Below are positions 1 through 64,000 of a stretch of DNA of 64,000 nt, piece by piece; position 1 is the stretch's first letter; each line of letters opens with the position of its first letter. Origin of the DNA: Parvibaculaceae bacterium (GTDB lineage: Bacteria; Pseudomonadota; Alphaproteobacteria; Parvibaculales; Parvibaculaceae); the NCBI GenBank assembly GCA_028283765.1, contig JAPWJY010000008.1, positions 744,001 to 808,000 of the forward strand, given 5' to 3'. A program made the translations under genes and the position numbers. The notes beneath the pieces are model-generated. The model saw nothing but the letters and a program-made list of their open reading frames with translations, searched no databases and was not told the origin of the DNA.

Positions 1-1265
1 TGCTCCCAGACCCAGCGGCGCGAGGCCATGTCGGGCAGTGCCAGCATTTTGGTCAGCGTCTCGCCCAGATCGTTGGGCGCGTCCACCGCGTCGGCCGGGA
101 GATCGTCGCCGGTGGACCATTGCGTCCAGGGGCGGTCATATTCGGGAGCCTGATCGCCCAGTTCCTTGATCGGCAGGTCGGCCTTGATCTCGCCCTTGTG
201 GAGAACACGGAAGCGCAGATCGTCCGTGGTTTGGCCGATGACGGCGAAATCGAGCCCCCATTTGCGGAAAATGGCCTCGGCCTCGGCTTCCTTTTCGGGA
301 TGCAACACCATGAGCATCCGCTCCTGGCTTTCCGACAGCATCATCTCATAGGCGGTCATGCCGTCTTCGCGGCAGGGCACCTTGTCGAGGTCGAGTTCGA
401 CGCCGAGATCGCCCTTGGCCCCCATTTCGACGGCAGAGCAGGTCAGGCCCGCCGCCCCCATGTCCTGAATGGCGACGACCGCGCCGGACGCCATCAGCTC
501 AAGGCAGGCTTCGAGCAGCAGCTTTTCAGCGAAAGGATCGCCGATCTGTACGGTCGGGCGTTTTTCCTCCGCGTCCTCGCCGAATTCGGCCGAGGCCATG
601 GTCGCGCCATGGATGCCGTCGCGGCCGGTCTTGGAGCCGAGATAGACGATGGGGAGCCCGACGCCCCTGGCCTCGGAAAGGAAAATGCCGTCGGCATCGG
701 CCAGTCCCGCCGCAAAGGCGTTCACAAGGCAGTTGCCATTGTAGCTCGGGTCGAAATTGACCTCGCCGCCCACGGTCGGCACGCCGAAGCTGTTGCCATA
801 GCCGCCGACGCCGCCGACCACGCCCGAGACGATATGCCGGGTCAGGGGATGGTCCGGCGCGCCGAAGCGCAGCGCGTTGAGCGCGGCGACCGGGCGCGCG
901 CCCATGGTGAAGACATCTCGCAGAATGCCGCCCACGCCCGTCGCCGCGCCCTGATAGGGCGAGATGTAGGAGGGGTGGTTGTGGCTTTCCATCTTGAAGA
1001 CGATGACCTGGCCGTCATTGATGTCGACCACGCCGGCGTTCTCGCCCGGACCGACAACGACGCGCGGGCCGGTCGTCGGCAGGGTGCGCAGCCATTTCTT
1101 GGAGGATTTGTAGGAGCAATGCTCGTTCCACATGGCCGAGAAGATGCCAAGCTCGGTCAGGCTCGGCTCACGGCCGATCAGATCGAGGATGCGCTGATAT
1201 TCGTCGGGCTTGAGCCCGTGTTCGGCAACCAGCGCCGGGGTGATCGCAAGATTTGAAGTGCTCAC
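1..1265 (-). CDS. purL: Phosphoribosylformylglycinamidine synthase subunit PurL, partial (N-terminal 421 residues)
   Basis: PurL is the synthetase subunit of FGAM synthase in de novo purine synthesis: with PurQ-supplied ammonia and ATP it converts FGAR to FGAM in the cytoplasm. Reading the minus strand gives typical PurL sequence: an N-terminal stretch with NEHCSYKSS, then KMESHNHPS followed by a Gly-rich ATP-binding segment, and [10 protein letters not shown] further on. A full-length protein is about 735 residues, so about 57 percent is present; the C-terminus lies beyond base 1. The start is a GTG at 1265-1263 that overlaps the purQ stop (GTGA), indicating translational coupling. The long open frames on the opposite strand are shadows. 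Confidence 0.95.
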
Positions 1266-1930
1266 GCAACCGCCTCCAGCACGCTTTCAAAGAGGCCCCG
1301 TCCGGCGGTGCCGCCGTTCAGGGGTTCGATCATGTTTTCAGGATGAGGCATCAGCCCCATGACATTGCCCTTGGCGTTGAGGATGCCCGCAATGTCGTTC
1401 ACCGAGCCGTTGGGATTGGTGCCGTTGGCATAGCGCAGGCTCACCCGGCCTTCGCCCTCAAGGCGCTTCACCGTCTCGGCGTCGGCGAAATAATTGCCGT
1501 CGCCGTGGGCGACCGGGCAGGGCCATATCTGGCCTTTGGCATATTTCTTCGTGAAATCGCTGTCGGCGTTGGCGACCTCCAGATCCACATTCCTGCAGAC
1601 GAACCGCAGATGGGCGTTGCGCATCAGCACGCCGGGCAGAAGCCCGCTTTCGCACAATATCTGGAAGCCGTTGCAGACGCCCAGCACCCGCACGCCGTCA
1701 GCGGCTTTCTTCGCAACGGCGGCCATGATGTTGGCGCGGGCCGCAATGGCGCCGGTGCGCAGATAGTCGCCATAGGAAAAGCCGCCGGGAAGGACGACCA
1801 GGTCGACATCGGGCAGTTCATGTTCGGTGTGCCAGACGGCCACGGGCTTCACGCCGGTGATGGTTTCCAGCGCATACAGCATGTCGCGTTCGCGGTTGGA
1901 GCCGGGAAAGACGATGACGGCGGACTTCAT
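1262..1930 (-). CDS. purQ: Phosphoribosylformylglycinamidine synthase glutaminase subunit PurQ
   Basis: PurQ (222 aa) is the class I glutamine amidotransferase that hydrolyses glutamine and channels ammonia to PurL. The sequence starts [16 protein letters not shown], a family hallmark, and carries the nucleophile elbow GVCNGFQ near residue 85-92, where Cys is the nucleophile, plus a C-terminal MPHPE with the His and Glu of the triad. The ATG at 1930 is preferred over an in-frame upstream start because it matches the family N-terminus and has GGAAG just upstream. It lies two bases after the purS stop and overlaps the purL start by four bases, so purS-purQ-purL form a tightly coupled operon. 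Confidence 0.97.
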
Positions 1931-1932
1931 GC

Positions 1933-2190
1933 TCACTTCCCGCTTTTGGCGTCGGCCAGTTCGATCGCGTAATTCTCGATCACCGTGTTGGCCAGCAGTT
2001 TCGCGCAAATCTCGTCAAGGGCCGCACGGGCCTTGGCTGCGTCGGTTTCGGCCAGATCCACCTCGAAATATTTGCCCTGGCGGACGCCTTCAACGCCCTC
2101 GAAGCCGAGGGAGCCGAGCGCGCCCTCGATCGCCTTGCCCTGGGGGTCCAGAACGCCGTTTTTCAGGGTGACTGTGATACGGGCTTTCAT
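1933..2190 (-). CDS. purS: Phosphoribosylformylglycinamidine synthase subunit PurS
   Basis: PurS (85 aa) is the small structural subunit that bridges PurL and PurQ in the three-part FGAM synthase found in alphaproteobacteria and Gram-positives. The sequence [20 protein letters not shown] and the later [12 protein letters not shown] segment are typical of the family, and length matches. The ATG at 2190 is chosen over an upstream in-frame ATG because it fits the family start. It lies between purC and purQ with short spacing, consistent with one purC-purS-purQ-purL transcript. Confidence 0.96.
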
Positions 2191-2219
2191 ACTTTCAGCT
2201 CTCTCGTGCAAAGAGTTTA

Positions 2220-2984
2220 TCACTTGACCAGCGTAGGGCCGGTCCGGCCCTTGGTGTCGTTCTCGAACAGGATTCCCAGCCGGCGGGCAACTTCCTGATA
2301 GGCCTCGATCAGCCCGCCCATATCGCGGCGGAAGCGGTCCTTGTCCAGCTTTTCGCTGGTGCGGATGTCCCAGAGGCGGCAGGAGTCCGGGCTGATCTCG
2401 TCGGCCAGCACCACACGGACCATCTCGCCTTCATATAGGCGGCCGAACTCGACCTTGAAGTCGACGAGGCGGATGCCGACGCCGATGAAGAGGCCGGTCA
2501 GGAAATCATTGATCCTGAGGCCCAGCGCCATCATGTCGTCGATTTCCTGCGGGGTCGCCCAGCCGAACGCGGTGATGTGCTCCTCGGACACCATCGGGTC
2601 GTGAAGGGCGTCGTTCTTGTAGTAGAATTCAATGATCGAGCGCGGCAGCAGGGTGCCTTCCTCGATGCCGAGCCGGGTTGCAAGTGAACCGGCCGCCACA
2701 TTGCGCACCACCACCTCGACCGGGATGATCTCGACCTCGCGGATGAGCTGTTCGCGCATGTTGAGCGAGCGGATGAAATGGGTCGGCACGCCGATGTCAC
2801 CCAGCCGGGTGAAGACATATTCCGAGATCCGGTTGTTCAGCACGCCCTTGCCTTCGACCACGGCCCGTTTCTGGGCGTCGAAGGCGGTCATGTCGTCCTT
2901 GAAATGCTGAATCAGCGTTCCGGGTTCCGGGCCTTCGTAAAGGACTTTGGCTTTGCCTTCGTAAACGCGTCTGCGCCGGCTCAT
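2220..2984 (-). CDS. purC: Phosphoribosylaminoimidazole-succinocarboxamide synthase (SAICAR synthetase)
   Basis: PurC (254 aa) joins aspartate to CAIR using ATP, making SAICAR in purine synthesis. The N-terminal [11 protein letters not shown] motif, the [13 protein letters not shown] substrate loop, and DFKVEFGR and [12 protein letters not shown] near residues 175-215 are diagnostic. Length is normal. It is the first gene of the minus-strand purCSQL operon and is divergent from the DUF1476 gene across a 331-base intergenic region, the common alphaproteobacterial arrangement. The start codon ATG at 2984 fits the family. Confidence 0.97.
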
Positions 2985-3315
2985 GATCGTGTTTCCAGTG
3001 AGTTAGGCCTTGGTTCCGTCTGGCGGTGGTGGCTCGCCAACGACGGCGGGGGAGATGGGAGACCCGTCAAATGGGCCACCCTTCCGGCAGGGCGCACGTT
3101 ACTCCAAGGGGGAGTGCGATACAATCGACCATAAGGAAGCCGGAAATATCCAGCGGTATAAATAATTTCTTTATATAACAATGAATTATGGCGGTTTCTG
3201 GGGCTTTTCAAAAATATTATGGCTCAGTTGATTTGCCGTGCGCCGGGCGCTATCTAAGGCGGAGCGCGCGGGATCGAAGGGTCGGCCCGTATAACCACAC
3301 GGAGAATAAGGGTAT
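2985..3315. other. Divergent intergenic region purC / DUF1476 with structured GC-rich half and AT-rich half
   Basis: No convincing gene lies here. The purC-proximal half is GC-rich and can fold: CCTTGG at 3008-3013 can pair with CCAAGG at 3104-3109, and inside it GGTGG at 3025-3029 can pair with CCACC at 3076-3080. This would sit in the purC 5' leader, or belong to a small RNA of about 100 nt on either strand. The rest (about 3125-3235) is AT-rich and presumably holds promoters for both directions. I do not recognise a known riboswitch family in it. Short open frames crossing this region look random. Confidence 0.4.
3228..3256 (+). promoter_or_regulatory. Sigma70-type promoter for the DUF1476 gene
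   Basis: TTGATT at 3228-3233 and TATCTA at 3251-3256 are separated by exactly 17 bases and both are close to the housekeeping consensus. The predicted transcription start near 3263 would give a leader of about 53 nt before the ATG at 3316. Confidence 0.55.
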
Positions 3316-3639
3316 ATGTCCAGTTTCAACGAGCGCGAACAGAGCATCGAAGCGAAGTTTGCCCACGATGAGAATCTCCGTTTCAAGGCGACGGCGCGCC
3401 GGAACAAGCTTCTGGGCCAGTGGGCGGCGGGCCTGCTGGGGCTGGACGCGACCGCTGCGGGGGATCTCGTGACCCGGATCATCCGCGCCGATTTCGAGGA
3501 GCAGGGGGACGAGGACGTGTTCCGCTTCCTGCGCGCCGAATTCGACAAGCACCAGATCGAACAGTCGGACCACCAGATCCGCCGCACCATGGACGAATTG
3601 CTCGTCGAGGCCGTCGATCAGGTTCAGGCCGGCATCTGA
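3316..3639 (+). CDS. DUF1476 protein, zeta-type inhibitor of F1-ATPase
   Basis: This 107-residue protein (MSSFNEREQSIEAKFAHDEN...) belongs to the DUF1476 family, whose Paracoccus member is the zeta subunit that inhibits ATP hydrolysis by the F1F0-ATP synthase. The N-terminal part with FNEREQ and AKFAHDEN is the conserved inhibitory region; the rest is predicted alpha-helical (for example ADFEEQGDEDVFRFLRAEFD). Length is normal for the family. It is divergent from purC, a conserved alphaproteobacterial neighbourhood, and has its own promoter at 3228-3256. Identification of the family is firm; inhibitor function is inferred from the characterised relative. Confidence 0.9.
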   Translation: MSSFNEREQSIEAKFAHDENLRFKATARRNKLLGQWAAGLLGLDATAAGDLVTRIIRADFEEQGDEDVFRFLRAEFDKHQIEQSDHQIRRTMDELLVEAVDQVQAGI

Positions 3640-3699
3640 CTGGACCCGGTTCCCGTTATCTGACTGAATGCCTCTGCAATCCTGAAGGCGGGGGCGTTC

Positions 3700-5631
3700 A
3701 TGGGGTGGAAAAGTGGAATCGCGCGGACGTTTCTTGTCGCTGCCTGGCTGATCATACAGGGCAGGGCGGTGTCCGCCTCGGGCTGGGAGAGTTATGGCGG
3801 TGATCCCGGTGGCCAGCGCTATGTGGCGGCAGCGCAGATTACCCCTGAAAATGTGAGCAGGCTGAAGGCGGCGTGGCGCTTTTCCACTGGCGACATGACG
3901 TCGAAGCCCGCAGCCCTGCTCAAGCGCAGTTATGCGTTCGAGACCACGCCGATCCTTGTCTCGGGATCGCTCGTCTTCTGCACCCCTTTCAATGAAATCA
4001 TCGCCCTTGATCCGGCAAGCGGTGCACTGCGCTGGCGCTTTGATCCGCATATCGCGCTGGACAGCAAACCTGCGAACCAGTTCGTCTGCCGGGGCGTATC
4101 CTACTGGCGCGACGGCTCCGCGCCGGAAAGCGCATTGTGCAGCGCCCGCGTTTTCATGGGAACGAACGACGCCCGCCTGATTGCGGTGGATGCAAGGACA
4201 GGGCATCCGTGTCCGGGTTTTGGCACCGACCCGGCGCATCCCGGCGAAGTGGCGGCGGGACCGGACAGGGCATTGCTCTGGCCGGGGGAGTTCCAGATCA
4301 CTTCGGCTCCTCTTGTCGCCGGAGACCTGATCGTCACAGGATCGTCGATTGGCGACAATGCCCGGGTGGATGCGCCTGCCGGCAGCGTCCGGGCCTATGA
4401 CGCGCGTACGGGCAAGCTGGTCTGGAGCTTCGATCCGCTGACGCCTGACAAGGACAGCAAGCCGGTGCATGCCGGGGCTGCCAACGCCTGGGCCCCGCTT
4501 TCGTATGATGTGAAGCGGGATCTCATCTTCATCCCGACCAGCAGCCCGAGTCCGGATTTTTTCGGCGGCCTGCGGGCGGGCAATGACAGTTATGCTGATT
4601 CCGTGGTGGCTCTGGAGGCGAAAACCGGGCATGTGCGCTGGTCGTTCCAGACGGTCCATCATGATGTCTGGGATTATGATCTGCCGGCCCAGCCGACCCT
4701 GCTGACCCTGACCCATGAGGGCAGGGAGGTCGATGCCGTTGCGCAGGTGACCAAGACCGGCTTCATGTTTGTGCTCGACCGGGACACCGGCAAGCCGGTC
4801 TTCGGCGTTGAGGAAAGGCCCGTGCCCCAGGGAGGGGCGCTTGGCGAGGCGCTGTCGCCGACCCAGCCTTTCCCGCTGAAACCCCCGGCGCTGGTGCCGC
4901 AGAAGCTTGAAAAGGGCGATAGTTTCGGGGTGGGCTGGTTCGACAGGCGGGCTTGCAATGCGCGTCTGGACGGTTTGCGCTCGGAAGGGCTGTTCACGCC
5001 GCCGAGCGAGCAGGGCACGATCCTTTATCCCTTCACCGGGGGCGGGGCCAACTGGGGTGGCATGGCCTATGACCCGGTGCGCCAGATCGCCATCGTCAAT
5101 GTCAGCCGTCTCGCCCACGTCATCACGCTGTTTCCGGCGGCGGAATACAAGGGGCGCAAGGAGGTGGATGAGACGTCGGAAATCTCGCCGCAGCGCGGTG
5201 CGCGTTTCGGGATGCGCCGCGATCTGTTCACGTCTCCGCTCGGCCTGCCCTGTTCGCCGCCGCCCTGGGGAGCGCTGGTTGCTGTCGATCTGAAAAGCGG
5301 GGAGATCAAATGGAATGAAACGCTGGGCAGCCTGCCTGTGGCTCTCCCCGTTGAACTGCCATTCGGCTGGGGCTCACCCAGTTTCGGCGGACCGCTTGTG
5401 ACGCAGACCGGGCTTGTCTTTCTGGCCGCGACCATGGATAGCCGGTTTCGCGCCTTCGACATCGAAACCGGCAAGGTTTTATGGACTGCTGTCCTGCCCG
5501 CGGGCGGGCAGGCCACGCCTATGTCCTATGAATGGAAGGGACGGCAATATGTGCTGATCGCCGCGGGTGGCCACGCCCGCTCCGGCACGGCGCTGGGCGA
5601 TGAGATCGTCGCCTATGCTCTGCCGGAGTGA
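3700..5631 (+). CDS. PQQ-dependent dehydrogenase, glucose dehydrogenase-like, periplasmic
   Basis: A 643-residue quinoprotein. Residues 1-27 form a signal peptide ending near AVSASG. The mature protein starts with WESYGGDPGGQRY and continues as repeated beta-propeller blades, including ALDPASGALRWRFD, AYDARTGKLVWSFD, LEAKTGHVRWSFQ and DIETGKVLWTAVLPAGGQATP; HHDVWDYDLPAQP is the conserved active-site region of this group. It lacks the five N-terminal membrane helices of membrane glucose dehydrogenase Gcd, so it should be soluble or peripherally bound in the periplasm. PQQ synthesis genes are not in this window. Substrate (sugar or alcohol) cannot be decided from sequence. It stands alone, convergent with the next gene. 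Confidence 0.85.
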   Translation: MGWKSGIARTFLVAAWLIIQGRAVSASGWESYGGDPGGQRYVAAAQITPENVSRLKAAWRFSTGDMTSKPAALLKRSYAFETTPILVSGSLVFCTPFNEIIALDPASGALRWRFDPHIALDSKPANQFVCRGVSYWRDGSAPESALCSARVFMGTNDARLIAVDARTGHPCPGFGTDPAHPGEVAAGPDRALLWPGEFQITSAPLVAGDLIVTGSSIGDNARVDAPAGSVRAYDARTGKLVWSFDPLTPDKDSKPVHAGAANAWAPLSYDVKRDLIFIPTSSPSPDFFGGLRAGNDSYADSVVALEAKTGHVRWSFQTVHHDVWDYDLPAQPTLLTLTHEGREVDAVAQVTKTGFMFVLDRDTGKPVFGVEERPVPQGGALGEALSPTQPFPLKPPALVPQKLEKGDSFGVGWFDRRACNARLDGLRSEGLFTPPSEQGTILYPFTGGGANWGGMAYDPVRQIAIVNVSRLAHVITLFPAAEYKGRKEVDETSEISPQRGARFGMRRDLFTSPLGLPCSPPPWGALVAVDLKSGEIKWNETLGSLPVALPVELPFGWGSPSFGGPLVTQTGLVFLAATMDSRFRAFDIETGKVLWTAVLPAGGQATPMSYEWKGRQYVLIAAGGHARSGTALGDEIVAYALPE

Positions 5632-5640
5632 GGCACGTGA

Positions 5641-6363
5641 TCACGCCGCTGTTTTCCGCGACAGCCGCAGGGCGACCTGTTCCAGCGACATCAGATGGTC
5701 GCCGCCCTTGATCACGTCATAGACCGTGACGTTCATCGCCCGCACGCTCTTGCGCACGATTGCGTTTGTTTCCGTGTCCACATCGAAATCGATGATATTG
5801 AAGCAGCAGGTGTTCTGGTCGATTGCCGGGAAGGTCGAAAGCCCGGTGCCGAGCGCCCAGCCGAGTACGAGCCGGTTGATGCCGCCATGGGCGACCAGCG
5901 CCAGCGTGTCCCATTCAGGGTCTGCGACCAGCTTTTCCAGCGCCGCGACGACACGGGCATTCACCTCTTCGAAGCTGTCGCCGCCGAGATAGCGCCCGCC
6001 CGGCTTGTCCGCCTCGCGGAAGGCATAGGCGATCTGGTTGAGATCGGTGATATGGGCCCGGGCCGCATTGTCGGCATGGAACTCGACGAAGGCCTCGATC
6101 GGTTCAACCTCCATGCCCCGGCCTTCAAGGATGAGGGCGGCGGTTTCCGCGGTGCGGGGCAGCGTGGAGCAGACCGCCCGGTCGAACCCGACGCCCGCCA
6201 GCGCCTTGCCGGTCATGGTGGCCTGTTCGCGGCCCCATTCGGTCAGCGGCACCACCCGGTTGTCGGCGACGCGGTTTCCCTGGTCGTCCACATAGGAAAC
6301 ATCGCCATGGCGAAACAGATAGATGCGGCGGCGGCGCGCGCCGTCGAAAGCCGTGCGGAGCAT
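5641..6363 (-). CDS. Histidine phosphatase family protein (phosphoglycerate mutase-like)
   Basis: A 240-residue member of the histidine phosphatase superfamily. The catalytic RHG is in LFRHGDVSY near residue 15, followed by LTEWGREQA, the conserved STLPRTAETA arginine site, FVEFHAD with the acid residue, and the second histidine in LVAHGGINR. These are all the catalytic elements, so it should be active as a phosphatase or mutase; the substrate is unknown. The ATG at 6363 is chosen because the catalytic block follows closely and GAGG lies seven bases upstream; the longer open frame upstream has no family similarity. Confidence 0.85.
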   Translation of the reverse strand: MLRTAFDGARRRRIYLFRHGDVSYVDDQGNRVADNRVVPLTEWGREQATMTGKALAGVGFDRAVCSTLPRTAETAALILEGRGMEVEPIEAFVEFHADNAARAHITDLNQIAYAFREADKPGGRYLGGDSFEEVNARVVAALEKLVADPEWDTLALVAHGGINRLVLGWALGTGLSTFPAIDQNTCCFNIIDFDVDTETNAIVRKSVRAMNVTVYDVIKGGDHLMSLEQVALRLSRKTAA

Positions 6364-6578
6364 GGATTGCCTCTTTTTTGGGGGGCCGTCAGGCCAGCGT
6401 CCGAAGATTGATGCCCGGATTATAGACGTATTTGTGACGTGCCAGTGAAGGCCGTTTTCAAGGGGGCAATCCCTCCGGAATGTAGATGGGGCGCAGAACA
6501 TTCAAGTTCCGCGCCCCGCTCGCTGGCCTTTCCCTCAAGGTAAAGCCAGCTCCCCTCCCCCGAGGTAACCGGAAATAT

Positions 6579-7703
6579 CTACGCCTGTTTGCGCAGGATC
6601 ACATTGCCTGCGGAATAGCCGGCCCCGAAGCTGCATATCAGCCCCAGATCGCCTTCCGACAGATCTTCGCTGAATTTGCTGAAGGCGATAATGGAGCCTG
6701 CCGAACTGGTGTTGGCATATTCCTGGAGGATATTGGGCTGCTCCATCGGGGCGGGCTCGCGGCCCAGCACCTTGCGGCCGATGAAATCATTCATGCCCTT
6801 GTTGGCCTGATGCAGCCACATGCGCTTGAGCGATGCGGGCTCCAGCCCTTCAGCCGACAGATGATCAAGGATGAGCTGGGCCACCATGGGCACCACTTCC
6901 CTGAAAACCTTGCGGCCCTCCTGCACGAACAGCTTGTCCTTTGCGCCGATGCCTTCCGGGGCGGCGCGATTGAGGAAGCCGAAATTGTTACGGATATTAT
7001 TGGAGAATTTCGTGCTGAGCCGGGTGGAGATGATTTCCCATGCGCCTTTGGCGGTGCAGGTCTCCGCGCGCTCCACGATGATTGCGGTCGCGACGTCGCC
7101 GAAAATGAAATGGCTGTCGCGGTCGCGGAAATTGAGGTGGCCGGTGCAGATCTCGGGATCGACCACGAGGATCGCCCGGGCGTGTCCGGCCCGCACCATG
7201 TCGGCGGCGGCCTGAATCCCGAAGGTGGCGGAGGAACAGGCCACGTTCATGTCGAAGCCGAACCCCTCGATGCCGAGCAGTTCCTGCACCTCGACGGCGA
7301 TGGCGGGATAGGGGCGCTCAAGATTGGAGCAGGCGACGATCACGGCATCGATGTCGGCGGGCGTCTTGTTGGCCCGGGCCAGAGCCTTGTGCGCGGCCGC
7401 CACGGCCATTTCAGCGAGATAGGAGGGCTCGTCGTTCGCGCGCTGGGGCAGACGCGGCGCCATGATCTCCGGGTCCAGAATGCCCGACTTGTTCATGACA
7501 TAGCGCGCTTCGATGCCCGAGGCCTTGCAGATGAATTCAGCGCTCGATTCCTGAAGAGCCTCGACCTCGCCAGCGGCAATGGCTTCCGCATGGGCCTCAT
7601 TATGGCTGCGGACGTAGCTGTTGAAGGAATCAACCAGTTCAGCATTGGAGATTGCATGGGGAGGTGTGAAAACACCCGTGCCACTGATAACAATTTTAGT
7701 CAA
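6579..7703 (-). CDS. Beta-ketoacyl-ACP synthase III-like condensing enzyme
   Basis: This 374-residue thiolase-fold protein carries the complete FabH triad: Cys156 in NVACSSATFG, His298 in WLHQANKGMN and Asn331 in EYANTSSAGS, with GFGAGYS-type C-terminal loop (CSFGAGYSAG). It is longer than ordinary FabH (about 320 aa) and has an N-terminal insertion rich in Glu and Ala. From memory it strongly resembles the Pseudomonas PA3286-type synthase, which condenses medium-chain acyl-CoA from beta-oxidation with malonyl-ACP, so a beta-oxidation to fatty-acid shunt is the likely role. Translation appears to begin at TTG (7703), preceded by AAGGGTC; no ATG fits the conserved N-terminus. Confidence 0.85.
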   Translation of the reverse strand: MTKIVISGTGVFTPPHAISNAELVDSFNSYVRSHNEAHAEAIAAGEVEALQESSAEFICKASGIEARYVMNKSGILDPEIMAPRLPQRANDEPSYLAEMAVAAAHKALARANKTPADIDAVIVACSNLERPYPAIAVEVQELLGIEGFGFDMNVACSSATFGIQAAADMVRAGHARAILVVDPEICTGHLNFRDRDSHFIFGDVATAIIVERAETCTAKGAWEIISTRLSTKFSNNIRNNFGFLNRAAPEGIGAKDKLFVQEGRKVFREVVPMVAQLILDHLSAEGLEPASLKRMWLHQANKGMNDFIGRKVLGREPAPMEQPNILQEYANTSSAGSIIAFSKFSEDLSEGDLGLICSFGAGYSAGNVILRKQA

Positions 7704-7825
7704 TTACAGACCCTTGTTTTTCTTCATCCGGCCGATCCTCCCGAACCGTGGTCCGGGACTATGGCAGCGAAGGGCTGCTTTCGACAAGCCCGGAAAAAAT
7801 GTTATGCGCGCCCGGTGAGATCAGG

Positions 7826-8401
7826 TCAGGCCAGCGCCTTGCAGGCTTTATGGCGGGGGCAGGTGACCAGATGATCGTTCACCATGCCGACGGCCTGGGC
7901 GAAGGCGTAGATAATGGTCGGCCCGCAGAATTTGAAGCCGCGCCGTTTCAGCTCCTTCGCCAGAGCCCGGCTCATGTCGGTTTCGGCGGGGATCTGGCTC
8001 ATGCTGCGCCAGCGGTTCTGGACCGGCTTGCCATCGACGAAGTCCCAGATAAAGCCCGAAAATCCCTCGCCTTTTTCCATGATGTCGAGCCATGCCCGGG
8101 CGTTGAGGATGGCGCCCTCGATCTTGCCGCGATGCCGCACGATACCGGCGTCGCCCAGCAGGCGTTCCACGTCGGCTTCGCTCCAGCGGGCGATGCGCTC
8201 GGGCCTGAACCCCTCGAAGGCAGCCCGGAAATTCTCCCGCTTGCGCAGGATGGTGATCCACGAAAGACCGGCCTGAAAGCCGTCGAGCACGAGTTTTTCG
8301 TAAAGAGCCCGGTCGTCGTGCTCCGGCACGCCCCATTCCTCGTCATGATAGGCGCGATAGAACGGGTCTTCGCCCGGCCACGGGCAGGAGGAATCAGCCA
8401 T
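7826..8401 (-). CDS. tag: DNA-3-methyladenine glycosylase I
   Basis: Tag (191 aa) is the base excision repair enzyme that removes 3-methyladenine from alkylated DNA. The N-terminal CPWPGEDPFYRAYHDEEWG, the LVLDGFQAGLSW segment and the C-terminal NDHLVTCPRH are family signatures. The residues of the zinc snap are all visible: Cys6, His19, His177 and Cys181. The start ATG overlaps the stop of the upstream ygfZ-like gene by eight bases, so the two are co-translated; the ketoacyl synthase gene follows after about 120 bases. Confidence 0.95.
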   Translation of the reverse strand: MADSSCPWPGEDPFYRAYHDEEWGVPEHDDRALYEKLVLDGFQAGLSWITILRKRENFRAAFEGFRPERIARWSEADVERLLGDAGIVRHRGKIEGAILNARAWLDIMEKGEGFSGFIWDFVDGKPVQNRWRSMSQIPAETDMSRALAKELKRRGFKFCGPTIIYAFAQAVGMVNDHLVTCPRHKACKALA

Positions 8402-9275
8402 CCGCGTCTTCCTCCTCGGCCATGGAGATATGGAACGTCGCCCAGAGGGGCTTTTCGGGGAAAAGCTCGGCCGTGCCGGCCTCGATGATCGCCCCGTCTA
8501 TCAGGTCGAGGCGGAGCAGCGCGATCAGCCGCTCGCCCGCATTGTCCACCGAATGGACCGTGCCGACCTCGCGCTGGCCCACCTTCACCGGGCTGCCGGG
8601 GGAGGGCATGTCGCCTTCCACGCGGCAGGGCAGCAGGCGCTTGCGCACCACGCCCCGGCGCTTGGTCCGCGACGTGACTTCCTGACCGACAAAGCAGCCC
8701 TTCTGGAAATCGATGCCCTGAAGATCGTCGAGATTGGCCTCCAGCGGGAAACTCCGTTCCGCCTCGATGTCGAAGGGCGCTTCCCCGACGCCGAACGCGA
8801 CGCGGCGGGCATGGTAGTCCGCCGCCGGAACGAGCCTGACGCCCTCCACCGCCGGTTCGCTGCCCGGCAGGATCGCCCGCCAGCCCATGAGCGCCGTCCG
8901 GGGATCGGGATAGGCAAGGCCGGGGAGGGAGGGAGGCTCGCCCTCGCCCCACAGCGCGGCGACCGAATAGTTCGCGCTCTCATTGGCCAGTGTCACCTTG
9001 GCGCGCAACCGGTAGAGGATCAGGCGTTTCAGCAGGTCGGCGGCGCGCGCCCTTTCGCAGTCGAGCAGGTAATCGTCGCCGTCCCTGACGATGAAGAAAT
9101 CGAACAGGAACTTGCCCTGCGGCGTCAGCAGGGCCGAATAGACGGCGTTTTCAGCCGTGGCGTTCTCGATATTATTGGTGATCAGGGCCTGAAGAAAACC
9201 GCTTGCTTCTTCCCCCCCGATGCGCAAGACGCCGCGCCCGGGCAGAAAGGCTGCCGTGTAGCTGCTGATCGACAT
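8394..9275 (-). CDS. ygfZ: YgfZ/GcvT-domain folate-binding protein
   Basis: A 293-residue protein of the YgfZ family, which binds tetrahydrofolate and helps maintain Fe-S enzymes and tRNA modification enzymes such as MiaB. The signature KGCFVGQEVTSRTKRRG (residues near 200) contains the family K-G-C-[FY]-x-G-Q-E motif. The N-terminal GcvT-like part includes FLQALITNNIE and LTPQGKFLFDFF. The ATG at 9275 is preferred to a GTG three codons upstream. It overlaps tag by eight bases and is divergent from the glycosyltransferase gene. Confidence 0.9.
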   Translation of the reverse strand: MSISSYTAAFLPGRGVLRIGGEEASGFLQALITNNIENATAENAVYSALLTPQGKFLFDFFIVRDGDDYLLDCERARAADLLKRLILYRLRAKVTLANESANYSVAALWGEGEPPSLPGLAYPDPRTALMGWRAILPGSEPAVEGVRLVPAADYHARRVAFGVGEAPFDIEAERSFPLEANLDDLQGIDFQKGCFVGQEVTSRTKRRGVVRKRLLPCRVEGDMPSPGSPVKVGQREVGTVHSVDNAGERLIALLRLDLIDGAIIEAGTAELFPEKPLWATFHISMAEEEDADG

Positions 9276-9411
9276 GGTTTCCACCCAAATTCTGAGGATC
9301 TAGATTTAGGCCCGGTCCGCCTGTCCTGCAAGCATACACATTGCCGGATCATGGGATGATGATGGTCGAGGGGCGCTTGGCGGCGGGCGGCAGCGGCCCT
9401 ATAAGGCTCCC

Positions 9412-10386
9412 ATGCGCATCCTTTTCATCACGTCGAACCGTATAGGCGACGCCATTTTGTCGACCGGTGTGCTCGGCGCGCTGATCGAGCGCTATCCGGG
9501 CTGCCGGATCACGATCGCCTGCGGGCCGCTGGCCGTGCCCATCTTTCGCCATGCCCCGGGGGTCGAGCATATCCACGTGATGCGGAAGGCGCCCCTGATC
9601 GGCCACTGGAGAAAGCTCCTCGCCGCGACGATGTTCCGGCGCTGGGATCTGGTGGTGGATATCAGGGGTTCGGCGACCGCCTATGTGCTCCGGGCGGGCG
9701 AGCGCCGGGTGCTCCGGCCGGATCATTCAAAACACCGGGTTCCCCACATCGCCAGCGTGCTGGACCTCGATCCGCCTCCCGCGCCCCGGGTCTGGCCCGG
9801 CGAGGCCGCGCGGGCGCGCGCCGCAGCCGCCATCCCCGAGGGCCGGATCGTTCTCGCGGTCGGCCCCACGGCCAACTGGGCCCGCAAGACCTGGCCCGCC
9901 GGGCGCTTCGCCGAACTGGTCGCGCGGCTGACCGGTGAGGGCGGCGCGCTCGCCGGAGCCCATGTCCTCATTGCGGCCGCTCCAGATGAGCGCGAGGCGA
10001 CGGCGCAGGTGCGGGCCGCCGTGCCCGCAGACCGCCTGATCGACCTCGTGGGCGAAGAGCTGGATGTTGTTGCAGCTTTTCTGGAACGTTCACGTTTCTT
10101 TGTCGGCAATGATTCAGGCCTGATGCATCTTGCCGTTGCCGCCGGCACCCCCACGCTTGGCCTCTTCGGCCCGACAAGGGACGATCTTTATGGACCCTGG
10201 GGACCGAAAGCCGCCTTTGTACGGGGACCCCGGAGCTGCGCCGAGATCATCGGCGACCCTGATTTTGACAAAGAGTCCAGGGAAAGTGCCATGCTCGACC
10301 TGACGGTCGATAACGTCCTCAAGGCGGCCGATGCGCTGATCGCGCGAACCGCTTCACCTGCCCGCGAGAGGGAGACGAGAGTTTGA
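9412..10386 (+). CDS. Glycosyltransferase family 9 protein (heptosyltransferase-like)
   Basis: A 324-residue GT9-family protein. It begins MRILFITSNRIGDAILSTGV, the family's acceptor-domain start with the catalytic Asp in RIGDAI, and has a second Rossmann domain with VGPTANWARKTWPAGRFA and the donor-binding signature FVGNDSGLMHLAVAAGTPTLG. The relatives transfer heptose from ADP-heptose to lipopolysaccharide core at the cytoplasmic face of the inner membrane. Whether this one uses heptose or another sugar is uncertain. Its stop overlaps the dihydroorotase start (TTGA), so the two genes are coupled. Confidence 0.85.
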   Translation: MRILFITSNRIGDAILSTGVLGALIERYPGCRITIACGPLAVPIFRHAPGVEHIHVMRKAPLIGHWRKLLAATMFRRWDLVVDIRGSATAYVLRAGERRVLRPDHSKHRVPHIASVLDLDPPPAPRVWPGEAARARAAAAIPEGRIVLAVGPTANWARKTWPAGRFAELVARLTGEGGALAGAHVLIAAAPDEREATAQVRAAVPADRLIDLVGEELDVVAAFLERSRFFVGNDSGLMHLAVAAGTPTLGLFGPTRDDLYGPWGPKAAFVRGPRSCAEIIGDPDFDKESRESAMLDLTVDNVLKAADALIARTASPARERETRV

Positions 10387-11720
10387 GCGCGAACTATGAC
10401 GTGATCTACCGGGGCGGCATTGTCGTCAATCATGATGGTACGGGCCGGGCCGATGTCGGCATCCGCGATGGCAGGATCGCTGCCATCGGCGATCTCCAGT
10501 TCGCCAGCGCGGCGGAGGTTCATCTGGTGCGCGGGCTGCACATCCTGCCCGGCGTCATCGATAGTCAGGTGCATCTGCGCGAACCCGGCAATGAGCACAA
10601 GGAAGACCTCGAAACCGGCGGCAAGGCGGCGGTGCTCGGCGGCGTCACGGCCGTCTTCGAGATGCCCAATACCAAACCCTCGACCACCACGCCCGAGGCG
10701 CTCGCCGACAAGGTGGCCCGCGCACGCAATCGCATGTATTGCGATTTCGCCTTTTACGCGGGCGCGTCGGCCGACAATGCCGGTCTGCTGGCGGAAATGG
10801 AGCAGATGGAGGGCTGCGCCGGGGTCAAGATCTTCATGGGCTCCTCCACCGGTTCGCTGCTGGTCGCCGAGGACGATGCCGTGCGCCGGGTGCTGAAAGC
10901 GGTTCGCCGCCGGGTTGCCGTCCATTCCGAGGACGAGGCCCGCCTCAACGAGCGCAAGGCGCTGGCCGAGGCGGGCAAGCCGGAAACCCATCCGGTCTGG
11001 CGTGACGCCGAGACGGCGATCCTGTGCACCAACCGCCTGCTGGCGCTTGCCCGGGAGGCGGGCAAGCGCATCCATGTGCTCCATATCACCACGCGCGAGG
11101 AAATCGACATTCTGGCGCGCAACAAGGACATCGCGACGGTCGAGGTGACGCCCCAGCATCTGACGCTCGCCGCGCCTGAATGCTACGAGAAGCTCGGCAC
11201 TCTCGCCCAGATGAACCCGCCGATCCGCGATGCTGTTCACCGCGACGGGCTCTGGCGCGGCGTCAAGCTCGGCATCGTCGATGTCATCGGCTCGGACCAT
11301 GCCCCGCACACGCTGGAGGAGAAGGCCCAGCCTTATCCGTCCTCGCCCTCAGGCATGACCGGCGTGCAGACGCTGGTGCCGGTCATGCTGGATCATGTCA
11401 ACAAGGGCAAGCTCAGCCTTGAACGCTTCGTCGATCTGACCTCGCACGGTCCGAACCGCATCTTCGGCATCGCCAGCAAGGGACGGCTTGCCGTCGGTTA
11501 CGACGCCGACCTCACCATTGTCGACATGAAGTCGCGCCGGACCATCACCAACCAGTGGATCGCCAGCCGCTGCGGCTGGACGCCGTTCGACGGCCTTGAC
11601 GTTCAGGGCTGGCCGGTCGGCACGGTCATCCGTGGCCGCCGGGTCATGTGGGACGACGAGCTTGTCGGCATCGCGGGCGGCGCTCCTTTACGCTTTCAGG
11701 AGGCGCTGCCGAGGGAATGA
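10383..11720 (+). CDS. pyrC: Dihydroorotase, alphaproteobacterial type with Gln in the metal motif
   Basis: A 445-residue cyclic amidohydrolase expected to close carbamoyl aspartate to dihydroorotate in pyrimidine synthesis. Visible elements are the first strand GGIVVNHDG, the metal motif at residues 60-64 reading D-S-Q-V-H, Lys149 in GVKIFMGSSTG, His181 in VHSEDE, His234 in HVLHITT and Asp305 in GSDHAPHT. The usual motif is D-x-H-x-H, so the first histidine is replaced by Gln62; I recall this in a conserved alphaproteobacterial group. Translation starts at TTG (10383) inside the upstream stop, with GAGGGAGACGAG as ribosome site. A related hydantoinase or allantoinase function cannot be excluded. 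Confidence 0.8.
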   Translation: MSANYDVIYRGGIVVNHDGTGRADVGIRDGRIAAIGDLQFASAAEVHLVRGLHILPGVIDSQVHLREPGNEHKEDLETGGKAAVLGGVTAVFEMPNTKPSTTTPEALADKVARARNRMYCDFAFYAGASADNAGLLAEMEQMEGCAGVKIFMGSSTGSLLVAEDDAVRRVLKAVRRRVAVHSEDEARLNERKALAEAGKPETHPVWRDAETAILCTNRLLALAREAGKRIHVLHITTREEIDILARNKDIATVEVTPQHLTLAAPECYEKLGTLAQMNPPIRDAVHRDGLWRGVKLGIVDVIGSDHAPHTLEEKAQPYPSSPSGMTGVQTLVPVMLDHVNKGKLSLERFVDLTSHGPNRIFGIASKGRLAVGYDADLTIVDMKSRRTITNQWIASRCGWTPFDGLDVQGWPVGTVIRGRRVMWDDELVGIAGGAPLRFQEALPRE

Positions 11721-11878
11721 AAGCCTTCGCGCCCTGATGGCGGGGGTGTCGCTATGAACGGCGCATGATCTCGCCTGTTCAAGCCCATGCTTGACCGGAA
11801 ACCCGATTTGGGTTCGTGTGAGCCACCGTAATCATAACGTCAATCAATGGCATAACAGCCCGGCAAGAGGAAAAACCC

Positions 11879-12865
11879 ATGGCTTTCCGTGCTTTGCGCG
11901 TAACCAGGCAGGAAAAAAACCAGTCGATCGAGTTCGTGTCGCTCGAAGACACGGATCTGATGGAGGGCGACGTCACCGTGGCGGTCGATTACTCCACCAT
12001 CAATTACAAGGATGGTCTGGCGCTGACGGGAAGCGCCCCGATCATCCGTGTTCCGGTTCTGATACCGGGGATCGATTTCGCGGGCACGGTGGAAAGCTCG
12101 TCCCATGCGGGTTTCGAACCCGGCGACAAGGTGGTGCTGAACGGCTGGGGCGTGGGCGAGGCCCATCATGGCGGTTATGCCCAGCGCGCGCGCGTCAAGG
12201 GCGACTGGCTGGTCAAGCTTCCCGGCAATATTTCAACGAAACACGCCGCCGCCATCGGCACGGCGGGCTACACCGCCATGCTCTCGATATTGGGCCTTGA
12301 GCATGAAGGCGTGACGCCGGACAAGGGCGATATTCTCGTCACCGGCGCGGCGGGCGGCGTCGGCAGCGTTGCGATCGCGGTGCTGGCGAAGCTCGGCTAC
12401 CGGGTCATCGCCTCCACGGGCCGTCCCTCGGAGGAGGGCTACCTCAAGGGGCTGGGCGCGGCGGAGATTTTTGACCGCAACGAGCTTTCAGGCCCGGGCC
12501 GGCCTCTTGGCAAGGAGCGCTGGGCGGGGGCCGTCGATGCCGTCGGCAGCCATACGCTTGCCAATGTGATCTCCCAGCTTAAATATGGCGGCGCTGTTTC
12601 CGCCTGCGGTCTGGCCCAGGGGCTCGATCTGCCCGCTTCCGTCGCGCCGTTCATTCTGCGCGGCGTCACCCTCGTCGGTATCGACAGCGTGAACGCGCCC
12701 TATGCCAAACGGGTGGCGGCATGGAACCGGCTGGCGAGCGATCTCGATCTGGCCAAGCTCGACGCCATGACCTCTGTCTCGAAGCTGGACGATCTGCCCG
12801 TGCTTGCCGGGGATATTCTGGCCGGTAAAGTGCGAGGCCGTGTCGTCATCGACGTCAATGCCTGA
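11879..12865 (+). CDS. acuI: YhdH/YhfP-family quinone oxidoreductase, acrylyl-CoA reductase-like (AcuI)
   Basis: This 328-residue medium-chain reductase has the typical start MAFRALRV, a GroES-like half with YSTINYKDGLALTG, and a nucleotide-binding half with GAAGGVGSVAIAVLAKLGY around residues 155-175; ASTGR after strand two indicates NADPH. It lacks the catalytic zinc ligands of alcohol dehydrogenases. The YhdH/AcuI group reduces acrylyl-CoA to propionyl-CoA. It precedes the CoA ligase gene by about 80 bases on the same strand, so it may handle an enoyl-CoA intermediate there. The gene symbol is by family resemblance. Confidence 0.75.
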   Translation: MAFRALRVTRQEKNQSIEFVSLEDTDLMEGDVTVAVDYSTINYKDGLALTGSAPIIRVPVLIPGIDFAGTVESSSHAGFEPGDKVVLNGWGVGEAHHGGYAQRARVKGDWLVKLPGNISTKHAAAIGTAGYTAMLSILGLEHEGVTPDKGDILVTGAAGGVGSVAIAVLAKLGYRVIASTGRPSEEGYLKGLGAAEIFDRNELSGPGRPLGKERWAGAVDAVGSHTLANVISQLKYGGAVSACGLAQGLDLPASVAPFILRGVTLVGIDSVNAPYAKRVAAWNRLASDLDLAKLDAMTSVSKLDDLPVLAGDILAGKVRGRVVIDVNA

Positions 12866-12948
12866 AATCGGGAACTGAAAACCGCGATCGAGTGTCAATG
12901 CCAACGGTTCCGCAGAGAGCCGGCGTCACCGGGAACGAAGGAAACAAA

Positions 12949-14814
12949 ATGAACGCCATGGCCGATTTGCCGCCATTCCGCCGAACCAACTATGTCGAAC
13001 CGCGTCTGGATGTCGAACATCGCGCCGATGGCTCGATCGTGCTGAGAAATCCCCACCCCCTGCGCGACGCCCCGGTGAACACGATTGCGCCGCTGCGCCG
13101 CTGGGCGTCGGAAAAGCCCGATGCGGTCTGGCTCGGCAAGCGGGTGCCTGCGCTCAAAAGTGACACGGAACCCTATGGTCCATGGGAACGGCTGACCTAC
13201 GCCGAGGCCAGCGCCCGGGTCGACGCCATCGCCCAGAGCCTGCTCGACCGGGGCATGGGTCCCTCGACGCCGCTGATGATCCTGTCGGGCAACTCCATCG
13301 AACATGCCCTGATCATGTATGGCGCCATGCTGGCCGGGGTGCCGGTCGCGCCGGTGTCGCCTGCCTACGCCACCATGAGCACGGATTTCGACAAGCTGAA
13401 ATATGTTTTCGGCCTGATCGAGCCGAAGATGATTTTCATGCAGGAGGCAAAGCCCTTCCTGCGCGCGCTGGATGCCCTCGATCTGGACGGCGTCGAACTG
13501 GTGACGGCGGACGGCTCGCTCGGCACGGCCTATGCCGGTCTGGTCGCCACCCGGCCCACCGGTGCGGTGGAGGCGGCGTTCGGCCGGCTCGATGGCGCCA
13601 CGGTCGCCAAATACCTCTTCACCTCGGGTTCCACCGGCATGCCCAAGGCCGTGGTCATGACCCAGCGCATGATGTGCGTGAATTCGGTCATGCCCGCCAG
13701 CGTGACCGTGGAGGACCCGGATGCGCCGCCCTCGACCATGCTGAACTGGCTGCCCTGGAACCATGTCTTCGGCGCCAACGCCATCCTCAACAATCTGCTG
13801 GTTGCGGGCGGCACGCTCTACATCGACGGCGGACGCCCCGTGCCCGGCCAGTTCGGCGAAACCGTGCAGAACCTGCGCGAGATTGCGCTCACTTCCTATT
13901 CCAACGTGCCTGCCGGCTTCGTCATGCTGGTGGACGAGCTTGAGAAGGATGAGGTGCTGGCCCGGCATTTCTTCGAGCACCTGAAGTCGGCCTCCTATGG
14001 CGGCGCGGCGCTGTCGCAGGACCTTTATGAGCGCTTCCAGTCGGTCGCGATCCGCGCCTGCGGCGAGCGCATCGTCTTTTCCTCGGGCTACGGGGCGACG
14101 GAAACCGCGCCGACCATCATGAACGTCCACTGGGCGACCGAGCGCATGGGCCTGCTGGGCCTGCCGCTCCCCGGCGTCGAGATCAAGCTCACGCCCTCGG
14201 GCCGCAAGCTGGAAGTCTGCGTCCGGGGCGAGTGCGTCACGCCGGGTTATCATCGCAACCCCGACAAGACCCGGGAAGCCTATGACGAGGAAGGCTTCTA
14301 TCGTCTGGGCGACGGCGCGCGCTTCGTCAATCCGGACAATCCCCTTGAGGGCCTCGTCTTCGATGGCCGGGTGGCGGAGGATTTCAAGCTGTCCTCGGGC
14401 ACATGGGTCAGCGCGGGACGCCTGCGGGTGGAGGCGATCGCGGCCGCCGACGGCATCTTGCAGGATGCGCTGGTCGCCGGGCTCGACCGGGACTATATCG
14501 GTCTTCTGGGCTTCCCCAATTTCAGCCATTGCCGCCAGATCGCGGGGGAGAAGGACCTCCCCAACGAAGACCTGATCCGTCACCCCGCCGTGCTGGAGCA
14601 TCTGGCCGAGGGCCTGCGCCAGTACAATGCCCGCAACCCCGCTTCCAGCACACGGGTTGCGCGCGCCCTGCTGATGGTGGAACCTGCGTCCATCGATGGG
14701 GGGGAACTCACCGACAAGGGCTATATCAACCAGTCCACGGCACTTGGCCGCAGGGCGGATCTGGTGGAAAAGCTCTATGCCGGTACTCCCGGCAACGATG
14801 TCGTGGTGCTCTGA
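12949..14814 (+). CDS. Feruloyl-CoA synthase-like AMP-dependent acyl-CoA ligase
   Basis: A 621-residue adenylate-forming enzyme. The AMP-binding signature FTSGSTGMPKAVVMT is at residues 224-238, the second ATP motif YGATETAPTIM is mid-protein, and YRLGDGARFVN lies in the hinge region. Length and the N-terminal extension match feruloyl-CoA synthases rather than ordinary fatty acyl-CoA ligases. It should activate a phenylpropanoid acid such as ferulate or p-coumarate with ATP and CoA. The ATG at 12949 is preferred because of GAAGGAAAC upstream; a further in-frame ATG lies 57 bases earlier. Neighbouring acuI, exporter and ThDP-enzyme genes suggest a pathway; no feruloyl-CoA hydratase/lyase is adjacent. 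Confidence 0.75.
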   Translation: MNAMADLPPFRRTNYVEPRLDVEHRADGSIVLRNPHPLRDAPVNTIAPLRRWASEKPDAVWLGKRVPALKSDTEPYGPWERLTYAEASARVDAIAQSLLDRGMGPSTPLMILSGNSIEHALIMYGAMLAGVPVAPVSPAYATMSTDFDKLKYVFGLIEPKMIFMQEAKPFLRALDALDLDGVELVTADGSLGTAYAGLVATRPTGAVEAAFGRLDGATVAKYLFTSGSTGMPKAVVMTQRMMCVNSVMPASVTVEDPDAPPSTMLNWLPWNHVFGANAILNNLLVAGGTLYIDGGRPVPGQFGETVQNLREIALTSYSNVPAGFVMLVDELEKDEVLARHFFEHLKSASYGGAALSQDLYERFQSVAIRACGERIVFSSGYGATETAPTIMNVHWATERMGLLGLPLPGVEIKLTPSGRKLEVCVRGECVTPGYHRNPDKTREAYDEEGFYRLGDGARFVNPDNPLEGLVFDGRVAEDFKLSSGTWVSAGRLRVEAIAAADGILQDALVAGLDRDYIGLLGFPNFSHCRQIAGEKDLPNEDLIRHPAVLEHLAEGLRQYNARNPASSTRVARALLMVEPASIDGGELTDKGYINQSTALGRRADLVEKLYAGTPGNDVVVL

Positions 14815-14837
14815 GCGTATTGGAATGAAGGAAGCGG

Positions 14838-15482
14838 ATGCCTGACATCGAGTTGGTCGCGCGGGGGATCGCAATCGGCCTTGTCGTGGCCGCCCCCATC
14901 GGCCCGGTCAACCTGATCTGCATCCGCCGGACGTTGAGCGGGGGCTTCGTCAGAGGCTTCCTGTCGGGGCTGGGCGCGGCGCTGGGCGACGGCATCTTCG
15001 CCGCCATCGCCGCCTTCGGCTTCACCGCGGCCATCGACGCGATGATGAGCTATGCCGACTGGCTGCAGCTTGGCGGTGGCATTTTCCTGATCGTGCTGGG
15101 AATAAGGACCTTCGTCGCCCACCCTCATATCGATATGGGCGTGGGCGATGCGCCGCCCACCGTGGCGATGGCGCGGGTGTTCGTGACGGCCTTTTTCCTC
15201 ACCATCACCAATCCGGCGACCATGCTGGGCTTTCTGGCCATTTTCAGCAGCGTCGCGGGCTTCACGCCACGGGATGCGGATTATGCCTCGGCAGCCACGC
15301 TTGTCGGCGCGGTCGTCGGCGGCTCCATCATATGGTGGGCCTGCATCACCGGCTTCGTGAGCCTGTTCCGGCAGAAGATGAACGATCATATGCTGGAATG
15401 GCTCAACCACATCGCAGGGGTCCTGATCATTGTCTTCGGTCTCGGGGTGCTGGTCCGGCTGGCGGCGAATTTCATTCGATAA
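14838..15482 (+). CDS. LysE/RhtB family translocator
   Basis: A 214-residue inner-membrane protein with about six hydrophobic segments. The N-terminal GLVVAAPIGPVNLICIRRTLSGG is the LysE-family signature, with the conserved PIGPV; TITNPATMLGFLAIF is the conserved NP motif mid-protein. The family exports amino acids or related small metabolites. It starts 23 bases after the CoA ligase stop and 30 bases before the ThDP enzyme, so it is probably part of the same operon. The substrate is unknown. Confidence 0.85.
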   Translation: MPDIELVARGIAIGLVVAAPIGPVNLICIRRTLSGGFVRGFLSGLGAALGDGIFAAIAAFGFTAAIDAMMSYADWLQLGGGIFLIVLGIRTFVAHPHIDMGVGDAPPTVAMARVFVTAFFLTITNPATMLGFLAIFSSVAGFTPRDADYASAATLVGAVVGGSIIWWACITGFVSLFRQKMNDHMLEWLNHIAGVLIIVFGLGVLVRLAANFIR

Positions 15483-15512
15483 CAAGAAAACAGCTATCTG
15501 AAGGGAGCGGTC

Positions 15513-17057
15513 ATGAACGGCGCGGAAAGTCTTGTAAGAACTCTGGTGGGCGCGGGCGTCGAGGTCTGTTTCACCAATCCCGGCACCTCGGAAATGCATT
15601 TCGTGGCGGCGCTGGACAAGGTGGAGGGCATGCGCGCCATCCTGGGCCTGTTCGAGGGCGCGGTCACCGGCATGGCGGACGGCTACGGGCGCATGGCGGA
15701 AAAGCCCGCCGCGACGCTGCTCCATCTCGGGCCCGGCCTTGCCAATGGCCTCGCCAATCTCCACAACGCGCGCCGCGCCGCCACTCCCATCGTCAATATC
15801 GTGGGCGATCACGCGACCTATCATCTCCAGTATGACGCGCCGCTCGCGTCCGATCTGATGGGTTTTGCGCGCCCCGTTTCCGGCTGGCTCCAGTCCTCGA
15901 CCAGTTCCCATACCGTCGCCACCGACGGCGCGCGGGCGGTGCAGGCGTCGCTCCAGTCGCCGGGCCAGATCGCGACGCTGCTGCTGCCCGCCGATACGGC
16001 GTGGAACGAGGCCGAGCGCCCCGCGCCCGCCCTGCCGCGTCCCGTGGCCCAGCCCGTGGCGCAGGAGGCTGTCGATCAGGTCGCGGCATTGCTCGGGAAC
16101 GGCAAGAAAACCGCCATTCTGGTGCGCGGGGCTGCGCTCAAGGAGCAGGGCCTCGTCGCAATGGGGCGGATCGCCGCCAAAACCGGCGCGCGGATCATGT
16201 GCGACACCTTCGCCCCCCGCCTCCAGCGCGGTGCGGGCCGGGTCGTCGTCGAGCGCATCCCCTATTTCGCCGAGCAGATCCTCGAATTCCTGGCCGGAAC
16301 CGAACAACTGATCCTCGTCGGCGCCAAGCCGCCGGTCAGCTTTTTCGCCTATCCCGGCAAGCCCTCATGGTGCACGCCGGAAGATTGCCGGATCATCCAT
16401 CTCGCCCATCCCCATGAGGATGGCACCAGCGCGCTCGAAGCGGTTGCCTCGGCGATCGGCGCGCCAAGGGAGCCAGTCAACGTGGCCCCGTTCGAGCGCC
16501 CGGAACTGCCCACCGGCAAGCTCAACGCCTTCACGGCGGGGCAGGTCATCGGTCATTTCCTGCCCGAAAATTCGATTATCTCGGATGAGGCGGCCACCTC
16601 CGGCATGGGCGTCAATTTCTACACCACCAACGCGGCCCCCCACGACCATCTGTCGCTGACCGGCGGGGCCATCGGGCAGGGCCTGCCGCTCGCCACAGGG
16701 GCCGCCGTCGCCTGCCCGGACCGCAAGGTGGTCTGCCCCCATGGCGACGGGGGCGCGATGTACACGCTTCAGGCGCTCTGGACGCAGGCGCGCGAAAAGC
16801 TCGACGTCACCACGGTCATCTTCGCCAACCGCTCCTATGCCATTCTCAATGTGGAACTGATGCGGGTGGGGGCGGAAAACCCCGGCCCCAAGGCGCTCTC
16901 CATGCTCGATCTGCACAATCCCGAGCTGAACTGGGTCCATCTGGCCCAGGGCATGGGCGTCGAGGCCTCAAGGGCTGAAACCATCGAGGATTTCATCGAC
17001 CAGTTCGGCGCGGCCATGAAGGTCAAGGGGCCAAGGCTGATCGAGGTGATGATCTAG
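15513..17057 (+). CDS. Thiamine diphosphate-dependent enzyme, acetolactate synthase/benzoylformate decarboxylase-like
   Basis: A 514-residue ThDP enzyme with all three domains: N-terminal PYR domain with the activating Glu48 in LGLFEGAVTGMADG, a central domain, and a C-terminal PP domain with GDGGAMYTLQAL and then IFANRSYAILN, which together form the GDG-x(n)-N cofactor motif. It is shorter than true acetolactate synthase and resembles the 'acetolactate synthase large subunit' paralogs related to MdlC, which often act as 2-oxoacid decarboxylases or lyases on aromatic or small acids. No regulatory subunit gene is present nearby, which argues against branched amino acid synthesis. It follows the LysE gene closely. 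Confidence 0.8.
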   Translation: MNGAESLVRTLVGAGVEVCFTNPGTSEMHFVAALDKVEGMRAILGLFEGAVTGMADGYGRMAEKPAATLLHLGPGLANGLANLHNARRAATPIVNIVGDHATYHLQYDAPLASDLMGFARPVSGWLQSSTSSHTVATDGARAVQASLQSPGQIATLLLPADTAWNEAERPAPALPRPVAQPVAQEAVDQVAALLGNGKKTAILVRGAALKEQGLVAMGRIAAKTGARIMCDTFAPRLQRGAGRVVVERIPYFAEQILEFLAGTEQLILVGAKPPVSFFAYPGKPSWCTPEDCRIIHLAHPHEDGTSALEAVASAIGAPREPVNVAPFERPELPTGKLNAFTAGQVIGHFLPENSIISDEAATSGMGVNFYTTNAAPHDHLSLTGGAIGQGLPLATGAAVACPDRKVVCPHGDGGAMYTLQALWTQAREKLDVTTVIFANRSYAILNVELMRVGAENPGPKALSMLDLHNPELNWVHLAQGMGVEASRAETIEDFIDQFGAAMKVKGPRLIEVMI

Positions 17058-17058
17058 G

Positions 17059-17140
17059 AAAGCACAAGGCGGTACCGGGCCGGGCATATCCCTCCGGTTG
17101 AGCCCCGTACCGCCATCTGCTACACCCCCGGCTGTGCTTT
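17059..17140. repeat. Nested inverted repeats between the ThDP enzyme gene and purB
   Basis: Outer arms AAAGCACA (17059-17066) and TGTGCTTT (17133-17140) are perfect complements. Inside, GGCGGTAC (17068-17075) and GTACCGCC (17107-17114) form a second 8-bp stem. There is no long T-run, so it is not a classical terminator; it could be a terminator or attenuator-like structure in the purB leader. Confidence 0.5.
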
Positions 17141-17167
17141 AACCTCTACCGACCGGCGAGACTGCCC

Positions 17168-18478
17168 ATGATCCCGCGCTATACGCGGCCCGAGATGGCT
17201 GACATCTGGACCCCCGAGACGAAATTCCGCATCTGGTTCGAGATCGAGGCCCATGCCTGCGACGCGCTGGCGGAACTGGGCGTCATCCCGAAGGAAGCGG
17301 CCCGGACCATCTGGGAACTGGGCGGCAAGGCCGAATTCGACGTGGCGCGGATCGACGAGATCGAGCGCGAGGTCAAGCACGACGTCATCGCCTTCCTCAC
17401 GCACCTCTCCGAGCATGTCGGGCCCGACTCGCGCTTCGTCCATCAGGGCATGACCTCGTCGGATGTGCTCGACACCTGCCTCAATATCCAGCTTGTGCGC
17501 GCCGCCGATCTGCTGATCGCGGATGTGGACAAGCTCCTCGCCGCCCTCAGGCGCCGGGCGCTGGAACACAAGTTCACGCTCACCATCGGCCGCAGCCATG
17601 GCATCCATGCCGAGCCGATGACCTTCGGCATCAAGCTGGCGCAGGCCTATGCGGAGTTCGCGCGCAACCGCGAGCGCCTTGTTCATGCCCGCAAGGAAGT
17701 GGCGACCTGCGCGATTTCAGGCGCTGTCGGCACCTTCGCCAATATCGACCCGCGCGTGGAGGAACACGTCGCCGCCGCGCTTGGCCTCGCGCCCGAGCCC
17801 GTTTCGACGCAGGTGATCCCGCGCGACCGCCACGCCATGTATTTCGCGACGCTCGGCGTCGTCGCAAGCTCGGTCGAGCGGCTCGCGACCGAGATCCGCC
17901 ACCTTCAGCGGACCGAAGTTCTGGAAGCGGAGGAGTTCTTCTCCGAAGGCCAGAAGGGTTCCTCGGCGATGCCGCACAAGCGCAATCCGGTGCTGACCGA
18001 AAACCTGACGGGCCTTGCCCGGCTCGTGCGCGGCATGGTGACGCCCGCGCTCGAGAATGTGGCGCTGTGGCATGAGCGGGATATTTCGCATTCCTCGGTG
18101 GAGCGCGGCATCGGGCCGGACGCGACCGTGACGCTCGATTTCGCGCTGGTGCGGCTCGCGGGCGTCATCGACAAGCTGCTGGTCTACCCCGAGAACATGC
18201 AGAAGAACCTCGACCGGCTGGGCGGGCTCGTCCATTCCCAGCGCGTGCTGCTGGCGCTGACCCAGAAGGGCTCCTCGCGCGAGGAGGCCTATTCGCTGGT
18301 CCAGCGCAACGCCATGCCGGTCTGGCGCGGGGAGGGCAATTTCCTCGATCTGCTCAAGGCCGACCCGGACGTGGGTGCGAAGCTTTCCGCCGCCGAACTC
18401 GATGCGCTGTTCGATCTGGGCTACCACACCAAGCATGTGGACACGATCTTCCGGCGCGTTTTCGGCCCGGATGCCTGA
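17168..18478 (+). CDS. purB: Adenylosuccinate lyase
   Basis: PurB (436 aa) cleaves SAICAR to AICAR and adenylosuccinate to AMP, acting twice in purine synthesis. The signature GSSAMPHKRNP near residue 275 contains the fumarase/aspartase-family loop with the catalytic Ser; MTSSDVLDT and the THXXGH-like SHGIHAEPMTFG segment are also present. It starts MIPRYTRPEMADIWTPETKF, typical of the bacterial short form. Unlike many alphaproteobacteria where purB is close to purC, it lies about 14 kb from the purCSQL operon here. Confidence 0.97.
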   Translation: MIPRYTRPEMADIWTPETKFRIWFEIEAHACDALAELGVIPKEAARTIWELGGKAEFDVARIDEIEREVKHDVIAFLTHLSEHVGPDSRFVHQGMTSSDVLDTCLNIQLVRAADLLIADVDKLLAALRRRALEHKFTLTIGRSHGIHAEPMTFGIKLAQAYAEFARNRERLVHARKEVATCAISGAVGTFANIDPRVEEHVAAALGLAPEPVSTQVIPRDRHAMYFATLGVVASSVERLATEIRHLQRTEVLEAEEFFSEGQKGSSAMPHKRNPVLTENLTGLARLVRGMVTPALENVALWHERDISHSSVERGIGPDATVTLDFALVRLAGVIDKLLVYPENMQKNLDRLGGLVHSQRVLLALTQKGSSREEAYSLVQRNAMPVWRGEGNFLDLLKADPDVGAKLSAAELDALFDLGYHTKHVDTIFRRVFGPDA

Positions 18479-18490
18479 GCAGGCGGGCAA

Positions 18491-18526
18491 CGTTACATTG
18501 TAACGCTGCTGCGCCGCCGCTATATT
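18491..18526 (+). promoter_or_regulatory. Zur-type operator and promoter of the fur/zur-family gene
   Basis: A perfect 15-bp palindrome, CGTTACATTGTAACG, spans 18491-18505. Its right half contains a -35-like TTGTAA (18498-18503), followed after 17 bases by TATATT at 18521-18526, so a repressor bound to it would block RNA polymerase. The palindrome matches the GTTAyA-n-TrTAAC form of Zur boxes in Proteobacteria, fitting autoregulation of the gene at 18561. Confidence 0.6.
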
Positions 18527-18560
18527 ACGGGGACCGTTTCGCCGTCAGGGAGCCCTGTGC

Positions 18561-19031
18561 TTGAGCCATCCGCCTGTTTCCGTTCCGCACGATCATGGCG
18601 CCTGTGTCCACGAGGCGCTGGCCCGTGCGCAGACGATCTGTGACGCAAGGGGCGTGAAGCTGACGCCGCTGCGCGGGCAGGTGCTGGAAATCGTCTGGCG
18701 CTCCCACAAGCCTGCTGGCGCCTACGAGGTGCTCGACGAACTGCAAAAGGTGCACAAGGCGGCCCGCCCCCCCACGGTCTACCGCGCGCTTGAATTTCTC
18801 GAAGCCGAGGGCCTGATCCACCGCATCGAATCGCAGAATGCCTATCTGGGCTGCATTGAGGCGGGTGCGCCCCATTCAAGCCAGTTCCTGATCTGCCGGG
18901 GCTGCGGGGCCGCGGAGGAAATCGCCGACAGGGAGCTGGATGCGGCGATTGCCGTTGCGGCGAAGCGGGCGCGCTTCAAGGCCGAGCGCAAGACGGTGGA
19001 AATTTCAGGGCTTTGCGCGCGCTGCACCTGA
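18561..19031 (+). CDS. zur: Fur-family transcriptional regulator, Zur-like
   Basis: A 156-residue Fur-superfamily repressor. The winged helix occupies about residues 30-95 (LTPLRGQVLEIVWRSHKPAGAYEVLDEL and PPTVYRALEFL), and the C-terminal dimerisation domain has the structural zinc pairs CRGCG and CARC. HSSQFLICRGCG rather than a Fur-type HHDH cluster, together with the N-terminal VPHDHGACVHEAL, favours Zur. It would repress zinc uptake genes when zinc is sufficient. No ATG fits; TTG at 18561 with AGGGAG upstream is the likely start. The palindrome at 18491-18505 suggests autoregulation. Confidence 0.8.
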   Translation: MSHPPVSVPHDHGACVHEALARAQTICDARGVKLTPLRGQVLEIVWRSHKPAGAYEVLDELQKVHKAARPPTVYRALEFLEAEGLIHRIESQNAYLGCIEAGAPHSSQFLICRGCGAAEEIADRELDAAIAVAAKRARFKAERKTVEISGLCARCT

Positions 19032-19116
19032 CGCCCCTTGGCCCCTTTGGGTTGAGCCTCGCCCTATCCGCGCTATAGTCGCCCCAACTTGAAATCAACA
19101 ACATCAGGGGAAGCGC

Positions 19117-19899
19117 ATGGCTTACAAGCCTTTTGATCTGTCCGGGAAAGTGGCTCTCGTCACCGGCGGCAACCGGGGTATCGGCCTTGGCATGGCGGTG
19201 GCGCTGGCGCAGTCGGGCGCCGACATCGCGATCTGGGGCTCGAACGACGACAACAACGCCAGGGCGGCCGCCCAGCTCAAGGAAACGGGCGTGCAGGTCT
19301 ATACCCGCAAGGTCAATGTCGCGAACGAGCAGGAAGTGGTGGACGGCATCGGCGAAACGGTCGCAGCGCTTGGCCGCATCGACAGCGTGTTCGCCAATGC
19401 GGGCGTCGGCTATGGCGCGCCCTCGTTCCTCGACATCTCGACGGAAATCTACCGGAAGACGCTGGCCGTCAACCTTGACGGCGTGTTCTGGACGCTGCGC
19501 GAGAGCGCGCGCCATATGGTCGAGCGCGCGAAGACGGGCGACGTGGGCGGCTCGCTCGTCGGCATGGCGAGCCTTGCCGCCATCGAGGGCGCGGCCCGCA
19601 ACGAAGCCTATGCGGCGACCAAGGGCGCGGTCATTTCCATGATCAAGTCCGTGGCGGTCGAGTTCGCGCGCTATGGCGTCAGGGCCAATTCCATCCTGCC
19701 CGGCTGGATCGCGACCGACATGACGGCGGGCGCGCAGGGCTCGACGGCCTTCGCTGAAAAAGTGATCCCGCGCGTGCCCGCGCGGCGCTGGGGCCAGCCC
19801 GCCGATTTCGGCGGCGTCGCGGTCTATCTGGCCTCGGACGCCTCATCCTATCATTCGGGCGACTCGTTCGTCATCGATGGCGGCTATACGATTTTCTGA
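19117..19899 (+). CDS. SDR family oxidoreductase
   Basis: A 260-residue classical short-chain dehydrogenase: TGGNRGIGLG cofactor loop at residues 17-26, ANAGVGYG, a catalytic Ser in GMASLAA, YAATK with Tyr and Lys, and NSILPGWIATDM. The C-terminal VIDGGYTIF is typical. It is likely an NAD(P)-dependent 3-hydroxyacyl or alcohol dehydrogenase, but the substrate cannot be read from sequence. It has a good ribosome site (GGGGAAGCGC) and lies upstream of the marR gene on the same strand. Confidence 0.85.
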   Translation: MAYKPFDLSGKVALVTGGNRGIGLGMAVALAQSGADIAIWGSNDDNNARAAAQLKETGVQVYTRKVNVANEQEVVDGIGETVAALGRIDSVFANAGVGYGAPSFLDISTEIYRKTLAVNLDGVFWTLRESARHMVERAKTGDVGGSLVGMASLAAIEGAARNEAYAATKGAVISMIKSVAVEFARYGVRANSILPGWIATDMTAGAQGSTAFAEKVIPRVPARRWGQPADFGGVAVYLASDASSYHSGDSFVIDGGYTIF

Positions 19900-19959
19900 T
19901 CCAGACTCCAAAGGGCCGCTCCGGCTTCAAGCCGGGGTGGCCGCTTGCGAAAGGCCCCT

Positions 19960-20451
19960 GTGACCGACCAGCCTTCAGAGACGCCCCCGGAGCAGCCCGT
20001 CGACCGCCGCCTGATCCTGATGGCCCGCACCATCGTGGTGCTCTATCGCGCGTTCGAGACCATCGCGCGCGAGCATGACATCACCATTCCCCAATACCGT
20101 TTTCTGCTGACCCTGAAGCGGGGTCCCAAGCGGGCGGGCGAACTTGCCGTGTCCGCCTCGATCCGCAAGCCGACGGCCTCGGCCCTTATCGCCGACATGG
20201 AAAAGCGCGGCCTGATCGTGCGCCAGGCGGACGAAACGGACGGGCGCAGCGTGCGCCTGCGCCTGACCGACAAGGGCCTTGAAAAGCACAAGGCCTTTGA
20301 ACTGGCGCTGGCTCGCTATCTGCCTTCGCTCCTTGAGAAAGGCGAGGCCGGGCGCATGCTCGATGCCTTCACCGAACTCGCCTACATCATCGACAGCGGG
20401 GGCGCCGCCCGCGACAGCCTCGATCTCGACGAGCTTGTGTCGGGCGAATGA
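19960..20451 (+). CDS. MarR family transcriptional regulator
   Basis: A 163-residue winged-helix regulator. The MarR core is present: ITIPQYRFLLTLKRGPKRAGELA (helices 2-3), SIRKPTASALIADMEKRGLIVRQ (recognition helix) and the wing DETDGRSVRLRLTDKG with the conserved D-x-R-S/R segment. The GTG at 19960 is preferred over an in-frame TTG at 19945 because GAAAGG lies just upstream. The operator-like dyad at 20496-20516, immediately downstream and overlapping the promoter of the nitronate monooxygenase gene, is its obvious candidate target. Confidence 0.85.
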   Translation: MTDQPSETPPEQPVDRRLILMARTIVVLYRAFETIAREHDITIPQYRFLLTLKRGPKRAGELAVSASIRKPTASALIADMEKRGLIVRQADETDGRSVRLRLTDKGLEKHKAFELALARYLPSLLEKGEAGRMLDAFTELAYIIDSGGAARDSLDLDELVSGE

Positions 20452-20476
20452 GGCTTTCTGGACGAAAACGGGCCCC

Positions 20477-20516
20477 TTGACGGCTTTGCGGATTTTTAGT
20501 TAGTGTCACGAACTAA
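20477..20516 (+). promoter_or_regulatory. Promoter with MarR-type operator upstream of nitronate monooxygenase
   Basis: TTGACG at 20477-20482 is a -35 element; the -10 falls at about 20500-20506 (TTAGTG or TAGTGT). Overlapping it is a 21-bp dyad at 20496-20516: left arm TTAGTTAGTG, centre T, right arm CACGAACTAA, with 9 of 10 positions paired. Size and symmetry fit a MarR dimer, and the marR-family gene ends 45 bases upstream. Confidence 0.6.
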
Positions 20517-20547
20517 TAACCGGCAAAAATCTCAGGGAGTTAAACCC

Positions 20548-21513
20548 ATGACCATCCGTACCCCTTTGTGCGATCTGCTTGGCGTGAAATATCCGATCAT
20601 GCTGGCGGGCATGGGCGGCGTTTCCTATGCGGAACTGGCGGCCGCCGTGTCCGAGGCGGGCGGCTTCGGCACGCTCGGCATGGCCGGGCTCCAGCCAGAG
20701 GAAATCCGCGTCCAGATGAAGAAGGTGCGCGATCTGACCGACAAGCCCTTCGGCGTCGATCTGCTGGCCGCCGTGCCGGAAAGCCTTGAGCGCACCGTCG
20801 ACATCATCATCGAGGAGGGGGCGTCCGTGTTCGTCGCGGGTCTTGGCGTGCCCGCCTCCATTCAGGGCAAGCTGAAGGCCGCCGGTCTCAAGGTCATGAA
20901 TGTCTGCGGCACGGTGAAACACGCCGTCTCGGGCGCCCAGGCCGGTCTCGACGCGGTGATCGCGCAAGGATCGGAAGGCGGCGGCCATACCGGCAAGGTT
21001 TCGGGCATGGCGCTCATTCCGCAGATCGTCGATGCGGTCAAGGTGCCGGTCGTGGCGGCGGGCGCCATCGTCGACGGGCGTGGGCTGGCGGTGGCGCTGG
21101 CCTTCGGCGCGCAGGGCGTCTGGATGGGCACGCGCTTCATCGCCTCCAGGGAGGCCCATGCAGGCGACATGTACAAGCAGGTCATCGTGGACGCGAAGGA
21201 GACGGACACCATCGTCACCCGCTGCTATTCCGGCAAGACCATGCGCGTGTTCAACAATCCCTATGTGCAGGACTGGGAAAGCCGTCCGCAGGACATTCAG
21301 GGCTTTCCGGCCCAGGCGATCATTTCGACCAAAAACAATGTCATGGGCGGCATCGGCGGCCAGATCGAGGGGCTTGACCGCGACCGGAGCTGCTTCGCCA
21401 TGGGGCAGGGCGCGGGCGCGATCAGGGATGTGCCCACCGCCCGCGAGATCGTGGAGCGGACCATCGAGGAGGCCGAGCAGGTTCTCGAAGCCCTGAAGGC
21501 TTGCCGGGCCTGA
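20548..21513 (+). CDS. Nitronate monooxygenase (2-nitropropane dioxygenase family)
   Basis: A 321-residue FMN-dependent TIM-barrel protein. It starts MTIRTPLCDLLGVKYPIMLAGMGG, has GAQAGLDAVIAQGSEGGGHTG with the conserved catalytic-site His, and VVAAGAIVDGRGLAVALAFGAQGVWMGTRF for FMN phosphate binding. The family oxidises alkyl nitronates such as propionate-3-nitronate; some members are instead enoyl-ACP reductase (FabK)-like. The ATG at 20548 with CAGGGAG upstream is preferred over an open frame starting within the operator. Expression is probably controlled by the adjacent MarR protein. Confidence 0.85.
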   Translation: MTIRTPLCDLLGVKYPIMLAGMGGVSYAELAAAVSEAGGFGTLGMAGLQPEEIRVQMKKVRDLTDKPFGVDLLAAVPESLERTVDIIIEEGASVFVAGLGVPASIQGKLKAAGLKVMNVCGTVKHAVSGAQAGLDAVIAQGSEGGGHTGKVSGMALIPQIVDAVKVPVVAAGAIVDGRGLAVALAFGAQGVWMGTRFIASREAHAGDMYKQVIVDAKETDTIVTRCYSGKTMRVFNNPYVQDWESRPQDIQGFPAQAIISTKNNVMGGIGGQIEGLDRDRSCFAMGQGAGAIRDVPTAREIVERTIEEAEQVLEALKACRA

Positions 21514-21534
21514 TTTCAAGGCTCTGCCTGAAGC

Positions 21535-21567
21535 GGCCGCCGGGATTTGAACCTCCGGCGGCCATTT
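21535..21567 (+). terminator. Probable rho-independent terminator after nitronate monooxygenase
   Basis: GGCCGCCGG (21535-21543) and CCGGCGGCC (21555-21563) form a perfect 9-bp GC stem with an 11-base loop, followed by a short ATTT. The T-run is weak. Confidence 0.5.
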
Positions 21568-21738
21568 CGTGACGGCATGGATGACACGGCGGGATGATTC
21601 CCGGCATTTACCTCAATATCCAAGGTCGCAAGCCCATGGCGCTTGTGCTATTAGATCGTGGATGGACGTTCGGGTACGGTGGTTCTGCCCGGACGACGGC
21701 TGGAACGGCCCCCCTTTCCGGCAGATGCCGAGGATTAT

Positions 21739-22038
21739 ATGGATCATTCCGATTTCCCGGGCGACTTGACGTTGAACGTGCTCGACGACGAGTCTCTCGA
21801 TCCCGATGCCCCCGATGAAGGGGAGCAACGCCAGATTGCCCTTCAGAACATTCTCGATGCCTGGGATGAAGCGCTGGTTGAAGGCGTTTCGCCCGACATT
21901 CTGGCGACGACAGCCATTTTTGCCGCATTGAGCGACATGGTCGAGAGTTATGGCGAGGAAACTGTCGCCGACATGGCCGAAGGCCTTGCCGACAGGGTCC
22001 GTCAGGGTGAGTTCACTCTCAATCGCATCATGAACTGA
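21739..22038 (+). CDS. Conserved hypothetical acidic protein
   Basis: A 99-residue strongly acidic protein of unknown function. The N-terminal 30 residues are rich in Asp and Pro (LDDESLDPDAPDEGE) and probably flexible; the rest is helical (NILDAWDEALVEGVSPDILA, then SDMVESYGEETVADMAEGLADRV). I recognise it as the type of small protein found widely in alphaproteobacteria but know no function. The start is ATG 21739 with GAGG five bases upstream, not the longer frame. A strong terminator follows at 22065-22090. Confidence 0.7.
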   Translation: MDHSDFPGDLTLNVLDDESLDPDAPDEGEQRQIALQNILDAWDEALVEGVSPDILATTAIFAALSDMVESYGEETVADMAEGLADRVRQGEFTLNRIMN

Positions 22039-22064
22039 GACCGTTAACAAGTATTTGATGAAAG

Positions 22065-22090
22065 GCCCGGCCCTTGTGGCCGGGCTTTTT
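22065..22090 (+). terminator. Rho-independent terminator
   Basis: GCCCGGCC (22065-22072), loop CTTGT, GGCCGGGC (22078-22085) and then TTTTT. It ends the hypothetical-protein transcript just before convergent radC. Confidence 0.85.
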
Positions 22091-22107
22091 GTTGTCCGGG
22101 CAGCAGA

Positions 22108-22815
22108 TCAGATCAGGCCCATGGCGCGGAAACTGGCGTGCCGGCCCTTGCCGACGACGATGTGGTCATGAAGGTCGATGCCCAGCGGCTTGGCGGTCGC
22201 GATGATCTTGTGGGTCATGTCTATATCGGCCGCCGACGGCATGGGGTCGCCGGAAGGGTGGTTGTGCACGAGGATGATGGCCGAGGCGTTCAGTTCCAGC
22301 GCCCGCTTCACCACTTCGCGCGGATAGACCGGCGTGTGATCGACGGTGCCCTCCTGCTGGATTTCATCGGCGATCAGGATGTTCTTGCGGTCGAGGAACA
22401 GTATCCTGAACTGTTCGGTCTTGTTGTAGGCCATCGAGGCGGTGCAATAGTCGATGAGCGCCGTCCATGACGAGATCGCCGGGCGCTTCATCACCTGCGC
22501 CTGCGCGAGCTTGACGGCGGATGCCTGCACGATCTTGAACTCGACGATGGTGTTTTCGCTGATGCCCTGCACTTCCAGAAGGCGGGCAGGGGCGGCGCTG
22601 ATGACCTCGGCGAAGCTGCCGAAGCGGTCCAGCAGTTCCTTGGCCAGCGGTTTTACGTCCCGGCGCGGGATGGCCCGGAACAGCAGCAGTTCCAGCAATT
22701 CATAATCGGCGAGCGCCGTTTCGCCCGCGCGCATGAAGCGCTCCCGCAAACGGTCGCGGTGGCCCTCGTGATGGGGCCGGGGCAGGGGCACTCTATCCCT
22801 GCTTTCAGGGGGCAT
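22108..22815 (-). CDS. radC: RadC family protein (UPF0758, JAB/MPN domain)
   Basis: An intact RadC homolog, about 235 residues from the ATG at 22815 (in-frame starts at 22830 and 22860 are possible). After a basic N-terminus with [10 protein letters not shown] comes a helix-hairpin-helix segment ([15 protein letters not shown]) and the C-terminal MPN/JAB domain with the complete metal motif in [18 protein letters not shown], ending [20 protein letters not shown]. RadC's cellular function is not established; it is not the recombination factor it was once thought to be. It overlaps the map gene. A decayed second copy lies at 51475-51626. Confidence 0.9.
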
Positions 22816-23629
22816 AGGGCGGGCAGGCATGCCCGGCGGGTGAGGCCGTGAAGATTTCATAGCCGGTGGCGGTCACGCCGATCGAATGCTCGAACTGGGC
22901 CGACAGCGAGCGGTCCCGCGTCACGGCGGTCCAGCCGTCAGACAGCACCTTCACGCCCGGCTTGCCGAGGTTGATCATGGGCTCGACGGTGAAGAACATG
23001 CCTTCCTTCAGCACCGCGCCCTGACCGCGGCGGCCATAATGGAGCACGTTGGGCGCATCGTGGAAAACCTGGCCGAGGCCATGGCCGCAGAACTCGCGCA
23101 CCACCGAGCAGCGCTCGCCTTCGGCAAATTCCTGGATCGCCGCGCCGATGTCGCCGAGCGTCGCGCCGGGTTTCACCTCGGCGATGCCGCGCATCATGGC
23201 TTCATAGGTGACCTCGCACAGGCGCTGGGCCTTGCGCGGCACGTCGCCCACGTAATACATGCGGTTGGTGTCGCCATGCCAGCCGTTCAGGATATAGGTG
23301 ACGTCGACGTTGACAATGTCGCCCTCGCGCAGCACCCGGTCACCGGGAATGCCATGGCAGACGACATGATTGACCGAGGTGCAGACGGTGTGCCGGAAGC
23401 CGCGATAGTTGAGGCAGGCGGGCAGCGCGCCGTGATCAAGCGCGAATTCAAAGCAGAGCCGGTCGATTTCAAGGGTGGTGATGCCGGGCCTGATGACGCC
23501 GGCGAGCATGTCGAGCGCGCGGGCGGCAAGCTGGCCGACAACCCGCATCCCCTCGAAATCCTCCGCGCTGTGCAGCTTGATCCGCCCGGCGTGGAAGCTT
23601 TCCGCCTCGATTTCTTCGCTATAGCTCAT
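22805..23629 (-). CDS. map: Type I methionine aminopeptidase
   Basis: Map (274 aa) removes the initiator methionine from nascent proteins. The five metal ligands are recognisable: Asp in [14 protein letters not shown] (two), His in [12 protein letters not shown], Glu in TVEPMIN and Glu in [18 protein letters not shown] holds the conserved substrate-side His. The C-terminus is slightly extended and ends [11 protein letters not shown]. It sits between sfsA (20 bases upstream) and radC (overlapping), forming a minus-strand sfsA-map-radC operon. Confidence 0.96.
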
Positions 23630-23649
23630 CTGGTTCCATGTCTCCGGTC

Positions 23650-24354
23650 TCAGGCCACGATCTCAATGGGAGCATCCACCCTGATCGAACCCTTATCTAT
23701 CATACAGCCAAGACAGACGATCTCAACGCCTGCTTCCATGGCTCTCGCAAGGCCCGCCGCGTAGCGGGGATCGAGATCGCCTGCCGCCTGAAAACGCGTA
23801 CAATCGCTCCGCTGGACCAGAAACAGCATCATCGCCCGTTCGCCGTTCGCGACCACCCGGGCCAGTTCGTCGAGGTGTTTCAGGCCGCGCGCGGTCACGG
23901 AATCGGGGAATTCGGCCAGTCCCGGAGCCCGCGAGAGCGTCACGCTCTTGACCTCCACATAAGTGGGGGCCTGGTCAGGAAATGTCAGCAGGAAATCGAC
24001 CCGGCTGCCGGTGCCATAGGCGACCTCGGCCTTGAGCGACGAAAAACCGGTGAGCGAGGGAACGGCTCCCGCCCTTATCGCCTCTTCCGCGAGGCGGTTG
24101 ACGGCGCCCGTATTGATATTGACCAGTGTGCCGTCGCCGGTTTCGATCAGTTCCAGCGAGTGGCGAAGCTTTCTCTTCGGGTTGCCGCTGTCGGAAATAA
24201 AGGCCCCGAAGCCCGGCTCCGCCAGTCCCAGCATCGAGCCCGGATTGGCGCAATGGACGGTGAGGGTGCTGCCGTCGGCCCGCTCGACGTCGGCCAGAAA
24301 GCGCTTGTAGCGGCGGATGAGCCGGGTCCGCTCAAGGGGGGCGATAAAATCCAT
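23650..24354 (-). CDS. sfsA: DNA/RNA nuclease SfsA
   Basis: A 234-residue SfsA-family protein. The start MDFIAPLERTRLIRRYKRFLADVE with an OB-like fold, then CANPGSMLGL, and the C-terminal nuclease-like part SRVDFLLTF followed by YVEVKSVTLSR (Asp and Glu-x-Lys of a PD-(D/E)xK site) are family hallmarks. SfsA was first described as a sugar fermentation stimulation protein and is now regarded as a nuclease. First gene of the sfsA-map-radC operon. Confidence 0.92.
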   Translation of the reverse strand: MDFIAPLERTRLIRRYKRFLADVERADGSTLTVHCANPGSMLGLAEPGFGAFISDSGNPKRKLRHSLELIETGDGTLVNINTGAVNRLAEEAIRAGAVPSLTGFSSLKAEVAYGTGSRVDFLLTFPDQAPTYVEVKSVTLSRAPGLAEFPDSVTARGLKHLDELARVVANGERAMMLFLVQRSDCTRFQAAGDLDPRYAAGLARAMEAGVEIVCLGCMIDKGSIRVDAPIEIVA

Positions 24355-24447
24355 GGCTCCGCTTATAGGGTGAGCGGGCTTTTATGCTCAAGCGTTCTCG
24401 CGCTACTCTGGGCAAAAGAATGAGACGATCCCTTCAAGAGGTTCCCG

Positions 24448-25227
24448 ATGTCCGACCAGCCTAGAATTGCGCCCAAAATCGTGACGGCCTGCGTCGTGCT
24501 GATCGGCGACGAGATCCTGTCCGGGCGCACCCAGGACAAGAACCTCAGCTATATCTCGCTGCATTTGAACCAGATGGGCGTTCAGGTCCGCGAGGCGCGG
24601 GTTATTCCCGACATCGAGGATGTGATCGTCGATACCCTCAATGAGGTGCGGGCGAAATATGACTACGTCTTCACCACGGGCGGCATCGGCCCGACCCATG
24701 ACGACATCACGGCGGACTCTGTCGCGAAGGCTTTCGGCGTGACGGCGATCTACCATCCCGACGCCATGGCGCTCCTTGCCGCCCATTACGCCCAGACCGG
24801 GGGCGAGTTCACGGCGGGCCGCAAGCGCATGGCCCGCATTCCCGAGGGGGCGAGCCTGATCGACAATTCCCTGAGCAAGGCTCCCGGCTTCCAGATCGGC
24901 AATGTCTTCGTCATGGCGGGCGTGCCGATGGTGATGCAGGTGATGCTCGATGCGCTGAGTCCGCGCCTTGAGGGTGGGGCGACCATGAAGAGCCGCACGG
25001 TCACCGGGGCCATCGGCGAGGGCCAGATCGCCGAGCGGCTGGGCGCGCTCCAGCAGCGCTATCCGGCTGTCGGCATCGGCTCCTATCCCTATTTCCGGGG
25101 CAAAAGCTTCGGAACCAGCCTTGTCATGCGCTCCACCGATTCGGATTTGCTCGACGAAACGCAGGCGGAAGTCATCGCCCTGATCCGCTCCTTCGGGGTC
25201 GAGCCCGAGGTGGGCGAGCCCAGCTGA
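24448..25227 (+). CDS. CinA-like molybdopterin-binding-domain protein
   Basis: A 259-residue protein containing only the N-terminal MoCF-binding (COG1058) domain of CinA: VVLIGDEILSGRTQDKN at residues 18-34 and FTTGGIGPTHDDITADSVAKA at about 76-96 are the conserved blocks. The C-terminal nicotinamide-nucleotide deamidase (PncC) domain is absent, as in many alphaproteobacterial short forms, where these proteins are annotated competence/damage-inducible protein A. Related COG1058 proteins hydrolyse nucleotide sugars such as ADP-ribose; the role here is unknown. Confidence 0.88.
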   Translation: MSDQPRIAPKIVTACVVLIGDEILSGRTQDKNLSYISLHLNQMGVQVREARVIPDIEDVIVDTLNEVRAKYDYVFTTGGIGPTHDDITADSVAKAFGVTAIYHPDAMALLAAHYAQTGGEFTAGRKRMARIPEGASLIDNSLSKAPGFQIGNVFVMAGVPMVMQVMLDALSPRLEGGATMKSRTVTGAIGEGQIAERLGALQQRYPAVGIGSYPYFRGKSFGTSLVMRSTDSDLLDETQAEVIALIRSFGVEPEVGEPS

Positions 25228-25495
25228 GAGGCAATAAAATGGAAATTTGGCCCTCTTGCCTGCATTCCCGGACCCGATTACAAAAGATTCAGCTTTTCTG
25301 CGCCTTTGAAACGGTACAAAGTCGGGTCAACCGGCTATTCTCCTCAAACAGAGGGAGCCAGCGGCCGTGAGTTTGCCAACAGCATTTGAGAAAATGCAGG
25401 GGCAGGCGGGACGCGCGGGCCAGGCCCGGGAAAGAAAGCCTTGTTAAGAGGCATGTTATAAACGTGGGTCAGGGAAACCCGGAGGGAGACACAAT
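25228..25495. other. Intergenic region with a possible 26-codon leader ORF
   Basis: Between the CinA-like gene and the small secreted protein. A GTG at 25367, preceded by GAGGGAG, opens a 26-codon frame ending TAA at 25445-25447 (MSLPTAFEKMQGQAG...). It has a plausible ribosome site but no similarity I recognise. TTATAA at 25456-25461 could be part of a -10 region for the next gene. Nothing else is evident. Confidence 0.25.
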
Positions 25496-25753
25496 ATGAA
25501 GAAATTCGCCCGTTTTGTTGCTTTGGCTGCTGTCGTCAGCATGTCCGTTGCGCCTGCTGCCATGGCTGCGGGCATCGATTCAAGCTGGGACGCGATGGCA
25601 AAGTCCGGCAATCACCAGTTCTATGTCTGGTGCACCGGCAAGGCTGACACCACCGCGACCGAGCAGGGCTCGAACGCCAAGGACGCCCAGACCAAGCTTG
25701 CCGCCAAGGTCGGCAATACCTGCTGGCCGGTGTGGCAGGGTCTCGCAGGCTGA
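25496..25753 (+). CDS. Small secreted protein of unknown function
   Basis: An 85-residue precursor. Residues 1-24 are a clear Sec signal peptide (MKKFARFVALAAVVSMSVAP then AMA-AG cleavage site). The mature part of about 60 residues has two cysteines, in FYVWCTGKAD and GNTCWPVWQG, which could form a disulfide, and several Trp. There is a strong ribosome site (GGAGGGAG) and a near-perfect terminator immediately after, so it is a stand-alone and probably well-expressed unit. I do not recognise the family. Confidence 0.75.
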   Translation: MKKFARFVALAAVVSMSVAPAAMAAGIDSSWDAMAKSGNHQFYVWCTGKADTTATEQGSNAKDAQTKLAAKVGNTCWPVWQGLAG

Positions 25754-25782
25754 TCCAGCCGCGGCCCCACCCGGAATTCATC

Positions 25783-25813
25783 AACGGCGGCTCCCCGGGA
25801 GCCGCCGTTTTTG
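25783..25813 (+). terminator. Strong rho-independent terminator
   Basis: AACGGCGGCTCC (25783-25794), loop CCG, GGAGCCGCCGTT (25798-25809) and a T-rich tail (TTTTTGTTT overlapping the arm). A 12-bp perfect stem ending the small secreted protein gene. Confidence 0.9.
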
Positions 25814-25872
25814 TTTGTGACATGTAGGGGCCGGAGCGGAATCAGATCGCGCCGCAAATCCCACGCAAACGA

Positions 25873-25901
25873 TTGCAAAGCCTTGCCGGGCGGGGCATAT
25901 C
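25873..25901 (+). promoter_or_regulatory. Candidate promoter for tRNA-Leu
   Basis: TTGCAA at 25873-25878 and CATATC at 25896-25901 are 17 bases apart; the predicted start near 25908 leaves about 22 bases before the mature tRNA 5' end. Confidence 0.4.
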
Positions 25902-25929
25902 TTGGCGCTTTCCGGGAGGGGAAATGCGG

Positions 25930-26015
25930 GCGGACGTGACGAAATGGTAGACGTAGCAGACTTAAAATCTGCGTCCCGAAAGGGAGTGCGGGTTCGAGTC
26001 CCGCCGTCCGCACCA
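25930..26015 (+). tRNA. tRNA-Leu (anticodon UAA)
   Basis: The acceptor arms GCGGACG (25930-25936) and CGTCCGC (26005-26011) pair perfectly, followed by the discriminator A and an encoded CCA. The anticodon arm is GCAGA-CTTAAAA-TCTGC, giving anticodon TAA. A long variable arm (GTCCCGAAAGGGA) marks a class II tRNA, as expected for leucine, and the T-arm is GCGGG-TTCGAGT-CCCGC. Total length is 86 nt. Confidence 0.97.
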
Positions 26016-26135
26016 CCGGCTGAGAACCGCCGAAAAAGACAGGTCAGCGGCAAGGGGGCAGGTTTGTGAACGGGTGGAAAACCGGAAAAGGCAGCACCTT
26101 TTCCGCCCGCCCGGAGAGTTCTCGCGAAAGGTTGA

Positions 26136-27317
26136 GTGCAGGTGTCCCCGGAAAAGACTGAAGCGCCATCGCGCGGGCTGATTGCGCTGCTGGCAACCGC
26201 ATGCGGCCTGATCGTCGCCAATATCTATTATGCCCAGCCCCTTATCGGGCCGATCAGCCGCTCGCTCGGGCTTTCGCCGCAGGCTGCGGGGTTGATCGTG
26301 ACCATGACACAGATGGGCTATGGCGCGGGGCTGCTGCTCATCGTGCCGCTGGGCGATCTGTTCGAGAACCGGCGTCTCGTCATCACCATCGTGCTCGGCG
26401 GCGCGCTCGCGCTCATGGCCGCCGCGCTTTCAACCCATGCCTTGCCTTTTCTCACGGCCGCCCTGTTCATTGGCCTCGGCTCGGTCGCGGTGCAGGTGCT
26501 CGTGCCCTATGCCGCCCACCTCGCGCCGGACGCCGTGCGGGGCCGGGTCGTCGGCACGGTCATGAGCGGGCTGATGCTCGGCATCATGCTCTCGCGGCCC
26601 GTGGCGAGTTTCATCACCCATGTGCTGTCGTGGCACGCCGTTTTCATGATCTCGTCGGCGATGATGGTGGCGCTGGTGGCCGTGCTGCGGTTCGCGCTGC
26701 CGCCGAGGCAGCCGGCCCATGTTCTGAGCTACGGGGCGTTGCTTGCGTCCATGGGCGGGCTGGTGCGGCATACGCCGGTTCTGCGCCGCCGGGCGCTCTA
26801 CCATGCGGGCATGTTCGGCGCTTTCAGCCTGTTCTGGACGGCGGTGCCACTGTTTCTGACCGAAACCTTCCATCTGTCGCAGGTGGGGATTGCGCTCTTT
26901 GCGCTGGCGGGCGTCGCGGGGGCCATCGCTGCGCCGATTGCCGGGCATGTCGCGGATCGCGGCTGGACGAAACCGGCGACCGGCCTCGCGATGCTCGCCG
27001 GGGCGCTGGCGTTCCTGATCAGCCGGTTTGCCTTGTCAGGGTCGAATGTGGGGCTCGGCATTCTGGTCGCCGCCGCGATTCTGCTGGATTTCGGCATCAC
27101 CGCCAATCTGGTGCTGGGTCAGCGCGCCATCTATGCGCTCGGGGCCGAGCTGCGCGGCCGCCTCAACGGCCTTTACATGGCGATCTTCTTCGTGGGCGGG
27201 GCGGTCGGCTCCGCTCTGGGCGGCTGGGCCTATGCCCATGGCGGCTGGCCGCTGACGGCATGGGCCGGTCTGGCGCTGCCCGTGCTGGCGTTCGCCTATT
27301 ACCTGACGGAGCGGTAG
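26136..27317 (+). CDS. MFS transporter
   Basis: A 393-residue major facilitator superfamily protein with about 12 hydrophobic segments. The start is GTG (26136 or 26142). The N-terminal half holds LIVANIYYAQPLIGPISRSLG and the loop 2-3 motif PLGDLFENRRLV, characteristic of the YnfM/YgaY-like sugar-efflux or drug-efflux MFS group; a related GHVADRGW motif follows in the second half. It probably exports a small molecule by proton antiport, substrate unknown. It follows the tRNA gene and is convergent with the zinc-finger protein gene. Confidence 0.85.
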   Translation: MQVSPEKTEAPSRGLIALLATACGLIVANIYYAQPLIGPISRSLGLSPQAAGLIVTMTQMGYGAGLLLIVPLGDLFENRRLVITIVLGGALALMAAALSTHALPFLTAALFIGLGSVAVQVLVPYAAHLAPDAVRGRVVGTVMSGLMLGIMLSRPVASFITHVLSWHAVFMISSAMMVALVAVLRFALPPRQPAHVLSYGALLASMGGLVRHTPVLRRRALYHAGMFGAFSLFWTAVPLFLTETFHLSQVGIALFALAGVAGAIAAPIAGHVADRGWTKPATGLAMLAGALAFLISRFALSGSNVGLGILVAAAILLDFGITANLVLGQRAIYALGAELRGRLNGLYMAIFFVGGAVGSALGGWAYAHGGWPLTAWAGLALPVLAFAYYLTER

Positions 27318-27327
27318 CCGCGTCTGG

Positions 27328-27576
27328 TCAGGCGGCCTTGTGCTCGTGGTGGAGCGCACCTGCGGGCAGAGACTCCTCCGCGCCGAGCAGCGGGTCATAT
27401 TTATAGTGGGTCGAGCAATAGGGGCAGATGATCTCGTTCTCGCGGCCCATGTCGAGATAGATATGGGGATGATCGTGAGGCGGGCGGGCGCCCATGCACT
27501 CGAATTCCTTCACGCCGATCCGGATCATGGACGCGCCTTCGTCATTATGGAACTTCGGTACGCCAACGCTTGCCAT
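27328..27576 (-). CDS. zf-CHCC domain protein, NDUFS6-like
   Basis: An 82-residue protein with a zf-CHCC zinc site: Cys27, then 8 residues, His36, then 14 residues, Cys51-x2-Cys54 (FECMGARPPHDHPH and IICPYCSTHY). This spacing is that of the mitochondrial complex I subunit NDUFS6 (13 kDa) and its alphaproteobacterial homologs, so a role in respiratory complex I assembly or structure is likely. It is not close to nuo genes here. Length is typical of bacterial members. Confidence 0.85.
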   Translation of the reverse strand: MASVGVPKFHNDEGASMIRIGVKEFECMGARPPHDHPHIYLDMGRENEIICPYCSTHYKYDPLLGAEESLPAGALHHEHKAA

Positions 27577-27662
27577 GTCTCAACCTGCTGCTGCTCTTGC
27601 CCTGATCCGGGCTGAAATTAGTCCGGACGGATGAATGTTGCAATGCTCTGCGCTGAAGGGAC

Positions 27663-28931
27663 TCAGGCGCAGGCTCCGCAGCCGCAACCGCCGATCTCCG
27701 CGCTGCCATGGGCGGTGAAGGCCGTGGCGACGGCTTTTGTCGAGACATCCGCCGTGGCGGCGAACTCCCGCGCCGCCGTCGCGCGCAAGGCTTCGTCGGC
27801 CAGATAATCGATGGCGGTCATGGCCAGCGCCTTGGCCCCGTCGATGCAGGCCTTGTCGCCCATTTCGGACGCTGCCCAGCGGGCAAATTCCGGATTGTGG
27901 ATGATGACGTTGGGGGGCGCGGACGCGATCATCGGATGGATCGAGGGAACGCGGTGGCTGACATTGCCCATGTCGGTCGAGCCCGCCGAGCTGGACGGCA
28001 CTTTTTCCATCGGAAAGAGGCTGCGGCCGAGCGCGTTCATGTTCTTTTCATAGGCTCCGGCAAGACTCCAGCTTGTCTTCATGTCGAGGTAATCGACTTG
28101 CGCCCATTGAATATCGACCGTGCAACCGGTGGCGAGCGCGCCCGCCTCAAGGCAGGCGATGACGCGCTTTTTCAGCTGCGCCAGATCGCCCGCGTTGGCG
28201 GCGCGGACGAAGAAATAAACCTCCGCCAGTTCCGGCACCACATTGGGGGCGACGCCGCCCTTGGTGATGATGCCGTGGAGCCGCTCGCTCTGGCGGATGT
28301 GCTGGCGAAGCTGGGCGAGGGACTGATAGGCGGTGACCGCCGCATCGAGCGCATTGATCCCGGCGTGGGGCATGGCGGAGGCGTGCGAGGTGCGCCCGTG
28401 ATAGGTCGCGACCACTTCGGAAATGCAGATGCAGGGCATGGTGGCAAGATCGATGCCAGAGGGATGGACCATCATCGCCGCATCGACACGATCGAAAGCG
28501 CCGGCCTGCGCCATGATTTCCTTGCCGCCGCCCTTCTCCTCGGCGGGAGTGCCCAGATAGCGGATGCGGCCGGGCAGGCGTGCGCCGAGCTTCGAGAGCG
28601 CCAGCGCCGCGCCAAGGCCGGTGGTGGCGATGATGTTGTGCCCGCAGGCGTGGCCGACGCCGGGGAGCGCGTCATATTCCGACAGGATGGCGACCTGCGG
28701 CGCGTCCGCGCGCCCAAATTCGCTCGCATAGGCGGTGGGCAGGCCATAGGCCTCGCGCGCGACGGGCAGACCCTCATGCTCCAGCTTCGCCGTCAGCAGC
28801 CGGGCGGCCTCATATTCCTCAAAGGCCAGTTCCGGCTTTGCGTGAATGGCGTGGCTGATGGCGAGGAGATCGCCCGCCATCGCGTCGATGGCATCGGCTG
28901 CGTCCCGTTTCAGGCTGGCGGCATCGCTCAT
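27663..28931 (-). CDS. M20 family metallopeptidase/amidohydrolase with Cys-rich tail
   Basis: A 422-residue M20D-type hydrolase related to AbgB and indole-acetyl-amino-acid hydrolases. The metal site is seen in VGHACGHNIIATTG (Cys and His ligands), AEEKGGGKE with the catalytic Glu pair, and a His in TYHGRTSHASAMPHAG; a lid/dimerisation domain follows at about residues 190-310. It should cleave an N-acyl amino acid amide. Unusually, the C-terminus ends in a Cys/Gly tail (IGGCGCGACA, three Cys) that I do not know from this family. It is divergent from the alpha/beta hydrolase gene. Confidence 0.85.
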   Translation of the reverse strand: MSDAASLKRDAADAIDAMAGDLLAISHAIHAKPELAFEEYEAARLLTAKLEHEGLPVAREAYGLPTAYASEFGRADAPQVAILSEYDALPGVGHACGHNIIATTGLGAALALSKLGARLPGRIRYLGTPAEEKGGGKEIMAQAGAFDRVDAAMMVHPSGIDLATMPCICISEVVATYHGRTSHASAMPHAGINALDAAVTAYQSLAQLRQHIRQSERLHGIITKGGVAPNVVPELAEVYFFVRAANAGDLAQLKKRVIACLEAGALATGCTVDIQWAQVDYLDMKTSWSLAGAYEKNMNALGRSLFPMEKVPSSSAGSTDMGNVSHRVPSIHPMIASAPPNVIIHNPEFARWAASEMGDKACIDGAKALAMTAIDYLADEALRATAAREFAATADVSTKAVATAFTAHGSAEIGGCGCGACA

Positions 28932-29042
28932 GATTATTCCTTGATGACTGGCCTTATGACTGGCTGATTTCTCTTGAGCTTAGCGGGCCGGAGGGGCAGT
29001 TTCCAGCCATTGCGTGTGTGCTTGATAGCAGGGGGGCCATTC

Positions 29043-29789
29043 ATGGAATTTTTTCGTTCGGATGGACTGGACCTTGCCTATGAAGTCGCGGGCGAGGGCC
29101 GCCCGATCATGCTCGTCCACGGCTTTGCCTCGACCCACCGGGTGAACTGGATCGATACGGGCTGGGTGCAGACGCTCAATAAGGCGGGCTTCATGGTGGT
29201 GATGGCGGACGGGCGCGGCCATGGCCAAAGCGCCGCCCCTCATGATCATGAATCCTATGCGCTCGATCGGATGGCCGGCGACGTGGTGCGGCTGATGGAT
29301 CATCTGGCCATCCCGCAGGCGGACCTGATGGGCTATTCCATGGGCGGCATGGTTTCACTGATGGCGGCCTCGCTGACGCCCGAACGCTTCAGCCATGTGA
29401 TCGGCGCGGGCATCGGCGAAACGCTGCTCAGGGGCGAGCGCCACGCGGACGCCATCGTGGCCGCGCTGCAAGCGCCGGACCTGCGCTCCGTCGCCAACAA
29501 TGGCGCGCGGGTCTACCGGGTGTTTGCCGACATGAACAGGCAGGATCGCGTCGCCATGGCGTTTTGCATCGAGAAAATTCTGGAGCCTTTCCCGCTTGCA
29601 AGCCTTGCCGCGATCGACGTGCCCGTGCTGATCGCGACCGGCGACAAGGATGTGAATGCGGGCGATCCCCATGTTCTGGCGGCGCGCATTCCCGGCGCGA
29701 AGGTTGCGGTTATCCCCGGACGCGACCACATGAAGGCGGTCGGCGACAAGGTCTACAAGGCGGCGGCGCTGGATTTTCTGGCGGAATGA
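29043..29789 (+). CDS. Alpha/beta fold hydrolase
   Basis: A 248-residue alpha/beta hydrolase. The oxyanion-hole segment MLVHGFAS, the nucleophile elbow GYSMGGM with catalytic Ser near residue 100, the acid region LIATGDKDVNAGD and the catalytic His in PGRDHMKAVG are all present. The ATG at 29043 is used because the family fold starts MEFFRSDGLDLAYEVAG; the upstream frame is non-coding. It is probably an esterase or related C-C or C-O hydrolase of unknown substrate. Confidence 0.82.
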   Translation: MEFFRSDGLDLAYEVAGEGRPIMLVHGFASTHRVNWIDTGWVQTLNKAGFMVVMADGRGHGQSAAPHDHESYALDRMAGDVVRLMDHLAIPQADLMGYSMGGMVSLMAASLTPERFSHVIGAGIGETLLRGERHADAIVAALQAPDLRSVANNGARVYRVFADMNRQDRVAMAFCIEKILEPFPLASLAAIDVPVLIATGDKDVNAGDPHVLAARIPGAKVAVIPGRDHMKAVGDKVYKAAALDFLAE

Positions 29790-29825
29790 TGTTTCGCGCG
29801 AAGCGCTTGTCTGTGAGCGGATAAC

Positions 29826-29857
29826 AATGAAAAACCTCTCCCCGCCGGGAGAGGTTT
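29826..29857 (-). terminator. Rho-independent terminator for the sulfatase-SDR operon
   Basis: AAACCTCTCCC (29832-29842) and GGGAGAGGTTT (29847-29857) form an 11-bp stem with a CGCC loop. Read on the minus strand it is followed by TTTTTCATT, so it ends the minus-strand operon and may also work weakly for the convergent hydrolase gene. Confidence 0.8.
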
Positions 29858-29874
29858 CTGCAAGGCGTTCCTGT

Positions 29875-30666
29875 CTAGCGCGCCGTCAGCGGCGCATAGC
29901 CAAGGTGCATGCCGGCGTCCGTAATCAGCGTTTCACCGGTGATGTGCTCGCCGCCCTCATCGCAGAAGAACACCACGGATTCGGCGATGTCCTCGGGCGT
30001 GCCCGCCCGGCCGAGCGGCGTCGATTGCTCCTGCCCCTTCTGGATCGCGGCGAACTTGTCCGCGCCGAAGCGGTCGAGAAACCAGCGTGTGCCGATAAAG
30101 CCGGGGCAGACGGCGTTGACGCGGATTTCTGGCGCGAGCGAGCGGGCGAGCGACAGGGTCATGGTGTTGAGCGCGCCCTTGGAGGCCGCATAGGCGACCG
30201 AGGAGCCGATGCCCATCACGCCCGCGACGGACGAGATATTGACCACCTTGCCCTTGCCCGCCTCTTTCATCGCGGGTGCGCAGGCCCGGATCATCTGGTA
30301 GGCGGAGACCACGTTGATCTTGTAGATCCACAGGAAATCGTCGGCCTGCAAGGCGTCGAGATTGGCGTGGTCGGCGAATTTGGTCGACCCCGCATTGTTG
30401 ACCAGAATATCGATGCGGCTCCATTTCTCGTAAGCCGCATCGGCGAGGCGGCGGCAGTCCGCGTCTTCCGAAACGTCCGCCTGCACCATGATCGCATCGA
30501 CGCCGAGCGCCTTCACCGCCGCCATGGTTTCGGCGGCTTCCTTTTCGCTCTTGGAATAGTTGATGACGATGTTCGCGCCGCGTTCGGCGAGCTTGAGCGC
30601 GACAGACGCGCCCAGCCCCATGGCGGAGCCGGTGACGATGGCGACTTTACCCTGAAGATTGCTCAT
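29875..30666 (-). CDS. SDR family oxidoreductase (last gene of sulfatase operon)
   Basis: A 263-residue classical SDR with TGSAMGLGAS cofactor loop, VNNAGSTKFAD, catalytic Ser in NISSVAGVMG, YAASK and NAVCPGFIGTRWF. The start MSNLQGKVAIVTG at 30666 follows the preceding SDR stop by seven bases, so the two are co-translated. It probably oxidises a hydroxyl group on an intermediate of the pathway encoded by the sulfatase operon, in the cytoplasm with NAD. Confidence 0.85.
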   Translation of the reverse strand: MSNLQGKVAIVTGSAMGLGASVALKLAERGANIVINYSKSEKEAAETMAAVKALGVDAIMVQADVSEDADCRRLADAAYEKWSRIDILVNNAGSTKFADHANLDALQADDFLWIYKINVVSAYQMIRACAPAMKEAGKGKVVNISSVAGVMGIGSSVAYAASKGALNTMTLSLARSLAPEIRVNAVCPGFIGTRWFLDRFGADKFAAIQKGQEQSTPLGRAGTPEDIAESVVFFCDEGGEHITGETLITDAGMHLGYAPLTAR

Positions 30667-30673
30667 ATCTGCC

Positions 30674-31540
30674 TCACGCCGTCTTTTCGTTCTGGGGGGC
30701 AAGGCCGGCCAGGAATTCCCCGATGGCCTTCTCGAAATCGAGTTTTTCGCCAAGGCCCCGCATCGGTCCCGCCGTCAGGCCGCCATCGACCGCGATGGCC
30801 TGGCCGGTCACGAAGGTCGAGCCGTCGCTGGCGAGGAACAGGGCCAGTTCCGCGATGTCGTTGGGCAGGCCCGAACGCGGGATCGGCTGGATTTTCGCAA
30901 GGCGGGGCTTCATGAATTCCGCGAACTGGTCGGCCACCTGCGTGCCGAGGCCGAGCACGTTGCCGAAGATCGAGGTGGCGATGCCGCCGGGGCAGATCGC
31001 GTTCGAGCGGATATTGTAGGGGGAAAGCTCAAGCGCGGCGCAGCGCGCCAGATGCAGCACAGCGGCCTTGCAGGCTGAATAGACCATGGGCCCGTAGCCC
31101 GCCTGCAGACCGGCGACGCTGGCGGTGGAGATGATCGAGCCTGACTGCTGGGCCTTCATGTGCGGCACGGCATATTTGTAGCCGAGGAACACGCCTTTCA
31201 GCAGCACGCCCACGGTTTCATCGAAGCCGGCCATGTCGATGTCCTGCAACTCGCCGCCGACGCCGCCAAAGCCCGCATTGTTGAAGATCACGTCGAGCTT
31301 GCCGTATTTCCCGATGGCATGGGCGACGAGGTTCTTCACATCCTCCTCTTGCGCCACGTTGGTGCGGCAATAGGAGACGATGCCGCCATGCTCGCGCTCC
31401 AGCGCCTCGCCCTTGTGGTCCTGCAAGTCGCCGACGACGACCTTTGCGCCTTCCTTCAGGAACAGTTCCACCGTTCCAAGTCCGATCCCGCTGGTGCCTC
31501 CGGTGATGATGGCGACCTTGCCTTCGAGCCTTCCGCCCAT
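30674..31540 (-). CDS. SDR family oxidoreductase (third gene of sulfatase operon)
   Basis: A 288-residue SDR with TGGTSGIGLG, FNNAGFGGVGG, catalytic Ser in ISTASVAGLQ, YSACK and NAICPGGIATSIFG. The region LVVGDLQDHKGEAL after strand two suggests NAD preference because of the Asp. The C-terminal tail is longer than in the neighbouring SDR. It is similar to 3-alpha-hydroxysteroid or cyclohexanol dehydrogenase-type SDRs, but I would not assign a substrate. AGGAAAC precedes the ATG. Downstream of the enoyl-CoA hydratase gene by 52 bases. Confidence 0.85.
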   Translation of the reverse strand: MGGRLEGKVAIITGGTSGIGLGTVELFLKEGAKVVVGDLQDHKGEALEREHGGIVSYCRTNVAQEEDVKNLVAHAIGKYGKLDVIFNNAGFGGVGGELQDIDMAGFDETVGVLLKGVFLGYKYAVPHMKAQQSGSIISTASVAGLQAGYGPMVYSACKAAVLHLARCAALELSPYNIRSNAICPGGIATSIFGNVLGLGTQVADQFAEFMKPRLAKIQPIPRSGLPNDIAELALFLASDGSTFVTGQAIAVDGGLTAGPMRGLGEKLDFEKAIGEFLAGLAPQNEKTA

Positions 31541-31592
31541 GATGTGTTTCCTGTCCTGTGCGTTGTTTTTAGTTTTTAATTATTGCCGTGAA

Positions 31593-32432
31593 TTATTCTC
31601 CCCGGAATTGGGGCTTTCTCTTTTCCATGAAGGCGGTGCGGCCCTCGGTATAGTCCTGTGAGGCAAAGCAGCGCTCGATCAGCGCCTCGCACGCCTCCAC
31701 ATTGAACTCGCCTACGACCTTGAGGCCTTCATCCACGATCCGCTTGGCGGTGGCGACGGTGAGGGGCGCATTCTCCGCGATGGTGTCGCAAAGCTCCTTG
31801 ACGGTCGCCTCCAGCGCCTCGCGCGGCACGACCCGGTTGACGAGGCCCATGCGCCAGGCTTCCTCATGGGTGAAGCGGCGCGCCGTGAAGAACACTTCCT
31901 TGGCGTAGGCGGGACCGACGACATCGACGAGGCGGTGCGTGCCCTCGATGCCATAGGCAAGGCCGAGCTTCGAGGCGGGGATGCCGAAGGTCGAGCCTTC
32001 CGCCGCGATGCGCAGGTCGCAGGAAAGCGCGATGCCGAGCCCGCCGCCGATGCAATAGCCGTCGATCATGGCGATGGTCGGCTTCTCGAAGCTCGCGATG
32101 CGCTCGAAGGCGGTATTGGTTTTCGCCTCGTAAAGCTGGGCGCGCAGCACGTCGGAGCGGGTTTCCTCAAACTGGGAAATGTCCGCCCCGGCGACGAACG
32201 CCTTGCCGCCCGCGCCGGAAAGAACCACGGCGCGCAGCGCGGGATCGGCGGCGAACTGGTCGAGAATGACCGGCACCGCCTCCCACATATCGAGACTGAC
32301 CGCGTTGTGGCGGGCCGGGTTGTTGAAAACAATATGCCCGACCGCGCCGTCGATGCGGGCGATCACGCGGGAGGTGGGTGACTGGACCAAGGACGCGACC
32401 TCGACAAGATGGAATCTCAAGGCCGCTACCAT
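31593..32432 (-). CDS. Enoyl-CoA hydratase/isomerase family protein (sulfatase operon)
   Basis: A 279-residue crotonase. Oxyanion-hole segments are AFVAGADISQFEE and MIDGYCIGGGLGIALSCDLRIA; the catalytic-site region is KLGLAYGIEGTHRLVD, and the family C-terminus EGRTAFMEKRKPQFRGE is intact. At the active-site positions Glu in GIEG is kept, while the other side reads FGIPASKLGLAYG, so hydration activity is plausible. The ATG at 32432 lies 30 bases after the sulfatase stop. It implies that the sulfatase product is processed as a CoA thioester. Confidence 0.82.
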   Translation of the reverse strand: MVAALRFHLVEVASLVQSPTSRVIARIDGAVGHIVFNNPARHNAVSLDMWEAVPVILDQFAADPALRAVVLSGAGGKAFVAGADISQFEETRSDVLRAQLYEAKTNTAFERIASFEKPTIAMIDGYCIGGGLGIALSCDLRIAAEGSTFGIPASKLGLAYGIEGTHRLVDVVGPAYAKEVFFTARRFTHEEAWRMGLVNRVVPREALEATVKELCDTIAENAPLTVATAKRIVDEGLKVVGEFNVEACEALIERCFASQDYTEGRTAFMEKRKPQFRGE

Positions 32433-32461
32433 GTCACCGCGGTTACGCTCCGGCAACCTCC

Positions 32462-33997
32462 TTAAACGGGGGCCACGCATTCCAGTTTCGGTTCGTGAAC
32501 TGGCGGCTGCGCATCCTTCAGATCCGCGAGAAGATCGGATTTGAGCGCGGCGTATGCCGGGTCGTCCCACAGGTTGCGCCATTGGCGTGGGTCGTTCTTC
32601 AGGTCGTAAAGCTCGCCCTCGCTGCCGTCATGGATCGTGCCCGGCAGGCAGGCGGTAACGATATAGCCATCGCGATAAAGCGTGCGCAGGCCCAGCACGG
32701 AACCATTGGGGTGCACGCAGTCCCATTCGGTGAAGACCCGCTCGCGCTTCTGCTTTTCCGCCTCGGCGTCGCTTTGCGGCATCGGCGCGCCCTGCATCCA
32801 GTCTGGCACGGGCAGGCCCGCGATGTCGCAGAAGGTGGGCGCAAGATCGACCTGACCCACGGGCTTCGCCACGGCGGCGGGCGTAACACCTGCACTCTTT
32901 GCCGGACGCCAGATCATCGGCAGGCGCATCAGGGCATCGACATGGTAGGGGCCCTTGAACAGCAGGCCGAATTCGCCCTGGAACTCGCCATGATCGGTGG
33001 TGAAGACCACATCCACATCGTCGCCCCAGCCACGGGCCTCGATGGCGGCCATGATCTTCGCGATCGCCTCGTCGATCAGTTCGTTTTCCACATTCGTGAC
33101 CGCATTGATCTCGCGCACCTGATCCGTCGTCATGTCGCAGGCACGGAAGGCAGGCGGCGCCTCGAAATTGGTGACGTGGGAACCCGTGTAATAGTCGAAC
33201 CACTGGCGCGGTTTGCCCTTGAGGATTTCCTCGATCTTCTCGCGGCTGCCGGGATAGAACTCGGGCAACGGCGTGTCGCGCCAGTTATGGCGATGAAGTT
33301 CGGATGCCGGCGGATCCCACGGGTGATGGGGATCTGGAAAGCTGACCCAGCAGAAGAAATCGTCTTCCTGTTCCAGCGTCTTGAGCCAGGCGACCGTGCG
33401 CTCGGCCACCCAGTCGGTATGATATTGTTCGCGCGGGATGGGGTTCACATGCATCTGGCAGGCCCCCGTATCGCCGCCGCCCGCTGCGTTCACCTGAAAA
33501 TTGTCGTCGAGGTTGCGGTAGAACATGCCGAAGGCGGCCGGGTTCACTTTGCGGAGATATTCAGCATAGTGAAGGATAAGGGGCGAGTGGGTCGCAAGCT
33601 CCATGTGCTCGAAGCCGCGATGCGGGCCATATTCGCCGAGGCGGGCCATGCGGTTTTCATAGAAAGCCTGCTTGGGATCGAGGAACGGTTCGAAATGGGC
33701 CTTGCCGATGAGCGCCGTGCGGTAGCCCGCCTTGTGCAGATAGTCCGCCACGCTCGGCGCGTCCTCCGGCAGCGGCACCCCGTTCATCCAGACGCCATGG
33801 GTCGAGACATACTGGCCCGAGATCATGGTCGAGCGCGCGGGCATGCACACCACGTTCTGGTTGTGGGCGCGGGTATAGTTGATGCCCTCGCGGGCGAACC
33901 CGTCGATGGTCGGGGTCCGGCACTGCTTGTTGCCATTGGCGCCGATGGCGTCGAAACGCATCTGGTCGGTGGTGATGAACAGGATCTTGCGTCCCAT
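32462..33997 (-). CDS. Type I sulfatase (formylglycine-dependent arylsulfatase/choline-sulfatase-like)
   Basis: A 511-residue sulfatase of the alkaline phosphatase superfamily. Metal residues are in ITTDQMRFDAIG near the N-terminus (Asp-Gln) and TTDHGEFQGEFGLLFKGPYH (Asp-His) in the second half. Cys51 in VVCMPARSTMISG is in the C-x-P-x-R motif, the site converted to formylglycine, so a maturation enzyme must be encoded elsewhere. There is no signal peptide, so it should work in the cytoplasm on an imported sulfate ester. It is the first gene of an operon with a crotonase and two SDRs, a catabolic context. Confidence 0.88.
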   Translation of the reverse strand: MGRKILFITTDQMRFDAIGANGNKQCRTPTIDGFAREGINYTRAHNQNVVCMPARSTMISGQYVSTHGVWMNGVPLPEDAPSVADYLHKAGYRTALIGKAHFEPFLDPKQAFYENRMARLGEYGPHRGFEHMELATHSPLILHYAEYLRKVNPAAFGMFYRNLDDNFQVNAAGGGDTGACQMHVNPIPREQYHTDWVAERTVAWLKTLEQEDDFFCWVSFPDPHHPWDPPASELHRHNWRDTPLPEFYPGSREKIEEILKGKPRQWFDYYTGSHVTNFEAPPAFRACDMTTDQVREINAVTNVENELIDEAIAKIMAAIEARGWGDDVDVVFTTDHGEFQGEFGLLFKGPYHVDALMRLPMIWRPAKSAGVTPAAVAKPVGQVDLAPTFCDIAGLPVPDWMQGAPMPQSDAEAEKQKRERVFTEWDCVHPNGSVLGLRTLYRDGYIVTACLPGTIHDGSEGELYDLKNDPRQWRNLWDDPAYAALKSDLLADLKDAQPPVHEPKLECVAPV

Positions 33998-34127
33998 GAT
34001 CTTTCCCCTGGCTGCGCTCCTTGATCCCCTTGGGGGTGGCGCTCTGGTTTCCTTCCTGCCATATTAATGACATCCATCAAATTTGTCAGCAGGAACGCGA
34101 ACTATATTCGATTTTGCGGCGAAGGGA

Positions 34128-34150
34128 TACTATATTGTTTTAATATAGTA
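34128..34150. promoter_or_regulatory. AT-rich perfect palindrome between the sulfatase operon and cysE
   Basis: TACTATATT (34128-34136), spacer GTTTT, AATATAGTA (34142-34150): 9 of 9 complementary bases. A partial copy, ACTATATT, occurs at 34101-34108. It looks like a dimeric-repressor operator serving the divergent sulfatase operon, cysE, or both; there is no regulator gene next to it. Confidence 0.5.
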
Positions 34151-34171
34151 TTGACAGGCCCCTGCGGGGTT

Positions 34172-34200
34172 TTGACTTGCTCCCGGGCAAGTTGAATTAT
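34172..34200 (+). promoter_or_regulatory. Candidate cysE promoter
   Basis: TTGACT (34172-34177) and AATTAT (34195-34200) are 17 bases apart. A second TTGACA is at 34151-34156 directly beside the palindrome. Confidence 0.35.
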
Positions 34201-34272
34201 GGCTCGGGAAGTCTATGTGCTAGGTTGCCGGGGTTGATGGCCAAACCCGGGGTTGGGTTCAGGAGCGATGCC

Positions 34273-35139
34273 ATGTCGAAGTCCGTTGAAAAGATGACGC
34301 GGGTAGAAAATATCGCACGGTCCGAGAAGATTTCGGTCTGCGATCCGGTCTGGGACCGCCTGAAGGCGGAAGCCGCGGGCATGGCCGCCGATGAACCGGC
34401 GCTGGCCAGCTATCTTTACGTGACGGTCCTCAACCACAAGACGTTCGAGGACGCGCTGTCCTATCATCTGGCGCAGAAGCTCGGGAATCCCGAGATCAGG
34501 GCGATGCAGATGCGCGAAATTCTGGCGCAGGCGATCAGCGCCGAGCCCGCCATCGGCGACGCCGCGCGCGCGGACATCGCCGCCTATTTCGACCGCGACC
34601 CGGCCTGCCATTCCTATGTCCAGCCCTTTCTCTATTTCAAGGGCTACCATTCGCTGCAAATCCACCGCATCGCCCACTGGCTGTGGAACCATGGCCGCGC
34701 GCCGATGTCGCTCTATCTCCAGAACCGCATGTCGGACCTGTTCGCCGTGGATATTCATCCGGCCGCGCGCATGGGCCGGGGCATCTTCATCGATCATGCC
34801 ACCGGCATTGTCATCGGCGAGACGGCGGTGGTGGATGACGACGTCTCCATGCTCCATGGCGTCACGCTTGGCGGCAATGGCAAGGAAACCGGCGACCGCC
34901 ATCCCAAGATCCGCCGCGGCGTGCTCATCAGCGCGGGCGCGAAGGTGCTGGGCAATATCGAGGTTGGTGAATATTCCCGTATCGGCGCGGGCAGCGTGGT
35001 GCTCATTCCGGTCCCCGCGCACTGCACGGCCGTTGGCGTACCCGCCAAGATCGTCGGCTGCGCGGGCTGCGACGCCCCGAGCCGCGAGATGAACCATGTC
35101 ATCGAGGGCATCGTCTTCGACGAGGGCGCGGGCATCTGA
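34273..35139 (+). CDS. cysE: Serine O-acetyltransferase
   Basis: CysE (288 aa) acetylates L-serine from acetyl-CoA, the first step of cysteine synthesis. The N-terminal helical domain (VWDRLKAEAAGMAADEPALASYLY) is followed by a left-handed beta-helix with FAVDIHPAARMGRGIFIDHATGIVIGETAVV and HGVTLGGNGKETGDRHPKI, which carries the catalytic His and Asp-His region. The protein ends in Gly-Ile; a C-terminal Ile is the residue that inserts into CysK to form cysteine synthase, so that contact is preserved. The ATG at 34273 follows AGGAGC. An upstream frame adds residues without family support. Confidence 0.93.
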   Translation: MSKSVEKMTRVENIARSEKISVCDPVWDRLKAEAAGMAADEPALASYLYVTVLNHKTFEDALSYHLAQKLGNPEIRAMQMREILAQAISAEPAIGDAARADIAAYFDRDPACHSYVQPFLYFKGYHSLQIHRIAHWLWNHGRAPMSLYLQNRMSDLFAVDIHPAARMGRGIFIDHATGIVIGETAVVDDDVSMLHGVTLGGNGKETGDRHPKIRRGVLISAGAKVLGNIEVGEYSRIGAGSVVLIPVPAHCTAVGVPAKIVGCAGCDAPSREMNHVIEGIVFDEGAGI

Positions 35140-35191
35140 ACGGATCGCCCGGAGGGTGCGCTGAGCACCCCCCAAGCGGACCAGGTAATCT

Positions 35192-36457
35192 TCAGCCCCG
35201 TCCCGTAATAAATGCCTCGATTCCGCCCGCCGCCGCCCATCCCGTAGCGAATACGGCCTGCAGCAGATAGCCGCCGGTGGGGGCTTCCCAGTCGAGCATT
35301 TCACCGGCGGCGAAGACGCCGGGCAGCTTTTTCAGCATGAAACGGGCGTCCAGCTCGTCCCAGCCGATGCCGCCTGCGCTGGAAATGGCGCGGGTGAGCG
35401 GCTGGATGCCGGTAAGCGGCACCGGCACGGCCTTGATCAGCCGGGCCAGCGCCTCGGGATCGCGCGGCAGATCCCGGCCCGCCTCGCGCAGCAGGCCGAT
35501 GGCGGCGGGCGACAGACCCAGCGCCTTGCGCAGCAGGTTGGAGAGGGACGAGCCCTTGTCCTGCCGGGCGATGCGGCTGGCGAGATAGGCAATGTCATGC
35601 TCGGGGCTGAGGTCGACCATGAGCGTGGTCTTGTCATGCTTTTCCAGCGAGCGGCGCAGCAGGGGCGAAAGCGCGTAGACCGCGCCGCCTTCGATCCCGT
35701 AGTTCGTGACCACGGCTTCACCCCGCACCGTCTGGCCCGCAAAGGTGAAGGCCGCGTGTTTGAGTGGCGCGCCCGCGTGGCGATCACAGAAAATCCCGCT
35801 CCATTCGACGTTGAAGCCGCAATTGGAGGGCGCGAAGGGCGTCACAGCGATGTGGCGCGAGGTCAGCAGATCGACCCATGCGGCGGATGAGCCGAGCCGG
35901 GGCCAGCTTGCGCCGCCCAGGCCCAGCAGGGTCGCATCGGGCTTCACCTCTTCCAGCCGTCCGTCGCCATGGGCGATCAGCAGCGCGCCCTCGCCGGTCC
36001 AGCCCAGCCATTGCGCCCTTGTCACGATCTCGACGTTCTGTTCCACCAGACGCGCCAGCAGGGCGCGCAGAAGGGGCGAGGCCTTGAGCGCCCTGGGAAA
36101 GACCCGCCCGCTGGTGCCGGTGAAGGTTTCCTGCCCGAGCCCGTCCGCCCAGGCGCGGAGCGCTTCGGGCGGGAAGGCTTCAATCGCGGGGCGCAGCTTT
36201 TCAGCCGCTTCGGCATAGCGCGCCAGAAACGGTTCAAGGGGTTCCGAATGGGTGAGGTTGAGCCCGCCGCGCCCGGCCATCAGCAATTTGCGGCCAACCG
36301 AAGGCATGCGCTCATAGATCGTCACGCGCAGACCGTTCGCGCCGGATGAGGCGCTGAGGCGGTCGGCGGCGATCAGGTTTGCGGGGCCCGCGCCGATAAG
36401 GACGATATGTTTCAAGGGATGACGGCCGATCTGTTGCGAAGGGTATTCCCCTACCAT
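35192..36457 (-). CDS. HI0933/YhiN (BaiN)-family FAD-dependent oxidoreductase
   Basis: A flavoprotein of about 421 residues (ATG 36457; a TTG at 36415 directly before KHIVLIGAGPANLIAA is an alternative). The FAD-binding GAGPANLIAA, the basic RKLLMAGRGGLNLTHSEP segment and the C-terminal AGEMLDWEAPTGGYLLQ motif are diagnostic for the HI0933-like group; the form without a large insertion matches what is called TIGR03862. Function of the group is poorly known. The ATG overlaps the stop of the upstream DAO-type gene, so the two flavoprotein genes are coupled. Confidence 0.85.
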   Translation of the reverse strand: MVGEYPSQQIGRHPLKHIVLIGAGPANLIAADRLSASSGANGLRVTIYERMPSVGRKLLMAGRGGLNLTHSEPLEPFLARYAEAAEKLRPAIEAFPPEALRAWADGLGQETFTGTSGRVFPRALKASPLLRALLARLVEQNVEIVTRAQWLGWTGEGALLIAHGDGRLEEVKPDATLLGLGGASWPRLGSSAAWVDLLTSRHIAVTPFAPSNCGFNVEWSGIFCDRHAGAPLKHAAFTFAGQTVRGEAVVTNYGIEGGAVYALSPLLRRSLEKHDKTTLMVDLSPEHDIAYLASRIARQDKGSSLSNLLRKALGLSPAAIGLLREAGRDLPRDPEALARLIKAVPVPLTGIQPLTRAISSAGGIGWDELDARFMLKKLPGVFAAGEMLDWEAPTGGYLLQAVFATGWAAAGGIEAFITGRG

Positions 36458-37746
36458 GGCAGGCGGTCGCGCATGGCATAAAACAGCATGCCCGCGACAA
36501 GGGCCGGATAGCGCAGCCACATGCCGCCGGGAAAATCGGGAATGCGCACGTCCGCCATCCAGTCGAAGCGTTCGGCATGGCCCGCAATCGCCTCCGCCAT
36601 CAGCTTTCCGCCCAGCGTCGCCATATTGACGCCCTGCCCGGAGTAGCCCTGCGCATAATAGGCGTTGCCGGCGAGCCGCCCGAAGCTTGGCATCCGGGGC
36701 AGGGTAATGGCGAGCGCGCCGCCCCAGGCATAATCGATGCGGGTGTTTTCAAGCTGGGGAAAGACCCGCAGCATCGGCTTTCGGACGAAGGCGGCGATGT
36801 CTTCGGGAAATTTCGAGGAATAGTTTTCCCCGCCGCCAAACAGAAGGCGGTGGTCGGCGGAAAGCCGGTAGTAGTCGATGACGAATTTGGTATCGGCGAC
36901 CGCCACATCGTCTCGGATCAGCGCGCGGGCCTGCGCCTCGCCCAGCGGTTCGGTCGCGATGATGAAATTATTGATCGGCATGATCTTGTGGGCGATGCGG
37001 GGTTCGAGCTTGCCCAGATAGGCGTTGCAGGCCAGCGCCACGAAGTTCGATGTCACTGTGCCGTGGGCCGTTTTTATGGTGATCCTGTCGCCATAGCCGA
37101 TACCGAGAGCCCTCGTTCCTTCATAGATTTGCGCGCCCTTGCCGATTGCGGCGCGCGCGAGCCCGAGCGCGAAATTGAGCGGATGGAGGTGGGCGCAGCC
37201 CATATCGAGCGAGCCGCCATGATAGCGGCTGGTGCCGACCATGCCGGCGATTTCCTCCCGGGACACGAAGCTCAGCTTCTCGCAGCCGTAATCCGCCGTC
37301 AGATGATCCACCTCGTTGCGGATGGAGGCGACGTCGCTGGCCTTCCAGGCGCCATGGAGAATGCCGGGTTTCAGGTCGCACTCGATCCCATGGCTGGCGA
37401 TCAGGCCCTTGACCAGCGCGGCGGATTCAAGCCCCAGATTCCAGAGATGGTGGGCCCAGTCATGGCCCAGCATCGTTTCAAGCTCGCGCTGGCCGAGGCG
37501 CTGGGAGCGGTAGAGCTGGCCGCCATTGCGGCCCGAGGCGCCAAACCCGACCGGCCCCGCCTCCAGCACGACCACCCGGTAGCCGCGTTCGGCAAGATGA
37601 TAGGCTGCCGAAAGACCGGTATATCCCGCGCCGACCACGCATACGTCGCATGTCTCATCGTGATCGAGCGCCGTCAGATGCGGCGCGCCACGGCTGGTCG
37701 CGGCGTAATAGGAGCGGGGATAATCCTGTGCCGGGGGCGGGGTCAT
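36451..37746 (-). CDS. FAD-dependent amine oxidoreductase, DAO family (PuuB/gamma-glutamylputrescine oxidase-like)
   Basis: A 431-residue D-amino-acid-oxidase-fold enzyme. It starts with a YYAAT segment, then VVGAGYTGLSAAYHLAERGYRVVVLEAG for FAD and GASGRNGGQ, the covalent- or loop-binding signature of this family. C-terminal GYSGQGVNMATLGGKLMAEAI is the second FAD site. The closest known group is gamma-glutamylputrescine oxidase (PuuB/OrdL), which oxidises an amine to aldehyde, ammonia and H2O2. No glutamylation gene is nearby, so the substrate is open. Followed by the YhiN-like gene with overlapping codons. Confidence 0.85.
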   Translation of the reverse strand: MTPPPAQDYPRSYYAATSRGAPHLTALDHDETCDVCVVGAGYTGLSAAYHLAERGYRVVVLEAGPVGFGASGRNGGQLYRSQRLGQRELETMLGHDWAHHLWNLGLESAALVKGLIASHGIECDLKPGILHGAWKASDVASIRNEVDHLTADYGCEKLSFVSREEIAGMVGTSRYHGGSLDMGCAHLHPLNFALGLARAAIGKGAQIYEGTRALGIGYGDRITIKTAHGTVTSNFVALACNAYLGKLEPRIAHKIMPINNFIIATEPLGEAQARALIRDDVAVADTKFVIDYYRLSADHRLLFGGGENYSSKFPEDIAAFVRKPMLRVFPQLENTRIDYAWGGALAITLPRMPSFGRLAGNAYYAQGYSGQGVNMATLGGKLMAEAIAGHAERFDWMADVRIPDFPGGMWLRYPALVAGMLFYAMRDRLPW

Positions 37747-37756
37747 GGGTGTGCCA

Positions 37757-38044
37757 TCAGGAGGCGATTTCGTAGCTGGTTTCGTCGTGGGCGTCGCTGA
37801 ACACGTCGCTCAGGTCCATGCAGGCTTCCCACGGGGCGGAGGTGCGGGTGTTCTCCAGCGCGGCTTCGTCGGCCCATTGCGTATAGAAGGCGACGGAACG
37901 GTCATCGGTGCCTTCGAGGATCATCGCCTTTTCAAACCCGGACGGCGGCGAGCGGTCGAGTTCGCGCTCCTTGTAGCCGCGAAGCTGGGTGCTGATCTGC
38001 TCGGGATCGCTGGTGGTGAAGCGGATAAGGTGGACGATGGTCAT
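37757..38044 (-). CDS. Antibiotic biosynthesis monooxygenase-like small protein
   Basis: A 95-residue protein (MTIVHLIRFTTSDPEQISTQL...) whose length and pattern (central FYTQWADEAALENTR, end with hydrophobic and acidic residues) suggest a ferredoxin-like dimeric alpha-beta barrel of the ABM type. Such proteins are small monooxygenases or unknown-function proteins. Identification is by pattern only. It lies just upstream of the DAO-family gene on the same strand, ten bases apart, so they may be co-transcribed. Confidence 0.6.
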   Translation of the reverse strand: MTIVHLIRFTTSDPEQISTQLRGYKERELDRSPPSGFEKAMILEGTDDRSVAFYTQWADEAALENTRTSAPWEACMDLSDVFSDAHDETSYEIAS

Positions 38045-38148
38045 GGGGCCTCTTGTGCGAGCATGGCTTCCGGTTTGTGGCGGCAAGGGGATCAAGGGGA
38101 TAGAGTGCTGCCTCCATCGGGATTTAACCAGAAAAAGAGGGAAACGCC

Positions 38149-38961
38149 ATGGCTGGCGACCGCAGTGCAGTAAAAGGGCGCGTTGAAGGCAAGGTTGCGA
38201 TCGTCACGGGCGCGGCCAAGGGCATCGGCGCGGCAAGCGCACGCCTGCTGGCGCGCGAGGGGGCAAAAGTGGTCCTGAGCGATCTCGATGCGGCAGGCGG
38301 CGACGCCGTGGTATCCGCCATTCTGGCCGCCGGCGGCGATGCGGTCTTCGTGTCCCATGACGTCACCGACGAGGCGCAATGGGAGCAGGTTGTCACCGTC
38401 GCGCGCGAGCGGTTCGGCGGGCTCGATGTGCTGGTCAACAATGCGGGAATTTCCCCGTCGGGAAAGCCCATCGAGGATCTGGGCCTCGATGAATGGCGCC
38501 ACACGCTGGCCGTCGATCTCGACAGCGTGTTCCTCGGCTGCAAATACGCGATCCGCGCCATGAAGACGGGCGGCGGCTCGATCGTCAACGTGTCGTCAAT
38601 CCTGGGGCTGGTCGGCAATCCCAATACGGCGGACTACAACGCCGCCAAGGGCGGGGTGCGCCTGCTGACCAAGGCGGCGGCGCTGGAGGTGGCGGCGCTC
38701 GGCTATCCGATCCGGGTCAATTCGGTGCATCCGGGCTATATCGACACGCCGATGGTGCGCACGGCCATCGACAGGGGCATTCAGGAGAGCGGCGCGGGCA
38801 GCCAGAATGAGGCGATTGCGCTCCTGACCATGCTGCATCCCATCGGGCGGCTGGGCGTGGCGGAGGAAATCGGCAACGCCATCCTGTTCCTCGCCTCCGA
38901 CGAATCGTCCTTCATGACCGGCTCGGAACTGGTGGTCGACGGCGGTTATACGGCCCGGTGA
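38149..38961 (+). CDS. SDR family oxidoreductase
   Basis: A 270-residue classical SDR: TGAAKGIGAA cofactor loop, LSDLDAAGG after strand two (Asp, NAD preferred), VNNAGISPSG, catalytic Ser in NVSSILGLVG, YNAAK and NSVHPGYIDTPM. It ends in VVDGGYTAR. Related sequences include cyclopentanol and 3-beta/17-beta hydroxysteroid dehydrogenases; the substrate is not determinable. It stands alone, divergent from the small ABM-like gene and convergent with the PCu(A)C gene. Confidence 0.85.
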   Translation: MAGDRSAVKGRVEGKVAIVTGAAKGIGAASARLLAREGAKVVLSDLDAAGGDAVVSAILAAGGDAVFVSHDVTDEAQWEQVVTVARERFGGLDVLVNNAGISPSGKPIEDLGLDEWRHTLAVDLDSVFLGCKYAIRAMKTGGGSIVNVSSILGLVGNPNTADYNAAKGGVRLLTKAAALEVAALGYPIRVNSVHPGYIDTPMVRTAIDRGIQESGAGSQNEAIALLTMLHPIGRLGVAEEIGNAILFLASDESSFMTGSELVVDGGYTAR

Positions 38962-38975
38962 TTATGGAAGTCTGA

Positions 38976-39488
38976 TTACTGGTTGCCCATGCCGGACATC
39001 GAGGGCATGGCTGGTGCGGCGGGCGTCGCGGCGGCCTTGCGGGTTTCGACCTTCATGGTCGCGGCTATGCGGCCCGCCTTCTCGAACACGAAGGTCACGG
39101 GAAAACTCTCGCCTTCCACCAGCGGCTTGTTCAGCCCGACGAACATGATGTGATTGCCGCCGGGGGCAAAGGTGAGAGTGCCGTTGGCGGGCACAGGGGC
39201 GTTGTCGATCCGGCGCATCTTCATCACCAGGCCGTTCATGCTCATGGTATGAAATTCGGCCTTTTTCGACACATCGGCTTCGACGGCGAGCAGAACGTCT
39301 GCCTCGCCTTTGTTCTCCACGGTGAAATAGCCTGCCCCGACCTGCGAATTGCCGATCGAGGGACGCGCCCACAAATCCTTGATCGTGACGTTCGCGGGTT
39401 CTTCCGCCCGGCTGACGGTGGCGATAGCGGCGCCTGCGGTCAGCAGGATGGTGAAGACCATCAGCCATTTCAGCATACGTTTGGACAT
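38976..39488 (-). CDS. PCu(A)C copper chaperone
   Basis: A 170-residue periplasmic copper chaperone. Residues 1-28 form a signal anchor or signal peptide. The copper motif H-M-x10-M-x21-H-x-M is present in the form H-T-M...MKM followed by exactly 21 residues and HIM. The tail adds several Met (MPSMSGMGNQ), which could bind Cu(I) further. Its relatives deliver Cu(I) to the CuA site of cytochrome c oxidase together with Sco. No sco or cox gene is adjacent. ATG 39488 has AGGCGC upstream. Confidence 0.85.
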   Translation of the reverse strand: MSKRMLKWLMVFTILLTAGAAIATVSRAEEPANVTIKDLWARPSIGNSQVGAGYFTVENKGEADVLLAVEADVSKKAEFHTMSMNGLVMKMRRIDNAPVPANGTLTFAPGGNHIMFVGLNKPLVEGESFPVTFVFEKAGRIAATMKVETRKAAATPAAPAMPSMSGMGNQ

Positions 39489-39695
39489 GGAGCGCCTCAT
39501 TTCACAGAAGGGGCGGACCCTGCCACGGTCTCGCCGCAACGGCAACCGGTCGATCCGCCGCAGGGCAGCCTGCCGCAGGGAGGGGCCGCGATGCGACAGA
39601 GCCTATTTGCATGAGGCTTTCGGAGAGATTAAAAGCACGGTCATTATCCCCGCCCATTTGGAGCCTTGGCCGAAAGGCCGGCCAGGAGATGCGTT

Positions 39696-39914
39696 TTGAA
39701 ACAAGATGAAATCAAGCAACTGGAGCTTTATCTCCAGAAAAAGTTCGCCCTCCCGGCGCTGAATGTGCGCAAGCGTCCCCAGAAGAGCGATTCCGTCGAG
39801 GTGAATATCGGGGATGAATTCATCGGCGTGATCTATCGCGACGATGACGAAGGCGAAGTTTCCTACGCCTTCCAGATGGCCATTCTCGAAATAGACCTCG
39901 ACGAGATCGGCTGA
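39696..39914 (+). CDS. DUF3126 family protein
   Basis: A 72-residue protein beginning with TTG (LKQDEIKQLELYLQKKF), supported by AGGAG seven bases upstream; an ATG-led longer frame begins at 39666 but does not match the family. The pattern of N-terminal helix, then KSDSVEVNIGDEFIGVIYRDDDEGEVSYAFQMAILEIDL, is that of the alphaproteobacterial DUF3126 family of unknown function. Its stop is two bases from the stop of the convergent PhoX gene. Confidence 0.8.
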   Translation: MKQDEIKQLELYLQKKFALPALNVRKRPQKSDSVEVNIGDEFIGVIYRDDDEGEVSYAFQMAILEIDLDEIG

Positions 39915-39916
39915 GC

Positions 39917-41914
39917 CTATCCTCCGACCGCGCCGCCGTCCTTGCGGCGGATCGCGAGGACCGAAGGACGCGGCGGCATGTCCGGCTTGAAGTCCGGCCA
40001 GCGGGTTGCCGGGTCCTCGAAGGTGGATTTGCGCTCGAAGCCCTTGAATTCCCCGGTGCCGTCGGAAGCGGGATGTTGCACGGCGACGAAGAAGGTGGTG
40101 CCGTCCGGGGTGAAGCAGGGGCCGCACATCTCCGCCCCCACGGGCACGCGAAAGAGCATATGGCCCGTGCCGCGCCCCTCGCCTTGCGTTTCCAGACCCC
40201 AGATACCGTCCGCCGTGCCGGTGGTTCCAGCCCAGTCGTCCCCCTGATCGGTCGCGACCCACAGACGCCCCTTGGCGTCGACCGCCAGATTGTCGGGGCA
40301 GGCGAACCAGCCGTTTTCCGTGATGTTCTTGTTCCAGCTTGCGCCTGTGGCCGGGTTCTTCGGGTTGCCGCACAAAACCAGCAGATCCCAGGTGAAATGG
40401 TCGCTGCCATGGTCGTCGAGGCCGGGCGTCAGCTCCATGATCTGGCCCCAGATATTGGCGGGGCGTGGGTCGGGGCCGTTGAGGTTTGCCGTGGCGCGCC
40501 TGGAATTGTTGGTGAGCGAGAAATAGACCTTCTTGGTCAGGGGATTGGGCTGCACGTCCTCGGTCCGGTCGAGCGGCGTCGCTCCCAGAATGTCGGCGGC
40601 CCGGCGCGCCTCGATCAGGACGTCTGCCTGGCTGAGAAAGCCGTTGGTGGCGTCGAGCCCGTTTTGTCCATGGATGAGCGCCAGCCAGCGGCCCGAGCCG
40701 TCTTCCTCGAAGCGGGCCACATAGAGCGTGCCATTGTCCAGAAGCGTGCGGTTTGCTTCCCGGTTTTTCGTGTCGAACTTGTCCCGGGTCACGAATTTGT
40801 AGGCATATTCGAAGCGCTGGTCGTCGCCCATATAAAGCGCGAGGCGGCCATCGTTGGTGGGCGCGTTTTCGCAGCCTTCATGCTTGAAACGGCCAAGCGC
40901 GGTGCGTTTGACCGGCATCTGTGTTGGGTCGAGCGGATCGATTTCGACGACCCAGCCGAAGCGGTTCGGCTCGTTGGGCTCCTGGCCTATATCGAAGCGC
41001 GGCACATAACGGTGCCACGGATAGGGGTGCTCCGCCGGGATGCCCATGCGCTGGTAGTTCTCGGCCTCCGAGGCGCTGTTGGCCTCGCCGCCGAAATAGT
41101 AATTGATGTTTTCCTCGCAGGTGAGATAGGTGCCCCAGGGTGTGATGCCGCCCGCGCAATTGTTGACCGTGCCGGTGACGGTGCGCCCTTCCGGGTCGGT
41201 GGAGGTGGCAAGCCTTGGATGCCCGGCGGCGGGCCCGGTGAAGCGGATGGCCGTTTCCAGCGTCGAAATGCGCCGGTTGAACGGGCTGCCGGTCACCACC
41301 GACCAGTTGCCCTTGCCGTCGCGCTGTATCTCGACGATCGAGTTGCCATGGGCGGCCATGCAGGTCTTCACCTGCGCCTCGCTCAGGGCAGCTGCCACAT
41401 TGTCGTCGCCAGCGGGCAGGCCGGGAAACATCAGCTCGTCATTGGTATATTCATGATTGACGCAGAGCAGACCGTGGTCGCTGGCTCCCGAGCCATAGGG
41501 CAGCGGCACGAAGCCGATATAGTCGTTGTTGTAGCCGAAGCGGCCAAGCTGGCCCTGTGCGTCGAGGGTATGGGGATCGAAAGCGGGCAGGCCTGGTTGG
41601 AGTGCGTCGCCCCAGCGGATCAGCACGTCCGCGTTATGGTCGGCCGCGACATGGTGGGTGGTATCGACGCCATGGGCGATTTCGGGAAAATTGAAGGTGA
41701 AATCCGGTGCGTCGGGTTTCTTGTCACACCCGGCAAGTCCGGTCAGACCTATCCCCGCGCCCGCCATCAGGCCAAATCCTGCCGCGCCCTTGAGCAGGCC
41801 GCGCCGTGCGATGCGGCGCTCCCATAGGGTATTCAGCGACGGGCTCGCCGGACGCTCGATGGCGCGGTCCTCCTGCTCTTCCCGGCGTTCACTCAAGGAC
41901 TTGTGCTTCGTCAT
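39917..41914 (-). CDS. phoX: PhoX family alkaline phosphatase (DUF839)
   Basis: A 665-residue secreted protein. The N-terminus is long and polar and then carries a twin-arginine signal (ERRIARRGLLKGAAGFG, near residues 32-48) ending in GLAGCDKKP; the Cys could also be a lipobox Cys. The mature part is a DUF839/PhoX domain with LLCVNHEYTNDELMFP, NNCAGGITPWGTYLTCEEN, KHEGCENA and a CPDNLAVDAKGRLWVATDQGD segment, which are the calcium/iron-binding regions of PhoX. It should hydrolyse phosphate monoesters outside the cytoplasm. Direct repeats upstream only weakly resemble a Pho box. Confidence 0.88.
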   Translation of the reverse strand: MTKHKSLSERREEQEDRAIERPASPSLNTLWERRIARRGLLKGAAGFGLMAGAGIGLTGLAGCDKKPDAPDFTFNFPEIAHGVDTTHHVAADHNADVLIRWGDALQPGLPAFDPHTLDAQGQLGRFGYNNDYIGFVPLPYGSGASDHGLLCVNHEYTNDELMFPGLPAGDDNVAAALSEAQVKTCMAAHGNSIVEIQRDGKGNWSVVTGSPFNRRISTLETAIRFTGPAAGHPRLATSTDPEGRTVTGTVNNCAGGITPWGTYLTCEENINYYFGGEANSASEAENYQRMGIPAEHPYPWHRYVPRFDIGQEPNEPNRFGWVVEIDPLDPTQMPVKRTALGRFKHEGCENAPTNDGRLALYMGDDQRFEYAYKFVTRDKFDTKNREANRTLLDNGTLYVARFEEDGSGRWLALIHGQNGLDATNGFLSQADVLIEARRAADILGATPLDRTEDVQPNPLTKKVYFSLTNNSRRATANLNGPDPRPANIWGQIMELTPGLDDHGSDHFTWDLLVLCGNPKNPATGASWNKNITENGWFACPDNLAVDAKGRLWVATDQGDDWAGTTGTADGIWGLETQGEGRGTGHMLFRVPVGAEMCGPCFTPDGTTFFVAVQHPASDGTGEFKGFERKSTFEDPATRWPDFKPDMPPRPSVLAIRRKDGGAVGG

Positions 41915-42166
41915 ACTCAGAATCCGTTAACCATATTCAAAAACGCATTATGCGCGATTCACGCCTGCCGGCATGCCGCAAGATCTGGTTTTGCTGCCGA
42001 GGGCGAGGCCGGGAGAGAAACGGCGGATAAATGTCTTTTTAATGTCCGGGTTTGACAGGCTGATGACGGCGCGGCCTGCGGGCTCGCGTGGGCGGGCGGC
42101 CCGTGCCATCATCCCGGCCCGTTGATAGGGACTTTGAGATCGTCTGAACATGAGCCGGAGAATCGT

Positions 42167-42697
42167 ATGGCTGTTTTTGCTTTGGGGAACGTCAGGCCCC
42201 TTCTGCCGCCACAGGGCGAGTACTGGATTGCGCCGAACGCCCAGGTGATGGGCAACGTCAAGCTGGAAAAGAACGCCAGCGTCTGGTTCAGCGCCGTGCT
42301 GCGCGGTGACAATGAATTGATCACCGTGGGCGAGAATTCCAATGTTCAGGATGGCTCGGTCCTCCACACCGATATGGGAGCGCCGCTCACGATCGGCCGG
42401 AACGTCACCGTCGGCCATCTGGTGATGCTGCATGGCTGCACCATCGGCGATGGCACGCTGATCGGCATCGGCTCGGTCATTCTCAACCATACGAAAATCG
42501 GCAGGAACTGCATCATCGGCGCGAATACGCTGATCCCCGAGGGCAAAATTATCCCCGATAATTCGATGGTCATGGGCTCGCCCGGCAAGGTCGTGCGCCA
42601 GCTTGACGAGGATACCGCCGCGATGCTCCAGATCTCGGCCGATCATTATGTCGAGAACTGGCAGCGCTACGCCCGCGAGCTGAAGGCCGTGGACTGA
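42167..42697 (+). CDS. Gamma carbonic anhydrase family protein
   Basis: A 176-residue left-handed beta-helix protein. Metal-binding histidines of the gamma class are seen in [18 protein letters not shown] (two His), and the repeats [29 protein letters not shown] are the hexapeptide rungs. The C-terminal helix is [15 protein letters not shown]. Relatives include YrdA/PaaY and complex I-associated gamma-CA. True carbonic anhydrase activity is uncertain in this short group. ATG 42167 is preceded by CCGGAG. Confidence 0.88.
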
Positions 42698-42743
42698 ACG
42701 GACGGTAAAATAAAATCAGAATAAGAACACGATAACAGGGAGC

Positions 42744-43586
42744 ATGATGATGAGCAGGCCGCAGGCTGGCGAAGCCCTTTCCGACGAAGTGCTGTACGAA
42801 GTTTCCGATCACATCGCCACGATCACGCTGAATGCGCCGGAGCGCATGAACACGATTTCCGGACCGATGCTCAATGCGCTGGCCGCCCGCCTGATCCAGG
42901 CGGACAAGGACCATGAGGTGCGCTGCATCATCATCACGGGCAAGGGCCGGGCGTTCTGCGCGGGCCTCGATCTGGGCGCGCAGACGTCGGGAAACCAGAG
43001 TGCAGGCTCCCTGAGCATCGGGTCGAGCGGGGGCATCGTCTCCACTTCCATTGATCTCGCCAATACGCCGCCGACGGTGCTGTTCAATCTGGAAAAGCCG
43101 ACCATTGCCGCCGTCAATGGCGGGGCGGCGGGCTATGGCATGGATACGGCGCTCGGCTGCGACATCCGCCTGATGGGCGCATCCGCCAAGCTTGCCGCCG
43201 CCTTCTGCAAGCGCGGCATCCTGCCCGAATCCGGCGGCACCTGGTTTCTGCCGCGCCTGATCGGCTGGTCGAAGGCGGCCGAACTGGTTTTCACCGGGCG
43301 CACCCTCTCCGCGCAGGAAAGCGTTGACTGGGGGCTTGCCTCCGAAGTGGTGCCGGATGGCGAACTGATGGCGCGTGCCCGCGCGCTTGCCGCTGAAATC
43401 GCCGCCAACGCCCCGCTCGCCGTGCAGGCCGCCAAGCGCATGATGCGGATGGGCCTGAACGAGCCTTTCAACGAGCATGTCCATCATGTCTATCTCCAGC
43501 TCCTGCCGCTGATGCGCACCGAGGATGTGAAGGAAGGCATGACCGCTTTCATGGAGAAGCGCGCGCCGGTCTTCAAGGGACGCTGA
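42744..43586 (+). CDS. Enoyl-CoA hydratase/isomerase family protein
   Basis: A 280-residue crotonase with ITGKGRAFCAGLDLGAQ and VNGGAAGYGMDTALGCDIRLM forming the oxyanion hole; the active-site segment reads FCKRGILPESGGTWFLPRLIG, with one acid (Glu in LPESGGTW). An insertion of Gly and Ser (NQSAGSLSIGSSGG) lies after the first oxyanion segment. It is one of two adjacent crotonases and follows the carbonic anhydrase gene. The substrate is unknown. Confidence 0.83.
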   Translation: MMMSRPQAGEALSDEVLYEVSDHIATITLNAPERMNTISGPMLNALAARLIQADKDHEVRCIIITGKGRAFCAGLDLGAQTSGNQSAGSLSIGSSGGIVSTSIDLANTPPTVLFNLEKPTIAAVNGGAAGYGMDTALGCDIRLMGASAKLAAAFCKRGILPESGGTWFLPRLIGWSKAAELVFTGRTLSAQESVDWGLASEVVPDGELMARARALAAEIAANAPLAVQAAKRMMRMGLNEPFNEHVHHVYLQLLPLMRTEDVKEGMTAFMEKRAPVFKGR

Positions 43587-43725
43587 CGCGGGCCTGTGGC
43601 GGACGTTGCGTCAATTCCGCGGCTCCCGGGCAAGGCTTGCCTGAGGGCCGCACGCGGGGCAGTCTCGGCGCAAACGAGCCGCCCGCCATGGTGAATGCGG
43701 GCGGGACACGATGGAGAGGAAATCC

Positions 43726-44502
43726 ATGGCCTATGAATTCTGCACCGCCGAGACGGAAGGGCATCTGCTCATCGTCACCATCAACCGCCCGGAGCGGATG
43801 AACTCGCTGCATCCGCCGGCGAACTTCGAGCTTGAGAAAATCTTCGACGACTTCGCCGCCAATCCCGATCTGTGGGTCGCGATCATCACCGGCGCGGGCG
43901 ACCGGGCGTTCAGCGCGGGCAACGATCTGCGCTATCAGGCGGAAGGCAACAAGATCGAGGTGCCCAAGACCGGCTTTGCCGGGCTGACCGCGCGCTACGA
44001 TCTCGACAAGCCGGTTATTGCGGCGGTCAACGGCGTCGCCATGGGCGGCGGCTTTGAAATCGCGCTGGCGGCCGATCTCATCATCGCTTCGGACAAGGCC
44101 GTGTTCGCGCTGCCGGAGCCGCGCGTCGGCCTTGCGGCGCTCGCAGGCGGCCTTCACCGTCTCCCGCGCCAGATCGGCCTCAAGCGCGCCATGGGCATGA
44201 TCCTGACCGCCCGGCGCGTCAGCGCGGAAGAGGGCAAGGAGCTTGGCTTCGTCAATGAGGTCGTCCCGGCTGACGATCTGCTGGCCGCCGCAAAGCGCTG
44301 GGCGGCGATGATCCTCGAATGCTCGCCGCTTTCGATCCGGGCTTCCAAGCAGTCGATCCTCAAGGGGCTGGACGAGGCCGATCTGGAAAAGGCGATCAAC
44401 GGCAAATATCCGGCCGTCGCCGCCCTGTTCAGGAGCGAGGACCTGATCGAAGGCCCCCTCGCCTTCGCCCAGAAGCGCGCGCCGGTCTGGAAGGGCCGGT
44501 AA
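43726..44502 (+). CDS. Enoyl-CoA hydratase/isomerase family protein (carnitinyl-CoA dehydratase-like)
   Basis: A 258-residue crotonase, starting at ATG 43726 with GAGAGGAAA upstream. Oxyanion-hole segments are ITGAGDRAFSAGNDLRYQ and VNGVAMGGGFEIALAADLIIAS; the region LPEPRVGLAALAGGLHRLPRQIG has one visible acid, and the pattern resembles CaiD-type or 2,3-dehydroadipyl-CoA hydratase proteins. The C-terminus LAFAQKRAPVWKGR is like that of the gene before it. Both probably serve beta-oxidation of unusual acyl-CoAs. Confidence 0.83.
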   Translation: MAYEFCTAETEGHLLIVTINRPERMNSLHPPANFELEKIFDDFAANPDLWVAIITGAGDRAFSAGNDLRYQAEGNKIEVPKTGFAGLTARYDLDKPVIAAVNGVAMGGGFEIALAADLIIASDKAVFALPEPRVGLAALAGGLHRLPRQIGLKRAMGMILTARRVSAEEGKELGFVNEVVPADDLLAAAKRWAAMILECSPLSIRASKQSILKGLDEADLEKAINGKYPAVAALFRSEDLIEGPLAFAQKRAPVWKGR

Positions 44503-44528
44503 TTCCCGCTGCATCGTGAGCCTGTTGG

Positions 44529-44562
44529 CGCGTCACCCCGGTTTTTTGCCGGGATGGCGCGT
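44529..44562 (+). repeat. Imperfect hairpin with T-rich loop after the crotonase gene
   Basis: CCCCGG and CCGGG flank a TTTTTTG loop, with CGCG arms outside. It could be a weak terminator, but no T-run follows the stem. Confidence 0.3.
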
Positions 44563-44727
44563 TGCGGCTGCGTTCTATTTGGCGCTTGCGGGCGGGCGGG
44601 CAATTATCGACAATCGTGAAAATTAAAAATCGGGCCCTGCGGCCTGAGACAAGGATGAGCGTCCGGATTTCACGTCACCGTCAGAGTGGCGGGGACCCGC
44701 GCCTGAACAGATCGAGGAATGCCGGGA

Positions 44728-46371
44728 ATGAGTGAATTCGACTATGTGATCATCGGCGCGGGCAGCGCGGGTTGCGTGCTGGCCAACCGGCTGACGGAGG
44801 ACGGCAGGCACAAGGTGCTGCTGCTGGAAGCCGGCCCGAAGGATACGAGCGTCCTCATTCATATGCCTGCCGGCGTCGGCAAGCTGATCGGCGGCGAATA
44901 TGCCAACTGGTATTACTACACCGAGGAGCAGAAGCACCTGAACGGCCGCAAGCTGTTCTGGCCGCGCGGCAAGGTGCTGGGCGGCTCGTCCTCGATCAAC
45001 GGCATGATCTATATCCGGGGCCATGCCCGCGATTATGATCTGTGGCGTCAGATGGGCCTTGAAGGCTGGGGCTTTGCCGACGTGCTGCCCTATTTCCGCC
45101 GCTCGGAAGGCAATGAGAACGGCAATTGCGAGTTTCATGGCGGCGAGGGGCCGCTCGGCGTTTCCAACGTCCGCAACACCAATGTGCTGTTCGATGCCTT
45201 CACGGAAGCGGGCAAGCAGGCGGGCCATCCCTACACGCCGGATTTCAACGGTCCCCAGCAGGAGGGCGTCGGTCCCTACCAGCACACGATCAAGAACGGC
45301 CAGCGCTGCTCGGCCGCCAAGGGCTATCTGGTGCCGGCGCTCGCGCGCCCCAATCTCAAGGTCGAGGTCGAGGCGCTGACCTCGCGCATCCTGTTCGAGG
45401 GCAAGAAGGCGGTCGGCGTCGAGTATGTCCAGAACGGCGAAACGAAGACCGTCAAGGCGGGCAAGGAAGTGCTGCTGTGCGGCGGCGCGGTCAATTCGCC
45501 CCAGACGCTGATGCTCTCAGGCATCGGGGCTGCCGCGGAACTCAACAAGTTCGGCATTCCCGTGGTCGCCGATCTGCCGGGCGTTGGCCAGAATTTGCAG
45601 GATCACCTCGATTGCACGCTCCTTTACGAGTGCATCAAGCCGATCACGCTGCACAGCCAGATGAACCCGGTCCGGCAGATCATCACCGGCATGAAATATG
45701 TGTTCTTCAAGAGCGGGCTTGGCACCTCGAACGGACTTGAATCGGGGGGATTCCTCAAGTCGCGGCCGGAACTCGAAGTGCCGGACATCCAGATTCATTT
45801 CGTCGCGGCCGCGATGCGCGACCATGCCCGCGCGAAATCGGAAGGCCATGGCTTCACCATCCATGTCTGCCAGCTTCGCCCCCATTCCCGGGGCTATGTC
45901 GGCCTCAAATCGGCCGATCCCCGCGATCATGCGATCATCCAGCCAAACTATCTGGAGGCGGAATATGACCGCCGGGTGCTGCGTGATGGCGCGCGCATCG
46001 TCCGCGACATCATCCGCCAAAAGGCCATGGACCCCTATCGCGGCAAGGAGCAGCAGCCGGGCGTGGGCGTGCAGAGCGACGAGCAGTTCGACGACTGGAT
46101 CCGCGAGAACGCCGAGACGATCTATCACCCCGTTGGCACCGCGAAGATGGGTACCGACGCCATGGCCGTCGTCGATGCCCGGTGCCGGGTGCATGGCATC
46201 GAGGGTCTGCGCGTCATCGACGCTTCTGTCATGCCGACATTGGTCGGGGGCAACACCAATGCACCCACAATCATGGTCGCGGAGAAGATTTCCGACGATA
46301 TTCTCGGCAAGGCGCCGCTTGCGCCCATGCCTGTCACCATCGCGGAGGACAAGGCCACCGCGGCGGCGTGA
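44728..46371 (+). CDS. GMC family oxidoreductase (choline/alcohol dehydrogenase-like)
   Basis: A 547-residue FAD-dependent GMC oxidoreductase. The FAD motif [17 protein letters not shown] is at residues 6-22; the first GMC signature includes [18 protein letters not shown], the second is [16 protein letters not shown], and the C-terminal active site is [10 protein letters not shown] followed by [15 protein letters not shown]. It would oxidise a primary alcohol or polyol using an acceptor other than O2. The closest groups are choline dehydrogenase BetA and alkanol dehydrogenase AlkJ; no bet genes accompany it, so alkanol or polyol use is plausible. ATG 44728 is favoured over 44719 for ribosome-site spacing. 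Confidence 0.87.
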
Positions 46372-46392
46372 AGAAGCGAGCGGAGAGTTGCC

Positions 46393-47001
46393 ATGGCGCG
46401 CCTTGAATTCTTCTTCGACTGTTCCAGTCCCTGGACCTATCTGGCCTTCACCCGTATCCATGAAGTGATCGAGCGGACGAGAGCCGAGGTCGAGTGGCGG
46501 CCGGTGCTGGTGGGCGGCATTTTCAATGCCGTCAACGAGACGGTCTATGAGGCGAGGGCCAATCCCAATCCCGTCAAGGGACGCTATTACGTCAAGGATC
46601 TGGCGGACTGGGCCCGGTTCTGCGGCGTGAGGATCGGCACGCCGCCGGTTTTCCCGGTCCGGGCCGTCAATCCCATGCGGGCGGCGCTGGTGGCGCAGGA
46701 GGAGGGGAAACTTGTCCCCTTTTCCTTCGCGCTGTTTGAGGCCTACTGGGGCGATCTGCTCGACATCAGCCATTCCGATGTGCTGGCCCGTCTCAGCGAG
46801 AAGGTTGGCCTTGACTGGCGGCATGTCTCGTCGCGTATGGTGACCCCGGAGATCAAGGACCGCCTCCGGCTCAATACGGAAGAGGTCATCGCGCGCGGCG
46901 GCTTCGGCTCGCCGACGATGTTTGTAAATGGGACCGACATGTATTTCGGCAATGACAGGCTGCCGCTGGTCGAAGCGGCGCTGGCGGCGGCGCGTTCATG
47001 A
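46393..47001 (+). CDS. 2-hydroxychromene-2-carboxylate isomerase-like protein (DsbA fold, GST kappa type)
   Basis: A 202-residue thioredoxin-fold protein with the family start [15 protein letters not shown], where Ser is the GSH-activating residue, and the end [22 protein letters not shown]. Characterised members isomerise 2-hydroxychromene-2-carboxylate in naphthalene breakdown with glutathione; many others are of unknown substrate. It is 21 bases after the GMC gene and overlaps the rhomboid start by four bases (ATGA), so it is in the same operon. Confidence 0.83.
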
Positions 47002-47825
47002 ATGAGAACGGCTTGCCTTTCCGGGCGGTGAACGACAATGAGCGGCCCCCGGCGCCCCGGCGCGAGGCGGCTTTCAATGCTCCCGCGCCTGTGCTCCTTC
47101 TGATTGCCGCGCTGATCATATGTTACGCCGTGCCGGTCTATTGGATGCCCGGTCTTGGCGAGCCTCTCCTGCTTTATGGATCGCTCATCCCGGCCCGGCT
47201 TTTCCCCGGGGCGGATCAGGCGGCGATGGTCTTTCCGGGTGGCTGGGCAGCCAGCGTCTGGACGCTGTTCAGCTACACGTTCCTTCACGGAAGCTGGCCC
47301 CATGTGCTGCTCAATGCGGTCTGGCTGCTCGCTTTCGGCACGCCGATGGCGCGCCGCCTCGGCACGGTTCGTTTCTTTGCCTTCTATTTTCTGTGCGGTG
47401 CGATCGGCGGGCTCATCCATGCGGCCTTCAATGCGGGGAGCCTTGTGCCTGCCATCGGCGCATCGGGGGCAATTTCTGGCCTGATGGGGGGCGCTGCCCG
47501 TTTCGTCTTTCTGGCGGACGGGCCGCTCGGCGCGGTCGGGCGCAGCGAATGGTCGTCTAGCCATGCTGTGCGCGCGGAGGCTGGCATCGTCGCGGCCCTG
47601 ACCGACCGGCGCATCCTCATTTTCGTCGCTGTCTGGGTCGGTCTCAACCTGCTTCAGGCGACGGGCCTGCCGCTCACCGGCCAGCCGGTTCAGGTCGCCT
47701 GGATCGCCCATCTCGGTGGGTTCTTTACCGGTCTGCTGCTGTTCGGCCTGTTCGATCCGCCGGCATATTCGCCCTCGGGTGGTCCCGGCAACGTGAATTA
47801 CGGCGAGTGGAAGGGCAAGCTGTGA
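46998..47825 (+). CDS. Rhomboid family intramembrane serine protease
   Basis: A 275-residue membrane protein. After a 30-residue polar N-terminus come about six or seven hydrophobic segments. The nucleophile is in VPAIGASGAISGLMGG (GxSG form) and the catalytic His in WIAHLGGFFTGLLLFG; HGSWPHVLLNAVWLLAFG is the conserved loop with the stabilising Asn/His. It should cleave transmembrane substrates in the inner membrane. Overlaps the HCCA-isomerase-like gene by four bases and the 3' end of the convergent tetR gene by 28 bases. Confidence 0.9.
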   Translation: MNENGLPFRAVNDNERPPAPRREAAFNAPAPVLLLIAALIICYAVPVYWMPGLGEPLLLYGSLIPARLFPGADQAAMVFPGGWAASVWTLFSYTFLHGSWPHVLLNAVWLLAFGTPMARRLGTVRFFAFYFLCGAIGGLIHAAFNAGSLVPAIGASGAISGLMGGAARFVFLADGPLGAVGRSEWSSSHAVRAEAGIVAALTDRRILIFVAVWVGLNLLQATGLPLTGQPVQVAWIAHLGGFFTGLLLFGLFDPPAYSPSGGPGNVNYGEWKGKL

Positions 47826-48523
47826 GGCTTTGCCGCGGGTGTCTCCTGTAACGGCGCGCCCTGAGCCTCAAGACCTGCGAAATGCTTGAGGCCCTTTTCC
47901 GTCATCAGGCCCTTGAGAATAGCGTGGCTGGTGAAGGTGAACTGTTCGGCGGCTTCCTCGCTGGTTGCGTGGTAGCCGGCCAGTTCAAGGCTGGTCAGCC
48001 CGTGAACGGTCGCCCAGAGCGCATTGGCGACCATGCCCGGCTCCCGGCCGCCGGCGAGATAGCCCTGATCGATGGAAGCTTCCACCGCCTCGTAGAGATG
48101 GCGGTAGCTGTCATGTCCGGAAATGCCGCGCGCGGCGGGGGCGGCCTCGGACTCTTCCAGGTGTCGCAATTCGGCCGGCACCGGCATGGTCACCGAGATC
48201 ATCAGCGCATAATAGGACGGGTTTTCGAGCGCGAAGCGCCGGTAGGCCTCTCCGAGCCTTGCCAGCCGGAGCAGTGGGTCCGGGTCTGCCGGTACGGCCT
48301 CCTGAGCCCTCGCCAGCCTTGAAAAAGCCTCCTCAAGCAATGCCTGAATGAGCCCCTCCTTGCCGCCGAATCCTGTGTAGATCGCCATGGTCGAGGTGCC
48401 GACGCTGGCAGCCAGCTTGCGCAAGGACAAGGCATCCGGCCCGCCCCGGGCCAGCATGGCGCTGGCGGCGTCCAGCAGGGTTTTCCGCTGCATCGCCTTG
48501 CCGCTTTTCGGTTTCTCGCTCAT
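47798..48523 (-). CDS. TetR/AcrR family regulator with WHG domain
   Basis: A 241-residue repressor. The N-terminal HTH is at residues about 11-60 (QRKTLLDAASAMLARGG, then LSLRKLAASVGTSTMAIYTGFGGKEGLIQAL), and the C-terminal ligand domain contains ALWATVHGLTSLELAGY, the W-H-G signature of that TetR subfamily. It is divergent from the GST gene across 168 bases that contain two tandem 13-bp operators (48627-48653) lying on the GST promoter, so it is the likely repressor of GST and dioxygenase. ATG 48523 is used; an upstream in-frame ATG at 48586 lies beyond the family N-terminus. Confidence 0.87.
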   Translation of the reverse strand: MSEKPKSGKAMQRKTLLDAASAMLARGGPDALSLRKLAASVGTSTMAIYTGFGGKEGLIQALLEEAFSRLARAQEAVPADPDPLLRLARLGEAYRRFALENPSYYALMISVTMPVPAELRHLEESEAAPAARGISGHDSYRHLYEAVEASIDQGYLAGGREPGMVANALWATVHGLTSLELAGYHATSEEAAEQFTFTSHAILKGLMTEKGLKHFAGLEAQGAPLQETPAAKPHSLPFHSP

Positions 48524-48614
48524 GGAATTTTCTGCGTAACGGTGGGTTTTCCTGTTTCCTGTATGGCGACAGGCCGATGGAAGCAAAACCTTCCGTGATC
48601 ATGCATCCGAATGG

Positions 48615-48653
48615 CTTGACGAGTCTATAACGATGTTATAATAACAGTGTTAT
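48615..48653 (+). promoter_or_regulatory. GST-operon promoter covered by tandem TetR operators
   Basis: Two 13-bp dyads, ATAACGATGTTAT (48627-48639) and ATAACAGTGTTAT (48641-48653), share identical ATAAC and GTTAT arms and are 14 bp apart centre to centre. A consensus -10 TATAAT (48637-48642) bridges them, with TTGACG at 48616-48621 as -35 (spacer 15, or 16 from CTTGAC). Binding of the adjacent TetR protein would block the promoter. Confidence 0.7.
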
Positions 48654-48691
48654 GGGTATTTGGTTTTCAGAGATATTTTTGGGAGACGTTA

Positions 48692-49318
48692 ATGATCAGA
48701 CTGCACCATCTCAATCAGTCCCGCTCGCACAGGGTGCTCTGGTTGCTCGAAGAACTGGACCTGCCCTACGAGATCGCTTTCTACGAGCGCGATCCGGTCA
48801 CCCGGCTGGCGCCCGCAAGCCTCAAGGCCATCCATCCGCTGGGCAAGTCCCCGGTCATCACCGATGGCGACGTCACCGTCGCCGAGTCCGGCGCGATCAT
48901 CGACTATCTCATCGACAGTTACGGTCAGGGCAGGCTGAGGCCTGAGCGCGGTACCGGGGAATATGTCGATTATCTGCAGTGGCTGCACTTCGCGGAAGGT
49001 TCCGCCATGCTGCCGCTGATGCTCGGGCTCTATGTGGGCCGTCTCGGCGAGGCGGGTGGTCCGCTTTGGCCGCGCATTTTCGACGAGATGCAGAACCATC
49101 TCGGCTACATGAATGAGGCGCTGGCGCAGAAGCCCTTTATTGCCGGCGACAGCCTCACCGGGGCGGACATCCAGCTCAGCTTCGTCGCCCAGTCCGCCCG
49201 CAGCGCCAATCTGCTGACGGATTATCCCCATATCGTTGCGTATGTAGACCGCCTTGTCGCCCGTCCGGCCTATATCCGGGCGCTGGAAAAGGGCGGGCCT
49301 GTGGAATTCACCCGTTAA
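48692..49318 (+). CDS. Glutathione S-transferase family protein
   Basis: A 208-residue GST. The N-terminal thioredoxin-like domain has HHLNQSRSHRVLWLLEELDLPYE and HPLGKSPVITDGDVTVAESGAI, where KSPV and ESGAI form the glutathione site and Ser in NQSRSHR is the likely activating residue. The C-terminal helical domain follows with DSLTGADIQLSF. Its ATG at 48692 has GGGAGACG upstream. It is controlled by the divergent TetR protein and precedes the carotenoid-oxygenase-family gene by 37 bases, suggesting that both act in one detoxification or catabolic step. Confidence 0.88.
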   Translation: MIRLHHLNQSRSHRVLWLLEELDLPYEIAFYERDPVTRLAPASLKAIHPLGKSPVITDGDVTVAESGAIIDYLIDSYGQGRLRPERGTGEYVDYLQWLHFAEGSAMLPLMLGLYVGRLGEAGGPLWPRIFDEMQNHLGYMNEALAQKPFIAGDSLTGADIQLSFVAQSARSANLLTDYPHIVAYVDRLVARPAYIRALEKGGPVEFTR

Positions 49319-49355
49319 CACCGCAACGCCGCACCAACGTGCGCTGGAGGAAATC

Positions 49356-50780
49356 ATGACCAGGCCATTCCCGAACGATCCCATGCTGCAAGACAATTTT
49401 GCGCCTGTGATGGGCGAGTGCGATGCTCCCGATCTGGTGGTGATCGAGGGCGAACTGCCCGAAGGGCTGAGCGGATCTCTCTATCGCAACGGTCCCAATC
49501 CCATGTTCCCGCCGCTTGGCCACCAGCATCACTGGTTTCTGGGCGAAGGCATGATCCATGCCATTCATGTGGAAAATGGCAAGGCGGCCTACACCAACCG
49601 CTGGGTCCATACGGATCAGTACAAGGTGCAGCGGGCCGCAGGCGAACGGCTCTGTTCGACCTCGTTTGAGGATGAAGGAGCCCCTCGCAACGACATCCGC
49701 AACGTGGCCAACACCAATATCGTCCATCATGGCGGCAAGCTTCTTGCGCTGGATGAGGGCAGCCTGCCTGTCGTCATGGATGCGCGCACGCTGGAAACCC
49801 GGGGGTCGACCGATTTCGGCGGGAAATATGTGGGGCCTTTTACCGCGCATCCCAAGCTCGATCCACGCACCGGTGAAATGCTCGCATTCGGCTATATGGC
49901 CGATGGGCCGGGTACGGCGGCGCTGTCCTATTCCGTCATCGATGCGAAGGGAGCGCTGACCCGTCACGATCGCTTCGAGGCGCCCTACGCCAGCATGGTG
50001 CATGATTTCATCACCACGGATGAGCATGTGATTTTCCCCGTTTTCCCGGCGACCATCGACGTCGAGCGGATATTGAACGGCGGGCCGACCATCGCCTGGG
50101 ACCCGAAGGTGGGCACACGGATCGGCATCATGCGGCGGGACGCCGGCGTGGAAAGCATCCGCTGGTTCGAGGGGGAGGCCTGCTATGTCTATCACCCGAT
50201 GAACGCCCATACCGTGCATGTGGACGGGCGCACCAGAGTGATCGCCGACGTCATGAAATATCCGCGCGTGCCGCTGTTTCCCAATGCGGATGGTTCCCCG
50301 GCGGGCCGTTCCCTCTTTGATGAGACCGCCTTGCTGGTGCGCTGGACCTTCGATCTTGATGACAATACCAGCAGCTACCGCGAAGAACCCCTGAGCGATC
50401 TGGGCGGAGAGTTTCCACGGCTCGATGAACGCTTCGCCGGCCTTGCCAACCGCCGCGGCTTTTATGCGGCGAACCGCCGTCCGCCATCGGCCGCCAACAA
50501 TTCCTTCGATACGCTGGTCGACATCGATCTTGCCACCGGCCAGCGGCATGAATGGGAGCCGGGCGAGGGCAGGTTCGTGATGGAACCGGTTTTCGTGCCC
50601 CGCCATGAAAAGGCCGCGGAGGGGAATGGCTGGCTCGTCTCGCTGGTCTATGACAGAAGCCGCAATCTGTCGGATTTTGTCGTGCTCGACACCGATGACA
50701 TTGCCAGGGGCCCTGTCGCCCGGGTGGAACTGCCAAACCGGGTGCCGTTCGGTTTTCACGGAAACTGGCGGAATAATTGA
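49356..50780 (+). CDS. Carotenoid oxygenase family protein (carotenoid cleavage/stilbene dioxygenase-like)
   Basis: A 474-residue seven-bladed beta-propeller dioxygenase. The four iron-binding histidines are identifiable in FTAHPKLD, SMVHDFITT, YHPMNAHTVH and the C-terminal FGFHGNW. The substrate-side motif YRNGPNPMF and HHWFLGEGMIHAIH are typical. Family members cleave C=C bonds in carotenoids or in stilbenes; lignostilbene dioxygenases usually keep a Lys after LLAL, whereas here it is Asp (LLALDEGSLP), so the substrate is likely different. It is in an operon with GST under TetR control. ATG 49356 with GGAGG upstream. Confidence 0.87.
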   Translation: MTRPFPNDPMLQDNFAPVMGECDAPDLVVIEGELPEGLSGSLYRNGPNPMFPPLGHQHHWFLGEGMIHAIHVENGKAAYTNRWVHTDQYKVQRAAGERLCSTSFEDEGAPRNDIRNVANTNIVHHGGKLLALDEGSLPVVMDARTLETRGSTDFGGKYVGPFTAHPKLDPRTGEMLAFGYMADGPGTAALSYSVIDAKGALTRHDRFEAPYASMVHDFITTDEHVIFPVFPATIDVERILNGGPTIAWDPKVGTRIGIMRRDAGVESIRWFEGEACYVYHPMNAHTVHVDGRTRVIADVMKYPRVPLFPNADGSPAGRSLFDETALLVRWTFDLDDNTSSYREEPLSDLGGEFPRLDERFAGLANRRGFYAANRRPPSAANNSFDTLVDIDLATGQRHEWEPGEGRFVMEPVFVPRHEKAAEGNGWLVSLVYDRSRNLSDFVVLDTDDIARGPVARVELPNRVPFGFHGNWRNN

Positions 50781-50860
50781 GCTTTTTCCGCCTGCCCGGC
50801 AAAGAGGAAAGGCTTGAGGCATTCTCTGCCAGCCTTTTCTTGCCTGCTGTGGCGGCTTGT

Positions 50861-50881
50861 CGCATGATAAATTTTCATGCG
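50861..50881. repeat. Short inverted repeat upstream of the CBS-domain gene
   Basis: CGCATGA (50861-50867) and TCATGCG (50875-50881) flank the AT-rich spacer TAAATTT. It may be an operator or hairpin in the CBS-gene leader. Confidence 0.3.
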
Positions 50882-50971
50882 GTTATCAGGTGTCGACCAG
50901 CGGGGAGGCTGGCGGCGCTGCTCGGGGAGGAGCTATAGCCGCAAGGTCTCATCTAGCCCGGGAGGAAGACC

Positions 50972-51400
50972 ATGCAAGTAGCTTCGATTCTGAAGGACAA
51001 GGGTGCGAGCGTCATCACCATCGCGCCGTCCGCCACAATTGCCGATGCGGTCCGTCTGTTGAACGAGCATCGCATCGGTGCGGTCATTGTGATGGAAAAC
51101 CACAAGCTGCGCGGTATCATTTCGGAACGCGACATCGTGCGCTCTTTCGGCAAATTCGGCGCCGGGGCGCTGGCGCAGCCGGTCGAGAGCATGATGACGA
51201 CGAAAGTCATCACCTGCTCGAAGGCGGATACGGCGGATGATCTGATGGATCTCATGACCGGCGGCCGTTTCCGCCATGTGCCGGTGCTGGAACATGGCGA
51301 GGTCATCGGCATCATTTCCATCGGCGACGTGGTCAAGCACCGTTTCGCCGAGAAGGAAATGGAGACCGAGGCGCTGAAGCTCTACATCGCAAACAGCTGA
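50972..51400 (+). CDS. CBS domain-containing protein
   Basis: A 142-residue protein made only of two CBS motifs in tandem. The first runs about residues 5-65 (TIADAVRLLNEHRIGAVIV ... GIISERDIVR) and the second 75-135 (TADDLMDLMTGGRFRHVPV ... GIISIGDVVKHR). Such Bateman modules bind adenine nucleotides. Proteins of this length are commonly annotated as inosine-5-monophosphate dehydrogenase-related, but there is no catalytic domain. GGGAGGAAG lies upstream. Confidence 0.9.
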   Translation: MQVASILKDKGASVITIAPSATIADAVRLLNEHRIGAVIVMENHKLRGIISERDIVRSFGKFGAGALAQPVESMMTTKVITCSKADTADDLMDLMTGGRFRHVPVLEHGEVIGIISIGDVVKHRFAEKEMETEALKLYIANS

Positions 51401-51433
51401 GCTTTCCATCCATCACATGATTCTCAAACATGA

Positions 51434-51463
51434 TCATGGCCCGGAGCATGCTCCGGGCCATGA
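51434..51463. repeat. Perfect palindrome between CBS gene and radC relic
   Basis: Arms CATGGCCCGGAGCA (51435-51448) and TGCTCCGGGCCATG (51449-51462) are fully complementary, with one more T-A pair outside. There is no T-run, so it is either a weak terminator or a recombination/binding site. Confidence 0.6.
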
Positions 51464-51474
51464 ATATTTATCGT

Positions 51475-51626
51475 CTATATAAGTTGCATGGACTTGAGAC
51501 TGATATGTCTGCCCTTGCCAATGACGATATGGTCATAAACGGAGATATCGAACGGGCGTGCCAACTCGGTGTTTCATCGAGAATCAGCATGTTCTTCCGG
51601 CTGAGGAACAAGATTCGGTTTTGGGG
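51475..51626 (-). pseudogene. Decayed radC homolog (3' remnant, frameshifted, catalytic region deleted)
   Basis: On the minus strand, 51626-51573 reads PQNRILFLSRKNMLILDE, matching [17 protein letters not shown] of the intact RadC in this window. After a frame change and loss of roughly 55 codons, 51561-51475 reads RPFDISVYDHIVIGKGRH, then ISLKSMQLI and a TAG stop, matching the RadC C-terminus ([11 protein letters not shown]). The block carrying the HNHPSGD metal site is missing, so it cannot be active. Base composition is less GC-rich than the surroundings. It is most likely the relic of a mobile-element-type radC. The plus-strand open frame over this stretch is a shadow. Confidence 0.75.
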
Positions 51627-51689
51627 TGATCTGGCTTCGCAGCACATGGCGGATAGTCAGCACATTGATCGATTCGGTGTGATGCGTTC

Positions 51690-52901
51690 TCAGTTCAGGG
51701 ACTGGAATAACAAGTCCTGGAACTTCATAACGGATTCTGAGATCGGCTCTTTACCGTCCCGTGACAGAATCACGACCCGCCAGACCTGATTTCCTGTTTT
51801 CATCAGGGTTGCCCGTACTTCTTCTGTCTGGTCGCTGACAAGAGTGCCGGTGAGCACGAGGGCCTCCCGCCCCTCCAAAGTGACGGGCAAAGGCGGCTGC
51901 TGGAAGATCATGCGGTCCACAACCGAGGTTTGCCACAAGCTCGCATATGCAGAAAGGCTCAGGTCCGGATCGAGGCCTTCCCTGGCAAAAATAACGTAGG
52001 TCTTGTAATCCGGTGTTGTGAAGATATGGATGGGCTGCTGGTCATCATTCCTGTCCTCCGAGAGCGACCATCCTTCCGGAATGGAAACAGGCTTCCCGGT
52101 AATCTGGTTCATCCATGTGGTGCCGCTATAGGATGATGGATATTCATTTTTGGGAAGATTCTGGACCAGGCCAATCGCGATCAGCAGCAGGATGATAACG
52201 ACGGTAACGAGCAGTCCGCGGATAATGCCCAGTCGAGGGGCTTTTACATGAAACGCCCCCTTGTCATATGTGGCTTGTCCGCCGGATTTAACTTTCCGGT
52301 ATTGATAAATCATGGTGAACAGCGACACGAGGGGAAAGCCTGTGCCAAGCCCGGACCAATAGACTCCCGGTTGCCGGCGGAGATATTGCCCGGAAGAAAG
52401 GCGCACCGCGTCGGTGGTCGTCACCGAAATTCTGAGCAGCGCCTTGCCCGGCGTGTTGCCGAAAATGCCATAGATGCCCGCCTCGGCAATAAAAACGACC
52501 GGGGTGAAGAGCCAGCCAAACACATATTCCGCACCGGGATGCTGTAACCAGAACCCGAACTCCGGGAATGCTCTGGACAAGGCAAATGAAGCGATTACCG
52601 AGGCTGGCAGCCCGATAACCCACAGATCCATGATTCTGGCGAGAAAACGGCGCCAGGGGCCTGCGAAGGGGAGGGCCACGAGCTTCTCGCGAGGGGTGAT
52701 TTGCGGAAGCACAGGCGGGATAGAACCGGCAACCTGTTCAAGTCCCTGCAGTTCAGAAAGGGGCAGCCACTCCGGCTCGCCCTCTTTCCACACCAGCGTG
52801 CTGCGGGTTATTTTCCCCTCCAGAAGCAATCGCTGCAGGACATCTGCCGACACGGGGCCATGAGGTTTTTCCCCGATGGCGTACCATAACTGCCCTTGCA
52901 T
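51690..52901 (-). CDS. GYF_2-RDD domain membrane protein
   Basis: A 403-residue membrane protein of mixed architecture. Residues 1-50 are a GYF_2 domain (WYAIGEKPHGPVSADVLQRLL and STLVWKEGEPEWLPL). Residues about 80-235 form an RDD membrane domain with WRRFLARIMDLWVIG and TPGKALLRI, followed by one more helix (GLLVTVVIILLLIAIGLV) and a C-terminal periplasmic part of about 150 residues that I do not recognise. Function is unknown; RDD proteins have been linked to transport or membrane stress. The GC content is clearly lower than that of neighbours, and it is next to a decayed radC gene, which suggests acquisition by transfer. Confidence 0.8.
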   Translation of the reverse strand: MQGQLWYAIGEKPHGPVSADVLQRLLLEGKITRSTLVWKEGEPEWLPLSELQGLEQVAGSIPPVLPQITPREKLVALPFAGPWRRFLARIMDLWVIGLPASVIASFALSRAFPEFGFWLQHPGAEYVFGWLFTPVVFIAEAGIYGIFGNTPGKALLRISVTTTDAVRLSSGQYLRRQPGVYWSGLGTGFPLVSLFTMIYQYRKVKSGGQATYDKGAFHVKAPRLGIIRGLLVTVVIILLLIAIGLVQNLPKNEYPSSYSGTTWMNQITGKPVSIPEGWSLSEDRNDDQQPIHIFTTPDYKTYVIFAREGLDPDLSLSAYASLWQTSVVDRMIFQQPPLPVTLEGREALVLTGTLVSDQTEEVRATLMKTGNQVWRVVILSRDGKEPISESVMKFQDLLFQSLN

Positions 52902-53042
52902 GGTCAGGCTCCAACGTGGATGCGTTCGCGGGTGAGGATTTCTGGGTGAGGTCTCTTTCAGGTTAATATTATTTAACTAAAAATTTATAAACCGGCAACC
53001 TTGTAACTTGAGAAGAGTGAGGCGGGAAATCCTTCTCAGGAT

Positions 53043-54068
53043 TCAGCTCAGCATCTTGATGGCTTCGTGGATAGCGGGGAGGGCGGCTTCTGCAGCTTCG
53101 GTGCCGGATTCAATCAGCCCGGCCGCCTTGTCAAAGTCGGCAGGCGTGTAATCGCCCATGGCGGGGGCCATCAGCACGTCGGGTGGATCGCCCGCCATGC
53201 GCAGCCGGGCAATGCGATCCTGCACGATGTTGAGCGAGGCGAGCAACACGGTGGCAAAGCCTGGTCCGGGCTGGCGTTTGTCGGTATGGGCGAGCGCCTT
53301 CTTCTGCGGCTCGGCCTCGGCCAGCAGCGTGCGGTTGCGGACGCGCTCAAGCGCGCCGCGCAGGCGTTCCACGATGGGGCGCGCCTCGCTATGGGAGGTG
53401 GCGCTATCGCTCACCTCCTCCAGTTCCGTGTCGGCCATGTCGGCCTCGGCGGCGGCGGGCGGGTGGCTGATATAGAGCGAGGGTCTGCGGTCGCGGCTCT
53501 GGCCGCTGCGGTCGAAGGGATCGGTGTTGAGGTTGACGGCAATGACGACCCGTGCGCCCAGCGCCCGGCAGACTGAAACCGGTACGGGGTTGACCAGCGC
53601 GCCGTCGATCAGCCAGCGCCGCTCATGCAGCACCGGTGGAAAGAGGCCAGGAATGGCGTAGGAGGCGCGCATGGCCTGGATCAGGTTGCCTTCGTGCATC
53701 CAGACCTCGTGCCCGGTCGCAAGCTCTGTTGCGACCGATACGAAAACGCGATCCATATCCTCGATCAGGGTGTCGCCGAGGTGCTCGCCCAGCAGTTTTT
53801 CCAGCTTGCTGTCGCCGATGAGGCCGGAGGCAGGCAGCCGGAAGTCGAGCAGGCCCAGAATCCGCCGCCGGGTGAGCCCTATTGCGAAGTCTTCCAGTTC
53901 GTCCAGCTTGCCTGCCACATAGCAGCCGCCTACCAGCGCGCCGATTGAGGTGCCTGAAACAATATCGGGCACAATTCCTTCGCGCGCGAGAACACGCAGA
54001 ACGCCGATATGGGCCCAGCCGCGCGCACCGCCACTACCCAGCGCCAGACCGATCTTGGGACGGGACAT
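53043..54068 (-). CDS. Patatin-like phospholipase family protein (RssA/NTE-like)
   Basis: A protein of about 341 residues. The oxyanion loop GSGGARGWAHIG, the nucleophile in VSGTSIGALVGG and the catalytic Asp in LIDGALVNPVP give a complete patatin Ser-Asp dyad. The middle portion beyond residue 200 is polar and probably disordered, and the C-terminus is a helical cap. It should hydrolyse acyl esters of phospholipids in the cytoplasm or at the inner membrane. ATG 54068 starts where relatives start (MSRPKIGLALG); an in-frame ATG five codons upstream is possible. Confidence 0.88.
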   Translation of the reverse strand: MSRPKIGLALGSGGARGWAHIGVLRVLAREGIVPDIVSGTSIGALVGGCYVAGKLDELEDFAIGLTRRRILGLLDFRLPASGLIGDSKLEKLLGEHLGDTLIEDMDRVFVSVATELATGHEVWMHEGNLIQAMRASYAIPGLFPPVLHERRWLIDGALVNPVPVSVCRALGARVVIAVNLNTDPFDRSGQSRDRRPSLYISHPPAAAEADMADTELEEVSDSATSHSEARPIVERLRGALERVRNRTLLAEAEPQKKALAHTDKRQPGPGFATVLLASLNIVQDRIARLRMAGDPPDVLMAPAMGDYTPADFDKAAGLIESGTEAAEAALPAIHEAIKMLS

Positions 54069-54203
54069 ATTCCAATGCTTCATAATCAAACGAACAGGTA
54101 GATTGCCTGAGACGATGGCCTGTTGATAGGGGCCGTCTCCGGCATTCTTCCGTCAAAATGGTGACGGCAAGGTGACGGGGCCGGATTTTATCGGGAGCCG
54201 CGC

Positions 54204-54680
54204 TCAATCATGTTTATGCGGATGCCCATAGATCTCGGCCGGATCGTAAACCTTTTCCTTGCCGGAAAAAGTCAGGCCGACGGTGCCGTCTGCTGTGCGC
54301 GTGATTTCGCGGTAGAAGCAGGAGTGGTAGCCGACATGGCAGCTTGCGCCATTGCCCGCAACCTCGACCTTGAGCCAGATCGTATCCTGATCGCAGTCGG
54401 TCAGGATCGCGATCACATGCTGGATCTGCCCGCTTGTCGCGCCCTTGTGCCAGAGTTCGCCCCGGCTGCGGCTCCAGTACCAGGCTTCGCCGGTCTCGAT
54501 GGTGCGGGCCAGCGCCTCGGCGTTCATCCAGGCGTGCATGACGAGTTCGCCGGTTTTCGCGTCGGTCACGGCCGCCGGGATCAGCCCGTCGGCGTCGAAT
54601 CTGGGGGTGAAGCGCGTGCCTTCCTCAAGCTCGGCGTGCGTGCCGGGAGGGGGGAAGGGGGAAAAGGGAAGATCGCTCAT
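54204..54680 (-). CDS. hisI: Phosphoribosyl-AMP cyclohydrolase
   Basis: HisI (158 aa) opens the adenine ring of phosphoribosyl-AMP, the third step of histidine synthesis. Signature blocks are VMHAWMNAEALARTIETGEAWYWSRSRGELWHKG, the Asp cluster DCDQDTIWLKVE that binds Mg, and CHVGYHSCFYR with the zinc Cys residues. It is the short form without a fused HisE domain. It is downstream of folE but separated by a terminator. Confidence 0.95.
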   Translation of the reverse strand: MSDLPFSPFPPPGTHAELEEGTRFTPRFDADGLIPAAVTDAKTGELVMHAWMNAEALARTIETGEAWYWSRSRGELWHKGATSGQIQHVIAILTDCDQDTIWLKVEVAGNGASCHVGYHSCFYREITRTADGTVGLTFSGKEKVYDPAEIYGHPHKHD

Positions 54681-54760
54681 GGTCCGGTTGCCGATCCATT
54701 GAAAAACTATCCCCGGGGTCCGGCAAAGGCGGATGGAGGGGGCATCTGGCGAGGGCGAAG

Positions 54761-54787
54761 AAAAATGCCCGGAACAGGTCCGGGCAT
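54761..54787 (-). terminator. Rho-independent terminator of folE
   Basis: On the minus strand ATGCCCGGA and TCCGGGCAT (54765-54773 and 54779-54787 on plus) form a 9-bp stem with a 5-base loop, followed by TTTTT. It ends folE 33 bases after the stop. Confidence 0.85.
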
Positions 54788-54819
54788 CATTGTCGAGGGC
54801 GGGGAGGGAAGCAATAAGC

Positions 54820-55473
54820 TTAGTAACCCCGGATCATCTGCAAGAAGCGCGTTTCCATGCGCGGGTCGTCCTTGAACACGCCGGTGAACTGGCTGGTGAT
54901 CGTGGCGACCTCGGGCTTCTTGATGCCGCGCGTGGTCATGCACTGGTGCTTGGCCTCGATCAGCAGCGCCACGCCCCTGGGCTGGAGCACGCGGTTCATC
55001 GTATCGACGATCTGCGCGGTCATGGTTTCCTGCGTCTGCAGGCGATGGCCATAGATGTCGATCAGGCGGGCGAGCTTGGAAATGCCGACGACCTTGGTCG
55101 ATGGCACATAGGCGATATGGGCCCGCCCGAGGATCGCGACCATGTGATGTTCGCAATGGGATTCGATATTGATGTCGCGCAGCATGACCATATCGTCATA
55201 GCCCGCCACTTCCTCGAAGGTGCGCGACAGCACCTCGTCGGGATCCTCATTGTAGCCTTCGAAAAACTCCTCGTAGGCGCGTACGACGCGGCCGGGGGTG
55301 TCGACCAGCCCCTCGCGCGTCGGGTCGTCGCCAGCCCAGGCAATCAGGGTCTGGACGGCGGCTTCGGCTTCCTCGCGGGTGGGCCGCCTCACAGGGGACA
55401 GGGCATTCATGGCGCCTCCCGGCCTGGCCGTCGCCTCAAACGAAAGCCCGTCATCTACAGTTTTCATGTCCAT
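54820..55473 (-). CDS. folE: GTP cyclohydrolase I
   Basis: FolE (about 217 aa) makes dihydroneopterin triphosphate from GTP, the first step of tetrahydrofolate synthesis. Zinc ligands are in INIESHCEHHM and EAKHQCMTTRG; GLVDTPGRVVRAYEEFFEGY and KLARLIDIYGHRLQTQE are further family blocks. ATG 55473 is the likely start; ATG 55467 and 55410 are alternatives. Upstream, the leader 55475-55528 can fold with its 3' strand next to the start codon and may be a folate riboswitch. Confidence 0.95.
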   Translation of the reverse strand: MDMKTVDDGLSFEATARPGGAMNALSPVRRPTREEAEAAVQTLIAWAGDDPTREGLVDTPGRVVRAYEEFFEGYNEDPDEVLSRTFEEVAGYDDMVMLRDINIESHCEHHMVAILGRAHIAYVPSTKVVGISKLARLIDIYGHRLQTQETMTAQIVDTMNRVLQPRGVALLIEAKHQCMTTRGIKKPEVATITSQFTGVFKDDPRMETRFLQMIRGY

Positions 55474-55474
55474 A

Positions 55475-55528
55475 TGACTAATCTCTGTTGGGGTTTCCCG
55501 TGTGCAGGAATGCCACCGGTTCAAGTCA
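55475..55528 (-). promoter_or_regulatory. Candidate THF-II-type (folE motif) riboswitch
   Basis: On the minus strand the leader directly before the folE start contains TGACT (plus 55524-55528) that can pair with AGTCA (plus 55475-55479), enclosing TTCC-x-GGAA (55507-55510 with 55495-55498) and the GGGAAACCCC block (55490-55499). This arrangement, immediately before folE in an alphaproteobacterium, is what I recall of the tetrahydrofolate-II riboswitch. The closing stem abuts the ATG and spans the ribosome-site region, fitting translational control. Confidence 0.45.
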
Positions 55529-55909
55529 CACATGCCGGGCCATCAGGCAGATCGCCGTTAACATATGCTTTACCCATCAAGTCGGTTTCTATATGCCATG
55601 CCGTTTCGGCACTGACACCGCCTATTGCGTGCATATGGCTTTGCACAAAGGTGGGATCAAGACGTCTGTTCTGATTGTTATGCAACTCAAGAGAAGATTT
55701 TGGCCCCGTCAGGACTGGATTCTTCCAGGCTTTCCCAAACTCTATTGTGCGCCGTTCCAATGTGTTTTATGCCGGTCCGCACGAAAATGATGGAGCTTCT
55801 GCCATGACGGGCTGTCGAACTTGTGCCGAAAAGCGCTTTGACGCATTAAACTAGCCGTCGGTCCGTCCCTCCGGGATTGGCCGCTCCGCCGCCGGATCCG
55901 GGACCGTTC
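55529..55909. other. folE-cysS divergent intergenic region, AT-richer
   Basis: No convincing gene. A minus-strand open frame of 79 codons (55760-55521, TTG start) ends inside the folE leader and has no recognised similarity or clear ribosome site. A weak plus-strand promoter may be TTGTGC about 80 bases before the cysS start with CATTAA 17 bases later. The region from about 55560 to 55760 is visibly less GC-rich than the genes around it. Confidence 0.35.
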
Positions 55910-57319
55910 ATGAAGCTCGCCATCCACAATACGCTGACCCGCCGCAAGGAAACCTTTCACCCTGCCGATCCGCAGCGGGTGACCATGTATGTCTGCGGTC
56001 CCACGGTCTACAACCATGCCCATATCGGCAATGCCCGGCCCGCCGTGGTGTTCGACGTGCTGGCGCGGCTGCTGCGCCGCCTCTATCCCCATGTCGTCTA
56101 CGCCCGGAACATCACCGATATCGAGGACAAGATCATCGCGGCGGCGGACGCGGCCGGCGTGCCCATTTCCGTCATCACCGACAAATATGCCCGGATCTAC
56201 CATGAGGATATGGGTGCGCTCGGGGTGCTGCCGCCGGACATAGAGCCCCGGGCGACCGACTCCATCGCCTCCATGATCGGCATTATCCAGCGCCTCATCG
56301 AGGCGGGCCATGCCTATGCGGCGGAAGGCCATGTGCTGTTCGATGTGCCGAGCTTCCCCGATTACGGCAGGCTTTCGGGCCGCAGCCGCGATGACATGAT
56401 CGCCGGTGCAAGGGTCGAGGTCGCGCCCTACAAGAAAGATCCGGCCGATTTCGTGCTCTGGAAGCCTTCCACGCCCGAACAGCCGGGCTGGCCGAGCCCC
56501 TGGGGCCGGGGCCGTCCGGGCTGGCATATCGAATGCTCGGCCATGATCGAGCAGCATCTGGGCGAAACCATCGATATTCACGGCGGCGGCCATGATCTGG
56601 TCTTTCCCCATCATGAGAATGAAATCGCCCAGTCGAGCTGCGCTCATCACGATCATGCCGGGCACGGCGTGCCGCTGGCGCGCTACTGGATGCACAACGG
56701 CTTCGTGAATGTCGAAAAGGAGAAGATGTCGAAGTCCATCGGCAATGTGCTGCTGGTCCACGATCTCGTGCGCGAGGCGCCGGGGGAGGCGATCCGGCTG
56801 GCCCTGCTGAACGGCCATTACCGCCAGCCGCTGGACTGGACGGCGGAGGGGCTCGCCCAGTCGCGGCGGATGCTCGACCGGCTCTATGGCGCGTTGCAGT
56901 CCCTTGGCAATATCGAGGCGGACCTGGCCGGGGACGCCGTGCCGCCCGCCTTCATGGCCGCCCTGCTGGACGATCTGAACACCCCGAAGGCGCTGTCGGA
57001 GCTTTTCGCACTGGCCAGGCAGGCCAATGTGGCGGAAGGCCCGGCCGAAAAGGCGAGGCTCAAGGCGGCCCTGATCCAGTCCGGCGCGCTTCTGGGCCTG
57101 TTGCAGCAGGATCCGGCTTCATGGTTTGAAATCGGGCGCGGCAGTTCCCATCTTGAAGCGGAAGAGATCGAGCGGCTGATCGAGGCGCGCAAGGCCGCCC
57201 GTGCGGCGAAGGACTTCGCCGAGGCCGACCGTATCCGCGCCGATCTTCTGACGAGGGGCATCGAACTGCTCGATGGCCCGGACGGAACCCAGTGGCGCGC
57301 GACCGCGCCGGCAGGCTAG
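55910..57319 (+). CDS. cysS: Cysteine-tRNA ligase
   Basis: CysS (469 aa) charges tRNA-Cys. The HIGH-like motif is [10 protein letters not shown] at about residue 40, with MYVCGPTVY before it; zinc ligands lie in HIECSAM and [10 protein letters not shown]; the KMSKS signature is in EKMSKSIGN. The C-terminal helical domain is complete. ATG 55910 fits the family start [14 protein letters not shown]; a longer TTG-led frame starts at 55877 but is not supported. Confidence 0.96.
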
Positions 57320-57322
57320 GCA

Positions 57323-57817
57323 ATGCTGAACGAGCTTTATAACAAGCGCATTCTGGAACTGGCTGCGGACATTCCGCTGACCGAACGGCTTGCCGCGCCC
57401 GATGCGTCCTCGACGAAGGTCAGCAAGCTCTGCGGCTCAAGGGTGACGGTGGATGTGACGGTCGAAAAGGACCGGGTGACCGGCTATGGAGCCGAAATCC
57501 GCGCCTGCGCGCTGGGTCAGGCCTCGTCCTCGATCATGGCCCGCCATGTGGTGGGGGCCAGCGCCGAAGAACTCCACGCCGTTGCCGCCGCCATGCGCGC
57601 CATGCTCAAGGAGGGGGCTGAAGCGCCCTCGATCTGGCCCGATCTTGCGATTTTGGAGCCTGTGCGCGATTATAAGGCCCGTCACGCCTCGACTCTGCTG
57701 GTGTTCGAGGCGGTGGAAGAGGCAGTGGATATGGCGATGGCCAAAAACAGGCAGGAACTCGAAGGGAGTGAGACGCAAGGCGCGCTCCCGACCCTCACTA
57801 GCACCGGCCCGGCCTGA
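57323..57817 (+). CDS. NifU/SufU-like iron-sulfur cluster scaffold protein
   Basis: A 164-residue IscU-fold protein. It begins LNELYNKRILELAADIP and has cysteines in SKLCGSRV (Cys37) and IRACALGQASSS (Cys62), the first two cluster ligands. The third position, usually Cys after a His, reads ARHASTLL, so the His remains and Cys is replaced by Ala. I recall this as usual in the alphaproteobacterial version found beside yidD. It may scaffold or carry a cluster with different ligation. It starts 3 bases after cysS. Confidence 0.82.
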   Translation: MLNELYNKRILELAADIPLTERLAAPDASSTKVSKLCGSRVTVDVTVEKDRVTGYGAEIRACALGQASSSIMARHVVGASAEELHAVAAAMRAMLKEGAEAPSIWPDLAILEPVRDYKARHASTLLVFEAVEEAVDMAMAKNRQELEGSETQGALPTLTSTGPA

Positions 57818-57913
57818 CCGCCGGGCCCGCCGGTATGCGTTTGCATGCCTTTTCTTCATGACCGATCCAGCGCCCGATGGCGCGGCCCTTCATGACTCTC
57901 CGGCGCATATCCC

Positions 57914-58252
57914 GTGATTTCCATGCCGTTCAACCCCATCGGCCTTGCCTTGCGCGGGCTTATCCAGAGCTATCGCTATGTGCTCTCGCCCCTGATCGGG
58001 CCGAGATGCCGGCACATGCCCAGTTGCTCTGAATATACGCTTGAGGCTATTTCCCGGCACGGGGTCTGGCGGGGTGGATGGCTCGGCCTCTCGCGGCTTT
58101 GCCGCTGCCATCCCTGGGGCACGCACGGGTTCGACCCGGTGCCGGAGACACTGGAGGCCGGGCCGTTCTGGACTCCATGGCGCTATGGCGACTGGACCGG
58201 CAAGGGGCTGCGCGCGCTCGAAACACATGCTCACGACAAGAGAATGAAATGA
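57914..58252 (+). CDS. yidD: Membrane protein insertion efficiency factor YidD
   Basis: A 112-residue YidD-family protein with [34 protein letters not shown], the conserved Cys-containing core, and [22 protein letters not shown]. It assists YidC/Sec membrane insertion. GTG 57914 or ATG 57923 may be the start. Its stop overlaps the thrS start (ATGA), so thrS is coupled to it. In many bacteria yidD is near rnpA and yidC; here it lies with the Fe-S scaffold gene. Confidence 0.9.
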
Positions 58253-60222
58253 TCAGAATTACGCTCCCCGACGGCTCCGTGCGCGAAGCTGAATCCGGCA
58301 TCGACGGCTTCGCCTTCGCCGAAAGCATTGCGAAATCGCTCGCCAAAAAGGCCGTCGCCCTGAAGCTCGACGGCAAGCTCGTGGACCTTTCGACGAGGAT
58401 CGAGCATGACGCATCGGTCGAGGTGGTGACGCGCGAGGGGGGGGCGGATGCCCTCGATCTCATCCGCCACGATGCCTCCCATGTCATGGCCGAGGCCGTG
58501 CAGGAGCTTTTCCCCGGCACGCAGGTCACCATCGGCCCGGTGATCGAGAACGGCTTCTATTATGACTTCGCCCGCGCCGAGCCCTTCCGGCTGGAAGATC
58601 TGGAGCAGATCGAGGCGCGGATGAAGGAAATCGTCGATCGCGACGAGAAGATCAGCCGCGAGGTCTGGCCGCGCGAGGAAGCCATCGCCTATTTCCGGAG
58701 GATCGGCGAAATCTACAAGGCCGAACTGATCGAGAGCATTCCCGGCAACGAGGATATTTCGGTCTATCGTCAGGGGAACTGGCTCGATCTGTGCCGGGGG
58801 CCGCATCTGCCGTCCACGGGCAAGCTCGGCAAGGCCTTCAAGCTGACCAAGCTCGCGGGCGCCTACTGGCGCGGCGACAGCCGCAACGAGATGCTTCAGC
58901 GCATCTATGGCACGGCCTGGGCCACGGAAAAGGAGCTTGCGGCCTATCTGACGATGATGGAGGAAGCGGAGCGCCGCGATCACCGCAAGATCGGGCGCGA
59001 GATGGACCTGTTCCATTTGCAGGAGGAAGCGCAGGGCTCGGTTTTCTGGCATCCCAGGGGCTATGTCATCTGGCAGGCGCTGGAACAATATCTGCGCCGC
59101 CGCATCCACAAGGGCGGCTATGTCGAGGTGAAGACGCCCCAGCTTCTCGACGCCAAGTTCTGGGAGCAGTCCGGCCACTGGGGCAAATACCGTGAAAACA
59201 TGTTCGTGGTGCCCGACGAGGTGCCCTCGGTCGATGACGAGGCGCCGATCCTCAGCGGCAAGTCCACGCTGATGGCGCTGAAGCCGATGAACTGCCCGGC
59301 GCATATCCAGATTTTCAAGCAGGGCGTCAAGAGCTATCGCGACCTGCCCCTGCGCATGGCGGAATTCGGCTGCTGCCACCGCAACGAGGCCCATGGCGCG
59401 CTCCATGGGTTGATGCGCGTGCGTCAGATGACGCAGGACGACGCCCATATCTTCTGCCGCGAGGACCAGATCCAGAGCGAGACGGAAGCCTTCTGCGAAC
59501 TGCTCGACAGCGTTTACCGCGACACGGGCTTTACCGACGTTTCGATCCGCCTCGCCACGCGCCCCGAACAGCGGGCAGGCACGGACGAGACATGGGACAA
59601 GGCGGAAAAGGCGCTGGGCGATGCGCTTCACGCCACGGGCCGTGATTTCTCGGTTGCACCGGGCGACGGTGCCTTCTACGGGCCCAAGCTCGAATTCCAC
59701 CTGAAAGACGCTATTGGCCGCTCCTGGCAACTCGGCACGCTTCAGCTCGATTTCGTGCTGCCCGAGCGGCTCGATGCGAGCTTCATCGGCGAGGATGGAG
59801 CCAAGCATCGCCCGGTCATGCTCCATCGTGCCATCTTCGGTTCACTGGAACGCTTCATCGGCATTCTGATCGAGAACTATGAGGGGCGCTTCCCGCTCTG
59901 GCTCGCACCGGTGCAGGTGGCTGTCGCCACCATTACGTCGGATGCGGACGGCTATGCCGCCGAGGTCGGCCGCTTGCTGGAAGACAAGGGCCTGCGTGTC
60001 GAGACCGATCTGCGCAACCAGAAGATCAACTTCAAGGTGCGCGAACATTCGGTCGGCAAGGTGCCGGTGATCCTCGTCGCAGGCAAGCGCGAGGCGGAGG
60101 AGCGCACCGTCTCCGTCCGCCGCCTTGGCTCCAGCGACAGCAAGGTCGTGCCGCTCGATGAAATCGTGAAGCTGCTGACGGAGGAGGCGACGCCGCCCGA
60201 TCTGGTGCGCCAGGCTGCCTGA
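58249..60222 (+). CDS. thrS: Threonine-tRNA ligase
   Basis: ThrS (657 aa) charges tRNA-Thr. Domains in order: TGS ([15 protein letters not shown], residues 1-65), the editing domain with [12 protein letters not shown] and a SAD-type region, the class II catalytic core with zinc Cys in [12 protein letters not shown], motif 2 in [21 protein letters not shown], motif 3 in [17 protein letters not shown], and an anticodon-binding domain to the C-terminus. ATG 58249 overlaps the yidD stop; the upstream open frame is spurious. Confidence 0.97.
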
Positions 60223-60232
60223 AGGCTCTTTC

Positions 60233-61144
60233 CTACAAATGATACCAGAGCGTCAGGCCGAACAGCGTGTCCTTCGTTGTGTTCTGGCCTGCGATGCTCT
60301 GGGTTATGCCCCCGCCGATCGAAAATTGCGGGTGTATGCGCTGGACAAGCTGGAAGCCGATTCTGGATGAGGTTACGCGGGACGGTGCAAGCGGGTAGGT
60401 GCCGAGGGAAGTGGAATTCAGACTTCTGACTATGAAAAACGTTTTATCGCTCAGGGCAAAGCCGAGCGTCATGTCGCCGTCCACCTCATCGGGCCTGTCG
60501 TGATCCTGAAAAATATAATTGCCTTCGAGCGAAATGAAGGTAGGGAGGCCGAACAGGGAAAAGCCGCGCCCAACCATAAGGGCGATCTCCTTGTCGAGAG
60601 CGGTTTCTTTATCTGTATGGGGACTGTTATTCGTTGATGCCCTGTGGAAGATCAGGCCCGGCTGGATGGAGACCAGAAAGCCGGAAATAGTGAAGACATG
60701 ATAGCGCAGTCCCGCCTCCAGCTCGGTGAGTTTGGCCGAAGAGGAGGGAGCGCCGGGCGTGTCGATCGACTGTTTCAGCCAGCTTATGCGCCCCACCAGC
60801 GTCAGATCGTCGGTAAGGCCATGTTCGATGTAGGGCGTAATTCCGGTGCTCTTGTAGTCGCGGCGCGAGACGACCTTCCCGTTCCGGTCATATTCCCGGC
60901 TTGTCGTGCCGGTTTCCATGTCGAACATGACAAATGTTTTGCCGGATGGCCGGGGCCATGCGCCTGTCACGCACGATGTCCCGCAGGCAAATCCGGAAAG
61001 ATATTTGTCCGTTGAAATTTCACTGGCGGCGGATTGGTCAGACAGTGCCGGATCGGCGTGCGCCATGGTGCCGGGCAGAGATATATAAGTAATCATGCCG
61101 CATAACATGACCGGTAAAAAATCTTTTATGAATTTCCTGTACAC
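60233..61144 (-). CDS. Envelope beta-strand-rich protein, tandem paralog 1
   Basis: A 303-residue secreted protein. An N-terminal hydrophobic stretch (IKDFLPVMLCGMITYISLPG) and MAHA form the signal peptide. The mature protein consists of alternating hydrophobic beta-strand-like segments (ITPYIEHGLTDDLTLVGRI, ELEAGLRYHVFTISGFLVSI, SIGGGITQSIAGQ) and ends FGLTLWYHL, an aromatic/hydrophobic end consistent with an outer-membrane beta-barrel. Function unknown. It has a paralog just upstream in the same orientation and lower GC than surrounding genes. Confidence 0.7.
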   Translation of the reverse strand: MYRKFIKDFLPVMLCGMITYISLPGTMAHADPALSDQSAASEISTDKYLSGFACGTSCVTGAWPRPSGKTFVMFDMETGTTSREYDRNGKVVSRRDYKSTGITPYIEHGLTDDLTLVGRISWLKQSIDTPGAPSSSAKLTELEAGLRYHVFTISGFLVSIQPGLIFHRASTNNSPHTDKETALDKEIALMVGRGFSLFGLPTFISLEGNYIFQDHDRPDEVDGDMTLGFALSDKTFFIVRSLNSTSLGTYPLAPSRVTSSRIGFQLVQRIHPQFSIGGGITQSIAGQNTTKDTLFGLTLWYHL

Positions 61145-61236
61145 ATTAAAAATCCCGATAGGGAATAATATGAATTCATTTCTATTTCTGGTTTATTGCA
61201 GCCAATAAAAAGGCGTGCCCGGCTGAAAAATCCATC

Positions 61237-61262
61237 TTAGACAGGCATGTCTGTCCGTCTAA
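61237..61262. promoter_or_regulatory. Dyad in the intergenic region between the two paralogs
   Basis: GACAGGCATGTCTGTC (61240-61255) has arms GACAG/CTGTC around GCATGT; outer TTAGAC and GTCTAA are also complementary. Possible repressor operator upstream of paralog 1. Confidence 0.35.
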
Positions 61263-61320
61263 TGACCGTTCGGGTAAATTTTGAAATGAGATTCCGGCGT
61301 CGGCGTGACTTGTAAAATCT

Positions 61321-62163
61321 CTAGAGGTGATACCAGAGCGTCAGGCCGAACAGCGTTTCCTTCGTGGTGTTCTGACCTGCGATGGTCTGGGTTATGCCGC
61401 CGCCGATCGAAAGCAGTGGATGCACGCGCTCCACAAGCTGAAAGCCCAGCTTGGAGGAGATGACATGGGAAGGCGTGAGCGGGCTGGTGCCGACGGAGAC
61501 CGAATTGAAGCTCTTGATCATGAAGAGCGTCCCTTCGCCTGACCCGAAGCCCAGCGTCACATCGGTCTTGACCTCGTCGGGCCTGTTATGGTCGTGGAAA
61601 ATATAGGCGCTTTCGGTCGAGGTGAAGGTGGGGATGCCAAGCAGCGTCGAACTGCGCCCGAGCAGGATGGCGATCTTCTTGTCGATGTCGCCCGCCTTGC
61701 TCGTATAGGGATCATCATCCGTGAGCGCCGTATGATAGATCAGGCCCGGCTGGATGGAAACCAGCATACCGGAAATGGTGAAGGCGTGGTAGCGCAGCCC
61801 GGCCTCCACCTCGGTGATGGTGGTCGAGGCGATGGTGCCGCCGGGTACGTCGCTTGATTGCTTCAGCAGGCTTGTGCGCCCCACCAGCGTCAGATCGTCC
61901 GTAAGCCCATGTTCCAGATAGGGCGCGACTTCGACTTTCTGGTAGTTGCGGCGCGCCACCAGCTTGCCGTTCTGGTCATATTCCCGGTCCGTGCTGCTGG
62001 TTTGCAGATCGATGATGAGAAGCGTTGTGCCGGGCGGCTGGGGCCATGCGCCGGCCGTGCAGGGCGTTCCAGACGCAAGCACCCCACACGCAAACACCGT
62101 GGTGGCGAGCATCCCCGCCGCCCCGCATGCTGGCCCCCGCCGCAGGCGTTTCTTCCCCCTCAT
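61321..62163 (-). CDS. Envelope beta-strand-rich protein, tandem paralog 2
   Basis: A 280-residue paralog of the 60233-61144 protein. The signal peptide includes AAGMLATTVFACGVLASG. Aligned segments are almost the same in both: AWP-P-G-T, YDQNGKLVARRNY, EHGLTDDLTLVGRTSLLKQS, AGLRYHAFTISGMLVSIQPGL, RPDEVKTDVTLGF and the final GQNTTKETLFGLTLWYHL. ATG 62163 gives the better signal peptide; ATG 62190 is in frame. Likely an outer-membrane protein of unknown role. Confidence 0.7.
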   Translation of the reverse strand: MRGKKRLRRGPACGAAGMLATTVFACGVLASGTPCTAGAWPQPPGTTLLIIDLQTSSTDREYDQNGKLVARRNYQKVEVAPYLEHGLTDDLTLVGRTSLLKQSSDVPGGTIASTTITEVEAGLRYHAFTISGMLVSIQPGLIYHTALTDDDPYTSKAGDIDKKIAILLGRSSTLLGIPTFTSTESAYIFHDHNRPDEVKTDVTLGFGSGEGTLFMIKSFNSVSVGTSPLTPSHVISSKLGFQLVERVHPLLSIGGGITQTIAGQNTTKETLFGLTLWYHL

Positions 62164-62262
62164 GGACCATCCCCCCTGGTCACAGGGCAAATTTCATTCC
62201 ATGGCGGGCTTCATGTAAAGTGCCCCGGGCCTGTTTCGAGTCTGTTTTCAAGGATAATGTTC

Positions 62263-62865
62263 ATGACGGCTTCCCCTGAGGTGACGGCTTCGCCGGAGAC
62301 GATCCGCTTTCTGCTCGCGCGCCGTTCGGCAAAAATCGTGACCATTGTCGAGCCGGGGCCATCGCCGGAGGAATTGACCACGATCCTGACCATCGCGGCG
62401 CGCGTGCCGGATCATGGCAAGCTCGCCCCCTGGCGCTTCATCCTGTTCGAGGGAGAGACGAGGGCCGCGTTCGGCGAGGTGCTGGCGCGCCGGTTCGCCG
62501 AGGTGGAGCCAAGGGCGACGCCGGACATGATCGCCTTCGAGCGCGCGCGGTTCCTGCGTGCTCCGCTGGTCGTCGGCGTCGTTTCCTCGGTCCAGCCCGA
62601 TCACCCGAAGGTGCCGGTGTGGGAGCAGCAGCTCTCCGCCGGGGCCGCTGGCGCCAATATGGTGGCGGCAAGCGAGGCGCTGGGCTATGCGCCTGCGTGG
62701 CTGACTGAATGGTATGGCTATGACGAGGGCATCGCGGCGGCGCTGGGCCTCGGCACGAACGAGCGGATGGCGGGTTTCGTCTATATTGGCAGCCGCAGCG
62801 CGCCCAAGGATGATCGTCCGCGTCCGGCCCTTGCCGATGTCGTGACCACATGGTCACCGCGTTGA
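62263..62865 (+). CDS. Nitroreductase family protein (YdjA-like)
   Basis: A 200-residue FMN-dependent nitroreductase. FLLARRSAKIVTIVEPGPSPEEL and ARVPDHGKLAPWRFILFEG resemble E. coli YdjA (RRS and PDHGKLxPWRF are its hallmarks), and GAAGANMVAASEALGYAPAWLTEW is the FMN/dimer region. Substrate unknown. The ATG at 62263 is preferred for spacing from AAGGA; ATG 62257 is an alternative. A longer frame upstream is antisense to the paralog gene. Confidence 0.87.
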   Translation: MTASPEVTASPETIRFLLARRSAKIVTIVEPGPSPEELTTILTIAARVPDHGKLAPWRFILFEGETRAAFGEVLARRFAEVEPRATPDMIAFERARFLRAPLVVGVVSSVQPDHPKVPVWEQQLSAGAAGANMVAASEALGYAPAWLTEWYGYDEGIAAALGLGTNERMAGFVYIGSRSAPKDDRPRPALADVVTTWSPR

Positions 62866-62892
62866 TGTCTCATTGTCCGTCAGGAGTTTGCC

Positions 62893-63495
62893 ATGTTCTA
62901 TGATGCGGGCGCCAATGCGCACGGCCTGAAGCATGATCCTTTCAAGGCGCTGGTCGTGCCGCGCCCGATCGGCTGGATTTCAACCCTGTCGCGGGATGGG
63001 GTGCCGAACCTCGCGCCCTACAGCTTCTTCAATGCCATGGCGACCGATCCCCACATCGTCATGTTCGCAAGCGCCGGGCGCAAGGACAGCCAGCGCAACG
63101 CCGAGGAAACCGGCGAGTTCGTCTGCAATCTGGCGACATGGGATTTGCGCGAGCAGATGAACAAAAGCTCGGCGAGCGTGGGGCCCGAGGTCGATGAATT
63201 CGTGCTGTCGGGGCTTGAGATGGGGCCCTCGGTCATGGTCAAGGCCCCGCAGGTGAAGGCTTCGCCGGTTCATCTGGAATGCGTCTGGCTGCAGACGCTG
63301 AAGCTCAAGACCCGGTCGGGAGAGCTCCACCCCATCTATGACGTTGTGGTGGGCGAGGTCGTCGGCATTTCCATCGATGACCGGTTCATCACGGATGGCA
63401 TGGTCGATACCGCCGCGATGAAGCCGCTGTCGCGGCTTGGCTATCATGATTATGCGGTGATCAACGAATTGTTCACCATGCGCAGGCCGGGCTGA
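62893..63495 (+). CDS. Flavin reductase-like domain protein
   Basis: A 200-residue FMN-binding split-barrel protein. LVVPRPIGWISTLSRDGVPNLAPYSFFNAMATDPHIVMFAS and ETGEFVCNLATW are the conserved FMN-binding segments. It may reduce flavin for a partner monooxygenase. It is 27 bases downstream of the nitroreductase gene on the same strand with CAGGAG as ribosome site, so the two flavoproteins may be co-expressed. Confidence 0.88.
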   Translation: MFYDAGANAHGLKHDPFKALVVPRPIGWISTLSRDGVPNLAPYSFFNAMATDPHIVMFASAGRKDSQRNAEETGEFVCNLATWDLREQMNKSSASVGPEVDEFVLSGLEMGPSVMVKAPQVKASPVHLECVWLQTLKLKTRSGELHPIYDVVVGEVVGISIDDRFITDGMVDTAAMKPLSRLGYHDYAVINELFTMRRPG

Positions 63496-63501
63496 GGCGG
63501 A

Positions 63502-64000
63502 TCATTTCCGCCAGCTTGCGGGCTTTATGTCGAAGGCGAGGCTGATGCGCGGCTGCGATCCCCTGAACGGCTTTGTCCGGTGGAAGACGTAGGAGGGGAA
63601 GAAGAAGGCATCGCCTGCGCGCGGCTCATAGCTCAGGGTGAGGGGCGTGAAGTTTGCCTTGAAATCCGCGGGCGGCGCGCCGAATTCGATCCAGCCGTCC
63701 TGGTTTTCCTCGCCATGGCCCATGCTGTCGGGCAGGGCGACGTAATAGACGCCGCTCATCCAGCCGCCGACATGGATGTGGGAGTCCTGATGCCCGTCCT
63801 CTTCCAGCACGGTGCCCCAGAGATCGATCAGATATTTATCCGGCACCTGCCCGAAGAACGGATGCTTTGCCTCGCGCCGGATGCCGTCGAAGAAGGCGTC
63901 TATTCCCTTGCGGAGCATTTTCTCAAAGCTGATGAAGGGTTCGGCCGGGCTGTCGAGCAGCAGGCCGGTCTGGCCGCCCTTGCGGGTGGATTTGCCAAGG
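63502..64000 (-). CDS. 2OG-Fe(II) oxygenase family protein, partial
   Basis: A minus-strand frame running off the right edge; the C-terminal 165 residues are present. Sequence upstream of the first visible Met stays in frame (GKSTRKGGQTGLLLDSPAEP), so the true start is beyond the window. The metal site is suggested by HQDSHIHVGGWMSGVYYVALP and FHRTKPFRG, and the 2-oxoglutarate Arg by QPRISLAFDIK. Length and pattern match the putative 2OG-Fe(II) oxygenase domain that often follows TPR repeats. Convergent with the flavin reductase gene. Confidence 0.8.
   Translation of the reverse strand, partial: LGKSTRKGGQTGLLLDSPAEPFISFEKMLRKGIDAFFDGIRREAKHPFFGQVPDKYLIDLWGTVLEEDGHQDSHIHVGGWMSGVYYVALPDSMGHGEENQDGWIEFGAPPADFKANFTPLTLSYEPRAGDAFFFPSYVFHRTKPFRGSQPRISLAFDIKPASWRK

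Follow-up and report, generated by a model that had tools for sequence, protein, structure and literature searches.

A cytoplasmic type I sulfatase of Parvibaculaceae that probably depends on neither known formylglycine-generating maturase

Introduction

Two systems known to make the formylglycine of sulfatases, FGE/SUMF1 and anSME, recognise a CxPxR motif (PMC6189696). Sulfatase cysteine is also converted to formylglycine in E. coli, where the responsible activity is described as unidentified in two articles (PMC6189696, 2015; PMC5870055, 2018), which also report that a recombinant choline sulfatase turns over with an unmodified cysteine, although more slowly. The Sinorhizobium meliloti genome carries a putative FGE (PMC6189696), and the genome behind a formylglycine sulfatase of the alphaproteobacterium Shinella encodes two FGEs (PMC11500405), so Alphaproteobacteria do not lack FGE as a rule.

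Here, we analysed a window of 64,000 nucleotides from a Parvibaculaceae genome (G000), containing a gene cluster led by a sulfatase that carries the CxPxR recognition motif in a genome with neither maturase detectable. Among solved structures, this sulfatase matches BT1918, phosphonate monoester hydrolases (PMHs) and SpAS1. The dimeric arylsulfatase SpAS1 of Silicibacter pomeroyi (4upi) is the top sequence match (2.6e-37), and its metal-site, CxPxR-region and K-x-H segments align with the window protein, although its motif cysteine does not appear as Cys in the chain record; identity is 21–25%, and aryl sulfatase activity of the window protein is only putative. The S. meliloti choline sulfatase SmCS/COS (6fny, 6g5z) has the same type I fold (Z about 34) at about 22% identity, and both proteins have a D-Q, D-H and CxPxR active site (PMC5870055, PMC6189696). 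PMHs of Rhizobium, Burkholderia and Agrobacterium (2vqr, 2w8s, 4uph) also have this fold (Z about 37) and share D-Q and D-H with the window sulfatase (PMC5870055, PMC12421950).

Results

A compact cluster led by a sulfatase

The cluster consists of four minus-strand genes separated by 29, 52 and 7 bases according to the ORF calls, followed directly by a terminator-like hairpin (Table 1), a type of site found 10 times across the scanned region against 3.5 expected from shuffles. This bears out the layout of four same-strand genes, short gaps and a terminator given by an earlier sequence-only reading, with the first gap being 29 rather than 30 bases. From spacing and terminator, the three genes downstream of the sulfatase are probably co-transcribed in the Parvibaculaceae genus to which G000 belongs. 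The nearest transporter-like gene seen encodes an MFS_1 protein (26136–27317) on the strand opposite to the cluster.

Table 1 Features of the sulfatase cluster and its flanks in the window.
Feature	Position	Strand	Description
Sulfatase	32462..33997	-	511 aa, ATG/TAA; type I, alkaline-phosphatase superfamily, predicted cytoplasmic
Crotonase-fold protein (ECH)	31593..32432	-	279 aa; lacks both canonical enoyl-CoA hydratase glutamates (GGGLG, IPA)
SDR2, short-chain dehydrogenase	30674..31540	-	288 aa, YSACK motif, probably NAD-type
SDR1, short-chain dehydrogenase	29875..30666	-	263 aa, YAASK motif, NADP-like INYSKSE
Intrinsic terminator-like hairpin	29830..29859	-	13 pairs, T tail; directly past the SDR1 stop
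Perfect palindrome	34127..34151	.	10-bp arms; between sulfatase and divergent cysE

The palindrome upstream of the sulfatase overlaps a promoter-like -10 element of the minus strand and is a candidate operator. A role as operator of a wider regulon was rejected: G000 has it in exact form only at C3:778129, and four other places with three mismatches scarcely exceed a reversed-pattern control (5 versus 2, forward strand). Between cysE and the sulfatase, Rfam detected no RNA element; its only match within the window was a tRNA.

The lead protein has a full sulfatase-type active site

The lead protein matches the Pfam Sulfatase model (PF00884) at 5.5e-35, with 121.6 bits against a cut-off of 25. 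It has the nucleophile motif C51-M-P-A-R55, the metal-site residues D11, D335 and H336, and further K99, H101 and K348; these, together with Q12, make up ten catalytic-site residues (D11, Q12, C51, P53, R55, K99, H101, D335, H336, K348) that do not vary in any of the 51 sequences aligned, which were chosen from among the matches. In the AlphaFold model (pLDDT 91.3), D11 sits in strand 4–12 and aligns with the metal-ligand aspartate of known sulfatases; since this strand already holds that residue, no signal peptide is possible, and the sequence-only reading was correct in seeing C-x-P-x-R and no signal peptide. These observations support a cytoplasmic type I sulfatase as the first gene of the compact same-strand cluster.

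Judged from sequence and model, the protein would be a metal-dependent sulfatase that hydrolyses, within the cell, the sulfate ester of a small organic molecule. D11, D335 and H336 would bind the metal, Q12-K348, R55 and K99-x-H101 would complete the active site, and C51 would be the nucleophile or its precursor, a set that would fit the arylsulfatase/choline-sulfatase branch. Scores against specific NCBIfam models were below cut-off, both for choline sulfatase (TIGR03417, 138 bits versus 433.45), to which the protein could not be assigned, and for the phosphoric/sulfuric ester hydrolase PehA (NF045661, 153.2 bits versus 900). The gene is under purifying selection, with a dN/dS of 0.076 (cysE, 0.058) measured on the single pair of G000 and its one congener, G001.

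Neither known maturase is detected in the genus

G000, rated 100% complete in 9 contigs, encodes three PF00884 proteins with CxPxR. The sequence-only reading had named the formylglycine-generating enzyme as a gene to look for, yet PF03781, the family that includes FGE, had no match in G000 at E≤0.001 nor even at E≤10, and a separate search with an FGE model gave none in G000 or G001 at E≤1e-15. The anSME model (TIGR03942) likewise had no match in G000 (E≤0.001) or in G001, so that a sulfatase matured by FGE or anSME is not indicated in either genome, G001 being only 68% complete. This absence rests on homology, so an FGE of extreme divergence, or one encoded in sequence missing between the 9 contigs, could have escaped detection. 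In a synteny test for FGE loss, one conserved flank of the family's FGE block, a PHA-synthase-like gene, had no ortholog in G000 and only 35–36% matches there, so that it marked no empty site.

Across 40 Parvibaculaceae genomes, 35 have a PF03781 match at E≤3e-63. One further genome (G029) is ambiguous, its match of 2.7e-62 lying in the score range of non-FGE paralogs, and those without a strong match are both g1 genomes, which have the sulfatase, and both g4 genomes, which have no sulfatase match. Every FGE read, from 22 family genomes, contains a Cx4C pair, which is missing from all seven sampled second PF03781 proteins. An N-terminal hydrophobic segment was found in each of the 22 FGEs, by hydropathy (KD17 ≥2.0) in 19 and by eye in 3, suggesting that these enzymes are exported and therefore unlikely to activate a cytoplasmic sulfatase; at two loci (L125, L126), the sulfatases adjoining family FGEs also have hydrophobic N-termini.

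These results bear on the possibility that the protein is a normal formylglycine sulfatase whose FGE was missed in this genus through an assembly gap or extreme divergence. The prevalence of FGE-type matches in the family and the division of G000 into contigs speak for such a miss, but the lack of any match even at the loosest threshold, the absence from both genus genomes and the exported appearance of the relatives' FGEs and of the sulfatases beside them make it unlikely.

Carriers outside the family mostly lack both maturases

For 49 of the 59 sulfatase loci outside Parvibaculaceae, the carrier genome was searched for maturases; these 49 genomes are all MAGs by title and of unstated completeness. 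FGE was found in 9 (E<1e-80, Cx4C in 9/9), anSME above its cut-off in 2 and neither in 38. If half of the genomes should show a maturase, the binomial probability of at most 11 in 49 is 7e-5, which serves as a guide only, the genomes being partly related. Broad PF03781 matches occur in 43 of the 49 genomes, most of them called non-FGE by score and missing Cx4C, with one best locus read in 30 of 32 genomes matching the FGE model; several genomes also contain radical-SAM relatives under the anSME cut-off, the best being 6e-38 (G102) and 9e-31 (G120). Two genomes (L155, L158) have cytoplasmic-looking FGEs, and some clade members could use such an enzyme.

No neighbour-linked maturase emerged among these loci, as no neighbour cluster exceeded 6 of 59 loci, apart from the sulfatase itself and an 8-locus cluster that we read as an antisense ORF of the sulfatase. 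The top remaining cluster (6/59) is NUDIX, a family with 8 members among 94 immediate neighbours and no more than one among as many distant genes.

A possible loose tie of the crotonase and dehydrogenases to the sulfatase

The sequence-only reading had interpreted the cluster as a putative catabolic module that removes sulfate, oxidises the hydroxyl so exposed and continues with beta-oxidation-like steps. In such an operon the oxidation would fall to the SDRs, and the substrate of the crotonase would be a CoA thioester. The crotonase matches Pfam ECH_1 (8e-57) and NCBIfam PRK06127 (2.5e-113), but has G and A at both canonical hydratase glutamate positions in 21 of 21 rows (the window protein and 20 orthologs), the positions being placed by alignment to solved hydratases. 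It is not a canonical enoyl-CoA hydratase by sequence, and a standard hydration step is unlikely; the proposed CoA-dependent, beta-oxidation-like route is weak and finds no support here. SDR2 and SDR1 both match adh_short_C2 (3.7e-57 and 1.5e-58). If the Asp that SDR2 has after beta-2 indicates NAD, and INYSKSE of SDR1 an NADP-like site, the description of both as NAD-type probably holds for SDR2 and fails for SDR1, which is probably NADP-like.

Gene order and strand are kept in 17 of 20 Parvibaculaceae loci (of 23; L004, L028 and L045 stop inside the sulfatase or crotonase). The sulfatase-crotonase-SDR order was seen only in this family, within a larger syntenic block in which cysE, DAO, SDR3, ABH and M20 are likewise syntenic at most loci. 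In relatives, 484–2509 bp separate SDR1 from SDR2, and at both loci tested with Pfam this interval contains a PilZ gene. Relatives of ECH, SDR2 or SDR1 above 50% identity occur at none of the 59 outside loci, many on short contigs, and the outgroup G043 has cysE and a DAO gene beside the sulfatase but none of the three within 19 kb, so that sulfatase orthologs elsewhere are largely not tied to the same genes.

More distant crotonases (26–33%) and SDRs are present at 8 and 13 of the 59 loci, respectively; in L039 a crotonase (33%) stops 23 bp before the sulfatase, and in L081 an SDR (31–33%) stops 18 bp before it, both on the same strand. A loose link may therefore exist outside the family. SDRs make up 4 of 94 immediate neighbours (from 216 nearby genes, ≤500 bp, 56/59 loci, home-made gene caller) and no more than one gene of an equally large distant control, which consisted of the first 94 among 140 picked at random out of 267. 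CoA-enzyme families are not enriched, none having two or more members among the immediate neighbours, whereas the distant set includes Ligase_CoA (3), AMP-binding (2) and Acyl-CoA_dh (2).

A dedicated sulfate-ester catabolic operon is thus improbable, even though the tight gaps, the terminator, the order kept within the family, the L039 and L081 neighbours, the SDR count and a sulfatase paralog on contig C4 of G000, followed by a same-strand AMP-binding acyl-CoA ligase-like gene, are in its favour: the missing glutamates, the one-family order inside a bigger block, the distant SDR1 of relatives, the empty outside loci and the unenriched CoA enzymes weigh against it. Any link of crotonase and SDRs to a desulfated product would be hypothetical, and none of the results favours a steroid, bile alcohol or alkyl sulfate as substrate. 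No published match to the sulfatase, crotonase and SDR set was found, judged by titles and abstract starts.

Distinction from phosphonate monoester hydrolases

The K-x-H pair sets the window sulfatase apart from PMHs, and the K and H positions are presumably those at which RlPMH departs from sulfatases. A main activity as phosphonate monoester hydrolase or phosphodiesterase of the same superfamily is quite improbable: PMHs are among its best structural matches and, like it, have an Asp-His pair and a Gln following the metal Asp, but K99-x-H101 is invariant and aligns with the SpAS1 pair, and PMC5870055 describes RlPMH as having 2 of 11 active-site residues unlike those of choline sulfatase and SpAS1.

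Discussion

The best explanation, which we consider probable, is a cytoplasmic type I sulfatase needing neither FGE nor anSME; the class of enzyme is familiar, and it is the setting for its maturation that is unusual. Because neither maturase was found and the relatives' FGEs look exported, C51 would either become formylglycine through some unrecognised activity in the cytoplasm, as in E. coli, or serve without modification at the cost of slower turnover, for which recombinant choline sulfatase is the published precedent. More tentatively, and with somewhat less confidence than doubt, the protein may belong to a clade of Cys-type sulfatases, widespread and cytoplasmic, with FGE- and anSME-independent activation or unmodified-cysteine function, Parvibaculaceae FGEs serving only exported sulfatases. 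No published report of an FGE-less sulfatase genus was found, judged by titles in a search mostly outside the subscription literature.

Finding CxPxR in a protein encoded next to a crotonase and SDRs does not suffice to conclude that desulfation is followed by beta-oxidation. An FGE- and anSME-independent route would be a third formylglycine-generating system, possibly the elusive one of E. coli. Since this genus appears to combine three Cys-type sulfatases, of which the one tested is under purifying selection, with the absence of any known maturase, it would be a natural test system, which could separate a third formylglycine route from true cysteine catalysis.

Gene order of the cluster and its conservation

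The sulfatase, crotonase and two SDR genes occupy one strand in the closely spaced order claimed by the sequence-only reading, with gaps of 29, 52 and 7 bases, and are followed by a hairpin with a T tail (see the table of features). The G+C content of the cluster, 0.633, is that of the window (0.631). No second exact copy of the palindrome upstream of the sulfatase was found in the genome.

Coordinates and assignments of the features discussed
Feature	Location	Coordinates	Strand	Description
Sulfatase	window	33997-32462	minus	Pfam/NCBIfam class Sulfatase
Crotonase (ECH)	window	32432-31593	minus	ECH_1 (PRK06127 subfamily)
SDR2	window	31540-30674	minus	classical SDR
SDR1	window	30666-29875	minus	classical SDR
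Hairpin, T tail	window	29859-29830		3' of the cluster
Perfect palindrome	window	34127-34151		between sulfatase and divergent cysE; overlaps promoter-like -10
665-aa protein	window	39917-41914	minus	twin-arginine-like start; presumably resembles PhoX/DUF839 phosphatases
59% sulfatase paralog and next gene	same genome, contig C4	L114:8716-10323 and 6792-8564		AMP-binding acyl-CoA ligase-like gene next, same strand
Region of third sulfatase (CSPTR)	same genome, contig C3	L115:7133-10394		downstream of a gene we take to be a GH29 alpha-L-fucosidase
Alpha/beta hydrolase gene	two relatives	L019:9135-9956; L021:9021-9920		5' of sulfatase, same strand

Among 98 genomes, comprising the window's own and those of relatives, 37 had a sulfatase match at E<=1e-30: 33 of the 40 Parvibaculaceae genomes and four from outside the family, three of these being weak. 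When public genomes were scanned, 114 stretches were confirmed and 80 loci retained. Those lying outside Parvibaculaceae, 59 in number and every one titled MAG, include Pseudomonadales and other gamma-, alpha-, beta- and deltaproteobacteria, Myxococcota, Binataceae, Acidimicrobiia and others.

Within the family, the single-strand order sulfatase-ECH-SDR2-SDR1 is kept at 17 of 20 loci; L011 and L015 stop before SDR1, and L014 has no SDR1 above 50% identity. Because cysE, DAO, SDR3, ABH and M20 are likewise retained around the cluster in most of these loci, shared ancestry of the region suffices to explain the kept order. The SDR2-SDR1 distance in relatives is 484-2509 bp, with a PilZ gene between the two in both loci tested (L007, L019). 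In an outgroup from another family (G043), the sulfatase, cysE and DAO occur together, and ECH, SDR1 and SDR2 were not found in 19 kb.

At the 59 outside loci, several on contigs that end close by, there were no relatives of ECH, SDR2 or SDR1 above 50% identity, the nearest being an SDR in L082 (48%). Eight of these loci have a distant crotonase (26-33%) and 13 a distant SDR (27-48%); in L039 the crotonase, and in L081 the SDR, immediately precedes the sulfatase on its strand. No CoA-enzyme family had two or more members among the 94 immediate neighbours of outside sulfatases, whereas several had two or three among 94 distant genes; SDRs numbered four among the neighbours and at most one among the distant genes. 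NUDIX hydrolase genes were found eight times among the 94 neighbours; one cluster of such genes is represented just before the sulfatase in six gammaproteobacterial loci (L056, L059, L063, L071, L072, L080).

The crotonase lacks the hydratase glutamates

The two catalytic glutamates of enoyl-CoA hydratases sit in GGGCE and QPE motifs. When aligned with solved hydratases, the crotonase reads GGGLG and IPA at these positions, as do all 21 aligned rows, which speaks against the beta-oxidation-like step proposed earlier; judged from these residues, the protein is unlikely to act as a hydratase in the classical way.

A conserved sulfatase in a genus with no recognised maturase

By sequence, the closest solved relative of the sulfatase is SpAS1, and fold matches at 20-25% identity include S1 carbohydrate sulfatases, PMHs, SpAS1/2 and choline sulfatase. 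An AlphaFold model (pLDDT 91.3; input, a 51-sequence alignment) places the N-terminal strand from residue 4, so export by a normal signal peptide is not expected. D11, Q12, C51, P53, R55, K99, H101, D335, H336 and K348 are invariant in 51/51 aligned sequences, in agreement with the active site of choline sulfatase and SpAS1 as described in PMC5870055, with Asp, Asp and His on the metal, a Lys-Gln contact and a His beside the nucleophile.

The window's genome encodes three PF00884 proteins, each with CxPxR: this sulfatase, its 59% paralog and a third. The look-up of FGE suggested by the sequence-only reading came back empty, with no PF03781 protein in this genome at E<=0.001 or even E<=10, nor an anSME relative at E<=0.001; neither maturase was found in the one congener (G001, 68% complete). 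Despite this absence, comparison of the two congeners shows purifying selection on the sulfatase (dN/dS 0.076; cysE 0.058, partial ECH 0.092, partial FAD protein 0.168).

Across the family, 35 of 40 genomes have PF03781 matches better than 3e-63. The best match in G029 (2.7e-62) is ambiguous, since non-FGE paralogs without Cx4C score 1e-46 to 1e-62; the other four genomes are the two of the window's genus and two of another genus, in which the only PF03781 matches are weak (2e-21, 6e-23) and the sulfatase search found nothing. No family genome had anSME over the cut-off, and two had sub-cut-off relatives. FGE genes read from 22 family genomes all carry the Cx4C pair and a hydrophobic N-terminal stretch (19 by score; three, incomplete by the search pattern, by eye). 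The Parvibaculaceae FGEs (L120-L131, L196-L206) look exported, in contrast to prokaryotic FGE, described as cytosolic in PMC4505483. Judged by hydropathy, no cytoplasmic FGE was seen among the relatives read, although the sulfatase is cytoplasmic. At six of seven longer loci compared (L125, L126, L127, L129, L130, L131) the gene directly upstream of FGE is sulfatase-like, and none was found in L128; the two such sulfatases read (L125, L126) have a hydrophobic N-terminus and the motif C-A-P-S-R. None of seven second PF03781 proteins has Cx4C, and all seven look exported by eye.

Maturases were also sought in 49 carrier genomes outside the family, 43 of which match PF03781, itself a broad family. 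An FGE model built for this analysis (seven rows, two drawn from the same genome set) matched 32 of 51 genomes searched at E<=1e-15. Nine of the 49 carriers scored E<1e-80, all nine with Cx4C, which was absent from the other 21 loci read and from a sample of 12 weak-match loci (partly the same genes). With anSME over the cut-off in two carriers, and radical-SAM relatives below it in six more, neither maturase was recognised in 38 of 49. At half gene recovery, P(<=11/49) is 7e-5, assuming an independence that related MAGs violate.

How the cysteine may be activated

On balance, we favour the view that the window sulfatase would function independently of FGE and anSME. Two routes remain: a formylglycine-making activity not yet recognised, or catalysis by unmodified Cys. 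For the first, expressed sulfatases receive formylglycine from an unidentified activity in E. coli, according to PMC6189696 and PMC5870055; for the second, PMC6189696 describes recombinant choline sulfatase with unmodified Cys54 performing many turnovers (kcat 0.27 per second). In M. tuberculosis without FGE, leftover sulfatase activity was ascribed to other sulfatase types in PMC3141025, and activity alone would therefore not settle the maturation route. Between the two, we prefer the unrecognised formylglycine route to unmodified Cys.
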